From: Culicoidibacter larvae
GTDB lineage: Bacteria; Bacillota_I; Bacilli_A; Culicoidibacterales; Culicoidibacteraceae
Assembly (NCBI RefSeq): GCF_005771635.1
Contig: NZ_VBWP01000012.1
Coordinates: 1 to 39,536 of the forward strand
Direction: 5' to 3'
DNA: 39,536 nucleotides
In this document: positions 1 to 39,536 of the stretch, piece by piece
Position numbering within the stretch: position 1 is the stretch's first letter
Layout of the letters: each line of letters begins with the position of its first letter
The notes under the pieces: model-generated
Told to the model about the DNA's origin: nothing
The model's input: the letters and a program-made list of their open reading frames with translations, nothing else
Database searches by the model: none
Translations under genes and position numbers: made by a program

Positions 1-20
1 AAGTCCTGTCATCCGCACCA
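1..20 (+). other. attL: attL core: 3' end of a tRNA gene
   Basis: The sequence AAGTCCTGTCATCCGCACCA is identical to the last 20 bases of the window. It fits a tRNA 3' end: end of the T-loop, T-stem CCTGT, acceptor strand CATCCGC, discriminator A, then CCA. The matching 5' acceptor strand would be GCGGATG. The A discriminator and this acceptor would suit a tRNA-Leu, but the isoacceptor cannot be read from this fragment. The rest of the tRNA lies outside the window to the left, so this side should keep the intact tRNA gene. Confidence 0.9.
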
Positions 21-30
21 AGATGTAAAA

Positions 31-58
31 AACCCTGTATTATACAGGGTTCTTTTTT
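31..58. terminator. Bidirectional terminator next to attL
   Basis: A perfect 10-bp stem AACCCTGTAT / ATACAGGGTT is followed by CTTTTTT on the plus strand and by TTTTTT on the minus strand. In the plus direction it can end the host tRNA transcript that reads into the prophage. In the minus direction it ends the phage transcript carrying the helix-turn-helix gene. It is phage DNA just inside the attachment core, so the phage brings a terminator to the tRNA it inserts into. Confidence 0.8.
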
Positions 59-70
59 ATAGTTATTCAA

Positions 71-92
71 ATTGGCGGCAGATTGGCGGTAA
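71..92 (+). repeat. Integrase arm-type repeat pair, left end
   Basis: Two direct copies of TTGGCGG lie at 72-78 and 83-89, in the form ATTGGCGGCAGATTGGCGG. A very similar pair lies at 39393-39411 next to the right attachment core. Paired direct repeats near both ends of a prophage are typical of arm-type binding sites for a lambda-like tyrosine integrase. The assignment is inferred from position and repetition. Confidence 0.65.
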
Positions 93-93
93 T

Positions 94-339
94 TTATAAA
101 AATAATCGAATATTGACAGGTGAAGTCATTAGTACTGCATTTCTAAGTTTTTCGATGCTTTCCTGATCACCTTTTTTCTCAAGCCAAGACTCTAACAATA
201 TATAATTAATAGTATTGATTTTTCCAAGCTCTCTGTCGCCGCGTAAATACTTACCTAAAGTGCTTGCATTAATCCCGCTTTCTTTTCCGAGTTGGTAATA
301 TGTGATACCATGCTTATCCAAAATCTCTTGCAGTTCCAT
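94..339 (-). CDS. Small helix-turn-helix protein, lysogenic accessory region
   Basis: An 81-residue protein whose first 55 residues look like a Cro/C1-type helix-turn-helix domain (MELQEILDKHGITYYQLGKE, then SGINASTLGKYLRG). The ATG at 339 is chosen because AAAGGAG lies 9 bases upstream; a longer reading to 384 has no good binding site. The C-terminal third (about residues 56-81) matches nothing I recognise. It is the last phage gene before attL, downstream of the endolysin terminator, in the place where prophages often carry genes expressed in the lysogen. It could share a transcript with the small toxin gene at 427-531. Targets are unknown. Confidence 0.7.
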   Translation of the reverse strand: MELQEILDKHGITYYQLGKESGINASTLGKYLRGDRELGKINTINYILLESWLEKKGDQESIEKLRNAVLMTSPVNIRLFL

Positions 340-367
340 ATTGACCGCTCCTTTCAATCTCTTAATC

Positions 368-396
368 TTGCAAAAATAGATCACTTACTATATAAT
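368..396 (+). promoter_or_regulatory. Candidate promoter for antisense antitoxin RNA
   Basis: TTGCAA at 368-373 and TATAAT at 391-396 are separated by exactly 17 bases on the plus strand. Transcription would start near 403 and run rightwards, antisense to the toxin gene at 427-531. No plus-strand protein gene follows, so an antisense RNA is the simplest role. Confidence 0.55.
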
Positions 397-426
397 AGAA
401 CGTGTAAGGGGCTTACGCCCCAAACA

Positions 427-531
427 CTAGCGTTTGCGTTTTTTCTTACCTAATTTCTTTAAGTTAATGATTGCGATTATTAAATTAACTATTGAAGTGG
501 TAAGGATTAACGCTTTTTCTATTATACCCAC
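427..531 (-). CDS. Hol_Tox/TxpA-like small membrane toxin
   Basis: A 34-residue peptide starting at GTG 531: one hydrophobic helix (ALILTTSIVNLIIAIINL) followed by a strongly basic tail (KKLGKKKRKR). The ribosome binding site GAGGAGGTG lies just upstream, while the nearby ATG is useless because it is closed by a stop after two codons. This is the form of the 'putative holin-like toxin' / TxpA peptides of Bacillota, which act on the membrane and are controlled by an antisense RNA. A near-perfect promoter sits upstream (559-587) and a convergent promoter downstream (368-396). A phage-lysis role is less likely because a separate holin module exists at 1.5-2.2 kb. Confidence 0.8.
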   Translation of the reverse strand: MGIIEKALILTTSIVNLIIAIINLKKLGKKKRKR

Positions 532-558
532 ATATTACACCTCCTCTCTACTCTTATA

Positions 559-587
559 ATTATACACCTATAGGACTATAAAGTCAA
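559..587 (-). promoter_or_regulatory. Promoter of the small toxin gene
   Basis: On the minus strand TTGACT (582-587) and TATAAT (559-564) are separated by 17 bases, close to the ideal sigma-A promoter. A short palindrome CCTATAGG lies in the spacer. It follows the endolysin terminator, so the toxin gene is transcribed independently of the late operon. Confidence 0.8.
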
Positions 588-611
588 GCGTTTTGATGAA
601 ATAACTAAAAT

Positions 612-640
612 AAAAAGCGAGCTATCAAAGCTCGCTTTTT
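612..640. terminator. Terminator after the endolysin gene
   Basis: A 12-bp stem AAAAAGCGAGCT / AGCTCGCTTTTT with a 5-base loop directly follows the endolysin stop codon. T-runs occur on both strands, so it can act in both directions. It ends the late operon (minus) and could end the predicted antisense RNA (plus). Confidence 0.85.
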
Positions 641-643
641 GTA

Positions 644-1546
644 TTATTTAACAAGTTCAAAGTTTGGATAATCCCAAATATTATAGCCTTTATAATCGCC
701 ATTAGTATTGACCCACCCGTGTGTACCGTTTTCTAATGATAATTTTACCCATTGGCTCTTATATCCTGAACGTTGTTCATCAGCATATCCGAGAACTGTA
801 TAAGACAGTCCTTTTGAGCCGTCTTTTCCTTTGGTTCCATAATACTCTGCATTTATGTATCCAATTATCTTAGCTCCAACTTTTGGTTCCTGGCGCACCA
901 CTATGGTACCTTTATCTTCTCCGGCTTCCTGCCAGTCCCAGTATAAATTAATAAAGCCAAGTTTAGAAGCTGGAGGCTGCGGTTTACTTTCACTACTTCC
1001 GCCGCCATCAAGTGTGTAGGGGATACCAAGAACCTCGCAGATTGTTTTTACTTCCGCTTTAGCTAATGCGTGCTGATTATACCCTGTGCCATCGCGGTCT
1101 GCAGTATTAGTAATAAATCCCAATTCCAGTAACCCGCGCGGAACATCATCACTATCTCCATTAACCATATCTAAATCACATCGCTCTTTGTTACCATTCC
1201 AAGGAGTCCCAGTAATCTCGGTAAATCGTTTCCCAAAAATATCACCAAATTTTTTTATCAGAGCGGGATTTTGGCAATAACACATGTGCCCGCCGCGGGC
1301 ATTTGCGTTTGTAGATCCGTCCATGTGATGGCTCAAGACTAAATCATAGCCATTGTTAATCCAATGATCATCGATATCCATTTCATGCTCAGTCAGCCCG
1401 AAGCGATAACAATTAAAACCACCATTCTGATGAGCATAGTTTTCTACTACTGAGGTATACTCACGCATGAGTTCCTCTTCATTACGGCCTCCGCCGCCGG
1501 CACCAACAGTGCCATAGTGACTCGTGAAAAGTGCTACTGTTTTCAT
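644..1546 (-). CDS. Endolysin: N-acetylmuramoyl-L-alanine amidase (Amidase_3) with SH3-like C-terminus
   Basis: A 300-residue lysin. The N-terminal ~180 residues fit Amidase_3: candidate zinc ligands His10, Glu24/25 and His74, and the catalytic Glu141 in LLELGFITN. The domain cuts the bond between MurNAc and L-alanine in peptidoglycan. A Gly/Ser/Pro linker (about 181-197) leads to a C-terminal domain (about 198-300) that looks like an SH3-type cell-wall-binding module. There is no signal peptide, so export depends on the holin. It is the last gene of the late operon, 3' of the holin genes, and is followed by a strong terminator. Confidence 0.92.
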   Translation of the reverse strand: MKTVALFTSHYGTVGAGGGGRNEEELMREYTSVVENYAHQNGGFNCYRFGLTEHEMDIDDHWINNGYDLVLSHHMDGSTNANARGGHMCYCQNPALIKKFGDIFGKRFTEITGTPWNGNKERCDLDMVNGDSDDVPRGLLELGFITNTADRDGTGYNQHALAKAEVKTICEVLGIPYTLDGGGSSESKPQPPASKLGFINLYWDWQEAGEDKGTIVVRQEPKVGAKIIGYINAEYYGTKGKDGSKGLSYTVLGYADEQRSGYKSQWVKLSLENGTHGWVNTNGDYKGYNIWDYPNFELVK

Positions 1547-1548
1547 AA

Positions 1549-1788
1549 CTACTTACCCTCTTTCTCATTATTTGCTTGTTCTGCTTTTATAGTTTCTTGA
1601 GCTGCTCTAGCCCCGTCCTTTACTGCACCGCTGCCTATATAGGCACCGATGGGAGTAAGAACAGCCATTATAAACGTCGCGTTTTCAGCAGTTAGCTGTA
1701 ACTGCCCAATTGCAATGGCCACCACGGCAAAAGTTATCGCTAACGCTAGTAAGATAACTGCAATTTTACGTGCTGAGATATTTTTCAT
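1549..1788 (-). CDS. Probable holin
   Basis: A 79-residue protein with two hydrophobic stretches (about residues 7-28 and 36-55) and a charged C-terminus rich in Lys, Glu and Gln. The ATG at 1788 is preferred over the one at 1806, because the strong site AAAGGAGGTG lies between them and would overlap the first start. Its size, topology and place immediately before the amidase gene fit a class II-type phage holin that forms membrane lesions for endolysin release. The exact holin family is not recognised. Confidence 0.75.
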   Translation of the reverse strand: MKNISARKIAVILLALAITFAVVAIAIGQLQLTAENATFIMAVLTPIGAYIGSGAVKDGARAAQETIKAEQANNEKEGK

Positions 1789-1802
1789 ATTGCCACCTCC
1801 TT

Positions 1803-2201
1803 TCATTTCTTAATATCGTCTTTTACTAATGCCATAAGCACTTGATCCATTTTATCGTCAAGTTTATCAACTTTTGCATCAGTTTTTTCTTGGTTTTTAA
1901 AGACTGTTTTCACTTGCTCAACAAGTGTAGTAAGTGCTTTATTGTCATTTCGGATCGCTGTCATTTCATTCAGCAGCAAAGCATGACTGTCCTCATGTTT
2001 TTCAACGTACCGGAGTAATTCCTCTCGTTGTTCACGGATATCATCTTTATTTTGAACTGCCTGCTTTTCTAACAAAGCTATAGCTGTCTTAGAAGTATCC
2101 TCAACTTTTGACACTTGACTCTTTGAAGTAAGTAAAGCAGCAACTACGGAAGTAACAGCGGTAATAAGCGCTATAATAATCCCCTCTGTAAGTGTCAGCA
2201 T
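1803..2201 (-). CDS. Membrane-anchored coiled-coil protein of the holin module
   Basis: A 132-residue protein with one N-terminal membrane segment (about residues 6-25, IIIALITAVTSVVAALL) followed by a long polar, heptad-rich region likely to be coiled coil (about 30-125). The start at 2201 has GGGAGGAGG upstream. It lies between the M23 endopeptidase and holin genes. The combination of one membrane helix and a coiled coil recalls XhlA-type holin partners, though in XhlA the membrane segment is C-terminal. It could be a holin partner or antiholin. Confidence 0.6.
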   Translation of the reverse strand: MLTLTEGIIIALITAVTSVVAALLTSKSQVSKVEDTSKTAIALLEKQAVQNKDDIREQREELLRYVEKHEDSHALLLNEMTAIRNDNKALTTLVEQVKTVFKNQEKTDAKVDKLDDKMDQVLMALVKDDIKK

Positions 2202-2220
2202 TATTTTATTCCTCCTCCCG

Positions 2221-2991
2221 CTATAATCTCATCCAGCAAAGCCACTGCTTACCTAGCTGGTCGGTGACTAATACTTTCATGGTGTTTTTATATAAATGTA
2301 CTGGGCTAACCCATTCGTCTAGCCAGGTAACCGCATTAAAGGTCTTGCCATCTAATCGAGTTGTCGTGATTTGGGTTTTACACCCTTGGTCACTAAACAT
2401 CGGCTGCCCTGCTTTTATCCTAAACATACTCCCGAGATAAATGCCTAACTTAGTGCTATTCTTATCCCATTTGGAAATATCAGTGACATATTCTATTTCT
2501 GTCACATTTTCACCATCGCTGCCACCGGTACCACTACCGCCTTGTTGGAGAATGTTGTATGGGTCTATTTTGTCCTTAGAGTTATTACTACGCCAAACTT
2601 CAAAATGTAAATGGACCGGATAGTCGCCTCCACTAGAGCCCTCAGCTCCGATACGAAAACCCTCAGACACCTTAGCCCCCACAGATACCTCAGCTCTTGA
2701 AAGATGCAAATATCGGTGCATTTGAGAACCAGTCCAAATACGGACCTCGATACCAGCATTGCCGTTATGTCCTGCGTGAACGACCTCGCCGCCAGTTACC
2801 GCGTAAATTGCGGCTCCATCTCCCCCTACAACATCAATGCCGCCGTGGCCTTGGTAAGGGGCGGGTATAGCACTCATACTATATCCATACATCCCTACCC
2901 AGTCCTTGACTCCGTTCCCCCAGGTTCTATTATCGAATGCGCCAGTAAAAGCAACTTGCTTTTTGTGAGCTTTACTATAAATCTGCGGCAT
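2221..2991 (-). CDS. M23-family metalloendopeptidase (second lysin or tail-tip lysin)
   Basis: A 256-residue protein with an M23 (lysostaphin-type) peptidase domain at about residues 45-140. The zinc ligands His49 and Asp53 (GHGGID) and His129 of HLHFE are present, with His96 and His127 also in place. M23 enzymes cut peptide cross-links in peptidoglycan. Gly/Ser spacing (about 150-160) precedes a C-terminal domain of ~95 residues that may bind the wall. It abuts the fibre gene upstream (shared base at 2991) and lies just before the holin genes. It may act with the amidase in lysis or be carried by the tail; the sequence alone does not decide. Confidence 0.85.
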   Translation of the reverse strand: MPQIYSKAHKKQVAFTGAFDNRTWGNGVKDWVGMYGYSMSAIPAPYQGHGGIDVVGGDGAAIYAVTGGEVVHAGHNGNAGIEVRIWTGSQMHRYLHLSRAEVSVGAKVSEGFRIGAEGSSGGDYPVHLHFEVWRSNNSKDKIDPYNILQQGGSGTGGSDGENVTEIEYVTDISKWDKNSTKLGIYLGSMFRIKAGQPMFSDQGCKTQITTTRLDGKTFNAVTWLDEWVSPVHLYKNTMKVLVTDQLGKQWLCWMRL

Positions 2992-4352
2992 TATGACCAG
3001 CCTCCTGAGTTATTTCCGACTTTAACAAGTCCTTTATTGGGTTTCCATTCCAAATTTTCATTTGCAACCCACGTACGGATACCTCGAACCCAGCCGACCC
3101 CATCAATATAAACTCTTGTGTTGTTCACATAATCTAAAACGATTGTCGAGCCATATTGGATTTTGCTGCTGCCATCAAAGTAATTACCACTAATCTCCAT
3201 ACGAATATTTAGCTTGGCATCTAGCGGGAGTCCTGTAAGTATTGTCGAGCCTGTAGAAGTTAATGCGCTAACATTAACCGCCTTAATGATAGTAGAGCTA
3301 TCAGAACGGCGCACACATATCTGTGCAAGCCAGTTCTTCAAATTCCCCATATTTCCGGCAATACTTGACCAGCTTACTATTGCTTTAGTAGGGTCCGAGG
3401 CATCTCTAACTACTGAAATCGCTGGCACCGTCACTGCAGAATATGTTGGGTATATTTCCGTAGATACCCCTGCGTTATAAATTACGCCATCGTGGTAAGT
3501 GTAGACTAACTCAGTTCTAACCTGATAACGTGTATTTCTACTTAATCCTGTGAAAGTCCGCTCACCTGCAGTTGTTAAATCGTCAGTATAAGATTGGAGA
3601 TTATTGTTATTTCCGTAATTCCTCAAACCTAGGTTATTTGTATATGACGCATTTCCCTTATTACCAAAACCACCGAACCATGCCGTTTTTGCAGATGTCG
3701 CTGAAACAGATGAGTTCACAACGGTCGGGTTAGTTAGAGGCGAATAATTCGGATAAACATCAAAGGTTAGTGACCCTCCACAGATAAAAGGACCACTTGA
3801 ATTACTTGGCACCATTCCAAAAAGTCTACTATATTTCGTATTAGCTTCCATACCAGTAAAACTAAGTGTACCGCTTTTAGAGGCGTTTGCTGTCTGTGCA
3901 TAGGCACCATTAATCAACTGATAACTCAAGCGTTCAGATTGCGGAGTGTCAAGTCCGGAGTAAGTTACATCGCGCGAGCTTGTCGTAGCAGCACCTAACG
4001 CGAGTTTTCCTCTATCAAACCGGGGATTGTAATAAGTAGCCGTATTAACATCGACCCTATTCCCCCAGTTGGGCCAAGAACCCCCACCCTTATCATAGGT
4101 TTGTATATGCGCATCAACTGCGAGTTGCGCCCCCTGTCCAGGACAACCACGATTTGCTGTTTGAGTCCACTCTCGATTATATTGGCTAAGTTGACCATAA
4201 TGAGTCCACTCTCCACTTACCCAACCCCAAACAGATACAACCTGACCGTCATTATTCCATACAGAAGAACTCGATGTATTAAAGCTAAATTTAAATACAA
4301 CATTGTCGTAACCTCGTGAATGTGTCCAGCCATTTACCCATACATACGCCAT
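2991..4352 (-). CDS. Fibronectin III-like repeat protein, probable tail fibre/receptor-binding protein
   Basis: A 453-residue protein, rich in Ser, Thr, Asn, Gly and aromatic residues. The N-terminal ~120 residues resemble a beta-rich structural domain. Three ~90-residue modules follow, each ending in a pattern such as TFTGLSRNTRYQVR or SFTGMEANTKYSR, typical of fibronectin III/Ig-like folds. The C-terminal ~40 residues (VYIDGVGWVRGI, WKPNKGLVKVG) recall the short end motif of many phage fibres. It lies after the baseplate genes and before the lysins, the usual fibre position. Host-surface binding is inferred. Confidence 0.65.
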   Translation of the reverse strand: MAYVWVNGWTHSRGYDNVVFKFSFNTSSSSVWNNDGQVVSVWGWVSGEWTHYGQLSQYNREWTQTANRGCPGQGAQLAVDAHIQTYDKGGGSWPNWGNRVDVNTATYYNPRFDRGKLALGAATTSSRDVTYSGLDTPQSERLSYQLINGAYAQTANASKSGTLSFTGMEANTKYSRLFGMVPSNSSGPFICGGSLTFDVYPNYSPLTNPTVVNSSVSATSAKTAWFGGFGNKGNASYTNNLGLRNYGNNNNLQSYTDDLTTAGERTFTGLSRNTRYQVRTELVYTYHDGVIYNAGVSTEIYPTYSAVTVPAISVVRDASDPTKAIVSWSSIAGNMGNLKNWLAQICVRRSDSSTIIKAVNVSALTSTGSTILTGLPLDAKLNIRMEISGNYFDGSSKIQYGSTIVLDYVNNTRVYIDGVGWVRGIRTWVANENLEWKPNKGLVKVGNNSGGWS

Positions 4353-4906
4353 TATTGATCACCTACAATCTGACCCGTAGAAGCGTCAATGTAGCTATTA
4401 GTTGGATCCTCATAAGTTCCCTGCGCAATTGGTATCATTTGAAAAACATTCAGACCGTCCTTAACATCAAGCGCTTGCACCAAAGTGTAAGCCAGCGGGA
4501 CTATTTCAGATATTTGGAAATCTTTACCTACAGATAATGTGGCGCCCCGTATATTATTAACAAAACAGTTTTTTAGAACTTCACTATTGCTGCCTTTTAC
4601 ACTAAAGCTCGTAACCTCTTGAACAGATTGTTCAATGTCTTTTTTACTACTTTTATTAACCAGCAATGCAGTGCCCGTACCGGTTCCTTTTTTTACCGTT
4701 AAATAATAGCTTAAATGGTCAAGTTCAAAAATCTCCAATACCTCTCGAAGCGCCTCGCCCTCAGTACTCGCTAAATGCGAACGTTTTACAGACACGTTGC
4801 AGACAAAGTTTTTTGCAAGAGTTTTGGGAAGCTCCTGAGCAATAGAATTGAGAAGCTCGTCGCTCTCGGCTCCGATAACGTGAATTACAATATTGTGTGT
4901 ATCCAT
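4352..4906 (-). CDS. Unknown protein of the tail-fibre region
   Basis: A 184-residue protein with no family I recognise. It has an ordered-looking, mixed alpha/beta composition, and its C-terminus reads PTNSYIDASTGQIVGDQ, a type of ending seen in fibre-region proteins. It starts at ATG 4906 behind GAGGTGAG and ends one base into the fibronectin-repeat gene. A structural part or assembly factor of the fibre or baseplate is the most likely role, from position only. Confidence 0.6.
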   Translation of the reverse strand: MDTHNIVIHVIGAESDELLNSIAQELPKTLAKNFVCNVSVKRSHLASTEGEALREVLEIFELDHLSYYLTVKKGTGTGTALLVNKSSKKDIEQSVQEVTSFSVKGSNSEVLKNCFVNNIRGATLSVGKDFQISEIVPLAYTLVQALDVKDGLNVFQMIPIAQGTYEDPTNSYIDASTGQIVGDQ

Positions 4907-4921
4907 ATACTTCTCACCTCT

Positions 4922-5428
4922 CTACAAAATCTCAATATAAATTTGTCCAGGAAACGCTGGAGGTTCAATAGGCGCACCTTGACCATATAAAGGCAGCATT
5001 CGCAAGATTATTGCGTCGACTTCTCCTTTGGTGTACACTGTTTTGAGTTTGTCATCCACCTCTGTTTTTGTATATCTGTTGTTAAACTCAGTAAGCAAAT
5101 CCTTACCCTGAACATTTACCGGGTAATTGAATGCGGCACCCGTGTTATTAAATGAAACTGCGACATTGGACTCGTTGATTAATCCGCCTTTATAAAACTT
5201 CAAACCAGCATGAGATAAGCTCAATACACAAGACTCGTTTATATCCTTTATAGTGATATTTCCAATATGGTTTTGCTTGATATAGGTTTTCCCTAAATCT
5301 TTCACCGTATTATTAAGAACGTTATAGGCAGTATCAATTTTATCGGAATTCGCATTCACTACATTTATTTGGTAGTAGTCACCTTGATCAGGTTTTACTA
5401 ATTTTAGATTTGGTGTTTCTGTCGCCAT
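4922..5428 (-). CDS. Short tail fibre / baseplate fibre protein
   Basis: A 168-residue protein. Its start (MATETPNLKLVKPD, then YYQINVVNANSDKIDTAY) is a recurring N-terminus of phage tail-fibre proteins that attach to the baseplate. Two TKTEVDDKL/TKGEVDAI repeats (about 119-141) suggest a short trimeric coil. The end (GQGAPIEPPAFPGQIYIEIL) also matches common fibre termini. AGGAGGTG precedes the start. It follows the XkdU-like gene directly. Receptor contact may be through this or the next two proteins. Confidence 0.75.
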   Translation of the reverse strand: MATETPNLKLVKPDQGDYYQINVVNANSDKIDTAYNVLNNTVKDLGKTYIKQNHIGNITIKDINESCVLSLSHAGLKFYKGGLINESNVAVSFNNTGAAFNYPVNVQGKDLLTEFNNRYTKTEVDDKLKTVYTKGEVDAIILRMLPLYGQGAPIEPPAFPGQIYIEIL

Positions 5429-5439
5429 ATTCCCACCTC

Positions 5440-5976
5440 CTATAATGGTTCACGACGTGAATAGATTTCTTCATGAGTATAATTTGATAGTTGCTGATGA
5501 GTAAGAGTTATCAAATCCATGTGTCGTCTAAACGATTGAATAAGTACAGTATTTAAGTGCGCAGGGGTCAGAGTATTCAAATATAAAATCAAACTCTCTA
5601 TTCCCATCGGTACCCCGATTTCAGTAAACCGAATTTCGATATTCGACTCGGCTCTATTAAACACGCACTCACAAGAGTATGATGTGTATTGCAATACAAT
5701 ACGCTCTATTGATTTGGTACTTAACTTACTAAATCCAGCAAGTAGTTTTAGTATTTCCCGCTTTCTTTCCTCCAAGGGCCAGTCTGGGTGACTTACATTG
5801 AAAGTCTCTTCCCAAAGCGGAACCGTACGCTCATTAAGTAGCCGAACAAAATAAGCATTATTTACAGTTAAAAGCTCCTCATTTATCTTTCTCAGCTCCG
5901 TATCCTCAACTGAGTATAGTTTTTGAAAATCAACTATTGAGTTTGTGAAATCAGGGACATAGTTGCTAAGTTTCAT
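5440..5976 (-). CDS. xkdU-like: Baseplate protein, YmfQ/XkdU family
   Basis: A 178-residue protein of the size and position of XkdU/YmfQ (DUF2313), which follows the baseplate J gene in PBSX-like and Mu-like phages. The pattern WEETFNVSHPDWPLEERKREIL and the following helix (about residues 57-95) are typical. Its ATG overlaps the stop of the upstream gene (TGATGA), suggesting translational coupling. It probably links the wedge (gp47-like) to the fibres. Confidence 0.85.
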   Translation of the reverse strand: MKLSNYVPDFTNSIVDFQKLYSVEDTELRKINEELLTVNNAYFVRLLNERTVPLWEETFNVSHPDWPLEERKREILKLLAGFSKLSTKSIERIVLQYTSYSCECVFNRAESNIEIRFTEIGVPMGIESLILYLNTLTPAHLNTVLIQSFRRHMDLITLTHQQLSNYTHEEIYSRREPL

Positions 5977-7049
5977 CAGACAATCACCTCATAACTAGTT
6001 AGAGCGATAGCTTGTTTTGCTGAAATCTCAAGATTAGAGTTCTTAACTCCATTGATAGAAACCTCATCAACGCTGATAACAAGTTTATTATCATCAACAA
6101 TCTTTGCAATCTCGTACCATTTAACAATGCGCTCTGCATTAGCCTCTCCCTGAATGTACTTCTCAATAAGCACACGGGTTTGTTCAATTATCATCGGTAA
6201 CTTGCTTGCCTCTGTAGTTTTGACCTTTACAATTATGTTTAGATCCAACTGAGTTAGAGTAAACACTTTTACGACTGCGCCTATAGGTGCCTGACCTAGC
6301 CCGCTACCGTCAACCGTTGGGTCCAAATATTCTTGAAAGGCTTGAATAAGCTCAGCATCGGCTGCAGCCCCACTATCATCAGCTATATACACATTTACGG
6401 TATTGATATTGTCCTTGTCCTTTTCTACATAAACCTCTCCGATACCGGGAAACTGGTCAGCCCAATAGATATATTGAGATACATTCCCATCAAGGTGAGG
6501 GCGCTGTATAAAGTCAAGCGTCCGAGCTCTAAGAGCCTCATCAGTTTCTTCATCAATAGCCCGTTCAGATATCTCTGATAGGTAGCTTACTGTAAGGTTA
6601 GAAAAATAATCAATCGGGATTAACACCCCCAACACATTACCTTTTTCTCCTACTTCTTCCGCCTCAAGTTTATAGCGGTTGACTTCAATCGTGTCCCCAT
6701 CACCGTAAGGTGCTTTATCAATAAACGATACAACCTTAAAATTAATATCAGAATTTTCAACTGAGAACCGAGTCCCTATAGGTATTTCCGCATTGAAACA
6801 CCCAATCCCTACTGCTGCAGTTGCTCGTATACGGTTTACTCCCAACTGAAAAGCCAGCTCGGTCAAGTACTCACCGAAAGAAGTCTGTACAAACCCGCGA
6901 GCAAGAATATCATTAGCATAAACGTATAGCTGTGCTAACTCACTGGCAAAAGGAGCCAGCGCATCATATATCAAAGAACCGGGCCGCTTATCAACACTAT
7001 TGTCGATATTCTCTAAGGCATCTTGCATAATTTGATTTTTAGATTTCAC
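5976..7049 (-). CDS. xkdT-like: Baseplate J-like wedge protein (Mu gp47/XkdT family)
   Basis: A 357-residue protein of the Baseplate_J family. The N-terminus (QDALENIDNSVDKRPGSLIY), the middle GNVSQYIYWADQFPGIGEVYVE and the surrounding order are characteristic. It forms the baseplate wedges that trigger sheath contraction. The start is GTG at 7049 with AAAGGAG 10 bases upstream. The reading frame overlaps the end of the XkdS-like gene by 11 bases. The length matches the family. Confidence 0.93.
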   Translation of the reverse strand: MKSKNQIMQDALENIDNSVDKRPGSLIYDALAPFASELAQLYVYANDILARGFVQTSFGEYLTELAFQLGVNRIRATAAVGIGCFNAEIPIGTRFSVENSDINFKVVSFIDKAPYGDGDTIEVNRYKLEAEEVGEKGNVLGVLIPIDYFSNLTVSYLSEISERAIDEETDEALRARTLDFIQRPHLDGNVSQYIYWADQFPGIGEVYVEKDKDNINTVNVYIADDSGAAADAELIQAFQEYLDPTVDGSGLGQAPIGAVVKVFTLTQLDLNIIVKVKTTEASKLPMIIEQTRVLIEKYIQGEANAERIVKWYEIAKIVDDNKLVISVDEVSINGVKNSNLEISAKQAIALTSYEVIV

Positions 7050-7425
7050 TGTATATCATCTCCTTTACAAATTGACCAAATACGCTAGTAACTTGAAAGA
7101 TGACGGTGACTGAGTCTTTTGCAAAACTAATCTCAAAATTATCAATCGACTCCACGCGGTCATCGGCCTTTAGGGCGTCAGAAATCCGGGTCTTGATTAT
7201 TTCTTTGTAAATATCACGGTCCACATTTTCCAAACCCGAGAGCTCGACACCAAAATTATGATCATAAGCCAAAAACTTGTATCTCTCTGTGCTTAAGATT
7301 TTCTCAATAGTCTGCAACAGTGCATCTTTATCACTGATTTTCTCAACTAATCGACCATTGACTATTGCGTATGTGATGTTACCAAAGTCTCTTTTTTCTT
7401 GGCTCAGTTGCATTTCAGGTAGCAT
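7039..7425 (-). CDS. xkdS-like: Baseplate protein, DUF2634/XkdS-like (gp25-like)
   Basis: A 128-residue protein with the expected length and place of XkdS. The central motif KFLAYDHNFGVELSGL (about residues 50-65) and the C-terminal VTSVFGQ are typical of this gp25/lysozyme-like baseplate family, which is structural rather than enzymatic. GGAGGTG lies 7 bases before the ATG. It is translated just before the baseplate J gene and overlaps it. Confidence 0.85.
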   Translation of the reverse strand: MLPEMQLSQEKRDFGNITYAIVNGRLVEKISDKDALLQTIEKILSTERYKFLAYDHNFGVELSGLENVDRDIYKEIIKTRISDALKADDRVESIDNFEISFAKDSVTVIFQVTSVFGQFVKEMIYSEI

Positions 7426-7431
7426 ATCTAA

Positions 7432-7689
7432 TCACCTCCAAAATTGTGTATAATGAATTGTATATTTTTGGCCACCCCAGTTTTTTGTCACCCACACCCG
7501 GCAACCTAAAGCGCCTGGCGGGATTGACTGGCTGACCTCGATAAAATACTCTTTGATTACCAAGTTATTATCCAATTTCAACTCTAAGGGTTTTACGCTG
7601 CTTATTACCGCCTGCATACCTATAGTTGGCTCAGCCTCACTGATATAATTGGAAATGGCTTGCTTGAATACGTCTAACATACCAGCCAT
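7432..7689 (-). CDS. xkdR-like: DUF2577/XkdR-like baseplate protein
   Basis: An 85-residue protein in the XkdR position between the hub and the gp25-like protein. The ATG at 7689 is preferred to the GTG at 7695, because AAAGGTGG is placed properly for it. It contains the family-like pattern VISSVKPLELKLDNNLVI, a beta strand-rich OB-like part. It is likely a small component of the central hub. Confidence 0.75.
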   Translation of the reverse strand: MAGMLDVFKQAISNYISEAEPTIGMQAVISSVKPLELKLDNNLVIKEYFIEVSQSIPPGALGCRVWVTKNWGGQKYTIHYTQFWR

Positions 7690-7691
7690 AA

Positions 7692-8642
7692 TCACACCAC
7701 CTTTAGGTCTACGACCATTTTATGCGTGTTACCGGTAAATGTATGTTTGGCAGCTTCGATGATATACACGCCATCAATTCCGGGAGTAGATAGCTCCACT
7801 TTGCAGGCTCTACCGGCTAAAAATGAAGTGTTGCCAAAAGCTTCTAGCGTCAGAGTTTTATTCACTCTATTCTTGAGCCCTAGCAACGCCCGCCCATACT
7901 CATTAATTTGAGCAGTGTTAAGTTTTTCATCAACTGTCTGATACTCCAGTAAGCGACCCCATTTTTTTATATTATCCGAGTCCTTATAGATATAAGCTGC
8001 CCGAGTATTTTTATCCTTATCCTCCTGAACGAGTTTAACTTCGTTCTTTGAGTCGTCGATACTCCGTTTAAATTGATATTTATTAGCCAAGCTCCCATCG
8101 CCGATAATAAAATCAATGATATTATTCTTAATCTTTTTAAATGTCAATGATCCAAAAACATCCTGAAAGCTATACATTTCCCCAGTGTTTCTAACTAGGT
8201 CATCTACATATCGCATAATGATATCCAATACCTTTTTATTGTCATGTATCATCGGTTGATGCTTATATGAGGTGTTTTCAAGCTCTCCGGTGCGTAAGTT
8301 AAAATCACGCGCAATAGCTTTGATGACCTCTGGCGCATAAACGTACTCGAAAGTATAAGTTTCATTTGTTAGCAGGTATTTGAGCTGGTCCCGAAAAATC
8401 AGTTTTGTACTTTTTCCATTGTCGTCATCATTAACAAACTGATACCCATAAAACAAACCAACACCGTCAACCACAAACGAAATCGGACTCCCCTCAGAAA
8501 ACGGCAGAGCCTTATCATAAAGAAGCTCAACAGCAAGCTCATTTCCGGCATTCAACTGAGTATCTAAAGAAATAGAGGTGACAATATTTGATAGCTCAAG
8601 TATCTCACCAGTATTATTAGATTGGTAAATTAGCTCTATCAT
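7692..8642 (-). CDS. xkdQ-like: Baseplate hub protein (XkdQ/late control D-like)
   Basis: A 316-residue protein in the XkdQ position. The N-terminal ~100 residues are beta-rich, and the middle includes EVIKAIARDFNLRTG and a typical central hub pattern. The end (GVYIIEAAKHTFTGNTHKMVVDLKVV) is characteristic of XkdQ/gpD-like hub proteins. It forms the tail hub around which the baseplate assembles. It is translated just before the XkdR-like gene and shares a few bases with it. Confidence 0.88.
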   Translation of the reverse strand: MIELIYQSNNTGEILELSNIVTSISLDTQLNAGNELAVELLYDKALPFSEGSPISFVVDGVGLFYGYQFVNDDDNGKSTKLIFRDQLKYLLTNETYTFEYVYAPEVIKAIARDFNLRTGELENTSYKHQPMIHDNKKVLDIIMRYVDDLVRNTGEMYSFQDVFGSLTFKKIKNNIIDFIIGDGSLANKYQFKRSIDDSKNEVKLVQEDKDKNTRAAYIYKDSDNIKKWGRLLEYQTVDEKLNTAQINEYGRALLGLKNRVNKTLTLEAFGNTSFLAGRACKVELSTPGIDGVYIIEAAKHTFTGNTHKMVVDLKVV

Positions 8643-8648
8643 TTATTA

Positions 8649-9284
8649 TCACCTCGGAATTGTTAAAATTTGTCCTGGATAGATTAATCCGGGCACTTTA
8701 ATTAGATTTTTATTGGCATTATAGATTTTTTGGTATTGATCACCATCGCCATAAAATTTTTGTGCAAGCATCCATAGGTTATCCCCGGATACAACGGTAT
8801 AAGTGGTAGGAGGAGTATAGCTACTATTTCTCACTGTAGTGCTTCCTGCGCCAGTTAGACTCAGCTGCCGAACGCTATAGTTTCGGTATTGCTTAAACTT
8901 GGCGCTTAAATAGAAGTCCCCCTCCTCTCCAGCTCGTTCCGTGACACTTAAACTTTCAATCAGCCATAGAGAGTCAATACCTTTATTGATAAATTGACTG
9001 ATAGCAGAAGTAAACACAATTTCTACTGGTTTTTTTGTATCATGAAATGCCTGGAGCAGACGGGCATAGTCGATTGCCTGATAGTTGCTATTGCTCACGC
9101 ACATAACATCTTTCAGCTCAAACTCTTGCAGTTCCCGTTGACCGTGGACATTCACCTGTCCTAAATTGATAACCTCTTTGACATCATTATTGCTCTTCTC
9201 TGAGATTTTAATCTCTTCCGGATTAATATATAACGTAAATCCTACTCCGGCGCAGCTGATGTAAATTTTATAATTATTTCGCAT
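8649..9284 (-). CDS. xkdP-like: LysM-domain baseplate/tail protein (XkdP-like)
   Basis: A 211-residue protein. The first ~140 residues are the tail part. A LysM domain occupies about 160-211 (YTVVSGDNLWMLAQKFYGD, IYPGQILTIPR). LysM binds peptidoglycan, so it may hold the tail tip to the cell wall or support hub assembly. Its ATG overlaps the tape-measure stop (TAATG). Order tape measure - XkdP - XkdQ matches PBSX. Confidence 0.9.
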   Translation of the reverse strand: MRNNYKIYISCAGVGFTLYINPEEIKISEKSNNDVKEVINLGQVNVHGQRELQEFELKDVMCVSNSNYQAIDYARLLQAFHDTKKPVEIVFTSAISQFINKGIDSLWLIESLSVTERAGEEGDFYLSAKFKQYRNYSVRQLSLTGAGSTTVRNSSYTPPTTYTVVSGDNLWMLAQKFYGDGDQYQKIYNANKNLIKVPGLIYPGQILTIPR

Positions 9285-11416
9285 TACATTTCTACCCCCG
9301 CTCCGGACGCCTTACGTGACATCTCATTGGTAATCTGCTCAGCCATATCTTTCAACATCTTATCAGTATCCTGTTCAGTCTGATTAGTTATAGATCCAAT
9401 AGTAATAGCTGGCGTGATATTAATCAGGTTTTGCTGGAACTGTGCTTTTGCATAGTCCTCAAGCACTTTAACAAATTCATCAGAGATTTTCACCTCGTCG
9501 TTAATACCGTCAAGATTTCCACCGTTGACATAAGTGTCAAGAATGTCTGAACCTGATGTTCCTGGTAGTTCTCCCGAACCTTTGCCGGTAACCATATCGA
9601 TTAATCCGCCAATACCATTTTTAATTGACTCAGCACCATTTTTCCCCCAGTAAAATCCGTCAGAGTATGCTTTGTTCGGATCCGCCCAATCATTAGACTT
9701 ATTACCACTAAAGTCATGGTCTGTAGCTGTCCAGTATCCAACTTTCTTTTGGTCCCAATATCCATCTGTCTGACCTGCTAGATTTGACTTGGTATCCCAA
9801 GTATCAATTTTGCCAATATCAACGCCGGGGATCATATTGATTGCATCGATGAGCCAGTTGACCATGTTAATGGCCACATTGACACCATCAATAAACGCAT
9901 TAGCGATTGAGTCAGCTATTGTAGCCATTCCCCAAGTTATCGGCTTTAAAACATAGTCAATAAAACTATTCCAAAGCCATATAAAAGCATTAACTACCTG
10001 AGTCACTGCCCAACTAAACGCGTCAGCAATCGACTCGCCGACATCAATAACCGCATTCCAAATCCATGTAAAGAAGTTCCATACATAGGCCCACAGCATA
10101 TTAAATGAGCCGGTTACTGTCCCTAGAGCATCACTCCAATAAATCAAAGCTATTACAACCGCTGCGATAACTACTATTACTGCAATGATGGCTGCAACAA
10201 TCCAAGTCAGCGGGCAGGCATACAGGGCAGCGTTTAAACTAGTCTGTGCTGCCGTCATAATTACTGTAGCAGTTGCCCAAATGCCGTCAATTACGTTACC
10301 AATAGCCTTTATAGCATTAACTGCCAACATCGTTGCTTTGAATAGCAGTAACCCAGCTACTAGCGCACCAATGAGAAATACCATAGGCTCGATAATATTT
10401 TTCCAGCTTTCCCAGCTTTCAATTACACCGGCAAAAGCATTTGTTGTGATATCAATTAAAGTTAATACTAATCCGACTACTTGACCGATAATATTACCAA
10501 TTGAATTGATGAAATTTTGACCATCCTCGCTAGTAACCCATTTATTCCATTTATCAATAAACGGTTGCAACTTCTCCAACATTCCTTGCATTCCTTGCGC
10601 AAAGAACGTTTTTAAGTTTGAGAATAGCAGCATTGCCTGGTCGTATGGGTTTTTCATCATGTCGCTCATAGCGTCAGTAGTCATACCCATACCGTTTAAC
10701 AATTCATCCAACATATCAATAGTTCCTTGAATATCACCAGAAGCAGCAACGTCGCGAATACCACTATTATTAATGGCTGACCTGCTAATATTGAACCGTT
10801 CAATTAAACTTTGAAAATCACCTGTAACAGCCTCTTTTACTGAGAACCCAGCACCGCCAAGGCCCTGCCCGGTGGTGTCAAACGCGGCAAGCCGTTGAGC
10901 TAAATTATTCATCTGATCTATTTGCCCAATATTCTTAGTAGTTGCCAAAAAAGATTGCGTGTTTTGCGTCATATCTTCAAAAGCAAACGGACTTGATGCT
11001 GCTTGGTCTTTAACATGAGTAAACAGCGCCGTGCCGGCCGCTTGGTCCTTTAAAAGCCCCTGAAAAGCTTTCTCAGTTTTAGCTTGGTTAAACATTGTCA
11101 ACATACCATCTTTGATAAAACTACCCATTGCAGCAATGCCACTAGTTGCCATATTCGCTAAAAAGGCTCCTTTGAATATTGAACCCGTCATTTTAGCAGC
11201 CTTACCTGCTCTTTCAGTACTCTTTGTCAGATTATCCATTTCCGACACCGATTTTTTGATGCCCTTTGTGATTTTGTCATATTCCTGTTTATCGACTTTA
11301 CTAAGCGACTTATCGACTTTTTTGGCAAAGTTATCAAGCTTCTCCATATTTTGGACCATGCGCTTAATCTGAATACTGACATTATCAGTCAAGGTCATTG
11401 TATTTCTAATCGCCAT
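9284..11416 (-). CDS. xkdO-like: Tape measure protein (XkdO-like)
   Basis: A 710-residue protein, the longest of the tail module. The N-terminus is coiled-coil-rich (about 10-90). An AFEDMTQNTQSFLATT region follows, of the type seen in tape-measure proteins. Two hydrophobic blocks lie at about 345-370 and 405-430, likely for membrane insertion during DNA entry. Trp-rich repeats follow (about 435-520). It sets tail length and is short for a PBSX-type tail, so the tail should be correspondingly short. AGAGGTGA precedes the start. It directly follows the frameshifted chaperone gene. Confidence 0.92.
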   Translation of the reverse strand: MAIRNTMTLTDNVSIQIKRMVQNMEKLDNFAKKVDKSLSKVDKQEYDKITKGIKKSVSEMDNLTKSTERAGKAAKMTGSIFKGAFLANMATSGIAAMGSFIKDGMLTMFNQAKTEKAFQGLLKDQAAGTALFTHVKDQAASSPFAFEDMTQNTQSFLATTKNIGQIDQMNNLAQRLAAFDTTGQGLGGAGFSVKEAVTGDFQSLIERFNISRSAINNSGIRDVAASGDIQGTIDMLDELLNGMGMTTDAMSDMMKNPYDQAMLLFSNLKTFFAQGMQGMLEKLQPFIDKWNKWVTSEDGQNFINSIGNIIGQVVGLVLTLIDITTNAFAGVIESWESWKNIIEPMVFLIGALVAGLLLFKATMLAVNAIKAIGNVIDGIWATATVIMTAAQTSLNAALYACPLTWIVAAIIAVIVVIAAVVIALIYWSDALGTVTGSFNMLWAYVWNFFTWIWNAVIDVGESIADAFSWAVTQVVNAFIWLWNSFIDYVLKPITWGMATIADSIANAFIDGVNVAINMVNWLIDAINMIPGVDIGKIDTWDTKSNLAGQTDGYWDQKKVGYWTATDHDFSGNKSNDWADPNKAYSDGFYWGKNGAESIKNGIGGLIDMVTGKGSGELPGTSGSDILDTYVNGGNLDGINDEVKISDEFVKVLEDYAKAQFQQNLINITPAITIGSITNQTEQDTDKMLKDMAEQITNEMSRKASGAGVEM

Positions 11417-11426
11417 AGCGTCACCT

Positions 11427-11962
11427 CTATACTTTCTTCAAAGCTTTACTCTCAGCATCAATAGCCAGGTCTAAACTGGCAATAATGAATGCTTTAGAGC
11501 GCTTATCAAGTTCCGCCCAAGCGTTTGGCATAATATATAAACGTTGGAGCGCGACGTGGGCATATTTTGCCTCGCCGTCGTCACCCCGAATTAGTTTTTT
11601 GCTTCATCAACCAGCTCGGTAATATTCTCATCCATACCTACAATAGCCTCAACTAAAGTGTTGAACTCATTTGCAGTAAGTAGCTTATCGATAGCATCCT
11701 CCGCTGTCGTAACTTCGAGAGCATCTTGGAACTCAGCTGAGTTGACATCCGGACTAACCAGTCCGACTTTTAGCGCCTCAATACCAAACGCAATAGGGTC
11801 CATATCTGCAGCTTTTTTACCTTTTGGTGTCGCAGCAATTCGGATACGTTTAAGTTCGCTGGGCCGAAGCTCACGAACTACAAACACTGCATCCGGACAG
11901 CTTTTGAAAGTAAATTCCTGCTCTTTATTCACCTTATTAATAAATGCGTCAAATTTTCCCAT
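11427..11962 (-). CDS. Tail assembly chaperone, -1 frameshift fusion product
   Basis: The upstream frame ends GAA GCA AAA AAC TAA and contains the classical slippery heptamer A AAA AAC (complement of 11594-11600) right before the stop. A -1 slip re-reads base 11594 and continues for 55 codons without a stop (LIRGDDGEAKYAHVALQRLY through LKKV) to TAG at 11427, just before the tape-measure start. The product would have 178 residues. This matches the G/GT frameshift pair of long-tailed phages, where both forms coat the tape measure during tail assembly. The extra frame has no start codon or ribosome binding site of its own. Confidence 0.85.
11591..11962 (-). CDS. xkdN-like: Tail assembly chaperone, short form (XkdN-like)
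   Basis: A 123-residue protein between the tube and tape-measure genes, the XkdN/YqbN position. The pattern DAVFVVRELRPSELKRIR near residues 24-41 is typical of this chaperone family. It is the unshifted product; a -1 slip at its last codons makes the longer form. It probably binds the tape measure and recruits the tube protein. It is not expected in the mature virion. Confidence 0.87.
   Translation of the reverse strand: MGKFDAFINKVNKEQEFTFKSCPDAVFVVRELRPSELKRIRIAATPKGKKAADMDPIAFGIEALKVGLVSPDVNSAEFQDALEVTTAEDAIDKLLTANEFNTLVEAIVGMDENITELVDEAKN
11594..11600 (-). promoter_or_regulatory. -1 ribosomal frameshift site A AAA AAC
   Basis: On the minus strand the heptamer A AAA AAC lies in the correct register and is immediately followed by the TAA stop of the short chaperone. 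The -1 frame downstream is open for 55 codons. Heptamer, stop placement and gene position together make this a confident programmed frameshift site. I did not establish a stimulatory stem-loop. Confidence 0.85.
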
Positions 11963-11964
11963 TA

Positions 11965-12462
11965 TTATCCCTCCACAGTTCTGTCTTTAAAGATTTCGAT
12001 AATACGCATACCATCAGCAGTAAAATCAATATTTCGTTCAAGTGTTTCTTCTGCAGTTGCGTCCAATCTACTTAAATCGATTGAGTCCGGCAATACGTTC
12101 TCGTACAAAACTGATAGCCGCCCTGAAGTGCTCGCCATATCTGCATTATTAACAGTTACGTCAAAACTTGGTTGGTGCCCTTGTTCAATGAACTCTTGAA
12201 CAATTTGGACCATGTATGGATCGTGAAAGTGCATAGTTAATGAACCGGTCAATTTTGCACCAGTTGCCTTATTGGCTACAATCACACGACCAAGTTGTGG
12301 AATTTGTGTTTTAGTAAACTCAATTTTTGCCTCGAACTTGGTAACAGTTGCAACAGTGTAGCGCTTACCGTTACGGGTAAAAGTTACGCTACCCTCTTTA
12401 GCGGAAACAGTATCCTCGACAATACTTTTTTTCGCTGCAAAGAATTGTAAATTCATTTTCAT
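11965..12462 (-). CDS. xkdM-like: Tail tube protein (XkdM-like)
   Basis: A 165-residue protein following the sheath gene, the XkdM position. The ATG at 12462 is chosen because TAAGGAGG lies 8 bases upstream. The core has tube-type strands (RYTVATVTKFEAKIE, KLTGSLTMHFHDPYMVQIVQ). The protein polymerises into the inner tail tube inside the sheath. Its N-terminus MKMNLQFFAAK shares the MNLQ(F/L)FAA motif with the scaffold protein at 16788-17408. Confidence 0.9.
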   Translation of the reverse strand: MKMNLQFFAAKKSIVEDTVSAKEGSVTFTRNGKRYTVATVTKFEAKIEFTKTQIPQLGRVIVANKATGAKLTGSLTMHFHDPYMVQIVQEFIEQGHQPSFDVTVNNADMASTSGRLSVLYENVLPDSIDLSRLDATAEETLERNIDFTADGMRIIEIFKDRTVEG

Positions 12463-12475
12463 AGCTTTAGCCTCC

Positions 12476-13771
12476 TTACCCAACATTTACAGTCAGATAT
12501 AATTTTTCGACAGCATCAGTCACCTGGATTGCGATATTACAAATCACACTGTCTTTTGTTTCACCAGGCAACACCTGAACATCATCCTCACGGAAATTTT
12601 CAATTGCCTGAGCCGTTAATAATTCTTGCATAACAAGCAAAATATCTTGTTTGAGCAACCCGCGACCATCTGCATCATTTTGAATTTTACCAATGAAGTT
12701 GGTTTCAAAGTTGTATTTGATTGAACGTTGCAAAAAGTCAAGCGTCCGAATTACAGAGTTTTTAGAAAAATATTCCGGTAAGTCCTCTGTATAAGTAGTT
12801 AAACTATTAATATCATTCAAGATAACAACTCGATCATAACTGCGGATAAATATCAAGCGCCCTTTATTCAAGAAATCGATTTTCTCATCATCAGTATAGC
12901 CACTTGCCTCAGTGACTCCAGGAACAACTTTATAAGTAAGAGTTTTCCCTAATGGAGCACCTGCCATAGCTCCCGCAACAAAAGCGGCCCCAACATCTTG
13001 AGATAACCCACCAAAACCATTTTCAACAACAGTAATTGCGGGGTCATTTACTTCGGTATAACTTCCAATTGATGGAAGCACCAAAACAACATAGTTACCA
13101 CGAGAACGTTCTTCTAGGATATACTCCTTGAAAGTGTTACTAAGCACTTGGTCTTGGAACGTATTTACTAATACATAGTAATCCAATTCTGCAAGGAGTG
13201 AAGTGAATAGTACATAGTCAGCAACTTGAACCTGGCCATTTTGTCCGCCAGCTAACAAAGCTGGAGCTGTGTCGACTAAGTCCTCATTACTTCCAAGCTT
13301 AACATCAACATATTTATTGGCTTTAACCTCAGATGCGGCATTAACAACTTGGATATCAACCGTTTTTCCATTAAAGTATGTTGAGACTTTTACACCTGAT
13401 GCGGTTGTCTCCATACCTACAGAAATTTGATTTCCACCAACGCCTGCATATTTGGCAGTAAACTCGATATCACCAATAGTATTTTTGGCCTTTTTCCCAA
13501 ATCGTCCGACCCGACAAGCCAACACTTCTGAGGTATTCATCAGTGCGTAATACAAGGGTTTTATCTCTTCTAACGGAGCACCGAACAAGGCTAAAAAGTC
13601 AGTATCTACTGTTACCTTAATAACTTCCATTTCAGGTCCATAATCAACCTGTATAGGCATTGCTACCGTTCCAATCCCGGGGCTTTTCTGTGTACGCGTA
13701 TCAACGCCTCGAACATTGATATACGCACCTGGTAATTGTTTATTATGAGAATTAAAATTTCCACCAGCCAT
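12476..13771 (-). CDS. xkdK-like: Contractile tail sheath protein (XkdK-like)
   Basis: A 431-residue protein. The N-terminus NNKQLPGAYINVRG-like (QLPGAYINVRGVDTRTQ) and the C-terminal part (GLLKQDILLVMQELLTAQAI, then DVQVLPGETKDSVICNIAIQ) are typical of XkdK-type sheaths. The protein forms the outer contractile tube, which makes the phage a myovirus. The start ATG directly follows the stop of a 58-residue gene, with GGGAGGTAA just upstream. Confidence 0.93.
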   Translation of the reverse strand: MAGGNFNSHNKQLPGAYINVRGVDTRTQKSPGIGTVAMPIQVDYGPEMEVIKVTVDTDFLALFGAPLEEIKPLYYALMNTSEVLACRVGRFGKKAKNTIGDIEFTAKYAGVGGNQISVGMETTASGVKVSTYFNGKTVDIQVVNAASEVKANKYVDVKLGSNEDLVDTAPALLAGGQNGQVQVADYVLFTSLLAELDYYVLVNTFQDQVLSNTFKEYILEERSRGNYVVLVLPSIGSYTEVNDPAITVVENGFGGLSQDVGAAFVAGAMAGAPLGKTLTYKVVPGVTEASGYTDDEKIDFLNKGRLIFIRSYDRVVILNDINSLTTYTEDLPEYFSKNSVIRTLDFLQRSIKYNFETNFIGKIQNDADGRGLLKQDILLVMQELLTAQAIENFREDDVQVLPGETKDSVICNIAIQVTDAVEKLYLTVNVG

Positions 13772-13948
13772 TTATTTTACCTCCCTTTGGAGTTCCTTAT
13801 CAAGGATCTCCTTTGCTTCTTCCTCTGAGTATGTCTCAGAGCAATTTAAGATGTAACGTAATAGAAAACGATACGGATAAAAATCAGGTAAAGTGCACAG
13901 TTTTGATACAGTGTACTTTTTTACCTTAGTCTCATTTGTGTTTGCCAT
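13772..13948 (-). CDS. Small protein between tail terminator and sheath genes
   Basis: A 58-residue protein (begins MANTNETKVKKYTVSKLCTL). The start has GGAGGTAGACGTAG upstream, and the stop TAA is directly adjacent to the sheath ATG. Its end overlaps the sheath's ribosome binding site, so translation is probably coupled. Short, Lys/Glu-rich, with no recognised domain. Small genes are common at this position in PBSX-like tails. It may be a tail-completion or assembly factor. Confidence 0.75.
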   Translation of the reverse strand: MANTNETKVKKYTVSKLCTLPDFYPYRFLLRYILNCSETYSEEEAKEILDKELQREVK

Positions 13949-14348
13949 CTACGTCTACCTCCATTTCATTCATAAGATTTTTTTCAATTTGCTGTACATA
14001 ATCCCGTTCTAATGTAAACGTGATTTTTAGATTTTCGCCATCGGTTTCGCACTCAAGGTTATCCACCCTGAATATCCCGCTGATAATATCTAGCCCATCA
14101 CTAAGAATTTCAGCAACCTGGTCATATTCATCCTCTTTATTTTCGCTATCACTAATATAAGTAATAACAAATAGAAAATGCCGAGAATATCTCAAGCCAA
14201 GCCGCTTCTCCCTAGTGTTTCGCAGATTTCTAACAATAAAAGCTGGAGGGCTAAAATCTTGCAGCGGCGTGCTTCGCCATACTTCTGCATTGGGGAACAG
14301 TTCTTCAAACTGAGCCACCACAGCATCCTTTATCTCTGATAAGACCAC
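13932..14348 (-). CDS. Tail terminator-like protein
   Basis: A 138-residue protein. The start is taken as GTG 14348 because GGAGGG is 8 bases upstream and the upstream gene ends at 14353; a longer frame would overlap that gene without a site. It has the length and beta-rich make-up (ALPHA helix near the start, then RYSRHFLFVITYISD and LKITFTLERDYV strands) of the tail terminator proteins that cap the tail tube. It precedes the sheath gene, the expected place. Confidence 0.7.
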   Translation of the reverse strand: MVLSEIKDAVVAQFEELFPNAEVWRSTPLQDFSPPAFIVRNLRNTREKRLGLRYSRHFLFVITYISDSENKEDEYDQVAEILSDGLDIISGIFRVDNLECETDGENLKITFTLERDYVQQIEKNLMNEMEVDVDGKHK

Positions 14349-14352
14349 AATA

Positions 14353-14745
14353 TTATCCCTCCAAATCTTTAAAATAGTTGTCATAGAATTTTTTAGCTGC
14401 TTTCTCCATATACTGACGCATTTCGTCGTCAGTTCTTTCGACAAAGAAGAAACCCTCTACCCAAGACCCATCAAGTGCCCGATGCCCATTATTAACAAAC
14501 AATGCGTATTCCATATTATTGAATACAGAGGCGTATGTTTCATTGAAAACCGTTTGTGCCTTTTCGGCCATCCACATTTTTCTTAACATCCCAGTGTCTA
14601 CATTTGTGCGCTTTTTAATTCGACGAATATATAACATAACGATATGGTCTAAGAACAGCTCTCGCGCCCGGTCAATTTGATCAGCTTTAAGTTTCAGTTT
14701 TTCAATGTGGTCTGTTAATTCGCTAAAGTCACAGTACTTACCCAT
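14353..14745 (-). CDS. HK97 gp10-like minor tail/neck protein
   Basis: A 130-residue protein of the HK97-gp10-like family, recognised by the TNVDTGMLRKMW motif (VDTGxLR, about residues 63-74) and YALFVNNGHR. ATG 14745 is preferred to an upstream start at 14790 that would overlap the neighbouring gene deeply. It probably functions at the head-tail joint or in tail completion. The start overlaps the end of the preceding connector gene by 8 bases. Confidence 0.82.
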   Translation of the reverse strand: MGKYCDFSELTDHIEKLKLKADQIDRARELFLDHIVMLYIRRIKKRTNVDTGMLRKMWMAEKAQTVFNETYASVFNNMEYALFVNNGHRALDGSWVEGFFFVERTDDEMRQYMEKAAKKFYDNYFKDLEG

Positions 14746-15094
14746 TTTGAATACCTTGCAAGATAATTTCTTGATGGGTATCATATACAACCGGCTTAGA
14801 TGAAGTCCTATAGGCTAACAAAATGCCATTACCTTTATCAATATCAAAAACATCGTTAATTTGCACATCGTACTCCGGCGAGATAAACAGCTTTGCTTCA
14901 ATGACAGCCCTTGCTTCCTCCGGAACTGTCTTAATCTTCTCAGAAAGATAACAGGGGGCCAGCTTATGTACTGGTGTGGCTTGCCCGTTCGATTTTCCAG
15001 GCTTACCGGTTTCGGCAATTCTCCTGCTAATGGTGCAAGTATGGAAGTACATAAGTTCTATTCCCTCTTTGGCCTCTAAAATTGCATTACGCAT
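14738..15094 (-). CDS. Head-tail joining (head closure) protein
   Basis: A 118-residue protein in the head-closure position, between the connector and the HK97 gp10-like protein. The N-terminal ...MYFHTCTISRRIAETGKPGKS and beta-rich centre (DVQINDVFDID, ILLAYRTSSKPVVY) resemble the Phage_H_T_join/XkdH families. ATG 15094 has ACAGGTG upstream, better than the GTG at 15103. It probably closes the portal after packaging. Confidence 0.72.
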   Translation of the reverse strand: MRNAILEAKEGIELMYFHTCTISRRIAETGKPGKSNGQATPVHKLAPCYLSEKIKTVPEEARAVIEAKLFISPEYDVQINDVFDIDKGNGILLAYRTSSKPVVYDTHQEIILQGIQNG

Positions 15095-15491
15095 TTTTAT
15101 CACCTGTTTCTTTAATAAAAAGCCCTGGTTTACGAAACCTATTTAAATCAATCACATAATTAAGTACAATGGCGTCCACTAACTTCGATGACGAAGCTGC
15201 AGCAGACCCCAACTCCACAGTTGTATCTCCGACTTTAACAGTCTTAGGTACGTTTGTGCCTTTCTTAGGGTTCATGTAATTGTTTAGGTCGTACATCATT
15301 CTCACTATCGTTTTTGTCAATCGAGCGGGAATATCCTCACGATTACAATAGTCTAGAACTCGGTATATGACCTCTTCCAGCAAGTCATCGAAATTAAGTT
15401 TTTCCTCTTCGGACAGACTCTCAATCTTTAACCGTAGGCAATAAGTTTCTTGGATTGCTTGGTACATTTCAGGAGTTAAATAATCATTCAC
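15087..15491 (-). CDS. Head-tail connector (adaptor) protein
   Basis: A 134-residue mostly helical protein following the capsid genes, as adaptor proteins of the gp6/Phage_connect group do. The motif FDDLLEEVIYRVLDYCNREDIP (helix) and the hydrophobic RMMYDLN, IVLNYVIDLNRF support this. It would bind the portal and form the first neck ring. It overlaps the next gene by 8 bases. Confidence 0.75.
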   Translation of the reverse strand: MNDYLTPEMYQAIQETYCLRLKIESLSEEEKLNFDDLLEEVIYRVLDYCNREDIPARLTKTIVRMMYDLNNYMNPKKGTNVPKTVKVGDTTVELGSAAASSSKLVDAIVLNYVIDLNRFRKPGLFIKETGDKNA

Positions 15492-15502
15492 GGAAAAACC
15501 TC

Positions 15503-15805
15503 CTAATCGAGAGGGTTTTCGCCCTCAGTTTTATCGTCCCCAGCATCTCCGGCATCTTCACCGTCGGTGTTACCTTCTTGTGCTGCAGCGGCTTCTTTTT
15601 CAGCTTTTTCACGAGCTTTCTTTTGGGCAGCTGTTTCCTTTGTTGGCTCCTTGACCGTTTCAATTTTGTAGCCTGCAGAAGTAAAATAAGCTTTTACTGC
15701 TTTCGAGATGTCTTTATCTTCACCCTCGTGCACGCCATCTTTAAACTGTAGCCCAAATATTAATCCTGAATACTCCTTATTAGGAGCTGTGATTTTAATC
15801 TTCAT
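15503..15805 (-). CDS. Unknown small capsid-region protein
   Basis: A 100-residue protein immediately after the major capsid gene. The first ~50 residues look folded (YSGLIFGLQFKDGVHEG). The rest is Lys/Glu/Ala-rich and then acidic (GEDAGDAGDDKTEGENPLD), probably unstructured. GGAGGAC precedes the ATG. Proteins of this kind downstream of the capsid gene often are of unknown role; capsid decoration or head completion is possible. Confidence 0.7.
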   Translation of the reverse strand: MKIKITAPNKEYSGLIFGLQFKDGVHEGEDKDISKAVKAYFTSAGYKIETVKEPTKETAAQKKAREKAEKEAAAAQEGNTDGEDAGDAGDDKTEGENPLD

Positions 15806-15819
15806 GGTTATGTCCTCCT

Positions 15820-16767
15820 TTAGGCAATTTTGATGCCACGTAATACCGCAGCTGATTTAGTAGATTTCAATGCAACACCGGCAACCATTTCCATAGCACC
15901 CTCATACATTGATCCAACCACTTCGCTCGGATTCGGCAAATAAATATCTAAAGGGTTTGACTCTGCTAAAGATACTCCGTGGAACCCTTCATTTACATCA
16001 AAGTAAGCAGCATACAAGTCTGTTTTCCCTGCTGTGACGCCAACCACTGAGCTGGTGCCGGTACCATTGTAGTACTCACCTAAGTCAACTAATGGAATAT
16101 TGTCATAAGCATCAACAGTTGTACCGAAAGCAGTCTCCACTTGTGAGAAGTAGCCACTTTTACGTGCTACAGCTTTTAACTTAGCAATCATTTTCGAGTT
16201 ACCCATAATCATGGTAGGTCGGTTGTTCATAAGTCCAAGCCAATTATCCATGATTTCCATGAAACTGAAATAATTAGCTTCTAAAGTCAAATCTGCAGTA
16301 GTCTGCATTTCAGTAGATTGTCCGGTAAGCATTTTGTTCAATCCATCGAAGCTATCAGCTTTAACAGCTGCATCGCCATTGATAACACCCCAGTGGAATT
16401 CATTAGTGATCGCTTTACGCTTCTCAGCAATTTGGAAATCCAACTCATCGATAGCTTTTGTGCTTGATTTCATGATTACACGGTCAAGTTCAATACGTCC
16501 ACCTAAAATAGCCAGTTCAACACTTTGTTTTTCGCGTTTCGCTTGAACAGGTGTATAGTCCGCATTAATTGCGCGGTATCCGGCAGTTGACGGAGTTTTT
16601 AATTGAGTGTATGAATAAGTTAATGTGCTCCCACCTGTTCCTGGTGTTACTGCATCATCGAAAGTCAGCGCATCAAGTAAAACCGATCCGCGACGAAAAT
16701 CGTCGATTACATTCTCGACAATCTTGTCATTTTTGTTAATGTTAGCTTCTGCTAATGTAATAGCCAT
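15820..16767 (-). CDS. Major capsid protein (HK97-fold)
   Basis: A 315-residue protein placed after the scaffold gene. The sequence pattern (NKNDKIVENVIDDFRRGSVL, then LAILGGRIELDRVIM and AYFDVNEGFHGVSLAES) matches SPP1/phi-type HK97-fold capsid proteins without a delta-domain propeptide. No head protease gene is present nearby, consistent with assembly on a separate scaffold. AAAGGAG lies upstream of the ATG. Confidence 0.9.
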   Translation of the reverse strand: MAITLAEANINKNDKIVENVIDDFRRGSVLLDALTFDDAVTPGTGGSTLTYSYTQLKTPSTAGYRAINADYTPVQAKREKQSVELAILGGRIELDRVIMKSSTKAIDELDFQIAEKRKAITNEFHWGVINGDAAVKADSFDGLNKMLTGQSTEMQTTADLTLEANYFSFMEIMDNWLGLMNNRPTMIMGNSKMIAKLKAVARKSGYFSQVETAFGTTVDAYDNIPLVDLGEYYNGTGTSSVVGVTAGKTDLYAAYFDVNEGFHGVSLAESNPLDIYLPNPSEVVGSMYEGAMEMVAGVALKSTKSAAVLRGIKIA

Positions 16768-16787
16768 TTAAGACCACTCCTTTAAAG

Positions 16788-17408
16788 TTATTTCTTGAAA
16801 AATTGTGCTTTCAGCGCATCCTTAGTCGAGTTAATCGTTTTCTCTCCTCCGGAAGTCGCTTTCGGCGGTTCACCACCCACGCGCTTAACAACTGCTGCAT
16901 TAACCGTTTTGGTCCATAGAGTTTCAAAACTGTCGATATTCGCAAGTGTATCTGCTTCTGTGTCAGTGACAAGGTAGTCAAGCATCTCAACCGGCAAATC
17001 CCGCTCGGTTAAAATACCGATTGCTTGTTTTGAGATTTTCTCCCGTTCACGCTCAGCTTCCAATGCTGCGATTTTATCTTGCGCTTCTTTAAGTGCCAAA
17101 TCTTTCTTTTGGTCCTCGTTAAGCCCTGCAAGGTCTTTTTCGCGTTGCTTTTCAGCTGCTAACTCAGCTTTGGCTTTGTCGTAGCCAGCTTTCTCTGCTT
17201 TCGCTTTTTCGGCTGCTACAGCACTGTTCAGCTGGTCGCGGGTAAACGTCTTATCAGTTTTATCGTCAGCACCCTTATTATCATCATTATCTTGCGACTG
17301 TTTGCCATCTGCGCCTGTATCAGCGTCTTGGCTTCCTCCATTGTCGCCACCCTGGTCTGCTGCGAAAAGCTGCAAGTTCATTTTCAATCGTGTTAGTTTC
17401 TCTAACAT
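16788..17408 (-). CDS. Capsid scaffolding protein (DUF4355 type)
   Basis: A 206-residue protein. After the N-terminal motif KMNLQLFAA (9-17) comes an acidic, Gly/Asp/Asn-rich stretch, then a long charged coiled coil (about 55-130; EAQDKIAALEAEREREK) and a C-terminal helical part (LPVEMLDYLV). This is the layout of DUF4355 scaffolds, placed right before the capsid gene. It guides procapsid assembly and leaves before packaging. AAAGGAGAG precedes the ATG. Confidence 0.87.
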   Translation of the reverse strand: MLEKLTRLKMNLQLFAADQGGDNGGSQDADTGADGKQSQDNDDNKGADDKTDKTFTRDQLNSAVAAEKAKAEKAGYDKAKAELAAEKQREKDLAGLNEDQKKDLALKEAQDKIAALEAEREREKISKQAIGILTERDLPVEMLDYLVTDTEADTLANIDSFETLWTKTVNAAVVKRVGGEPPKATSGGEKTINSTKDALKAQFFKK

Positions 17409-17470
17409 ATAAATCTCTCCTTTTTACGCCTTATGGGCAATTTCGCAGTTTAACGGGTTGCCCCCCAAAT

Positions 17471-18538
17471 CTATGCTATCGATTGACCTTTGAGCCAATC
17501 GTTATAGCTCATTGAACGAATATTTTTGGCACGACTGCCTGGCATTTTCATTACCCGCATCTCAGGTAAATCAACTAATGGCTTCACGACCGGAAGAGTT
17601 ACTGTTCGGCAATAGCCATGAAACGGTGGAGCATTCACACCAACCTCTCGCTTAGAAACCGGAAAAACAGAATTATCCATATCTCTACATTTTTGCGATG
17701 TTTTGCTATCTAGCGTTGCAAGGTTCTCGTATTCTTCAACGCTGAACTCTTTATACGCATTCTGAGCTGCCTCATCCGCAAATAGAGTTGTTTCAGTAAT
17801 AAGCAGGCGTTTAGCATTACTCTTACTGGTGTTAAATGCCTTTGATAGCTCGCCTGCCATCGCATCTACATTTTTTCCGCCGGCCATAATGTTATTTAAT
17901 GCTGAGTTAATCTTTTTAGTCAGCCTCCCGGCATGATCATCGCCCCAAATACGAGTGCTGTAGTTTTTTCCAAACGCTTTTGTTTGCATAACACTGTCAA
18001 GCATCTCGTCGGTCAGCTTCGCGTACTGAAACATTTTTCCATAAGTTTGGTGAAACCCGTAAATGTTCCAGTAATAGCTGTCCTTATATGTTTCGCGAAG
18101 CATAGCCTCGATGTTTCTCTCAATATTGCCGTATCTCTTCACAAGTTTTAGAGAAACCTGTGTACGCAACATATCAAGCCGGGTAATCCGTATTTTGATA
18201 CTAATTCGATCTAAAATTTGCTTCTGTCTAAGGTACGCAGCCTCAGTTGCAAAGTTCTCTCTAAGTGAAAGAGCTTTGAACTCTTCAAGCGAAAGGTTAA
18301 ACATCTCCATTTCCTTGTCAGATAGCTGCTTATAGGCTTCCGCCTTTGTGATACCGTTCTCGGTACTGTAGCGGGAATAAAATGACTCAATCTCTTTAGT
18401 GATATCGTCATGCAAGAGCTCAAGCTCAGCATTATTCTTTTTGTTTGTTGCCTGAGCTTTCTTGTTGTTTATCTGCTCCAGTTCCAGGGTTCTCTGCTGC
18501 CAGTACCTTTTGGTCTTGGTTTTGGTCCACATACTCAT
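17471..18538 (-). CDS. Minor head protein, SPP1 gp7/Mu F family
   Basis: A 355-residue protein. N-terminal KRYWQQRTLELEQ (YWxxR), a helical middle and the C-terminal Mu-F region (about 205-315: TTLFADEAAQNAYKEF, C-x-DMD-type residues and PPFHGYCRT) identify the family. gp7-like proteins bind the portal and may help DNA ejection. ATG 18538 is chosen because GAGGAGGA lies 8 bases upstream. The gene overlaps the portal end by 107 bases in another frame, an unusually long overlap. Confidence 0.87.
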   Translation of the reverse strand: MSMWTKTKTKRYWQQRTLELEQINNKKAQATNKKNNAELELLHDDITKEIESFYSRYSTENGITKAEAYKQLSDKEMEMFNLSLEEFKALSLRENFATEAAYLRQKQILDRISIKIRITRLDMLRTQVSLKLVKRYGNIERNIEAMLRETYKDSYYWNIYGFHQTYGKMFQYAKLTDEMLDSVMQTKAFGKNYSTRIWGDDHAGRLTKKINSALNNIMAGGKNVDAMAGELSKAFNTSKSNAKRLLITETTLFADEAAQNAYKEFSVEEYENLATLDSKTSQKCRDMDNSVFPVSKREVGVNAPPFHGYCRTVTLPVVKPLVDLPEMRVMKMPGSRAKNIRSMSYNDWLKGQSIA

Positions 18539-19874
18539 CAGGACTGTCCTCCTCTTCTTCCTGTTTAGCGTCGATTTCTGCTTGTGCGTCATCGACAAAG
18601 CTCAACAGGCTTAATAAGGTATCAAGTGGTAAATACGGCTCCAAGGCATTTATCAGATTTGCCGTTTCGATATCATTAGCTGGAATATTAAAAGTGAAAT
18701 CGACTTTGATGTAGTTTTCATCGTAGAGTGTTTTCTCAGTAATATTCATTAATGCCGCAGTACAAGCAATACGTTCGCGTAGGAATACCTCAAAGTGCCT
18801 TGCTGCGCGTGAAACGATTGATTTTAAGCCAATGAGTTTATACCCCATAGCGACGCCGCTCGAATTACCGGCAAAGTTCTCATCAGAAGTATCCGGTACC
18901 ATTGAAACCTTGTGGATGTACATATCCAGTCGCTTTTTAAATTCTTCGGAGGCACTACCGCCGTCGCCTTTTTCGATAAATCCTGCTTTCATACCATCAG
19001 GAAGTTGTAGAGCTCTTGCTTCCATCATTTGCTCTAGATCCTCTTGGGTCATACCTTGGCCGCCCTCGATATAGAAAAGGGCATCAGCTAGATACTCAAA
19101 ATTGTTCAGAGTCGTTGTCTGCATTTGGTTATTAGCCTCAATAGGTGAAAGCACTGGCTCGAACACGCTACGTCTCCGAGTGTTGTTTTTACACTCCCGC
19201 ATTCGTAACTTACCTTTGAACGGATTTGGTCTTGTGTAAGTCTCATCGAGAGTAATTTTCTGCTTTTTAAGAACGTATCGCTCTTCTTTCTCGTAATCGC
19301 AGAAGAATAGCTCGCCATTACCCTTATCATTCCGGGTATAACGAATGCCGTACAGTGGTTTCTGTTCCACGGTATCGTCATATACAAGAAAAGCGGTCTG
19401 TGGATCAAGCGGGACATATCGGTGTACGACCTCACTATCTCCAAACTCGTTACTAGCCCAGCTCAATTCAAAAGCAGTACCATAAGCCGCTGCATAAGTT
19501 GCGATATCTTCATTGACGATATCGTCCTCATTCAGCACGGCCAACCGTTGAACCATCTCAAGCAGTTTGTTCTGAGCTGCTTTTTTCTCTGAAAGGCTGT
19601 ATGCAACTGGGCTACTCATGTAAAAACTTGTTTGAGTATTAGTCAACAACTCCGGATAGTTGATAATAACAACACTATCCGATTGGCTTGAACCAGTTGT
19701 TCCTGAGTCGATTATTGAGCCGCCATCAAGATACTCCTTGAGTTGCTTGAAACGTTCAGCGTTTCCCGCTTCATGTTCTTTGAGCCAATCCTCAATTACT
19801 TTAGGGGTAACCATTGTATCAGCTGATGTAATAATCGGCTTAAATTGCTTTATCTTCACATTTATAGATCGCAT
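18432..19874 (-). CDS. Portal protein (SPP1 gp6-like)
   Basis: A 480-residue protein of the SPP1 gp6-like portal family: N-terminus with TMVTPKVIEDWLKEHEAGN, then TNTQTSFYMSSPVAYSL and the middle SSGVAMGYKLIGL region typical of portals. It forms the dodecameric packaging ring. The last ~45 residues (ESPDEYVDQNQDQ..., Gln/Glu/Asp/Lys-rich) look disordered and are encoded by DNA that also encodes the start of the minor head protein. AAAGGAG is 10 bases before ATG. Confidence 0.93.
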   Translation of the reverse strand: MRSINVKIKQFKPIITSADTMVTPKVIEDWLKEHEAGNAERFKQLKEYLDGGSIIDSGTTGSSQSDSVVIINYPELLTNTQTSFYMSSPVAYSLSEKKAAQNKLLEMVQRLAVLNEDDIVNEDIATYAAAYGTAFELSWASNEFGDSEVVHRYVPLDPQTAFLVYDDTVEQKPLYGIRYTRNDKGNGELFFCDYEKEERYVLKKQKITLDETYTRPNPFKGKLRMRECKNNTRRRSVFEPVLSPIEANNQMQTTTLNNFEYLADALFYIEGGQGMTQEDLEQMMEARALQLPDGMKAGFIEKGDGGSASEEFKKRLDMYIHKVSMVPDTSDENFAGNSSGVAMGYKLIGLKSIVSRAARHFEVFLRERIACTAALMNITEKTLYDENYIKVDFTFNIPANDIETANLINALEPYLPLDTLLSLLSFVDDAQAEIDAKQEEEEDSPDEYVDQNQDQKVLAAENPGTGADKQQESSGNKQKE

Positions 19875-19877
19875 CTG

Positions 19878-21167
19878 CTAATATCTCCTTTTCAAAATAG
19901 ATTTTTTGTTGAACACTGTAGCTTTTGGCGCCGGGATGATGAAATCCTCAACGGCATAGCGCACAGCATCAGGTATATGGTTAAAGTCGTCAACAGGCTT
20001 GTTGATAACTTTCTCAAATTTATCTTTATCCCAGCTATAATTGCTGAACTCGGTAATTGCGTTGACACAAATTGGATGTATCCATATTTTGAAGTCTTGC
20101 AGGAACTGAATACCATTGAGTATTGAGTCTTTACCTTTCCGGGCACCTTTGATACGGTTTAGGCCCGAACGCCTCAGTTCTTCAATACTCTTAGGCTCAG
20201 CACTGTCCGCAGTAATTTGCTCTTTTGTGTACCCCATGGACTCAATCGCTGAGTATATCTCACTGTTAAGCATTCCCTTTTGGTACATCTCATCAAATAT
20301 CCATATCTGCTTGCTATCAAGGTCAATAACCAAGATTGCAAAAGCACTTGGGTCATTGGTGTATCCGAAATCCAGTCCCGCTACTACTTTAGCGTTTGGA
20401 TATTCTTTGAGTATCTCCCGATAATCAAAGGTTTTCTCCTCCCAGTTCTCGAATATTAATCCATCTACAATACCCCAATTCCCTAATCCAGCAACTTGAT
20501 ACCTGCGTGGGTTATTCTTCTTCATACGTTCAAATACGCGTAAATCAGCCTCGTCCAGGAACTCATTACAAAGATAATTAGTGGTGATCGCCATCACATC
20601 AGGATCCTCAACATCGAAAAATCGTGCTTTAATCCAGTGTCGCTCATTCCAGGGGTTCATGGTAATAGTAATCTGTTTGAACACTTCACCCTCACCACGG
20701 ATAGACTCATCAATTTTGTCAAAGTCTTCCTCGCTTAGAATTTCGTAACCCTCTTCAATCCATAACCAGCACAGCTGTCCTATAGGTACAGATATTGAGG
20801 TTACTTTTAGCGGGTCATCCAAACCACGGAACAATATCTTTTGCCCGGTATGTATATTGGTAGCTTCCAATGGGCTCACTGTAAAAGTCCACTCGGCGTC
20901 AAGCTTTAATCGACGTGCTGCCCAAATTAAATCACTGTAGCAGCTATCTTTAAGTGTCCTAAACGTTTTCCGAATAACTAAGAGGTTTGCTGTAGGGTAT
21001 TCTTTAAGCCGGAGTATTTGGTTCAATGCTGTAGTTTTGGATTTCTTAGAAGCCCTCGAGCCTTTTGCTACCCGGTACCGGCCTTTATATTTCCAAAAGC
21101 GACCGTAACCTTTACCAACAATCTCCGTGAGCTTGATTTCAGTCTCTTTAGTCGTCGGGGAGATCAT
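19878..21167 (-). CDS. terL: Terminase large subunit
   Basis: A 429-residue packaging motor. ATPase: Walker A-like GSRASKKSKT (about 36-45), Walker B LCWLWIEEG (about 131-139), and TMNPWNERHW. Nuclease: GLDFGYTNDPSA (first Asp), ADSAEPKSIEEL, and HIPDAVRYAVED (last Asp). The domain order is that of the PBSX/SPP1-type Terminase_3 family, often linked to headful packaging. ATG 21167 is preferred; a TTG two codons upstream is less likely. It overlaps the small subunit by 20 bases. Confidence 0.95.
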   Translation of the reverse strand: MISPTTKETEIKLTEIVGKGYGRFWKYKGRYRVAKGSRASKKSKTTALNQILRLKEYPTANLLVIRKTFRTLKDSCYSDLIWAARRLKLDAEWTFTVSPLEATNIHTGQKILFRGLDDPLKVTSISVPIGQLCWLWIEEGYEILSEEDFDKIDESIRGEGEVFKQITITMNPWNERHWIKARFFDVEDPDVMAITTNYLCNEFLDEADLRVFERMKKNNPRRYQVAGLGNWGIVDGLIFENWEEKTFDYREILKEYPNAKVVAGLDFGYTNDPSAFAILVIDLDSKQIWIFDEMYQKGMLNSEIYSAIESMGYTKEQITADSAEPKSIEELRRSGLNRIKGARKGKDSILNGIQFLQDFKIWIHPICVNAITEFSNYSWDKDKFEKVINKPVDDFNHIPDAVRYAVEDFIIPAPKATVFNKKSILKRRY

Positions 21168-21615
21168 TAACAATCACCACCGTGCCCTTAACATCCTGCT
21201 CAACACGGTCCGTATATAGCGCGTAGCCTTTCCCTAATAATTCGGCTGCTTTATTCCTATCTGACATTCTAGGCTTAACCTCGATAATTTCTGTGCGTTC
21301 AGTGATAATCATGCCGCCACCTTTTTGGAAAGTCTTGTCTTGCAGTTTGGTTACCTGCTCCTCAAGCTCTTCGCCACGCATCACTCTAGTTAAGTACTCC
21401 CGTATCTCGACAGCATCAGCAATCCTCTCTGATTGCATCTTCTCAAGTTGTTCCTGGATATATTCCTGAACCTCGGGACGATCTAAAACCAAATATCCTT
21501 GCTTACGTGCATTCTTTGGCGCATAACCGGCAAATAGTGCAGCCTCTTCTTGACTACAGTCGCCAGCCAGCCATCTGTCTGCCAGCTTCTTATGCTGTTC
21601 TTTGATTTTAGCCAC
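21148..21615 (-). CDS. terS: Terminase small subunit
   Basis: A 155-residue protein of the Terminase_2 family. N-terminal helix-turn-helix (KLADRWLAGDCSQEEAALFAGYAP, about 9-32), then an oligomerisation core (EVQEYIQEQLEKM..., KAAELLGKGYALY). It recognises the packaging site on phage DNA and hands it to TerL. The GTG at 21615 has GGGAGGTG 6 bases upstream; an upstream GTG lies within that binding site. It is the first gene of the late operon. Confidence 0.92.
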   Translation of the reverse strand: MAKIKEQHKKLADRWLAGDCSQEEAALFAGYAPKNARKQGYLVLDRPEVQEYIQEQLEKMQSERIADAVEIREYLTRVMRGEELEEQVTKLQDKTFQKGGGMIITERTEIIEVKPRMSDRNKAAELLGKGYALYTDRVEQDVKGTVVIVNDLPDD

Positions 21616-21645
21616 TCTGCACACCTCCCTGCGTATTTGGCTATT

Positions 21646-21673
21646 AAAAAAGACCCACTCTCGTAGGTCTTTT
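21646..21673 (-). terminator. Terminator between early and late regions
   Basis: The 8-bp stem AAAAGACC / GGTCTTTT is followed by a T-run (TTTTTT overlapping the stem end) on the minus strand. It lies between the putative late regulator gene and the terminase small subunit. It should stop early transcription here, so the late operon needs antitermination or its own promoter nearby. Confidence 0.65.
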
Positions 21674-21706
21674 GTATGTAATTCTGTACAATACTATATT
21701 ATCACT

Positions 21707-22141
21707 TTATTTGTAGTCATTCGTAGGCATATTTTTTGATTTATCAGCTATTTTTTTCATCGCTCTACGCTTCTTACGATAGATGTCCTGTTTAGAAATA
21801 TCCAGTAATTGCATTGTTTCCGTGCTTATTTGCGCAAGAGTTTTACGATTTGAGTAAAAATGGAATAATATGGCCCAGTCAATATTGTCGTCCAAAAGAT
21901 TTATTAATTTGAGAAAATCTCTACTTGGTGCCAACAATTTCTCCTGTTTTTCTTCCAAATCCACTATTTCATTGCCAATGCTTTGCAAACTTTTACTATC
22001 ATATTGGCGTAAAGTCTTCTCGCTTGATTGTGCATAATACAAGCGGGACCGCATTTTCTCAAGCTGCGCACCTATTTTCAAAGCCTCACCCATTCGGCTG
22101 CGCTCTGTTTCCATCACCGCTTTAACTTCTTCGTATGTCAT
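21707..22141 (-). CDS. Probable late transcription regulator (sigma-like/ArpU-like)
   Basis: A 144-residue, mostly helical protein. A coiled coil (about 30-75) is followed by a C-terminal part resembling a sigma-region-4 helix-turn-helix (RKTLAQISTETMQLLDISKQDIYRKKRRAMKKIAD, about 103-135, shown in pieces: KTLAQISTETMQ, SKQDIYRKKRRAMKK). It is the last gene before the terminase small subunit, the usual place for ArpU/RinA-like late activators. ATG 22141 has GGAGAGTGGG upstream and overlaps the previous stop. Role inferred from position and fold type. Confidence 0.6.
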   Translation of the reverse strand: MTYEEVKAVMETERSRMGEALKIGAQLEKMRSRLYYAQSSEKTLRQYDSKSLQSIGNEIVDLEEKQEKLLAPSRDFLKLINLLDDNIDWAILFHFYSNRKTLAQISTETMQLLDISKQDIYRKKRRAMKKIADKSKNMPTNDYK

Positions 22142-22587
22142 TATCCCACTCTCCAAACAATTACACACTCGGGCTCGCTTTCAGCTACGCGTTTACTCTC
22201 AGTGATTTTGTGATCACCGAAGATATCTTTCCGCTTCATCCGGTAGTAAGTACTTCTCTTAATGCACACGTTCCCGTATTGATTGTATGTGGCGGTTGCC
22301 AATTCAACAACTGAGGGCTCGCGCGGTGCTAACACTTTTTTTTGTTTTGTTTGCATCCGAAAAGACTCTTCGCCTGGAAACTCCAATCCTAAACTGTTAG
22401 CCAATTTCTCTACAGTTGATAACCCCGGAGAGCTAGAACTGTACCAAATCGATGAAAGAAATGGGGCGGAAAAGTCTTTTGCAAAAGCCTCAACAAACTG
22501 CTGCAGTTTATATCTTCGCTTTAGCTCAAATAATACCTCCCCGTGCCAGTAATTATTTAACTTAACTTTATTAATCACTTGAGCCAT
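22141..22587 (-). CDS. Unknown protein, possible DNA-binding regulator
   Basis: A 148-residue protein. The middle (FVEAFAKDFSAPFLSSIWYS, then STVEKLANSLGLEF) has the spacing of a helix-turn-helix domain of the Cro/C1 type, but the match is weak. The C-terminal half has YGNVCIKRSTYYRMKRKDIFG and no known domain. It sits between the SNF2 helicase and the putative late regulator, sharing its last base with the next start. No function can be assigned with confidence. Confidence 0.6.
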   Translation of the reverse strand: MAQVINKVKLNNYWHGEVLFELKRRYKLQQFVEAFAKDFSAPFLSSIWYSSSSPGLSTVEKLANSLGLEFPGEESFRMQTKQKKVLAPREPSVVELATATYNQYGNVCIKRSTYYRMKRKDIFGDHKITESKRVAESEPECVIVWRVG

Positions 22588-23953
22588 TTATACCGCCTCC
22601 TTTATTCGTTTTTTGACTGCTTCAATGAGTTGCTGCTGGTTAATGTCTTTATTTTCAAGGGCAGTTAATACATCCTCGTCAATAGTATCCTTGGCAACAA
22701 TATGATTGATTATAACCGTTTCTTTTTGGCCTTGACGCCACAAACGGGCGTTTGCCTGTTGGTATAGCTCCAGGCTCCAATTAAGCCCAAACCAAACAAT
22801 TATATTGCCTCCTGATTGCAGATTTAATCCGTGCCCCATACTAGCTGGGTGGACCAATAATAATTGTATATCTCCATTGTTCCATCTAGCGATATCATCA
22901 TCACTATCCAAGGTACATGGTTCCATCTTGTCAAAATATTTCCTAAGCTTCATCAAATCATGCTGATAATTGTAGAACACCATGACCGGCTGACCTTGTG
23001 CCTCTTCGATAATCTCTTCTAATGCCTTAAGTTTTTCATCATGAATATCAATAACGTTCTTCTCATCATCATACACAGCCCCATTGGCAAACTGCAGCAG
23101 TTTGTTTCTTGCTGCCGCCGCTGCTAAAGCGACTATATCCGCATTATCAACCTGTAATATCTGATTGCGTTCAAACTCTTTATATTGCTGCATAGTCTTA
23201 TCCGGTAAATCAATGCGGATATAGTTATCTATTCGCTCAGGCATATCCAACCAATCAACTGCCTCCATACTGATACACAACGGCTCAATCTTTTTATGGA
23301 TCGCTTTATCTGCATCTGGCCGCAGCCCCCACTTGTATACAATATGACCGTTCTGCTTAATCGGAGTGAAGTATCTTTCTCGATATCCGGTTATAGTCTT
23401 ACCTAAAGCCTCACCTCTATCAAGCAGATAGATTTGCGGCCAAAGGTCAAGCAGCCCGTTGGGTGCCGGCGTTCCAGTCAATCCAACAACACGTTTGCTT
23501 AATGGACGTACTTTTCGCAATGATTTAAACCTCTGAGATTTTGCACTCTTAAAGCTTGAAAGTTCATCAATTACAACCATATCAAAATCCCAGTCCTGTC
23601 CTAATTCATTAACTAACCATGTGACATTTTCTCGATTAATTATATATAAATCGGCTTTTTTTCGGATAGCCGCTTGTCTCTCCTTAACTGTTCCGATTAT
23701 TTTGGACACAGTGAAATCTAAATGGTCCCATTTATTTATCTCATCAGTCCAGGTATTTTTTGCCACCCGCAGCGGGGCAATGATTAACACTTTTCGGACA
23801 CTGAAATAATCGTACATCAGCTCATCAATTGCTGTAAGGGTTGTAACGGTTTTCCCTAATTCATAAACCCATATCTAAAAATAGCCCTGCTTGATTATTG
23901 TCTAAAATATGATCTAGTGCTATTTGCTGATATGGGTGTGGTTTAAATTCCAT
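22588..23953 (-). pseudogene. SNF2-family DNA helicase, broken by a 7-nt insertion in Walker A
   Basis: The intended product is a phage SNF2/DEAD-like helicase (about 451 residues). ATG 23953 starts MEFKPHPYQQIALDHI and runs to LDMGL, then hits TGA at 23861 because 7 extra bases (TGAATTA, complement of 23857-23863) lie between the codons for GL and GKT. Removing them restores LDMGLGKTVTTLTAIDEL in frame with the rest. The remaining 409-codon frame from 23817 keeps MVVIDELSSFK (motif II), GLTGTPAPNG (motif III) and LWRQGQKETV (motif VI) but would lack Walker A and has no good ribosome binding site. It is probably inactive. Confidence 0.88.
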
Positions 23954-24387
23954 TACTTACCACCTCCCGATTTTGCTTTGTCCAATTGTGCATGATGTCT
24001 TGCGTGTTCTTCTTGAGAAGAAAACACCATTAAGTTACTTGGATCATTATTCCTCTTATTTTCATCAATATGATGCACTACTTCGCCAGGGTTAAGTGGT
24101 CGACCTAGCATTTTTTCAGCAATAACTCGATGTTCGTGTCTACCGTGGAATTTCGTGTATGTTTTTCCTTGTCCTGTTCCAAGCTTTGCATTTCGTAATT
24201 TTGTTCGCTCGGATTGAGTCATGCCACCAGGTTGGTTGACACGTTTTGAAAGATTGTCCTCCCCCATTTGGGCTCGGCGACATTCTTGACTACAAAAAGT
24301 ACGATTGCCTCTTGGCTTACCTGGGTAACCCTCAAAAGCTATCCCACAGCGAAAACAAACTCTCGTTCTGTCATATATTCGTCTCAT
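23953..24387 (-). CDS. HNH endonuclease with N-terminal zinc finger
   Basis: A 144-residue protein. A treble-clef-like Cys cluster (C11-x2-C14 and CSQEC) is followed by the HNH region EVVHHIDENKRNND...NLMVF...EEHARHH (about 103-133), with the catalytic His pair and Asn. Such free-standing HNH nucleases in phages are often homing endonucleases. It lies between VRR-NUC and SNF2 genes, fitted tightly (stop TAATG overlaps the SNF2 start). A role in replication or packaging is possible but the position does not favour packaging. Confidence 0.85.
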   Translation of the reverse strand: MRRIYDRTRVCFRCGIAFEGYPGKPRGNRTFCSQECRRAQMGEDNLSKRVNQPGGMTQSERTKLRNAKLGTGQGKTYTKFHGRHEHRVIAEKMLGRPLNPGEVVHHIDENKRNNDPSNLMVFSSQEEHARHHAQLDKAKSGGGK

Positions 24388-24666
24388 TTACATCGCCTCC
24401 AACTTCTCAATGAAATAATCTATTTTTGTTTTTGTATTCAACACCAAGGCGCAACAGCCTTGCTGATTAATTTGATTAATTACATAGTCCTGTAACTTCC
24501 GGGTTTTCCCGGTTGGCCGTTTCACTTCAACAAACCAAACTTTGCCCTTATACAAGACTATCCGATCAGGCACCCCGTTATTTCCTGGACTGACCCATTT
24601 GTAACAGAGCCCGCCTATATTTCTTACCTGCTTCATAAGGTACTTTTCTATTTGACTCTCAAGCAT
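24388..24666 (-). CDS. VRR-NUC domain nuclease
   Basis: A 92-residue protein that is almost only a VRR-NUC domain: EKYLMKQVRNIGG, then the catalytic core GVPDRIVLYKGKVWFVEVKRP (PD...ExK, read in parts as GVPDRIVL and FVEVKRP) and LQDYVINQI. Single-domain phage VRR-NUC proteins are proposed to cut branched DNA such as Holliday junctions. Here it sits in the replication module after the Cse60-like gene. Its ribosome binding site is weak (GGTGAG), so it may be translationally coupled to the upstream gene. Confidence 0.9.
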   Translation of the reverse strand: MLESQIEKYLMKQVRNIGGLCYKWVSPGNNGVPDRIVLYKGKVWFVEVKRPTGKTRKLQDYVINQINQQGCCALVLNTKTKIDYFIEKLEAM

Positions 24667-24671
24667 GGTTG

Positions 24672-24836
24672 CTACTCACCGTCCGTATATAAGATTGTTG
24701 CTGTACGTACAAGGTAACCATTATTATCCGATGTTGTATCTACGTGCAAATCGATTATGTTCTTACCCTTGGTAAATTCATTGATTTCAGCTTCCAGTTT
24801 TTTAATGTAGGGGTTAGCCAATATTTTTACTTTCAT
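24672..24836 (-). CDS. Cse60-like small phage protein
   Basis: A 54-residue protein starting MKVKILANPYIKKLEAEINE and containing IIDLHVDTTSDNN then LVRTATILYTDGE. The pattern (MKVK, amphipathic helix, beta-strand, TSD, YxxxILY) is that of Spore_Cse60-like proteins, which occur in phages near VRR-NUC genes. ATG 24836 is chosen because AAAGAGAG is 9 bases upstream; an ATG at 24845 has no spacing. It is the first gene downstream of the repeat array. Function unknown. Confidence 0.75.
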   Translation of the reverse strand: MKVKILANPYIKKLEAEINEFTKGKNIIDLHVDTTSDNNGYLVRTATILYTDGE

Positions 24837-24863
24837 TTCAAACATCTCTCTTTCAAAATTGTT

Positions 24864-25116
24864 TGTAACAATGTAACACGCATGCGCGTATGCGCACTCT
24901 CATGTGGGTATTAGGCGGAAATATATGCATATTATCTGCCTAATAGGTATTTAATTTAAATAACGTCAAAATATTGTTACATTGTTACAAAATACATTTT
25001 CATTATGTATAATATGGGGTTTTAGTGTAACAATTAATTGTTACAAAATGTTACATTGTTACAGCATGTAACAATATATTGTTACACTTACTAAAATTGT
25101 TACACCTATTGTTACA
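24864..25116. repeat. TGTAACA/TGTTACA repeat array: candidate replication origin or operator cluster
   Basis: Twelve copies of the 7-mer TGTAACA or its reverse complement TGTTACA lie in 253 bases: 24864, 24872, 24975, 24983, 25026, 25039, 25049, 25057, 25067, 25080, 25098 and 25110 (starts). Some are tandem with 8-base spacing (TGTTACATTGTTACA), others inverted. An AT-rich stretch (about 24941-24975) and a hairpin lie inside. It follows the primase-helicase gene and precedes the Cse60-like gene. This looks like iterons of a phage origin; binding sites for a regulator are the alternative. Confidence 0.6.
24910..24944. other. Hairpin within the candidate origin
   Basis: Outer stem ATTAGGC / GCCTAAT (24910-24916 and 24938-24944) encloses an inner AATAT/ATATT stem around ATGC. 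On its left is a GC-rich element with ATGCGC repeated (about 24882-24896), and on its right an AT-rich stretch. It is non-coding and lacks a T-run, so it is not a terminator. It may be a structural part of the origin. Confidence 0.5.
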
Positions 25117-27517
25117 TTTTATTTATCCTGAAATATCCTCTTTGGACTCCGTACCTTTTGTTAAATCTAACAGACTTTTCACTTCGCTCCCAGCCTTCAA
25201 TATTATTCAGAATACTGTTAATATCACGAGCTTTCAGGTTGTCGAAATCCCTAAGCTCCCGCTCAAACAATTCACACCATATCTCCATCGCACACACCCG
25301 CATACGTTTCTTAACACCAACTAATTTTCCTGTGATACTATCTTCATGACCACTGATATAATCCCTCCGAAGTCCTAGGTTCATATCGTCCCAATTATCC
25401 GGCAGCGGCTTCTCAAGGTAGTCCTTTATTAAGCCAATCCGTGGATCATGTTCCATGTGCTCCTGCTGTCTCTCCACAGCTGCATCTGCCACATCACCAC
25501 TCAGATAAAGCGGGAACCCAGCCTTATAGGCAGCTATTGCCTCCGCCCATACTTGGTCTATCGTGGCATCGTCCAAGTCATCAAAGACACTTTTAGCGCC
25601 ACCCTCAGATGAAACAACTATCGGCAGAAAGCGTCGGTTTCCAGTACGGTCTCTTAGAAACTCCATATCATTAGTAGTACCGAAGAAAACACACTGGCGT
25701 TTATTGGTAGTTACCCGCCGGGCAAAAGCCCGTCTATAGGTATCCTCTTGCTTGCTGATAAAATGCTTAACTGCCTCAACTTCCGCCTTACGCGTAGCTG
25801 TAAGCTCAGCCATTTCAATCAACCAAGCGCCATCTAAAGACTCATAGGCCTCTTTCCCGCTTACGGTTGTAATCGTATCGGTGTACCAACCTTTAGACAG
25901 CTTCGCAATTAAATGCGATTTACCTAGCCCTTGGGTACCGACCAAAACGGCCATAGTATCAAACTTGGTACCAGGTCTATAAATACGCGCAACTGCTGCA
26001 ACTAGCATCATCATTGATACTGTCTTAGTATATTCGTCATCAGCTGCGCCAAGATAATCGATGAATATTGAACTTGCTCTTTCGGTTCCATCCCACACAA
26101 GAGTATCTAAGTACTCCTTAACCGGATGAAATTGCCGCTCTGCGAAAACTATGTCAGTGGCATCCTGTATCTTCTGCCGTGACTGCATTTCGTAAACCCG
26201 CTCAATGTACCAACGAAGTCCGGCGTCATCGGTATCGCTCCAGTATTGCCCTGTAGTTGACCACGGAAGTTTATCAGGACGCTTAACGAGATTGTTTTTA
26301 AATGTGTCCATACCAACAATACCATGCTTTAAGTTAGGGTCTTGCGTGATAATCAGCTTGAAGTTCTCAATACATTCAACATACTCACCAGTATAGTTGT
26401 CAGTTTTCAACTCTTTAAGCCAACTGTCATCGGTATCCTCTTCTTGGTCATCAACAACATCAAACTCACTTGCAGCACTTGCCAATCGCTCCCGACCAAT
26501 AGTGAGCTTCACCTCTACATCATTCGACGCAAATTGCCGCATCGCCTTAAAACTCGGCAAACGATTAACCGGAGTATCCGGCTTGCTATCTTCGTCTTGG
26601 TCACCGAATAAATGAATGCGGACCAAATCAAAGGCATTGCATAGCTTTCCACCAACCGGGTCGGTTCCATGATTGCTGTAAGCAAACTTATCATCATAGA
26701 TAACCAGCCCGGCAGCACTTGAGCCATTCACATAGGTATATCGTCCTAGCACATCACAGGCAATATACACATCAGGCAAAAAGGTCTCTATCGCTGCATC
26801 AATATCATAGGTTCTGCAAAACGCGCCAATGATGCCATCTTTCTCTAGCGGATCCCCCTGCTTATCGGCGTGGCGCTTTCGGATACCCTCGCTGCGTGAT
26901 GACTCCGGCCACTCACTGGTATCGCGCCAATCCTTATACTCACCAAGAACAGCATCGGCATCGATAACCGTACCATCTATATGATGGTGAATAAACTCCG
27001 CATCACGACTGACACTCGGGTAGTACATCAAGCGGCTTGCCTGATAGGTTGTATCATCAAACCAATCCATGCCAATCTTTTCAGCCAGCTTACGAGCTAT
27101 CGCTTGATACTCATCGGCATCCACATCCCTATTGAGCGGAGCAACGAGCCGCAGCCGTGCTTTTTTCGCTGTATGGCTGTGGGTCGAATAGATAACACAC
27201 TCAAAGTCATGGAACAGCTCAAGCGTATCGATGAAATCATTTGGCGCAAAGTCAGCATCCAAAGTCACCAATGAGCGGGATACTACATTTGACTCCAGTC
27301 GTCGGCCATTCTTTAAATGTCCACCAACAAAACCGCCAACATCCTTAGCCTCAGCCTGCTGTGTCTTACTCATTTTTTTATATTCAGCAGCAGTCTCTTT
27401 TGTTCTGATAACATCAGCCAATTTCTCCACCAGTTCCGGCCAAGTAATGGTCTTATTCTTCCATTTGGTCGATTTCCGGTTTTTACCCTCAGCTATTGTT
27501 ATCTCGATATTTTTCAT
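25112..27517 (-). CDS. VapE-like primase-helicase
   Basis: An 801-residue replication protein. The N-terminal ~250 residues look like a primase-polymerase domain (acidic pair in LVTLDADFAP, and SRLMYYPSVSRD). The C-terminal VirE/VapE-type helicase has Walker A GTQGLGKSHLI, Walker B WLIEMAELT, and FFGTTND followed by RDRTGNRRFLP. Such proteins prime and unwind the phage origin. The start is ATG 27517, with GAAAGGAGAG upstream. The gene is immediately upstream of the repeat array, and its last bases contain the first repeat copies. Confidence 0.92.
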   Translation of the reverse strand: MKNIEITIAEGKNRKSTKWKNKTITWPELVEKLADVIRTKETAAEYKKMSKTQQAEAKDVGGFVGGHLKNGRRLESNVVSRSLVTLDADFAPNDFIDTLELFHDFECVIYSTHSHTAKKARLRLVAPLNRDVDADEYQAIARKLAEKIGMDWFDDTTYQASRLMYYPSVSRDAEFIHHHIDGTVIDADAVLGEYKDWRDTSEWPESSRSEGIRKRHADKQGDPLEKDGIIGAFCRTYDIDAAIETFLPDVYIACDVLGRYTYVNGSSAAGLVIYDDKFAYSNHGTDPVGGKLCNAFDLVRIHLFGDQDEDSKPDTPVNRLPSFKAMRQFASNDVEVKLTIGRERLASAASEFDVVDDQEEDTDDSWLKELKTDNYTGEYVECIENFKLIITQDPNLKHGIVGMDTFKNNLVKRPDKLPWSTTGQYWSDTDDAGLRWYIERVYEMQSRQKIQDATDIVFAERQFHPVKEYLDTLVWDGTERASSIFIDYLGAADDEYTKTVSMMMLVAAVARIYRPGTKFDTMAVLVGTQGLGKSHLIAKLSKGWYTDTITTVSGKEAYESLDGAWLIEMAELTATRKAEVEAVKHFISKQEDTYRRAFARRVTTNKRQCVFFGTTNDMEFLRDRTGNRRFLPIVVSSEGGAKSVFDDLDDATIDQVWAEAIAAYKAGFPLYLSGDVADAAVERQQEHMEHDPRIGLIKDYLEKPLPDNWDDMNLGLRRDYISGHEDSITGKLVGVKKRMRVCAMEIWCELFERELRDFDNLKARDINSILNNIEGWERSEKSVRFNKRYGVQRGYFRINKM

Positions 27518-27550
27518 CAAGCATCTCTCCTTTCTGTAATTTTATTTGAT

Positions 27551-27808
27551 TTAACGGACTCCCATACTGGCAGTCTGTTCCATCCGTTTCTCAGCTAACT
27601 TGATGTAATGGGCCAATTCTAAGTAGACCGTTTCGACTGAGTAGGGCTTATCAGCTGCAATCTTATACGCTAAAGCCAAGATTAAATCATCCTTAGTATA
27701 TTTCTGATTAGTTGCTACAGGTTTAGGTGCATTAATTGTTGACACTGCTTTAATATATCCGCATGAGCCACTCCAGGGAGTAACACGTTTGTATTTCTCA
27801 TTACTCAC
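27551..27808 (-). CDS. Unknown small protein
   Basis: An 85-residue protein taken from the GTG at 27808, because GGGGTGA is 5-6 bases upstream; a GTG at 27817 would also be possible. The C-terminal half (KDDLILALAYKIAAD, VETVYLELAHYIKLAEKRM) is helical. No family is recognised. It is in the replication operon just before the primase-helicase. Confidence 0.6.
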   Translation of the reverse strand: MSNEKYKRVTPWSGSCGYIKAVSTINAPKPVATNQKYTKDDLILALAYKIAADKPYSVETVYLELAHYIKLAEKRMEQTASMGVR

Positions 27809-27965
27809 TAGGTTCACCCCAAATCACTCGGCCATCACTGGTCTCAATATAGAGAATATTTGATAATGCACACTTAATTATTTCTAACTTTCTTCGCGCC
27901 CCAAAAGGATATCGAAGATGTAAGGTAACTTTCTTGCCACAATCAAAATAAAACAATTCATTCAT
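27801..27965 (-). CDS. Unknown small protein
   Basis: A 54-residue protein from ATG 27965, chosen because ATAGGAGTG is 6 bases upstream; a longer frame to 28019 would run into the preceding gene. Beta-rich (LFYFDCGKKVTLHLRYPFG, LYIETSDGRVIWG). No known family. It overlaps the next gene by 8 bases, in the replication operon. Confidence 0.6.
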   Translation of the reverse strand: MNELFYFDCGKKVTLHLRYPFGARRKLEIIKCALSNILYIETSDGRVIWGEPSE

Positions 27966-27976
27966 GTAATTCACTC

Positions 27977-28279
27977 CTATCCACAAGACTCTGCAAGTTT
28001 TTCTCTTTTTGGCATCCAATCAACAAAAGCCATAAAATCTTCAATGCTATTTATTTCATCAAGATTTTTAAGAATACTATCTAAAGTACCGTAAGGTATC
28101 CAGTGTAAATGATATTCATATTTTGTAGTATGTACACTAAATTGACCTGGAGCAATATATAGCCAAGGCGGATTTGGGAAAGTTTTAAGTTTCTCAACAA
28201 TCGGCACAATAGCATTCTTTAACCCCTCACTGACGACACCCTCAGTTTTTTGTAATATCGATAATTCATTAGTAAGCAT
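27977..28279 (-). CDS. Unknown protein of the replication operon
   Basis: A 100-residue protein starting at ATG 28279, which overlaps the stop of the zinc-finger gene before it (TAATG). It includes WLYIAPGQFSVHTTKYEYHLHWIPYG (aromatic-rich, read in parts: WLYIAPGQF and YEYHLHWIPYG) and a helical end. No recognised domain. Coupled expression with the neighbours is likely. Confidence 0.65.
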   Translation of the reverse strand: MLTNELSILQKTEGVVSEGLKNAIVPIVEKLKTFPNPPWLYIAPGQFSVHTTKYEYHLHWIPYGTLDSILKNLDEINSIEDFMAFVDWMPKREKLAESCG

Positions 28280-28659
28280 TATCTCAGCCCTCCAAACTCT
28301 AATTTAGCCAGCAACAACTGGCACTGTTCTACGCTGAACATTCCTATGTGAGCCTCTTCTGCTGTGAGCCCCATAGTATCAGCAAGCCACTGATACGCCC
28401 CGCCTCTTGTCCAGCCGCCTCGCTTTTGCCAAAGCTTATCAAATTCCTTGTGGCACTTTCTCCGAAGTATACGCAGCTGTTGATTGGCCAGGGTACCGAG
28501 TGGGCGACCACCGCGCCCGTGTGTTCCAACGTACGCATCACAGTCAGGACAAGAGTACACATTTGTACCATAGTCAGTGCCATAAAACTCTTTACTCGAA
28601 AGAAGTTTCGCCTCGCTGCCACAGTACGGGCAGATTAACCTAAATTTTTGTGTCTCCAT
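28279..28659 (-). CDS. DUF3268 zinc-finger-containing protein
   Basis: A 126-residue protein with CPYCGS near residue 11 and CPDCDAYVG near residue 37, the zinc-binding pairs of the DUF3268 family. The C-terminal part (QLRILRRKCHKEFDKLWQKR and the MGLTAEEAHIGMF helix) is also typical. Function unknown; it is common in phage replication modules. ATG 28659 is chosen for AGGAGG 9 bases upstream and overlaps the stop of the upstream membrane-protein gene. Confidence 0.83.
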   Translation of the reverse strand: METQKFRLICPYCGSEAKLLSSKEFYGTDYGTNVYSCPDCDAYVGTHGRGGRPLGTLANQQLRILRRKCHKEFDKLWQKRGGWTRGGAYQWLADTMGLTAEEAHIGMFSVEQCQLLLAKLEFGGLR

Positions 28660-28802
28660 TAGGAACAACCTCCTAAAGTAAATAGGCTTAGTATCAATAA
28701 GACAAGGGTACAGATACCAGCAATCAATGCCAATACAATTATTACAAGGATAAGTATTGCGCCTACTGATGCTGTCTTATCAACTTTCTTTGAATAAGCC
28801 AT
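28659..28802 (-). CDS. Small membrane protein in the replication operon
   Basis: A 47-residue protein: basic N-terminus (MAYSKKVDKTASVG) then one or two hydrophobic helices (AILILVIIVLALIAG...LVLLILSLF) to the end. GAGGTG lies 5 bases upstream of the ATG. Both ends overlap neighbours by TAATG junctions, which strongly supports translation. Membrane location is clear; the role is unknown. Superinfection exclusion or membrane anchoring of replication could be imagined, without direct evidence. Confidence 0.75.
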   Translation of the reverse strand: MAYSKKVDKTASVGAILILVIIVLALIAGICTLVLLILSLFTLGGCS

Positions 28803-29023
28803 TAGTACACCTCGCTCTCAATACTAAAGCCGATATCGCACTTAGTAACTCTCGGACAGCAACTTTTAATTCTTTTAGCTGTATTATCGGCACCTATGAT
28901 TGTTTTGAATATTCTAGGCTGTGCACCTGTCCTTGGGTACCATTTCCCTAAACATTTGCCCACCCCTTTTCCTATTGCATATCCATCAAACTCACCATCT
29001 ACATAAACCTTGATAACAAACAT
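28802..29023 (-). CDS. Unknown small protein
   Basis: A 73-residue protein (MFVIKVYVDGEFDGYAIGKG...) from ATG 29023, with AAAGGAG 9 bases upstream. A two-strand start with a GYAIGKG turn, then basic residues and several cysteines (KSCCPRVTKCDIG). No family is recognised. It follows the DNA polymerase gene and shares its last base with the membrane-protein start. Confidence 0.65.
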   Translation of the reverse strand: MFVIKVYVDGEFDGYAIGKGVGKCLGKWYPRTGAQPRIFKTIIGADNTAKRIKSCCPRVTKCDIGFSIESEVY

Positions 29024-29038
29024 CGCAAACAACTCCTT

Positions 29039-31006
29039 TTATTTTTGATAAAATTTGGCTACAAAGCCATCAGCATTAAGCTCTAATCCTGGCGCCCATT
29101 TAATCGGCTGTGACATCAGCTCATAGGCTGACGCTAAAACCAAATCAGTCATTTGGTCTTCAACCTCACAGACAACCTCATCATGTACGTGCATGACAAT
29201 AGGCGACTCGCTTCTATCAATGCGCAGCATCGCAACGCCTAAGCAATCCCGGGCTACAGCTTGGACAATATTCTCGACAAGCTTGCCGCCATACGTCCAT
29301 TGTGTGGTCCAAATCTTCTTGGTTTGGTCCATACCCATATAGCAAAGTGCCAGCTTATCAAAGTTACCCCGCTTTAGTTCCGGTTTAACATAAGCCAATC
29401 GACGGCCACTAGGCAACTGGATAAACAGGATGCCTTTTTCGTAAATGAACGTAATGCCATACTGTATAGTTACTGGCCGGTGCTCACGTACTGCTTTAAT
29501 TGCAGCAGTTTCTACCGTTTTCCAAAGTTTGACAATATTAGGACTAGATTTGCGCCAGGCGTCAACTAACTCCGGCAGCTCCTCTTCAGGTATGCCCATA
29601 TCAAGGGCACCCATTGCGATAAGTGCGTGCTTCCCACCTTGGTATCCAAGGGCAAGCTCAGAAACTTTACCTTTTTGCCGTAGATCCTTTGTGACTTCCT
29701 CGAGCGGCACCTTGAACATCTGACTAGCAGAAGCTTCATAGATTTTTCCATGACTGGCAAATACATCCTGCCGCCATTTCTCTCCAGCAAGCCAAGCAAT
29801 CACTCTTGCCTCAATTGCAGAAAAGTCGGCAACTACAAAGCTCTTATCATCAGGGGCAACTATTGCCGTTCTGATTAACTCTGAGAATACCCGGCTCGTA
29901 CTTGGATATAAAAGCTCTAGCATCTCAAAATCACCATCAACAACAAGCTCTCTCGCTATATCAATATCATCAGAGTTACGAGGCAGATTATGAACCTGTA
30001 CAATTCTACCCGCCCAGCGGCCAGTCCGGTTAGCACCATAAAATTGGAGGATCCCACGGATACGGTCATCATCACAAGCAGCTCGTTGCATCGCATCATA
30101 TTTACTAACAGAAGTCTTAGAGAGTTCTTGTCGTATTTCAAGTAGCCGTTTACCGTTACCGCTAATATCTGTACGCTCTAATAACTCAGGAATGGTATCT
30201 TTGGTGAGGCTTTTTATTTCGACCCCCTCATGCTTCAAAAACCACCCCTTGAGTTGAGCTAAGCTTTGTGGGTTATCCAATCCGGATATTTCAATGGCCT
30301 CAGCTTCCAGCACCGCAACGTGCTCAGTATTGTAATCGACAATATTAGAAACAAGCTGCTGGTCAATAAGTACCCCTCTATCATTAATATGTTGGTCTAA
30401 TAGCCACAGCTCCCGCTCTGTGTCAGTCATTGGGAAGTTTTTTAGTTTTCGACGTATCGCCCGTTCTGCAATAACATCACCTATGCAATATTCCTTAAAG
30501 AGTTCCCACTTTTCAGGATCGTGTTCCGGTAGGTTCCGTGTACGCCCTTGGTTTCTCTTTGTCGGTTTGCAAGGTTTGCAGAAATAGTTAATCAGAGCTT
30601 TCCCAGTTTTCAATTTTTGCTGGTCCTCTTCAAGTCTCAAAACTTCACCAACCTTACCAAGAGTGTTTGGCAATCCGAGAATAGACGCCCAAACTGCTGT
30701 ACAATCCCAAGCATTAGGTGGCAACTTTTGCCCAAAGAAACTAGACAAACAAGTACGTTCAAAGTTAGCATTATAAGCGGTAATAGTAATCCCTTTGGTG
30801 ATGTCCTCGCTTTGAATATCATGAATAAGAAAAAGGGGAAGTATCTCCCCTTTCGCTAAATCAATAATGCTGACAGGTTCATCGTCATAGGCATAAGCGA
30901 GGAGCAGTATTTCAAAACTTTCATGATTAGCATACCGATAAGCCCCAACTTTACGAATGTCAAGCTCACAGTAGGTCTCAATGTCTATGCTTAATTCTCT
31001 CCTCAT
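29039..31006 (-). CDS. DNA polymerase, family A with 3'-5' exonuclease
   Basis: A 655-residue phage replicative polymerase. Exonuclease motif I is SIDIETY (6-12), with further exo residues in TAYNANFERT. Polymerase: GANRTGRWAGRIVQVHNLPR; motif A VVADFSAIEARVIAWLAGE; motif B around RQKGKVSELALGYQGG; motif C MHVHDEVV. Length and order are those of the short PolA-like enzymes of Bacillota phages. AGGGTG precedes the ATG. It is coupled to the DUF2815/DUF2800 genes upstream. Confidence 0.96.
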   Translation of the reverse strand: MRRELSIDIETYCELDIRKVGAYRYANHESFEILLLAYAYDDEPVSIIDLAKGEILPLFLIHDIQSEDITKGITITAYNANFERTCLSSFFGQKLPPNAWDCTAVWASILGLPNTLGKVGEVLRLEEDQQKLKTGKALINYFCKPCKPTKRNQGRTRNLPEHDPEKWELFKEYCIGDVIAERAIRRKLKNFPMTDTERELWLLDQHINDRGVLIDQQLVSNIVDYNTEHVAVLEAEAIEISGLDNPQSLAQLKGWFLKHEGVEIKSLTKDTIPELLERTDISGNGKRLLEIRQELSKTSVSKYDAMQRAACDDDRIRGILQFYGANRTGRWAGRIVQVHNLPRNSDDIDIARELVVDGDFEMLELLYPSTSRVFSELIRTAIVAPDDKSFVVADFSAIEARVIAWLAGEKWRQDVFASHGKIYEASASQMFKVPLEEVTKDLRQKGKVSELALGYQGGKHALIAMGALDMGIPEEELPELVDAWRKSSPNIVKLWKTVETAAIKAVREHRPVTIQYGITFIYEKGILFIQLPSGRRLAYVKPELKRGNFDKLALCYMGMDQTKKIWTTQWTYGGKLVENIVQAVARDCLGVAMLRIDRSESPIVMHVHDEVVCEVEDQMTDLVLASAYELMSQPIKWAPGLELNADGFVAKFYQK

Positions 31007-31015
31007 ATAATCACC

Positions 31016-31567
31016 CTAGTCTAATAAATCGTCACTGTCATCAACTGCGCTGAACTCATCCTCAGCCTTAGGAGCTACGCCTCCGAGAGGTTCGCCATCT
31101 TTTACTTTCTGAATGTTGTTCAATCCAAAAGCAATACCTTTGCCGCCTTGTGGGTGGTTGTAAGCGTAGATACTCACAGAAACGTTTGCATAGCAGCCGC
31201 TATATACTTCTGTTTGGTCCAAAATCGGCTGTACTTTTTTATCTACGATACCAGGCTGATTTTTGCTTTTCGGATTGATAAACATAGTGTTCACATAAGC
31301 TTCACCTTTGTCATCAGCTTCATCGTCGCCATCATATAGTGGGCTATTAAACTTAGATGCTGCCGGAGCTTTTCCGCCCCAAATAGTCGGCACTGCTGCG
31401 TCATAACATTCTTTTATTGCTTTATTTAGCTTAGCGATGTCTTTCGCATTTACATCCTTATCCATTAATAGAGAGGCGCTATATCGCGGCTCGCCACCAT
31501 CGATACCTTTCGGCTTCCAAATATTTGCATAGCTCAATCGCACGTTTTGTAAAATAATACTACTCAT
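31016..31567 (-). CDS. DUF2815 protein, single-strand DNA-binding-like
   Basis: A 183-residue protein of the DUF2815 family: SSIILQNVRLSYANIWKPKG near the start, AASKFNSPLYDGDD in the middle and YAGCYANVSV-like VYSGCYANVSVSIYAYNHPQ. The family is predicted to have an OB-like fold and to bind single-stranded DNA. The acidic C-terminus (AEDEFSAVDDSDDLLD) resembles the partner-binding tail of SSB. ATG 31567 fits the AAAGGAG site. It lies between DUF2800 and the polymerase, their common arrangement. Confidence 0.9.
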   Translation of the reverse strand: MSSIILQNVRLSYANIWKPKGIDGGEPRYSASLLMDKDVNAKDIAKLNKAIKECYDAAVPTIWGGKAPAASKFNSPLYDGDDEADDKGEAYVNTMFINPKSKNQPGIVDKKVQPILDQTEVYSGCYANVSVSIYAYNHPQGGKGIAFGLNNIQKVKDGEPLGGVAPKAEDEFSAVDDSDDLLD

Positions 31568-32729
31568 TATCATCAATCTCCTTTAGTTCTTTAAAATCAT
31601 TTTGTGCGCTGTTGTATTCAGCACGTTTATCGCTCTCCGGTACAAGAGTAGGAGCACCAGGAGGCTTAACAATTAAATCGCCTACTAACTCGTTAAGCTG
31701 CTTTTTACCGACAGCTTTCTCGAGGTTAGTAATACTCAACATATTGCGCTCGTAGATAAGAGCCTCTGCGATACCATTGTCAATAAGTGTCTTAGCAATT
31801 TTATCCGGATCAGAGTATTTTCTGTTACTCCGGCCTGCGACCACTTTAAACCCTGGTACTTTAGTCCCGCTGAGTGCTTCCTCAAGCGCATATTTTTCTA
31901 CAGCAGTGAGCCATTTTCGGATAGTGTCTATCTCACTAATGACCTCCGCTATTTCATCAATAGATACTTTTTCTAAGTTTTTGAACTCGGTTTTAGCAAG
32001 CTCCATATTTTTATCATACTGAGCTCGACAGATTGCCTGAGCCTTACAGAAACGGCAGTGGTCCCCCACGCACAAAGGTGCGTCCTCTTCCGTTGTTTTT
32101 AAAGCCCCAGGCTTTACAACATTCCCCCCCCACGAGAGTAGGTCCTCGACGCTAATGTCGTATACGGACACATGGTCTCTACGAGGCTGTACGATATGTA
32201 AAGAGACGTTTTCAAAATCATAGAGTTGTCCATAATTTTGATAAGCACCCAAGCCGTATAGCATAAGCTGAGGATTTCCTTCCGCAGAGACGAGAACTCC
32301 CTCACCGAATTTTAAGTCAATTACATGGAGTACCTTATCCGCTATCAAGATAGCATCTCCGGTACCAAATCCGTCCTCAACCCAGTCTGTATATTTGAGT
32401 CTTTCCTCAAACATGATTGTGGGCGGCTCATCACTGCCTGCAGTACTTAGGTTATACATCTCATGCACATAATCAACGAACCGCTGCACATTATCCTTAA
32501 AGTCTTTGTTTTTATACTTTTTAAGTAGCGCTGTTTCCTTCTTAGTGAGAGCGGGCTTCTCTCCGAAGAAATCTCTCCGGAGAGTTAGCTCAGCAACAAG
32601 GTGTGCTGCCGTGCCCTCTTCTGCATAGGGACTAACTTTATCCGGTCTTCCCGCTTCCATTTGGATACTCCCAGGACAAGCAAGCCATCTTGAAGCCCCA
32701 CTGGCTGATAGTTTAGCGTGGTCACTCAT
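31560..32729 (-). CDS. DUF2800 protein, Cas4/RecB-like nuclease
   Basis: A 389-residue protein of the DUF2800 family. Start: SASGASRWLACPGS. Catalytic part of a PD-(D/E)xK type: GTGDAILIADKVLHVIDLKFG (read as GTGDAI and VIDLKFG). Four cysteines C-x4-C-x2-C-x5-C (CVGDHCRFCKAQAIC, about 214-228) look like an iron-sulfur cluster site, as in Cas4 and AddB. It probably processes DNA ends in replication or recombination. GGGTGGTG precedes ATG. Confidence 0.92.
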   Translation of the reverse strand: MSDHAKLSASGASRWLACPGSIQMEAGRPDKVSPYAEEGTAAHLVAELTLRRDFFGEKPALTKKETALLKKYKNKDFKDNVQRFVDYVHEMYNLSTAGSDEPPTIMFEERLKYTDWVEDGFGTGDAILIADKVLHVIDLKFGEGVLVSAEGNPQLMLYGLGAYQNYGQLYDFENVSLHIVQPRRDHVSVYDISVEDLLSWGGNVVKPGALKTTEEDAPLCVGDHCRFCKAQAICRAQYDKNMELAKTEFKNLEKVSIDEIAEVISEIDTIRKWLTAVEKYALEEALSGTKVPGFKVVAGRSNRKYSDPDKIAKTLIDNGIAEALIYERNMLSITNLEKAVGKKQLNELVGDLIVKPPGAPTLVPESDKRAEYNSAQNDFKELKEIDDNE

Positions 32730-32741
32730 ATAATCACCACC

Positions 32742-33173
32742 CTACTTATCTGCTAGAGTTTGACCCATCTCATACGCCTCTGCGAAGTTCTCCTCCGGTA
32801 AAGACGAAAGTTTAGGTGCATTAAAGTGATCAAGTAAACCGCGAACAGCATCAGAGTCTTTTTTCATTAGCAGCTTTCGCAAGTCAGCAAGAGTGACATC
32901 TTGAGCGATTACCTCGCTAGCTTCTTCCGAAGTTTCATCCTCTACCGGTTCAGCATCCGCTATTGTTGCCACCGCTTCTGTAACCGTTTCAGTGATTTCT
33001 TTAAATAACCCTGCCGCTTGTTCTTCAAGTGCATTAGGAGTTTCAGCTACTTCATCGGCAGCCAATGAAACAGTAGCCATACACGGCTTATTAAGTTCCA
33101 CTAGCTCCTGGATTGCACCGACAAGCTCAGGCAATCCCGGTATCTCAACTACTACATTAATTGTATTACTCAT
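32742..33173 (-). CDS. Unknown early protein with acidic linker
   Basis: A 143-residue protein. N-terminal ~35 residues (INVVVEIPGLPELVGAIQEL) are conserved-looking; a long Glu/Ala/Thr/Val-rich acidic stretch follows (about 40-95); the C-terminal ~45 residues (DVTLADLRKLLMKK...VRGLLDHFNA) form a compact helical domain of a type found at the end of several phage early proteins. No function known. GGAGG lies upstream of ATG. It stands before the DUF2800 gene. Confidence 0.7.
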   Translation of the reverse strand: MSNTINVVVEIPGLPELVGAIQELVELNKPCMATVSLAADEVAETPNALEEQAAGLFKEITETVTEAVATIADAEPVEDETSEEASEVIAQDVTLADLRKLLMKKDSDAVRGLLDHFNAPKLSSLPEENFAEAYEMGQTLADK

Positions 33174-33183
33174 GATTGACCTC

Positions 33184-33906
33184 CTAACCTAAGATAATAA
33201 CTTCGCCTGCTTCAATTTCTGTAGCAAGTTCAGCTGCTAAATACTCATAAATGCGCTGGATTGCAATTACACGCCACACGCCGCCATCCGCTTCATCCAA
33301 GCGAGCCTCAATATTGTTATTCAACCGCAATACGAACTCTGACTCAGGCTGTTCAATTTCCGGGAATGTACGAAACGGTTTAAGCACAACTGGATTAGGC
33401 AAGGTTTCATTTTCATACGACACGCCTTTTTTAGCTGTAATTTGTTGAGAGATACCATCATCCTCAACATTTACACCCTCATCCCGTTTTACATTGCCTA
33501 AGGCTTGTAAAACCAGTACAGAGTGGTCAGTAGGGACAAATCGGCTACGCAATGCAATTAGGAATGTTTCCAAGTTTAAGAAATATCCAAAATCAGGAGA
33601 ATAATCCTCAGCAGATGCGTGGACCAGTTTCTCACGTTGTCGTGTTTTTGTATCTAACACACTACGTAATGATACATCGCGTACACCGTCAATCGTGATA
33701 ACATATTTACTTTCCTCAGCTTCATCGGCTTTGACATACTGCACAATAGCATCCAAGGTACGAACATGGAGACAATCAGCCTCTTGTTTAACAACTGGAT
33801 AGAGTTTTTTATTGCTGAACTGTTGCCCAGCAACCTCAGTAATTTTTGGTTCTTGGTTTTCCTCGACGTAGTTCATTACGTCATTCAAATTTTTAATGTC
33901 TAACAT
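33184..33906 (-). CDS. Unknown early protein, possibly DUF2303/YfdQ-like
   Basis: A 240-residue protein. Its order of features - N-terminal YPVVKQEADCLHVRTLDAIV, then a central SPDFGYFLNLETFLIALRSRF and LVLQALGNVKRDEGV, GISQQITAKKGV - resembles the YfdQ/DUF2303 group of phage early proteins, but I cannot confirm it without comparison. No catalytic motif is visible. It is placed early in the replication operon, just before the protein with the acidic linker. Confidence 0.7.
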   Translation of the reverse strand: MLDIKNLNDVMNYVEENQEPKITEVAGQQFSNKKLYPVVKQEADCLHVRTLDAIVQYVKADEAEESKYVITIDGVRDVSLRSVLDTKTRQREKLVHASAEDYSPDFGYFLNLETFLIALRSRFVPTDHSVLVLQALGNVKRDEGVNVEDDGISQQITAKKGVSYENETLPNPVVLKPFRTFPEIEQPESEFVLRLNNNIEARLDEADGGVWRVIAIQRIYEYLAAELATEIEAGEVIILG

Positions 33907-33923
33907 AGTAAAATCCCTCTTTC

Positions 33924-34274
33924 TTATTTAAATACGTTCTGTGTTGTTGGAGCCTCAAGCATTTTATCTACGGCATCCTGCGCACTTTTCTGTGCATCAT
34001 ATTCCACGGCGATCATTTGGCCGGTAGTCTTATCACGCCCGATACTCATACGGGTAAATGATTGGACTGATGGAGCCAATTTCGGCACGCATTGAATATT
34101 AACATTAAGTAAGTCACGGTTTTCATCAGGCTCGAAAATGAGCTTAATTTGAAGTTCCCGCTTTTTCTTCGGGTCAGTATTCGGGTCTGCAATATTCTGC
34201 AGCACCTCTTGGAACTGTTCGCCAGCTGCTCCGCCTGCTAACCCATCAAAAGCCATATTCTTATTTTTATCCAT
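33924..34274 (-). CDS. Unknown early protein
   Basis: A 116-residue protein from ATG 34274, chosen because GGGGAGGTG is 6 bases upstream; a longer frame to 34334 overlaps the previous gene. Begins MDKNKNMAFDGLAGGAAGEQ and continues with a strand-rich centre (LQIKLIFEPDENRDLLNVNI). No known domain. It overlaps the winged-helix-like gene by 8 bases. Confidence 0.68.
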   Translation of the reverse strand: MDKNKNMAFDGLAGGAAGEQFQEVLQNIADPNTDPKKKRELQIKLIFEPDENRDLLNVNIQCVPKLAPSVQSFTRMSIGRDKTTGQMIAVEYDAQKSAQDAVDKMLEAPTTQNVFK

Positions 34275-34500
34275 TCGTGGCACCTCCCCAGTTATAAATA
34301 TAAGTTCCGAAACCGGTCTTTTTAACTTTGCCAATTTCCATAAGATAGTCTAAAGCTTCTTGGATTAATTCAGTTGTATAACTGACTCCATCGAGCTCCT
34401 CCATTTTATTCTTAATATCCGAAATAGAAGCTGTCGGATAGATGTGTCTCACCGCTTTAAGCGTCGCTTGTTCAACGACAGCACTGTGTATCTTGGTCAT
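34267..34500 (-). CDS. Small winged-helix-like protein
   Basis: A 77-residue protein from ATG 34500 (GAGGAGG 6 bases upstream). The sequence ATLKAVRHIYPTASISDIKN, then VSYTTELIQEALDYLMEIGK and VKKTGFGTYIYN, has the helix-helix-recognition helix-hairpin pattern of a winged helix. It may bind DNA or nucleoprotein. The start overlaps the end of the previous gene by 29 bases. Confidence 0.65.
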   Translation of the reverse strand: MTKIHSAVVEQATLKAVRHIYPTASISDIKNKMEELDGVSYTTELIQEALDYLMEIGKVKKTGFGTYIYNWGGATNG

Positions 34501-34741
34501 TATTGGCCTCCTCTTCTTCACGTAGCCAGCAATAATAGTCTTCACTAGCACGTTGTAATTTAATTGATAAATCATTAATCGTATTAATTTGTAACGCGCT
34601 ATACTCAGTAAAAGCCAGCGCCTCTAATAATTCAGTTCTCATCTCCATGAAGATTTCTCCATAAAACAGTTGCTGCACCAGTATCTCCTCATTAGTGTAC
34701 TTAGGTTGATTAAACACTAACGGACTATAGAAATTTCCCAT
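34472..34741 (-). CDS. Unknown early protein
   Basis: An 89-residue helical protein (EEILVQQLFYGEIFMEMRTE, LQINTINDLSIKLQRASEDY) ending in an acidic, Cys-containing tail. GCAGGTG lies upstream of ATG 34741. No recognised family. Early operon member of unknown role. Confidence 0.6.
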   Translation of the reverse strand: MGNFYSPLVFNQPKYTNEEILVQQLFYGEIFMEMRTELLEALAFTEYSALQINTINDLSIKLQRASEDYYCWLREEEEANNDQDTQCCR

Positions 34742-34743
34742 TA

Positions 34744-34950
34744 TTAAGCACCTGCTTCCGCATATCCAACTAATTGGATAAGTTTACGGTCTAACAAGTT
34801 GAACCGGAACCCTGCTGCTATTTTCGCTTCTCGAGTCTCAGCAAATACATGATCGGCTAAAGCAAGATTTCTTGCATAGCGCAGCGCTTGTACTGAAAAT
34901 ACTGTATTATCGGTGAAGTAGAAACGGAATGCTTCTTCCCATGTTTTCAT
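34744..34950 (-). CDS. Unknown small early protein
   Basis: A 68-residue protein from ATG 34950 (GGGGGTG 8 bases upstream), beginning MKTWEEAFRFYFTDNTVFSV. Helical, with no known domain. The start overlaps the stop of the small membrane protein gene before it by a few bases. Confidence 0.6.
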   Translation of the reverse strand: MKTWEEAFRFYFTDNTVFSVQALRYARNLALADHVFAETREAKIAAGFRFNLLDRKLIQLVGYAEAGA

Positions 34951-35183
34951 ATCACAAACACCCCCAAGCCGAGTATGATTGATAGTGCTAACACTGATAG
35001 ACATACACCAAGCACAACACCAGTGCCGAGATAATTATGGTTTTCCTTAATCCGCTCTGCTGGTGTCAGCTGTTGATTAATCCATTTCATGACCGTGCTC
35101 TTTGCTGCAAGCTGTTCCTTATTAGCTGTACAAGTTGCATAGTCTAAAGCGCTAATCGCTTTTTTACGCGTAATCTTATCCAT
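34947..35183 (-). CDS. Small early membrane protein
   Basis: A 78-residue protein with a polar N-terminal part (KKAISALDYATCTANKEQLA) and one membrane helix near the C-terminus (about 52-77, LGTGVVLGVCLSVLALSII). GGTGGTG precedes ATG 35183, which lies next to the stop of the upstream gene. Membrane location is probable. Role unknown. Confidence 0.65.
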   Translation of the reverse strand: MDKITRKKAISALDYATCTANKEQLAAKSTVMKWINQQLTPAERIKENHNYLGTGVVLGVCLSVLALSIILGLGVFVI

Positions 35184-35726
35184 TCATCGCACCACCTTAC
35201 ATTTAGCTAGGATATCTTCTAAAAGTACACTGAGTACCAATCCGCCACGTTTCTGAATAGTTGCCAGCGGCTTATCGATATCAATAATTTTAAAAGTGGT
35301 AGCATCAGTCAACCAATCTTGTTCTTTGCTAACTACAGCTAACAGCTGTCCACTTTGGACTTGATAGGTTTTAGCTAGAGTGTTTAACTCAATCACTTGG
35401 TCAATCACATTCTTAGCGTGCTCCTCGATTTCCTCAGTTGTCCACTTCTTACCCTCGGTAATAAATGCCATTCCTGAGTAATCTCCATGATGACCATAAT
35501 CCCACCCAAGTTTTACACAGTCACCAATTCCATCAGGTTCCTGAAAGGTAAATCCCCAGTGGACATTAATAGAGTCTAGATAAGATAAGGCGATACAGTC
35601 CTTTGGGACATATATGTATCCACATGGATGTATGCCCATACTTTTTACTTCAAACCGGTACCCACGGTAAACTCCGTCATGTAATACCTCATTAATAAAG
35701 GCCTCTTGGTATACCATCTGTTTCAT
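35184..35726 (-). CDS. Unknown early protein
   Basis: A 180-residue protein. The N-terminal ~110 residues are strand- and aromatic-rich (YRGYRFEVKSMGIHPCGYIYV, VHWGFTFQEPDG, GWDYGHHGDYSG), of a kind seen in conserved phage early proteins; the rest is helical. No function known. GGAGG lies 8 bases before the ATG. A 15-bp palindrome (35747-35761) lies just upstream, so this may head a separately regulated early unit. Confidence 0.7.
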   Translation of the reverse strand: MKQMVYQEAFINEVLHDGVYRGYRFEVKSMGIHPCGYIYVPKDCIALSYLDSINVHWGFTFQEPDGIGDCVKLGWDYGHHGDYSGMAFITEGKKWTTEEIEEHAKNVIDQVIELNTLAKTYQVQSGQLLAVVSKEQDWLTDATTFKIIDIDKPLATIQKRGGLVLSVLLEDILAKCKVVR

Positions 35727-35746
35727 TTTGCAATTCCTCCATAAGC

Positions 35747-35761
35747 GTGATATAATATCAC
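35747..35761. promoter_or_regulatory. 15-bp palindrome, candidate operator
   Basis: GTGATATAATATCAC is a perfect inverted repeat, 21 bases upstream of the start codon of the 180-residue early gene. Nearly the same sequence (GTGATATAATACCAC) occurs at 38017-38031 before the integrase gene. The repeat contains a -10-like TATAAT. A shared regulator is inferred from the two-site occurrence. Confidence 0.5.
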
Positions 35762-35783
35762 TGATATAAATTTTGTTTTGCCT

Positions 35784-36080
35784 CTACTGGTTGCCGCCGG
35801 TAGTGGCGTTTTTTGTATTTATGATTTTTCTTAGCTGCATCACTGTTACTTTTTCGTACTTGAGTACCCAATCAACAGGCACCAGTGCCCACGGAAAACT
35901 CTCGCTAACATTTTCCTCAACGCTGTCCGCGTATTCCCGCACCCTATTTAGGTAGTTTCGGGCTGTGGATTTCGATGGTGGATTACCATCCCGCTTAGTG
36001 AAATGTTTTGTGATGTCAGCTACACCTACATAAATATTTGAAATGTATAGATCGTATAAGTTTTGCGGATCAGCTTTCAT
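35784..36080 (-). CDS. Early regulator-like protein (helix-turn-helix type)
   Basis: A 98-residue protein from ATG 36080 (AAGGAGGTG upstream). The segment IYVGVADITKHFTKRDGNPP followed by SKSTARNYLNRVREYAD (about 18-55) has the look of a DNA-binding helix-turn-helix. It is the second gene of the early operon, next to the Cro-like gene. The operator copy at 36117-36131 lies just upstream of it. Regulation of early genes is possible but not shown. Confidence 0.62.
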   Translation of the reverse strand: MKADPQNLYDLYISNIYVGVADITKHFTKRDGNPPSKSTARNYLNRVREYADSVEENVSESFPWALVPVDWVLKYEKVTVMQLRKIINTKNATTGGNQ

Positions 36081-36116
36081 GCTTATCACCTCCTTTAAGT
36101 TTTTCCAAATATGATA

Positions 36117-36131
36117 TAGAGTTAATCTCTA
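36117..36131. promoter_or_regulatory. Fourth switch operator, downstream of cro
   Basis: TAGAGTTAATCTCTA is a symmetric match to the operators in the divergent promoter region (36377, 36409, 36449). It overlaps the stop codon of the Cro-like gene and lies before the next early gene. Position suggests that the repressor, the Cro-like protein, or both also act here. Confidence 0.6.
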
Positions 36132-36347
36132 GTTTGGCTCAAAAAAAATATTATTTACTGGAATAGAGTATAATTCCGAGATAGCCCTCTGCTTTATAGG
36201 TGTAACTAATCCTGAATTACTTTCCCATTTTACAAGCGTACCTATTGCAACACCAAGTGCTTTTGATGCTTCAACTAAAGTTAAACCCGCGTTTACTCGA
36301 GCAGCTTTCAAAGAAATTTTCAATGCCGTTTCGGCTTGGTTTTCCAT
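36129..36347 (-). CDS. Cro-like helix-turn-helix regulator
   Basis: A 72-residue protein with one XRE-type helix-turn-helix (AARVNAGLTLVEASKALGVAI, then GTLVKWESNSG, about 15-47). It is divergent from the repressor gene, with GGAGGTG upstream and its own strong promoter (36370-36398) containing an operator. It probably switches the phage to lytic growth by repressing the repressor gene, as Cro does. Confidence 0.87.
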   Translation of the reverse strand: MENQAETALKISLKAARVNAGLTLVEASKALGVAIGTLVKWESNSGLVTPIKQRAISELYSIPVNNIFFEPN

Positions 36348-36369
36348 GTTATCACCTCCTGATGACTAA

Positions 36370-36398
36370 ACTATACTAGAGTTTATCTCTTGTGTCAA
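36370..36398 (-). promoter_or_regulatory. Early (cro-side) promoter
   Basis: Consensus TTGACA (36393-36398) and TATAGT (36370-36375) with a 17-base spacer on the minus strand. The operator TAGAGTTTATCTC (36377-36389) lies in the spacer, so repressor bound there would block RNA polymerase. This is the main early lytic promoter. Confidence 0.85.
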
Positions 36399-36461
36399 GC
36401 AAAAAATATAAAATAACTCTACTTTTTTGATAAAAACGTTGATTTTACTAGAGTTTTATTC
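36377..36461. promoter_or_regulatory. Switch operators (three TAGAGTT-type sites)
   Basis: Three related sites lie between the divergent genes: TAGAGTTTATCTC at 36377-36389, TAGAGTTATTTTA (minus) at 36409-36421, and TAGAGTTTTATTC at 36449-36461. The first sits in the cro-side promoter and the third in the repressor-side promoter. A fourth is at 36117-36131. This is the layout expected for binding sites of the repressor and the Cro-like protein. Confidence 0.75.
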
Positions 36462-36467
36462 TAAAAT
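36439..36467 (+). promoter_or_regulatory. Repressor-side promoter
   Basis: TTGATT (36439-36444) and TAAAAT (36462-36467) are 17 bases apart on the plus strand, 19 bases before the repressor ATG. One operator lies between the boxes, suggesting autoregulation. Weaker than the opposite promoter by match to consensus. Confidence 0.65.
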
Positions 36468-36486
36468 AGTATAGAGGTGATTTTGT

Positions 36487-36954
36487 ATGTCTGATACAAA
36501 TATTCAAGATATAATAAGCAAAAATCTTATCCGATTAATGGAAATATACGGAATTAATCAAGCTCAATTAGCTGAAATTGCTGGTGTAAGCGAATCTGCA
36601 GTAGGAAAATGGATTTTAAAAAGAAACGCCCCGCGTATGGGCGCTATACAAAAAATTGCAGACCATTTTAATATGCCTACTTCATACTTGCTGCATGAAA
36701 CTAGCCCGCTTGTTGAGTTTGACAACTTGGAAAAGGAAGCCGAAAAAGTAATCCAGTTTCCCGAAACTTTTACAGTTGGCATCGCTGACACCGCCCGTAA
36801 ATATTTAAGACACATGGGTGTAGTTGCATTTAGTGGCCGCGATTATACAACGCGTTCTGATGAGGAAGTAGTAAAAATGGCCAACTTTATTCGGCAGCAA
36901 GAGTTAAATATGCAACAGTCATTTAACACTCTATTTGGCGATGATGACCAATAA
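36487..36954 (+). CDS. Phage repressor, XRE helix-turn-helix (ImmR-type)
   Basis: A 155-residue protein with an N-terminal XRE domain (LIRLMEIYGINQAQLAEIAG, then VSESAVGKWILKRNAP, about 14-50) and a C-terminal part (about 90-155) that has no S24/LexA-type peptidase motif. The ribosome binding site is TAGAGGTG. It lies before an ImmA-type metalloprotease gene, so induction is probably by cleavage in trans rather than RecA-stimulated self-cleavage, as in ICEBs1/phi105. It maintains lysogeny. Confidence 0.87.
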   Translation: MSDTNIQDIISKNLIRLMEIYGINQAQLAEIAGVSESAVGKWILKRNAPRMGAIQKIADHFNMPTSYLLHETSPLVEFDNLEKEAEKVIQFPETFTVGIADTARKYLRHMGVVAFSGRDYTTRSDEEVVKMANFIRQQELNMQQSFNTLFGDDDQ

Positions 36955-37021
36955 ATGTCTCACTTGGGTCTTTTGTGATAATAATCCAGTGCTACAATGT
37001 TAGTCAACAGGAGGTTGTTGA

Positions 37022-37399
37022 ATGATAGAGAAAATTTATGATATGGTCGGATCCTATGATGTTTGTGATATAGCTAACCGATTTGGTATTACTATAACTG
37101 AAGTCCATCCGAGCTTACTTTCTGAGCTCGGTATGATTATTCCAAAACTACGCACCGTTTACGTCAGAGAGGATTTAAGCCCGAACTTATTTGAGTACAC
37201 TGTAGCTCATGAGTTAGGTCACTTCTTTTTGCACGGACACTTAGTAAATAATGAACTATACTTTTCTGGTTTTAAAGGTAAGCTAGAGAAAGAGGCTAAT
37301 GATTTTGCTATAGCTTTAGTAGCAAAACATCACAGTATACCTGAGAAGCAAGTGAAATTTTACCTAAACGATACCTTTCCATTTTTAAAATTGGCATAA
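37022..37399 (+). CDS. ImmA/IrrE-type metallopeptidase (anti-repressor protease)
   Basis: A 125-residue M78-family peptidase: HELGH (H63-E64-H67) and the third ligand region KEANDFA (E91). ImmA of ICEBs1 cleaves its partner repressor ImmR to induce the element. Here it follows the repressor gene on the same strand, with AGGAGG ahead of the ATG, so the two form an operon. Its action on the neighbour is inferred from this arrangement. Confidence 0.9.
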   Translation: MIEKIYDMVGSYDVCDIANRFGITITEVHPSLLSELGMIIPKLRTVYVREDLSPNLFEYTVAHELGHFFLHGHLVNNELYFSGFKGKLEKEANDFAIALVAKHHSIPEKQVKFYLNDTFPFLKLA

Positions 37400-37424
37400 A
37401 AAAAATAAGCATCTCTGCTTATTT
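37398..37424. terminator. Bidirectional terminator between immA and the accessory gene
   Basis: The stem AAATAAGC / GCTTATTT (37403-37410, 37417-37424) ends convergent genes. On the minus strand it is followed by TTTTTTTT and overlaps the stop codon of the 171-residue gene; on the plus strand the T-run is short. It works best for the minus-strand gene and possibly also ends the immA transcript. Confidence 0.7.
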
Positions 37425-37934
37425 CAAAACTAATTTATTACTTGGTACATATTGTTTAAGGTCCTTAACCATACCATCGAGATGGTCGCTCACTGACTTC
37501 AATTTTGTATCAACTCTAAATGCTATTTCTTCCACGCCGTCATCTTTTGGGGCAATAGTAAATATCGCGTTAGTTAACTTATTACCTTTGGCTTTATTAC
37601 CCGTTCCGCTTATCGCCCCAACTACAGCACCTAAGCCACCAAAAAGCACACCTCCAACTAAGGCTCTTCCTAATACGCTTTTATTTTTCAAATAAGTTTG
37701 ATCATCAATGTCTACTATGCAAGAAACATACTCAATTTCATCCCAAGCCATAGAGATTGTGGTTAGCGGTTTTGTTGTCGAGTATACATATATACCATTT
37801 TGGCATAGAGCAAAACCTATACTTTGCGACAAGTTTGGATATCCGCCCACAAGTGAAGCAGGTACTATCTTCCTAACTTTCAATTCCTTACTGATTTTTT
37901 TTGATTTTTTCTTATCATCAATAATTACTTCCAT
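37419..37934 (-). CDS. Accessory protein with glycine-zipper segment (lysogen-expressed candidate)
   Basis: A 171-residue protein from ATG 37934 (AGAGGG 8 bases upstream). N-terminal basic stretch (KKKSKKISKELK), then a PH/GRAM-like beta-rich part (GFALCQNGIYVYSTTKPLTT, then SMAWDEIEYVSCIV), a glycine-rich hydrophobic segment (ALVGGVLFGGLGAVVGAISG, about 89-108), and a beta-rich end (FTIAPKDDGVEEIAFRV). It is on the minus strand between two plus-strand genes, with its own promoter and terminator. Such placement is typical of genes expressed from the prophage. Function unknown; a membrane-related role fits. Confidence 0.7.
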   Translation of the reverse strand: MEVIIDDKKKSKKISKELKVRKIVPASLVGGYPNLSQSIGFALCQNGIYVYSTTKPLTTISMAWDEIEYVSCIVDIDDQTYLKNKSVLGRALVGGVLFGGLGAVVGAISGTGNKAKGNKLTNAIFTIAPKDDGVEEIAFRVDTKLKSVSDHLDGMVKDLKQYVPSNKLVLK

Positions 37935-37973
37935 AAATATAACCCTCTCTTTCTCTCTCATCGATTTAAACCA

Positions 37974-38002
37974 ATTATACAATAAAAAACACACCGCGGC
38001 AA
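37974..38002 (-). promoter_or_regulatory. Promoter of the accessory gene, with -35 in a hairpin loop
   Basis: TTGCCG (37997-38002) and TATAAT (37974-37979) are 17 bases apart on the minus strand. The -35 box is exactly the loop of the dyad CACACCG/CGGTGTG at 37990-38009. The dyad plus following T-run also has terminator form on the minus strand, but no minus gene lies upstream of it. It may be an operator dyad. Confidence 0.6.
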
Positions 38003-38009
38003 CGGTGTG
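37990..38009. promoter_or_regulatory. Dyad around the accessory promoter -35 box
   Basis: CACACCG (37990-37996) and CGGTGTG (38003-38009) flank the 6-base TTGCCG box (minus strand). A T-run follows on the minus strand, so it could also act as a weak terminator against reading from the integrase side. Either use would control the 37419-37934 gene. Confidence 0.5.
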
Positions 38010-38017
38010 CTAGAAAG

Positions 38018-38054
38018 TGATATAATACCACTAAATCCAATAAGTATTATATCA
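38018..38054. promoter_or_regulatory. Inverted repeat before the integrase gene
   Basis: TGATATAATAC (38018-38028) and GTATTATATCA (38044-38054) form a perfect 11-bp inverted repeat with a 15-base spacer, 35-71 bases before the integrase ATG. Each arm contains a -10-like TATAAT on one strand. The left arm extends to GTGATATAATACCAC, nearly the palindrome at 35747-35761. It may be the integrase promoter and operator; no clear -35 box was seen. Confidence 0.5.
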
Positions 38055-38088
38055 TGTTTCTTTATTCAATGAAAGGACACGATACAAT

Positions 38089-39390
38089 ATGAAACTGATC
38101 TATGATGAAATTTCAGAATTAAATATTAAACGTTATGAGGAGCCTAGTGACAACGGAAAAGTTGTATACTATAATGGCTTTTATAGAGTTAAAAATATTA
38201 AGACCCGAAAGTGGGAAAATAAACGCATCCGAGGCAAAAGAAAACGTCTAACAAAAAAGCAAATCCGTGAGATTTTCACAGAGATATATCTACTGTTTGA
38301 GCAATACGGCATTATTGACGAAAAGGATAAGCCAGGATTTGATAATCCCGCTGAGCAGATACTTTTTGATACAATGTGTGATGAGTTTCTAAAACATTAC
38401 AAGCAACTTGTTCAGCCATCATCTTACTTGCGAGTTAAGCGACACGCTGAGATTGTAAAAGAGGAATTCGGCAACGAGGATATGCGCTACATATCAGGCA
38501 ACAGGCTCGAGAGCTATTACTATAGCCTACAGTCAGGTGAAAACGAGAAGCAGCATAAATATAGCTACTCAGAGGTATCAGGTCGGCATTTCGTAATAAA
38601 GTCCACATTTAAAAGAGCACGTCAATATCACGGCCTCCAAAATAACCCCTGCGAGTTTGCCATCCCGAAGAGAACTATGAACGACAAACTTAGACAGATA
38701 GAGGGCTCTAAGAAACACTGGACCATTGAGGAAGTAAATAAAGTAGTTGCAGCCATTGATAAAGAGATTGAAACTACTAAGAAAGATATTCACAAGGGTA
38801 AATATTGGTATAACCGGTATATACGCGCATTAAGAAATAAAGTAATCATCTGTACCACTATTTGGGCAGCTACAAGAAAGGGCGAGCTACTCGTATTTAA
38901 AGACAGCTCACTCAAGTATGACAAGAAAGAGTCAATGTATTACCTATATTTTGCCGGCACACAGACCGAAACCGAAGAGGGCTACGTTTTCAAGGACGGA
39001 ACCAAAACGGGCGATACAGGCAAAATTTATATACATGACAGCCTCGCTGAGACTATACTAGCCCTCATAGATGAACATAAAAAGCTCTATGGTTACGATC
39101 CGGATAGATTTGATATGGCGAGCACATACGGAAAAGCCCTATCGCGGAACCAGGTGAATAGAATTTTTGAACGATACGCAACAGCAGCCGGAGTCCACTA
39201 CATCCCACCACATAAAGGGCGCCGCAGCCACGGTTCTATCCTGATAAACAGTGACCAAGAATGGACTCTTGAGGAGATACAAGAACGGCTGCGCCACTCT
39301 TCGTCAGAGACAACTAGAAAATACTACATCGAGATATATGACTCTACCCGAGCAAAGTCAGCTAAGAAGATAAATAAATTACCACTATAA
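38089..39390 (+). CDS. int: Site-specific tyrosine recombinase (integrase)
   Basis: A 433-residue integrase. Catalytic residues: Arg263 (ATRKGEL), His375-x-x-Arg378 (HKGRRSH), His403 (RHSS) and Tyr412 (RKYYIEIYD, with the usual 9-residue H-to-Y spacing). The N-terminal ~90 residues, rich in basic residues (RIRGKRKRLTKKQIRE), are the arm-binding and core-binding parts. It inserts the phage into the tRNA 3' end and excises it. GAAAGGA lies 11 bases upstream of ATG. It sits beside attR, between the attachment site and the accessory gene. Confidence 0.96.
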   Translation: MKLIYDEISELNIKRYEEPSDNGKVVYYNGFYRVKNIKTRKWENKRIRGKRKRLTKKQIREIFTEIYLLFEQYGIIDEKDKPGFDNPAEQILFDTMCDEFLKHYKQLVQPSSYLRVKRHAEIVKEEFGNEDMRYISGNRLESYYYSLQSGENEKQHKYSYSEVSGRHFVIKSTFKRARQYHGLQNNPCEFAIPKRTMNDKLRQIEGSKKHWTIEEVNKVVAAIDKEIETTKKDIHKGKYWYNRYIRALRNKVIICTTIWAATRKGELLVFKDSSLKYDKKESMYYLYFAGTQTETEEGYVFKDGTKTGDTGKIYIHDSLAETILALIDEHKKLYGYDPDRFDMASTYGKALSRNQVNRIFERYATAAGVHYIPPHKGRRSHGSILINSDQEWTLEEIQERLRHSSSETTRKYYIEIYDSTRAKSAKKINKLPL

Positions 39391-39415
39391 AATTGGCGGT
39401 AGATTTGGCGGTATT
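39391..39415 (+). repeat. Integrase arm-type repeat pair, right end
   Basis: Direct TTGGCGG copies at 39393-39399 and 39405-39411 match the pair at 72-89 near the left end. The repeat pair starts directly after the integrase stop codon. Further TTGGCG-like elements lie at 39441 and 39481. These are likely arm sites for integrase binding. Confidence 0.65.
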
Positions 39416-39440
39416 CTTGGAAAAAAGTATCATAAAACTA

Positions 39441-39494
39441 TTGGCGACTTTTAGCAATTAGTGTGTATTATTAATGGTTTTCGGCGATTTTTAG
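39441..39494 (+). repeat. Degenerate 14-bp direct repeat near attR
   Basis: TTGGCGACTTTTAG (39441-39454) and TCGGCGATTTTTAG (39481-39494) match at 12 of 14 bases, 40 bases apart. They share TTGGCG with the arm-type repeats and may be additional integrase or excisionase sites. Inference from position. Confidence 0.5.
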
Positions 39495-39517
39495 TACTTC
39501 TTACTTGGAAAGTACTA
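39492..39517. repeat. Inverted repeat flanking the attR core
   Basis: TAGTACTT (39492-39499) and AAGTACTA (39510-39517) form a perfect 8-bp inverted repeat with a 10-base spacer, ending at the first base of the attachment core. It resembles a core-type recombinase binding arrangement next to the crossover site. Confidence 0.5.
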
Positions 39518-39536
39518 AGTCCTGTCATCCGCACCA
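39517..39536 (+). other. attR: attR core: duplicated tRNA 3' end
   Basis: The last 20 bases repeat the first 20 exactly (AAGTCCTGTCATCCGCACCA). Upstream bases here do not continue a tRNA (no normal T-loop), so this copy is the fragment carried in by the phage. Together the repeats mark the exact prophage ends. Confidence 0.9.

What the first reader, a model, noticed from the sequence alone, without database searches (positions are those of the whole stretch)
368..641. Probable type I toxin-antitoxin pair in the lysogenic tail of the prophage
A 34-codon gene (427-531, minus) encodes a single-helix peptide with a KKKRKR tail, the form of Hol_Tox/TxpA toxins. It has a near-consensus promoter (TTGACT-17-TATAAT). 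A second promoter (TTGCAA-17-TATAAT, 368-396) faces it from downstream and would make an RNA antisense to the whole gene, ending at the 612-640 hairpin. The pair lies outside the late operon, between the endolysin and attL, so it should be active in the lysogen. It may serve prophage maintenance or defence.
Basis: partly seen in the sequence, partly recalled or inferred. Interest (0 to 1): 0.7.

Follow-up and report, generated by a model that had tools for sequence, protein, structure and literature searches.

The report
YonT-like RNA-silenced prophage toxin locus
This prophage carries a tiny membrane-peptide gene that is probably kept silent by an RNA made from the opposite strand; the same RNA hairpin layout recurs beside many different peptides in phages of related bacteria, which suggests a broad, little-noticed class of such systems.

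Summary
A GTG-started 34-codon ORF (427-531, minus) has a strong Shine-Dalgarno site and a near-consensus promoter. A promoter faces it (368-396, plus) and a bidirectional terminator lies at 610-642. The locus sits between the endolysin and attL; attL is confirmed by joins to two host contigs. The Hol_Tox assignment fails: no Pfam, PHROG or NCBIfam match. The closest known system is YonT/SR6 of phage SPbeta: membrane helix plus polybasic tail, strong SD, a G-rich hairpin right after the stop codon, and beyond it an inverted -10 box for the antisense RNA. Scans for that hairpin found the same cassette at 51 of 61 sites with an extended inverted -10 and at 18 of 18 sites with TTACAC (window included; two sites are in both sets). 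Controls: 0 of 133 (opposite strand), 26 of 2660 (random sites). The peptides fall into many groups; the hairpin and inverted promoter are what they share. The window's antisense -10 lacks the extended TG, and an HTH gene stands where most have a second small membrane peptide. It fits neither the YonT profile nor Rfam SR6. Best reading: a YonT/SR6-like type I toxin-antitoxin variant. Expression and toxicity are untested.

The parts
1..20 (.). attL core, 3' end of tRNA-Leu; the same 20 bp at 39517-39536 (attR)
   Evidence: repeat; joins to host contigs C2 and C8 and tRNA-Leu(aag)
94..339 (-). 81-aa Cro/CI-type HTH gene, directly downstream of the peptide gene on the same strand
   Evidence: PF01381 HTH_3 E 1.3e-5 and PF13443 HTH_26 E 5.6e-5, both over cut-off
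368..396 (+). predicted promoter of the antisense RNA, TTGCAA-17-TATAAT (no extended TG)
   Evidence: an inverted -10 just beyond the hairpin recurs in the related cassettes
402..427 (.). palindrome; GGGGC(GUAA)GCCCC hairpin in the peptide mRNA after the stop codon, and 5'-terminal hairpin of the antisense RNA; the only GGGGCGNRAGCCCC in this genome assembly
   Evidence: recurrent in related cassettes
402..642 (+). predicted antisense RNA of about 240 nt, covering the whole peptide ORF and its SD
   Evidence: promoter and terminator, fold z -5.7; no transcript data
427..531 (-). 34-codon gene: one hydrophobic helix plus KKKRKR tail; predicted toxin
   Evidence: single helix 3-33, mean pLDDT 94.9 from one sequence; YonT scores best among 38 compared peptides
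538..545 (-). Shine-Dalgarno AGGAGGTG, close to the predicted 5' end (about 552)
559..587 (-). sigma-A-type promoter TTGACT-17-TATAAT
610..642 (.). bidirectional terminator-like hairpin: end of the late operon on minus, end of the antisense RNA on plus (inferred)

Best explanation
A type I toxin-antitoxin locus that works like YonT/SR6. The minus strand makes a short-leader mRNA from about 552 with a very strong SD. It encodes a 34-residue membrane peptide with a polybasic tail that would harm the host membrane. The plus strand makes an antisense RNA that starts at about 402, on the hairpin that ends the toxin reading frame, and runs through the whole ORF and the anti-SD region to the terminator at 642. 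Pairing would lead to RNase III decay and block translation, so the peptide stays silent while the prophage is present; loss of the prophage or a fall in the antisense RNA would free it. The HTH gene downstream would be read from the same message and may control either promoter. Shown here: the anatomy, its recurrence, the prophage site. Inferred: transcription, pairing, decay, toxicity, role.
For: Same layout in SPbeta yonT/SR6, Bacillus phage EZ-2018a and streptococcal phages. Pooled scan sites (133 sites) scored by fixed rules (SD-led ORF of 20-90 codons ending within 45 nt of the hairpin, sigma-A promoter of at least 9/12): 51 of 61 sites with the extended inverted -10; 18 of 18 sites with TTACAC, 17 besides the window, two of them also among the 61; opposite strand 0 of 133, random sites 26 of 2660. 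Other GGGGCNNNNGCCCC sites in the same loci 0 of 139; control stem GGGGT 0 of 15. In the window's class 2 of 395 genomes hold the looser pattern, the window's and one other, and that other shows the cassette by eye. The plus strand folds better than minus over 428-520. YonT is the top-scoring peptide of 38. In streptococcal phages such cassettes also lie near the endolysin and the att/int end. Read in PMC5848175, parts 1-3 of 6: SR6 is an antisense RNA overlapping the yonT 3' end and promoting its decay.
Against: No homologue of the peptide itself was found by tblastn. It does not reach the YonT profile NF047537, and the RNA does not match Rfam SR6 even at E 10. The antisense -10 lacks the extended TG present in 34 of 36 distinct cassettes. 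Hairpin plus a bare -10 without TTACAC is a poor predictor: 1 of 56 such sites has the cassette (L062). The second membrane peptide found after the hairpin in 28 of 36 distinct cassettes (opposite-strand control 10 of 36) is missing. Some cassettes encode peptides that are not hydrophobic, which fits a membrane toxin poorly. No expression or toxicity data.
Confidence: 0.77

Rival explanations
1. The peptide is a phage membrane protein for lysis or superinfection exclusion (late or moron gene), and the antisense RNA only tunes it; it is not a toxin-antitoxin pair.
For: It sits beside the endolysin and has its own promoter outside the late operon; streptococcal cassettes also sit near the endolysin; some cassette peptides of ruminococcal or metagenomic origin are not hydrophobic.
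Against: The only characterised member of this layout, YonT, is described as so toxic that the wild-type gene could not be cloned by the authors, though they note an earlier report of an inducible plasmid (PMC5848175). No PHROG family matches the peptide. A terminator-like hairpin separates it from the endolysin.
Confidence: 0.12
2. Hol_Tox/TxpA type I pair.
For: Size, one helix, basic tail, facing antisense promoter.
Against: No PF16935 match at the locus, while the model is over cut-off in 3 of 149 genomes of the class; the hairpin and inverted -10 layout is that of yonT/SR6.
Confidence: 0.04
3. The palindrome 402-427 is a DNA operator of the HTH protein, and control is transcriptional; the antisense RNA is minor or absent.
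For: A palindrome upstream of an HTH gene, at the start site of the plus promoter; no extended -10 in the window.
Against: The same hairpin is kept beside HTH proteins of different sequence, which lie downstream in some loci and upstream on the other strand in others; GGGGCNNNNGCCCC sites in the same loci outside the scan patterns have no cassette (0 of 139).
Confidence: 0.05
4. The ORF is a chance reading frame within a structured non-coding RNA.
For: Strong fold on both strands; no peptide homologue.
Against: Consensus SD and promoter, one hydrophobic helix with a basic tail, and an SD-led ORF with promoter at the same place in 67 of 132 other scan sites.
Confidence: 0.02

Closest known systems
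yonT-yoyJ/SR6 type I toxin-antitoxin system of Bacillus phage SPbeta (NCBIfam NF047537; Rfam RF02892)
   Same: Prophage-borne; SD-strong, GTG-started gene for a membrane peptide with a polybasic tail; G-rich hairpin after the stop codon; inverted -10 of the antisense RNA just beyond it.
   Different: 34 not 58 residues; no profile or Rfam match; different hairpin sequence; no extended -10 in the antisense promoter; no YoyJ-like second peptide but an HTH gene; a terminator-like hairpin for the antisense RNA, whereas the paper reports no typical terminators after yonT, yoyJ and yonU and could not map the 3' ends exactly.
phrog_3399 peptides of streptococcal phages (function unknown)
   Same: Same cassette; in the pneumococcal and oral-streptococcal type the 14-nt hairpin differs from the window's by one loop base and is also followed by TTACAC; near endolysin and att/int end.
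   Different: Other peptide sequence (49-52 residues in that type); a second small membrane peptide follows; antisense -10 is the extended TGATAAAAT.
Clostridioides difficile prophage type I toxins (CD0956.2, CD0977.1 and kin)
   Same: Reported as 34 to 59 residues, with hydrophobic N-terminus, lysine-rich C-terminus and often a prophage location (passages of PMC6563280 and PMC7699646).
   Different: No sequence or layout of these loci was compared here.
TxpA/RatA and BsrG/SR4; Pfam Hol_Tox PF16935
   Same: Small hydrophobic peptide, antisense RNA antitoxin, prophage site.
   Different: No PF16935 match; TxpA and BsrG sequences were not compared.

Membership tests
yonT/SR6 | Toxin matches NCBIfam NF047537 | tested here: not met
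   No NCBIfam match up to E 10 in hmmscan; own-genome search with the model gave 4 matches, none at this locus or over cut-off; of 28 cassette peptides only YonT itself matches up to E 0.01
yonT/SR6 | Antitoxin RNA matches Rfam RF02892 | tested here: not met
   Not among the 22 matches up to E 10 for 300-700; at gathering threshold RF02892 hits only SPbeta among 14 loci
yonT/SR6 | Layout: SD-led helix-plus-polybasic ORF, hairpin after stop, inverted -10 beyond it | tested here: met
yonT/SR6 | Extended -10 in the antisense promoter | tested here: not met
   Window reads CTATATAAT; -35 TTGCAA present
yonT/SR6 | Second toxin gene (yoyJ) under the same antisense RNA | tested here: not met
   No small ATG-started membrane ORF within 110 nt after the hairpin in the window
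type I toxin-antitoxin systems (any) | Antisense RNA is made and pairs with the toxin mRNA | not testable with these tools
   needs RNA-seq or Northern blot
type I toxin-antitoxin systems (any) | Peptide is toxic and the RNA relieves it | not testable with these tools
   needs expression in a laboratory host
Hol_Tox PF16935 | Match to the Pfam model | tested here: not met
   Searches (E up to 1; E up to 10): no match at the locus
TxpA/RatA | Sequence similarity to TxpA | not tested
   no TxpA sequence was fetched

The most novel reading that the evidence does not exclude
The window is one member of a large, little-noticed class of type I systems in phages of Bacillota. What is conserved is an RNA module, a G4-C4 hairpin (most often GGGGC-GNRA-GCCCC) plus an inverted antisense promoter at a narrow distance, while the peptide it silences is swapped freely: C-terminal basic, N-terminal basic or hardly charged helices, and even non-hydrophobic peptides. 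Often a second membrane peptide, and in several loci an HTH gene, travel with it. The antitoxin would then be a portable silencing platform, and the hairpin a handle for finding toxic peptides that protein searches miss.
Probability: 0.5. Interest if true: 0.75.

Novelty: new variant of a known kind. Interest (0 to 1): 0.6.

Why it matters
Type I toxins are short and variable, so protein searches miss them; here the peptide has no detectable homologue, and related cassettes were found only through the RNA hairpin and the inverted promoter. If the class is real, one DNA signature reveals many peptide genes of unknown function in Streptococcus, Bacillus and clostridial phages and genomes. It would also show that the RNA half of such systems can be more conserved than the toxin, and would make the function of families such as phrog_3399 testable.

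Tried and rejected
Peptide homologues by tblastn in phages, plasmids, 198 relatives and 392 genomes of the phylum: only the window itself, plus two weak hits (47-48% identity over 27-30 residues) rejected by eye: one holds stops, the other lies opposite a long open frame.

Hol_Tox: tested with PF16935 and rejected.

Rfam at gathering threshold on the whole window: no match. Up to E 10 on 300-700: 22 matches, all below their gathering scores.

Endolysin and HTH as anchors in IMG/VR: only the window's own record; no phage match for the endolysin. The terminase hits 1727 phage records, too broad to help with this locus.

Lactobacillus phage LfeInf matches only the promoter/terminator side, and I saw no such hairpin in the stretch read; it was dropped. 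I first meant to drop SpSL1 and 23TH as well, but the re-check shows that they carry a variant of the cassette by eye (see full report).

Outer stem around the hairpin: 6 bp or more in 11 of 35 distinct contexts against 10.8% for swapped flanks, but 10 of 34 non-cassette hairpins also reach 6. I do not use it as proof of covariation.

Stem variants: GGGGAG/CTCCCC gave 2 cassettes of 10; GGGGT/ACCCC 0 of 15.

Sites with the extended -10 that fail the fixed rules (10 of 61): by eye five look like the same cassette with a weaker SD or promoter score, no start that passes, or a broken 5' end (L057, L106, L150, L153, L154), and five do not (L157, L168, L172, L174, L189). I keep the rule-based 51 of 61.

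The shuffle test of peptide similarity keeps composition but not the order helix-then-tail, so it does not prove common descent.

Full report
What is there. The window is a whole contig (C12, 39,536 bp) of its genome and has the length and end sequence of IMG/VR record UViG_2914375287. It is a prophage in the 3' end of tRNA-Leu(aag): the 20-bp repeat at its two ends continues into host contigs C2 and C8, which hold 57 bp of its left and right ends respectively.

The locus. On the minus strand: promoter TTGACT-17-TATAAT (587-559), SD AGGAGGTG (545-538), GTG start, 34 codons, stop at 429-427, then the palindrome GTGTTTGGGGCGTAAGCCCCTTACAC (427-402), then an 81-aa Cro/CI-type HTH gene (339-94). 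On the plus strand: promoter TTGCAA-17-TATAAT (368-396), whose start site would fall at the palindrome, and a terminator-like hairpin at 610-642. The predicted plus RNA has a 5' hairpin (402-427), a long imperfect hairpin (about 429-519), a mostly single-stranded stretch complementary to the toxin start and SD, and the terminator. The 428-520 part folds better as plus RNA (-24.4 kcal/mol, z -4.3) than as minus RNA (-15.5, z -3.3). AlphaFold2 gives one helix 3-33 for the peptide, mean pLDDT 94.9, from a single sequence.

Not Hol_Tox. The peptide matches nothing in Pfam and PHROGs up to E 1 or NCBIfam up to E 10. PF16935 searched in the genome gives three sub-threshold matches elsewhere and none here, while it is over cut-off in 3 of 149 genomes of the class. 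Tblastn finds no relative in phages or plasmids.

How relatives were found. A sensitive blastn of 343-645 against phages gave 13 records. Six pneumococcal records and Phage SK137 align at the TATAAT plus palindrome (from about 390), Bacillus phage EZ-2018a at the SD, and SpSL1, 23TH and LfeInf at the promoter side. Reading these loci showed the same cassette in phiARI0995, phiARI0131-2, SK137 and EZ-2018a: promoter, SD, short ORF with a hydrophobic stretch and a K/R-rich tail, hairpin, inverted -10. The YonT profile appeared as a weak match of the EZ-2018a peptide (E 1.3). The SPbeta yonT locus, fetched from its record, has the same order. So the shape and the inverted promoter can stay while the stem letters change.

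Literature on the known case. Reif et al. 2018 (PMC5848175; parts 1-3 of 6 read) describe SR6 as an antisense RNA that overlaps the yonT 3' end by about 65 nt, starts from an extended -10 promoter, promotes decay of the yonT mRNA, and also covers the start of a second, weaker toxin gene, yoyJ. Durand et al. 2012 (PMC3531473; passages only) note YonT's highly basic C-terminus and very strong SD.

Test by pattern scan. Four scans for GGGGCGNRAGCCCC with an inverted -10 or with TTACAC (72, 17, 14 and 47 stretches, overlapping) gave 133 loci with 133 sites, the window's own record among them. Fixed rules: SD-led ORF of 20-90 codons whose stop lies between 45 nt before and 3 nt into the hairpin, and a promoter of at least 9/12 within 100 nt upstream. 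Result: 68 of 133 sites (67 of 132 without the window). By class: 51 of 61 with the extended -10 (ATTATANCA); 16 of 16 with TTACAC but no ATTATANCA, the window among them; 1 of 56 with only a bare ATTATA (L062). All sites with TTACAC: 18 of 18. The opposite strand of the same hairpins gave 0 of 133, random positions in the same loci 26 of 2660, and 139 other GGGGCNNNNGCCCC sites in the same loci 0. An altered stem GGGGT/ACCCC gave 0 of 15, GGGGAG/CTCCCC 2 of 10. An earlier filter on hydrophobicity and K/R content gave 11 of 72, 17 of 17, 4 of 14 and 22 of 47 for the four scans, with 0 on the opposite strand each time. Many of the 17 TTACAC hits are near-identical pneumococcal-type cassettes, so they are not independent.

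Who has it. Named organisms whose loci pass in the genome scan include Streptococcus species, Anaerovirgula multivorans, Ruminococcus and clostridial MAGs; one Bacteroidota hit (L157) has no cassette. In the window's own class 2 of 395 genomes hold the looser pattern: the window's and G091, whose locus L191 shows the cassette by eye (promoter, SD, peptide basic at the N-terminus with one helix, hairpin, a bare inverted -10 as in the window, a further hydrophobic reading frame). The exact hairpin occurs once in the window's genome. The 68 sites hold 36 distinct peptides; with three more from SPbeta, EZ-2018a and phage 315.1 they form 16 clusters at the score used. Some have the basic stretch at the N-terminus, some hardly any, and the ruminococcal type is not hydrophobic. 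Of 28 representatives scanned, one (YonT) matches an NCBIfam toxin model and one has a weak TPR match; phrog_3399 matches four, and two further PHROGs one each; no Pfam family matches up to E 0.01. In 28 of 36 distinct cassettes an ATG-started membrane peptide follows within 110 nt of the hairpin, against 10 of 36 on the opposite strand. HTH genes lie downstream in the window and L162 (Pfam matches over cut-off), downstream but below cut-off in L138 and the streptococcal type, and upstream on the other strand in L079, L122 and phage UPM1.

How it most likely works. By analogy with YonT/SR6, the plus RNA starts on the hairpin shared with the toxin message, pairs with it, and leads to RNase III decay. 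In the window it would also cover the SD and start codon, so a translation block is likely too. These steps are inferred. The peptide's toxicity is inferred from its form and from YonT.

Limits. The window's antisense promoter lacks the extended TG found in 34 of 36 distinct cassettes; the other exception is L062. The second peptide is missing, and neither the YonT profile nor Rfam SR6 matches. It is therefore like YonT/SR6 in layout but not a member by sequence. The best peptide by local alignment among 38 is YonT (score 47; 0 of 300 shuffles as high), and four others also had 0 of 300, but the shuffles do not keep the helix-then-tail order.

Literature search for the class. Searches in the open PMC library gave no paper that uses the words YonT-like, YonT family, YonT homolog or SR6-like (0 papers). 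The pneumococcal prophage review mentions a type I toxin in one passage only, an Fst-family gene beside an attachment site (PMC8637289). Papers outside that library were not searched, so the class may be in print elsewhere.

Noticed in passing
G000:C2 end, G000:C8 start, window 1-20 and 39517-39536: The assembly breaks exactly at the 20-bp att core, with 57 bp of prophage on each host contig; this fits a mix of integrated and excised copies, so the prophage may excise actively (inference).
   Followed up: partly
G000:C3:203364-204872 (L005, L006): A second copy of a tRNA-Leu(cag) 3' end, longer than the 20-mer, lies 1.49 kb from the tRNA gene: possibly a small element or remnant integrated there.
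   Followed up: no
L062, L146, L148, L149, L159, L164, L165, L171 and similar loci (Ruminococcus, Clostridia MAGs and IMG/VR contigs): Cassettes with the same hairpin and promoters encode a peptide that is not hydrophobic (IEKAL...KVTI...KPKPxKA...ESK type); a membrane toxin is unlikely there.
   Followed up: partly
phrog_3399; streptococcal phages such as 315.1, PH10, phi3396 (L052-L056): A PHROG of unknown function whose members sit in this kind of cassette.
   Followed up: partly
L042 and L046 (phages SpSL1 and 23TH), complement of about 870-1250: A variant cassette by eye with a different stem (ACCCC-UUCG-GGGGU) and an N-terminally basic 34-codon ORF that is not annotated in the records.
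   Followed up: partly
window 25049-25104: Palindromic TGTTACA repeats in the gap just downstream (minus strand) of the large gene 25112-27520; an operator or origin candidate.
   Followed up: no
window 31-51: Terminator-like hairpin just inside attL that could serve the host tRNA-Leu after integration.
   Followed up: no

Follow-up and report, generated by a model that had tools for sequence, protein, structure and literature searches.

The closest known systems to the one described here are the SaPI and PICI replicons, the origin of Streptococcus phage Sfi21, satellite phage P4 and Cch2 of SCCmec. The C-terminal domain of SaPI Rep recognises iterons directly downstream of its own gene, and Cch2 is a self-loading helicase that uses its C-terminal domain to bind direct repeats immediately after its own gene (PMC7581432 for both). 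In PICIs, an AT-rich region flanked by two sets of iterons, located just 3' of rep, forms an origin able to support replication of a plasmid (PMC6092414). The annotated origin of Sfi21 lies in 302 bp of non-coding DNA immediately following the primase gene and contains doubled GTAACT iterons (GTAACTAAGTAACTA-type doublets) inverted around AT-rich DNA; this element (PER) acts as an origin that infection activates (PMC6356513). In P4, type 1 iterons (TGTTCACC) are present both in crr, which immediately follows the alpha gene, and in the annotated origin approximately 4.5 kb from crr. The P4 alpha primase is DnaG-like, not of the archaeo-eukaryotic type. Few phage genomes have an annotated replication origin, and no earlier description of arrays after VapE genes was found among the open-access papers searched, which do not include the primary SaPI, P4 and Sfi21 papers.

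The window (the whole 39,536-nucleotide contig of Culicoidibacter larvae that was analysed) resembles the SaPI and PICI systems in three respects: a homologous VapE-type helicase with a matching C-terminal domain, a putative origin directly 3' of the initiator gene (the first iteron overlaps the VapE stop codon), and two iteron sets (10 + 2 iterons) around an AT-rich region. Those elements are satellites, whereas the window is the complete prophage of a tailed phage, with genes for the large terminase subunit, the portal, the major head protein and the tape measure, a repressor-like gene, and an integrase gene at 38089-39390; classification of the window as a PICI or SaPI element itself was rejected because full virion genes are present. 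Sfi21 is similar in having a non-coding stretch directly downstream of the primase-helicase gene with inverted doubled iterons and AT-rich DNA, but its initiator is a P4-family primase_Cterm protein (TIGR01613) with no detectable homology to VapE. P4 is similar in that its primase-helicase is a single chain and iterons immediately follow the gene encoding it, and the P4 iteron GGTGAACA fits the VapE-family iteron profile, GTGAACA being the iteron of some VapE phages. However, alpha belongs to another helicase family, the alpha-adjacent array is crr with the origin elsewhere, and crr comprises two 120-bp direct repeats, in contrast to the inverted blocks around an AT-rich spacer in the window. 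Assignment of the window to the P4 alpha/crr system was rejected for want of a P4-family primase_Cterm match to the window VapE. Cch2 differs from the window protein in being a D5/Primase_Cterm-type helicase with three 5-nt iterons, and does not belong to a phage.

The repeat array and its prophage setting

The replication genes of the prophage are on the minus strand and encode, in order, a DUF2800 protein, an Enc34-type ssDNA-binding protein, a family-A DNA polymerase, a DUF3268 protein and the VapE-type primase-helicase. Past VapE, the order is the array, a 57-aa ORF (24672-24845, minus strand; phrog_26938, E = 1e-7), a VRR-NUC-like endonuclease gene (24388-24666, minus strand; phrog_93, E = 4e-31), an HNH endonuclease gene and an SNF2-type helicase gene, the HNH gene (23953-24387) being inserted between those of VRR-NUC and SNF2. 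An identical 20-mer (AAGTCCTGTCATCCGCACCA) that resembles an attachment core is located at both contig ends (1-20 and 39517-39536), the right one adjoined by the integrase gene, and the host genome has four more exact copies (two on contig C3 and one each on C2 and C8); alternatively, the shared terminal sequence may be an overlap from circular assembly.

The array consists of twelve exact copies of TGTAACA/TGTTACA within 24864-25116 (starting at 24864, 24872, 24975, 24983, 25026, 25039, 25049, 25057, 25067, 25080, 25098 and 25110). Only two copies (10823 and 24600) are found elsewhere in the window; the number expected by chance in its whole length is 6.4. The best 7-mer in dinucleotide-shuffled versions of the gap reached at most 4 copies (mean 2.4) versus the 12 observed, and as many as 4 copies of one 7-mer are found in no 300 bp of the window outside this region. 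Thus far the recount agrees with the original prediction, which had described twelve exact 7-mers on both strands, some in tandem with an 8-base period and others inverted, with an AT-rich stretch and a hairpin, just after the primase-helicase gene and with no similar array elsewhere in the window. Its description of 253 non-coding bases needs a small correction: the copy at 25110-25116 overlaps the helicase stop codon at 25112-25114 (TG-TAA-CA, minus strand), so that the array begins within the end of that gene and is not wholly non-coding.

Ten copies in both orientations, of which the one overlapping the stop codon is the first, form a proximal block (24975-25116, minus strand), and the distal block (24864-24878, plus strand) is a pair of TGTAACA copies (24864-24870 and 24872-24878) in the opposite orientation to the innermost two copies of the proximal block. 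There are three tandem pairs with an 8-base period (24864/24872, 24975/24983 and 25049/25057), and a perfect inverted repeat with 17-nt arms (24862-24878 and 24975-24991) borders the spacer (24879-24974, 96 bp), which is the largest inter-iteron gap and the probable melting region. The helicase side of the spacer (24918-24974) is 79% A+T by composition, a polarity that is a family average, and the opposite end is a CpG-rich stretch of alternating purines and pyrimidines (CGCATGCGCGTATGCGCAC, 24879-24905), with a similar trend in the spacers of relatives. The dyad ATTAGGC...GCCTAAT (24909-24945), which an inverted-repeat search placed with arms at 24909-24919 and 24935-24945, is the hairpin noted earlier. 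GC skew was uninformative, with no switch at the array.

Inverted 7-mers could also serve as operators, in this case for a phage transcription regulator controlling the genes downstream of the array, and weak promoter-like matches are present in the region. The promoter and terminator scan of the region was at chance, however (7 promoter-like matches versus 5.0 expected), no regulator gene is conserved beside the array, a spacer of approximately 95 bp and ten or more sites would be unusual for an operator, and iteron words track the wing of VapE and not the nuclease, as detailed below. Regulation of transcription is therefore a very improbable function of the repeats.

The VapE-type primase-helicase

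The proposed initiator is an 802-aa protein (25112-27520, minus strand; Pfam VapE-like domain, E = 8e-77; phrog_256), of which residues 362-791 are homologous to PDB entry 7pds, PriRep1 with dsDNA (profile comparison, E = 4.8e-120). The AlphaFold2 model of the whole protein (pLDDT 88) also has 7pds as its best Foldseek match (E = 4e-38, TM by target 0.78-0.82), followed by viral PrimPol/D5-type primase-helicases. These matches are consistent with a primase-helicase, the putative N-terminal primase being assigned by the likeness of its fold and by PHROG names. The C-terminal domain (residues 698-802; 25115-25429, minus strand) is a predicted winged helix (AlphaFold2 pLDDT 90.5) with the corresponding part of PriRep1 in 7pds, with dsDNA, as its best structural match (Foldseek probability 1.00), and is the proposed reader of the iterons. 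Its wing hairpin (codons 776-800; 25121-25195, minus strand) varies with the iteron and contains residue 792 (25145-25147), the x of YGxQ, which is V in the window. NCBIfam has no match for the window VapE, whereas P4 alpha and the Sfi21 initiator match TIGR01613, and hhalign detected no reliable homology between the window VapE and these two P4-family primase_Cterm helicases.

Arrays in related phages and prophages

A nucleotide search of phages with the array region gave no matches. The uniqueness that this empty search might suggest was rejected, as a protein-anchored comparison shows that the words differ. Protein-anchored sampling of phages and prophages yielded 174 VapE loci including the window, from Staphylococcus, Enterococcus, Listeria, Clostridioides, Clostridium, Bacillus and many uncultured Bacillota. 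A VRR-NUC gene follows VapE in 163 of them, usually after 200-350 bp. The gap after VapE has a significant 7-mer array (one that beats all 100 shuffles, p-values being floored at 0.01) in 141 of 171 phage or prophage loci, which are phylogenetically related, and five or more copies of one 7-mer in 128; no equal-length control stretch inside or upstream of VapE has such an array.

At the exact-7-mer threshold, 30 of the 171 loci have no significant array. Two of these (L014 and L021) have clearly degenerate arrays, others have displaced arrays, and four (L017, L163, L168 and L172) are unexplained, with no array detected in the DNA that was fetched; their iterons may be strongly degenerate, or the array may lie further away. 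Where the gap after VapE has been lost or other DNA intervenes, the array is often 1-2.5 kb downstream: it is 1-2 kb away in L040 and L041, which have intervening DNA, and a predicted displacement was borne out in a cluster with VRR-NUC directly after VapE, where a GTGAACA array is located approximately 2 kb further on. The members of this cluster are L059, L093, L217, L218, L221-L225, L240 and L242, and their word is the same as in the iterons of P4.

Phages of C. difficile and Listeria have TGTCAACA as their iteron word, those of Enterococcus GTATCCA and those of Staphylococcus TGATGCAACA, with GTGGTCCA and CGGTTGTA among the others, and most words fit one register, nG(G/T)N(A/T)ACA. A DNA-only search with the doubled iteron of the window found 26 contigs including the window phage, most with dense TGTAACA clusters; besides the window phage, eight have VapE near the match. 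Residue 792 is V or P near the doubled-iteron matches, a suggestive observation made post hoc in few independent lineages. Dense TGTAACA clusters with no VapE in the fetched flank are present in L352, L353, L358, L360, L361, L363, L364, L366, L368 and L370, where the same iteron is perhaps read by another initiator family.

The layout is conserved in relatives. Among 98 dereplicated loci, the largest inter-iteron gap has a median of 95.5 bp (interquartile range 85-104), is within 80-115 bp in 66% of loci versus at most 41% in 200 random-placement simulations, and has a median absolute deviation of 10.5 versus 21.6 under random placement; the inner iterons flanking this gap are inverted in 83 of the 98 (p = 7e-13). 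The two blocks of the window, 10 + 2 copies around 96 bp, are of this kind. The spacers of relatives are AT-rich on the VapE side and CpG-rich with alternating purines and pyrimidines on the other. In the spacers of 72 relatives, the dyad words ATTAGGCG and ATTAGGCA are found in 11 and 10 loci, versus 0.2 and 0.3 in shuffles. A TATARGAAAA-like word is enriched in relatives' spacers, and an ATTAGG/CCTAAT dyad is present in those of many loci. The longer dyad ATTAGGC...GCCTAAT and the TATARGAAAA-like word are conserved in spacers whatever the iteron word. A layout that was described as unique to phage satellites is thus widespread in full phages, and a simple rule for locating the candidate origins of very many Bacillota phages is to look between VapE and VRR-NUC, or just beyond.

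The distance between crr and the P4 origin shows that adjacency to the initiator gene is no proof of a start site. The array could be a cis-required accessory site like crr, bound by VapE and serving replication or copy control, with synthesis starting elsewhere, since the iteron cluster beside alpha is annotated as crr and the distant origin carries iterons of the same type. This is unlikely, given that the window is without a second array and that the layout is like those of the SaPI/PICI and Sfi21 origins and unlike the long direct repeats of crr.

Co-variation of iterons and the VapE C-terminus

Co-variation was analysed in 249 phylogenetically related loci, of which 192 fall into close clusters (27, so that cluster counts are small); the nearest VapE to that of the window in the collections is approximately 55% identical, and the close-pair comparisons thus cover other loci. 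The DNA of C. difficile phages is mostly 96-100% identical on either side of a short variable island, consisting of the last ~25 VapE codons and the array, within which every iteron differs in sequence but not in position and the AT-rich core is retained. The VapE proteins of L046 and L050 have 9 residue differences, all at 779-799, and their iterons (TGTTACCA and TGTCTACA, respectively, nine copies each) differ in all nine copies; those of L025 and L056 have 13 differences, none after residue 665, and all iterons are shared (TGTCAACA). L050 and L118 have the wing and the iteron in common despite cores that are approximately 4% different, indicating that wing and array travel together.

Within close clusters, iteron type and residue 792 partition almost perfectly: R, S and K are found with TGTCAACA, TGTTACCA and TGTCTACA, respectively, in C. 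difficile; V, L, K and R with TGCAACA, AGTAACA-type words, AGGGACG and TGTCCA in staphylococcal loci; and L, V, T and I with four words in an Enterococcus-type cluster. Of the pairs with different iterons (10 clusters), 99% differ at residue 792, against 10% of the pairs with the same iteron (24 clusters); by this contrast the residue ranks first of 809 columns. A universal rule in which this residue alone sets the word was rejected, for K is found with both GCAACAA and GGGTACA in one cluster; as a sole predictor it also fails for TGTAACA, which accompanies V or P in most loci but R in L151. Residue 792 is not sufficient: given other differences in the wing, the same residue can accompany different words.

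Part of this co-variation is physical linkage, the array and the wing codons being adjacent. Against plain co-transfer of adjacent DNA stands the asymmetry of divergence in iteron-different pairs, which is 0.38 in the last ~30 residues of VapE and 0.13 in the preceding 30, and 0.18 in the 30 residues with which the nuclease on the other flank begins, the VapE end being higher in 10 of 10 clusters. Iterons are fixed while the background drifts in L149/L026 (1/70 versus 111/248 differences) and L027/L140 (0/56 versus 68/252), a result that is partly built in by the selection of these pairs for a common word.

An origin with iterons read by the VRR-NUC nuclease, the SNF2 helicase or a host initiator would agree with the regular presence of VRR-NUC after the array and of SNF2 in 91 of the 98 dereplicated loci. 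Residues that co-vary with the iteron, however, are over-represented in the VapE C-terminal domain (2.6-fold) and helicase domain (3.3-fold), not in VRR-NUC (1.1), SNF2 (0.5) or the polymerase (0.2); the start of VRR-NUC is 99% identical between C. difficile phages in which all iterons change; and host DnaA cannot explain different words among phages of one host species. Such a reader is improbable in the extreme. Mutual information ranked VapE above the neighbouring genes but did not separate its C-terminal domain from the helicase domain, for which reason the close-pair comparisons were used. Iteron similarity is correlated with VapE domain identity only weakly and non-specifically (r = 0.14-0.25; standardised coefficients 0.146 for the C-terminal domain, the highest, and 0.124 for the helicase), and therefore identification of the reader is not based on whole-domain correlation. 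The comparisons of close sequences point to the C-terminal winged helix of VapE as the most likely reader of the iterons.

Proposed function of the array

Position, layout, homology to PriRep1 and co-variation of the iterons with the VapE C-terminus together indicate that 24864-25116 is very probably a SaPI-like prophage replication origin with lineage-specific words. Copies of the VapE C-terminal winged helix would bind the TGTAACA iterons, and the two blocks, facing each other across the 96-bp spacer, would place helicase rings at both of its ends; with its AT-rich half melted, the rings would load and unwind outwards, after which the putative N-terminal primase part and the phage family-A DNA polymerase would start synthesis. 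The original prediction of a candidate origin, with iterons bound by the primase-helicase or another early protein, is accordingly retained as the best-supported reading, narrowed to the first of these binders and, within it, to the winged helix. The prediction had also looked to related phages for conserved spacing of the 7-mer, and had counted absence of the repeats from relatives with the same replication genes against itself. The layout is kept in relatives, and the exact 7-mer is usually absent, with another word in its place.

The window origin is a candidate for a further case of the SaPI/PICI type, in a full phage, with a pairing of iteron and wing that appears unexpectedly readable at the family level. 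Iteron words may be specific to phage lineages, each word being matched to the VapE wing of its lineage, in which case the origins of different phages should be orthogonal. On balance, the co-variation tips slightly towards a readable initiator-origin code in VapE phages, whereby the wing hairpin, with residue 792 as the main switch, would set the three or four variable bases of the generic nG(G/T)N(A/T)ACA, and wing codons and array would be exchanged as one cassette, giving non-cross-reacting origins in closely related phages and in prophages of the same host. If the pairing is true, the DNA-binding specificity of the initiator can be read from sequence and is directly testable with natural variants; the pairing would also explain which phages are blocked by an origin decoy such as the Sfi21 PER, and which prophages coexist without interfering.

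The host of the window prophage has a second VapE prophage (L021; host contig C3, 94686-100034). Its gap contains a degenerate array of the GGAACAA/GAACAA type, unlike TGTAACA, as would be expected if coexisting prophages keep orthogonal origins.
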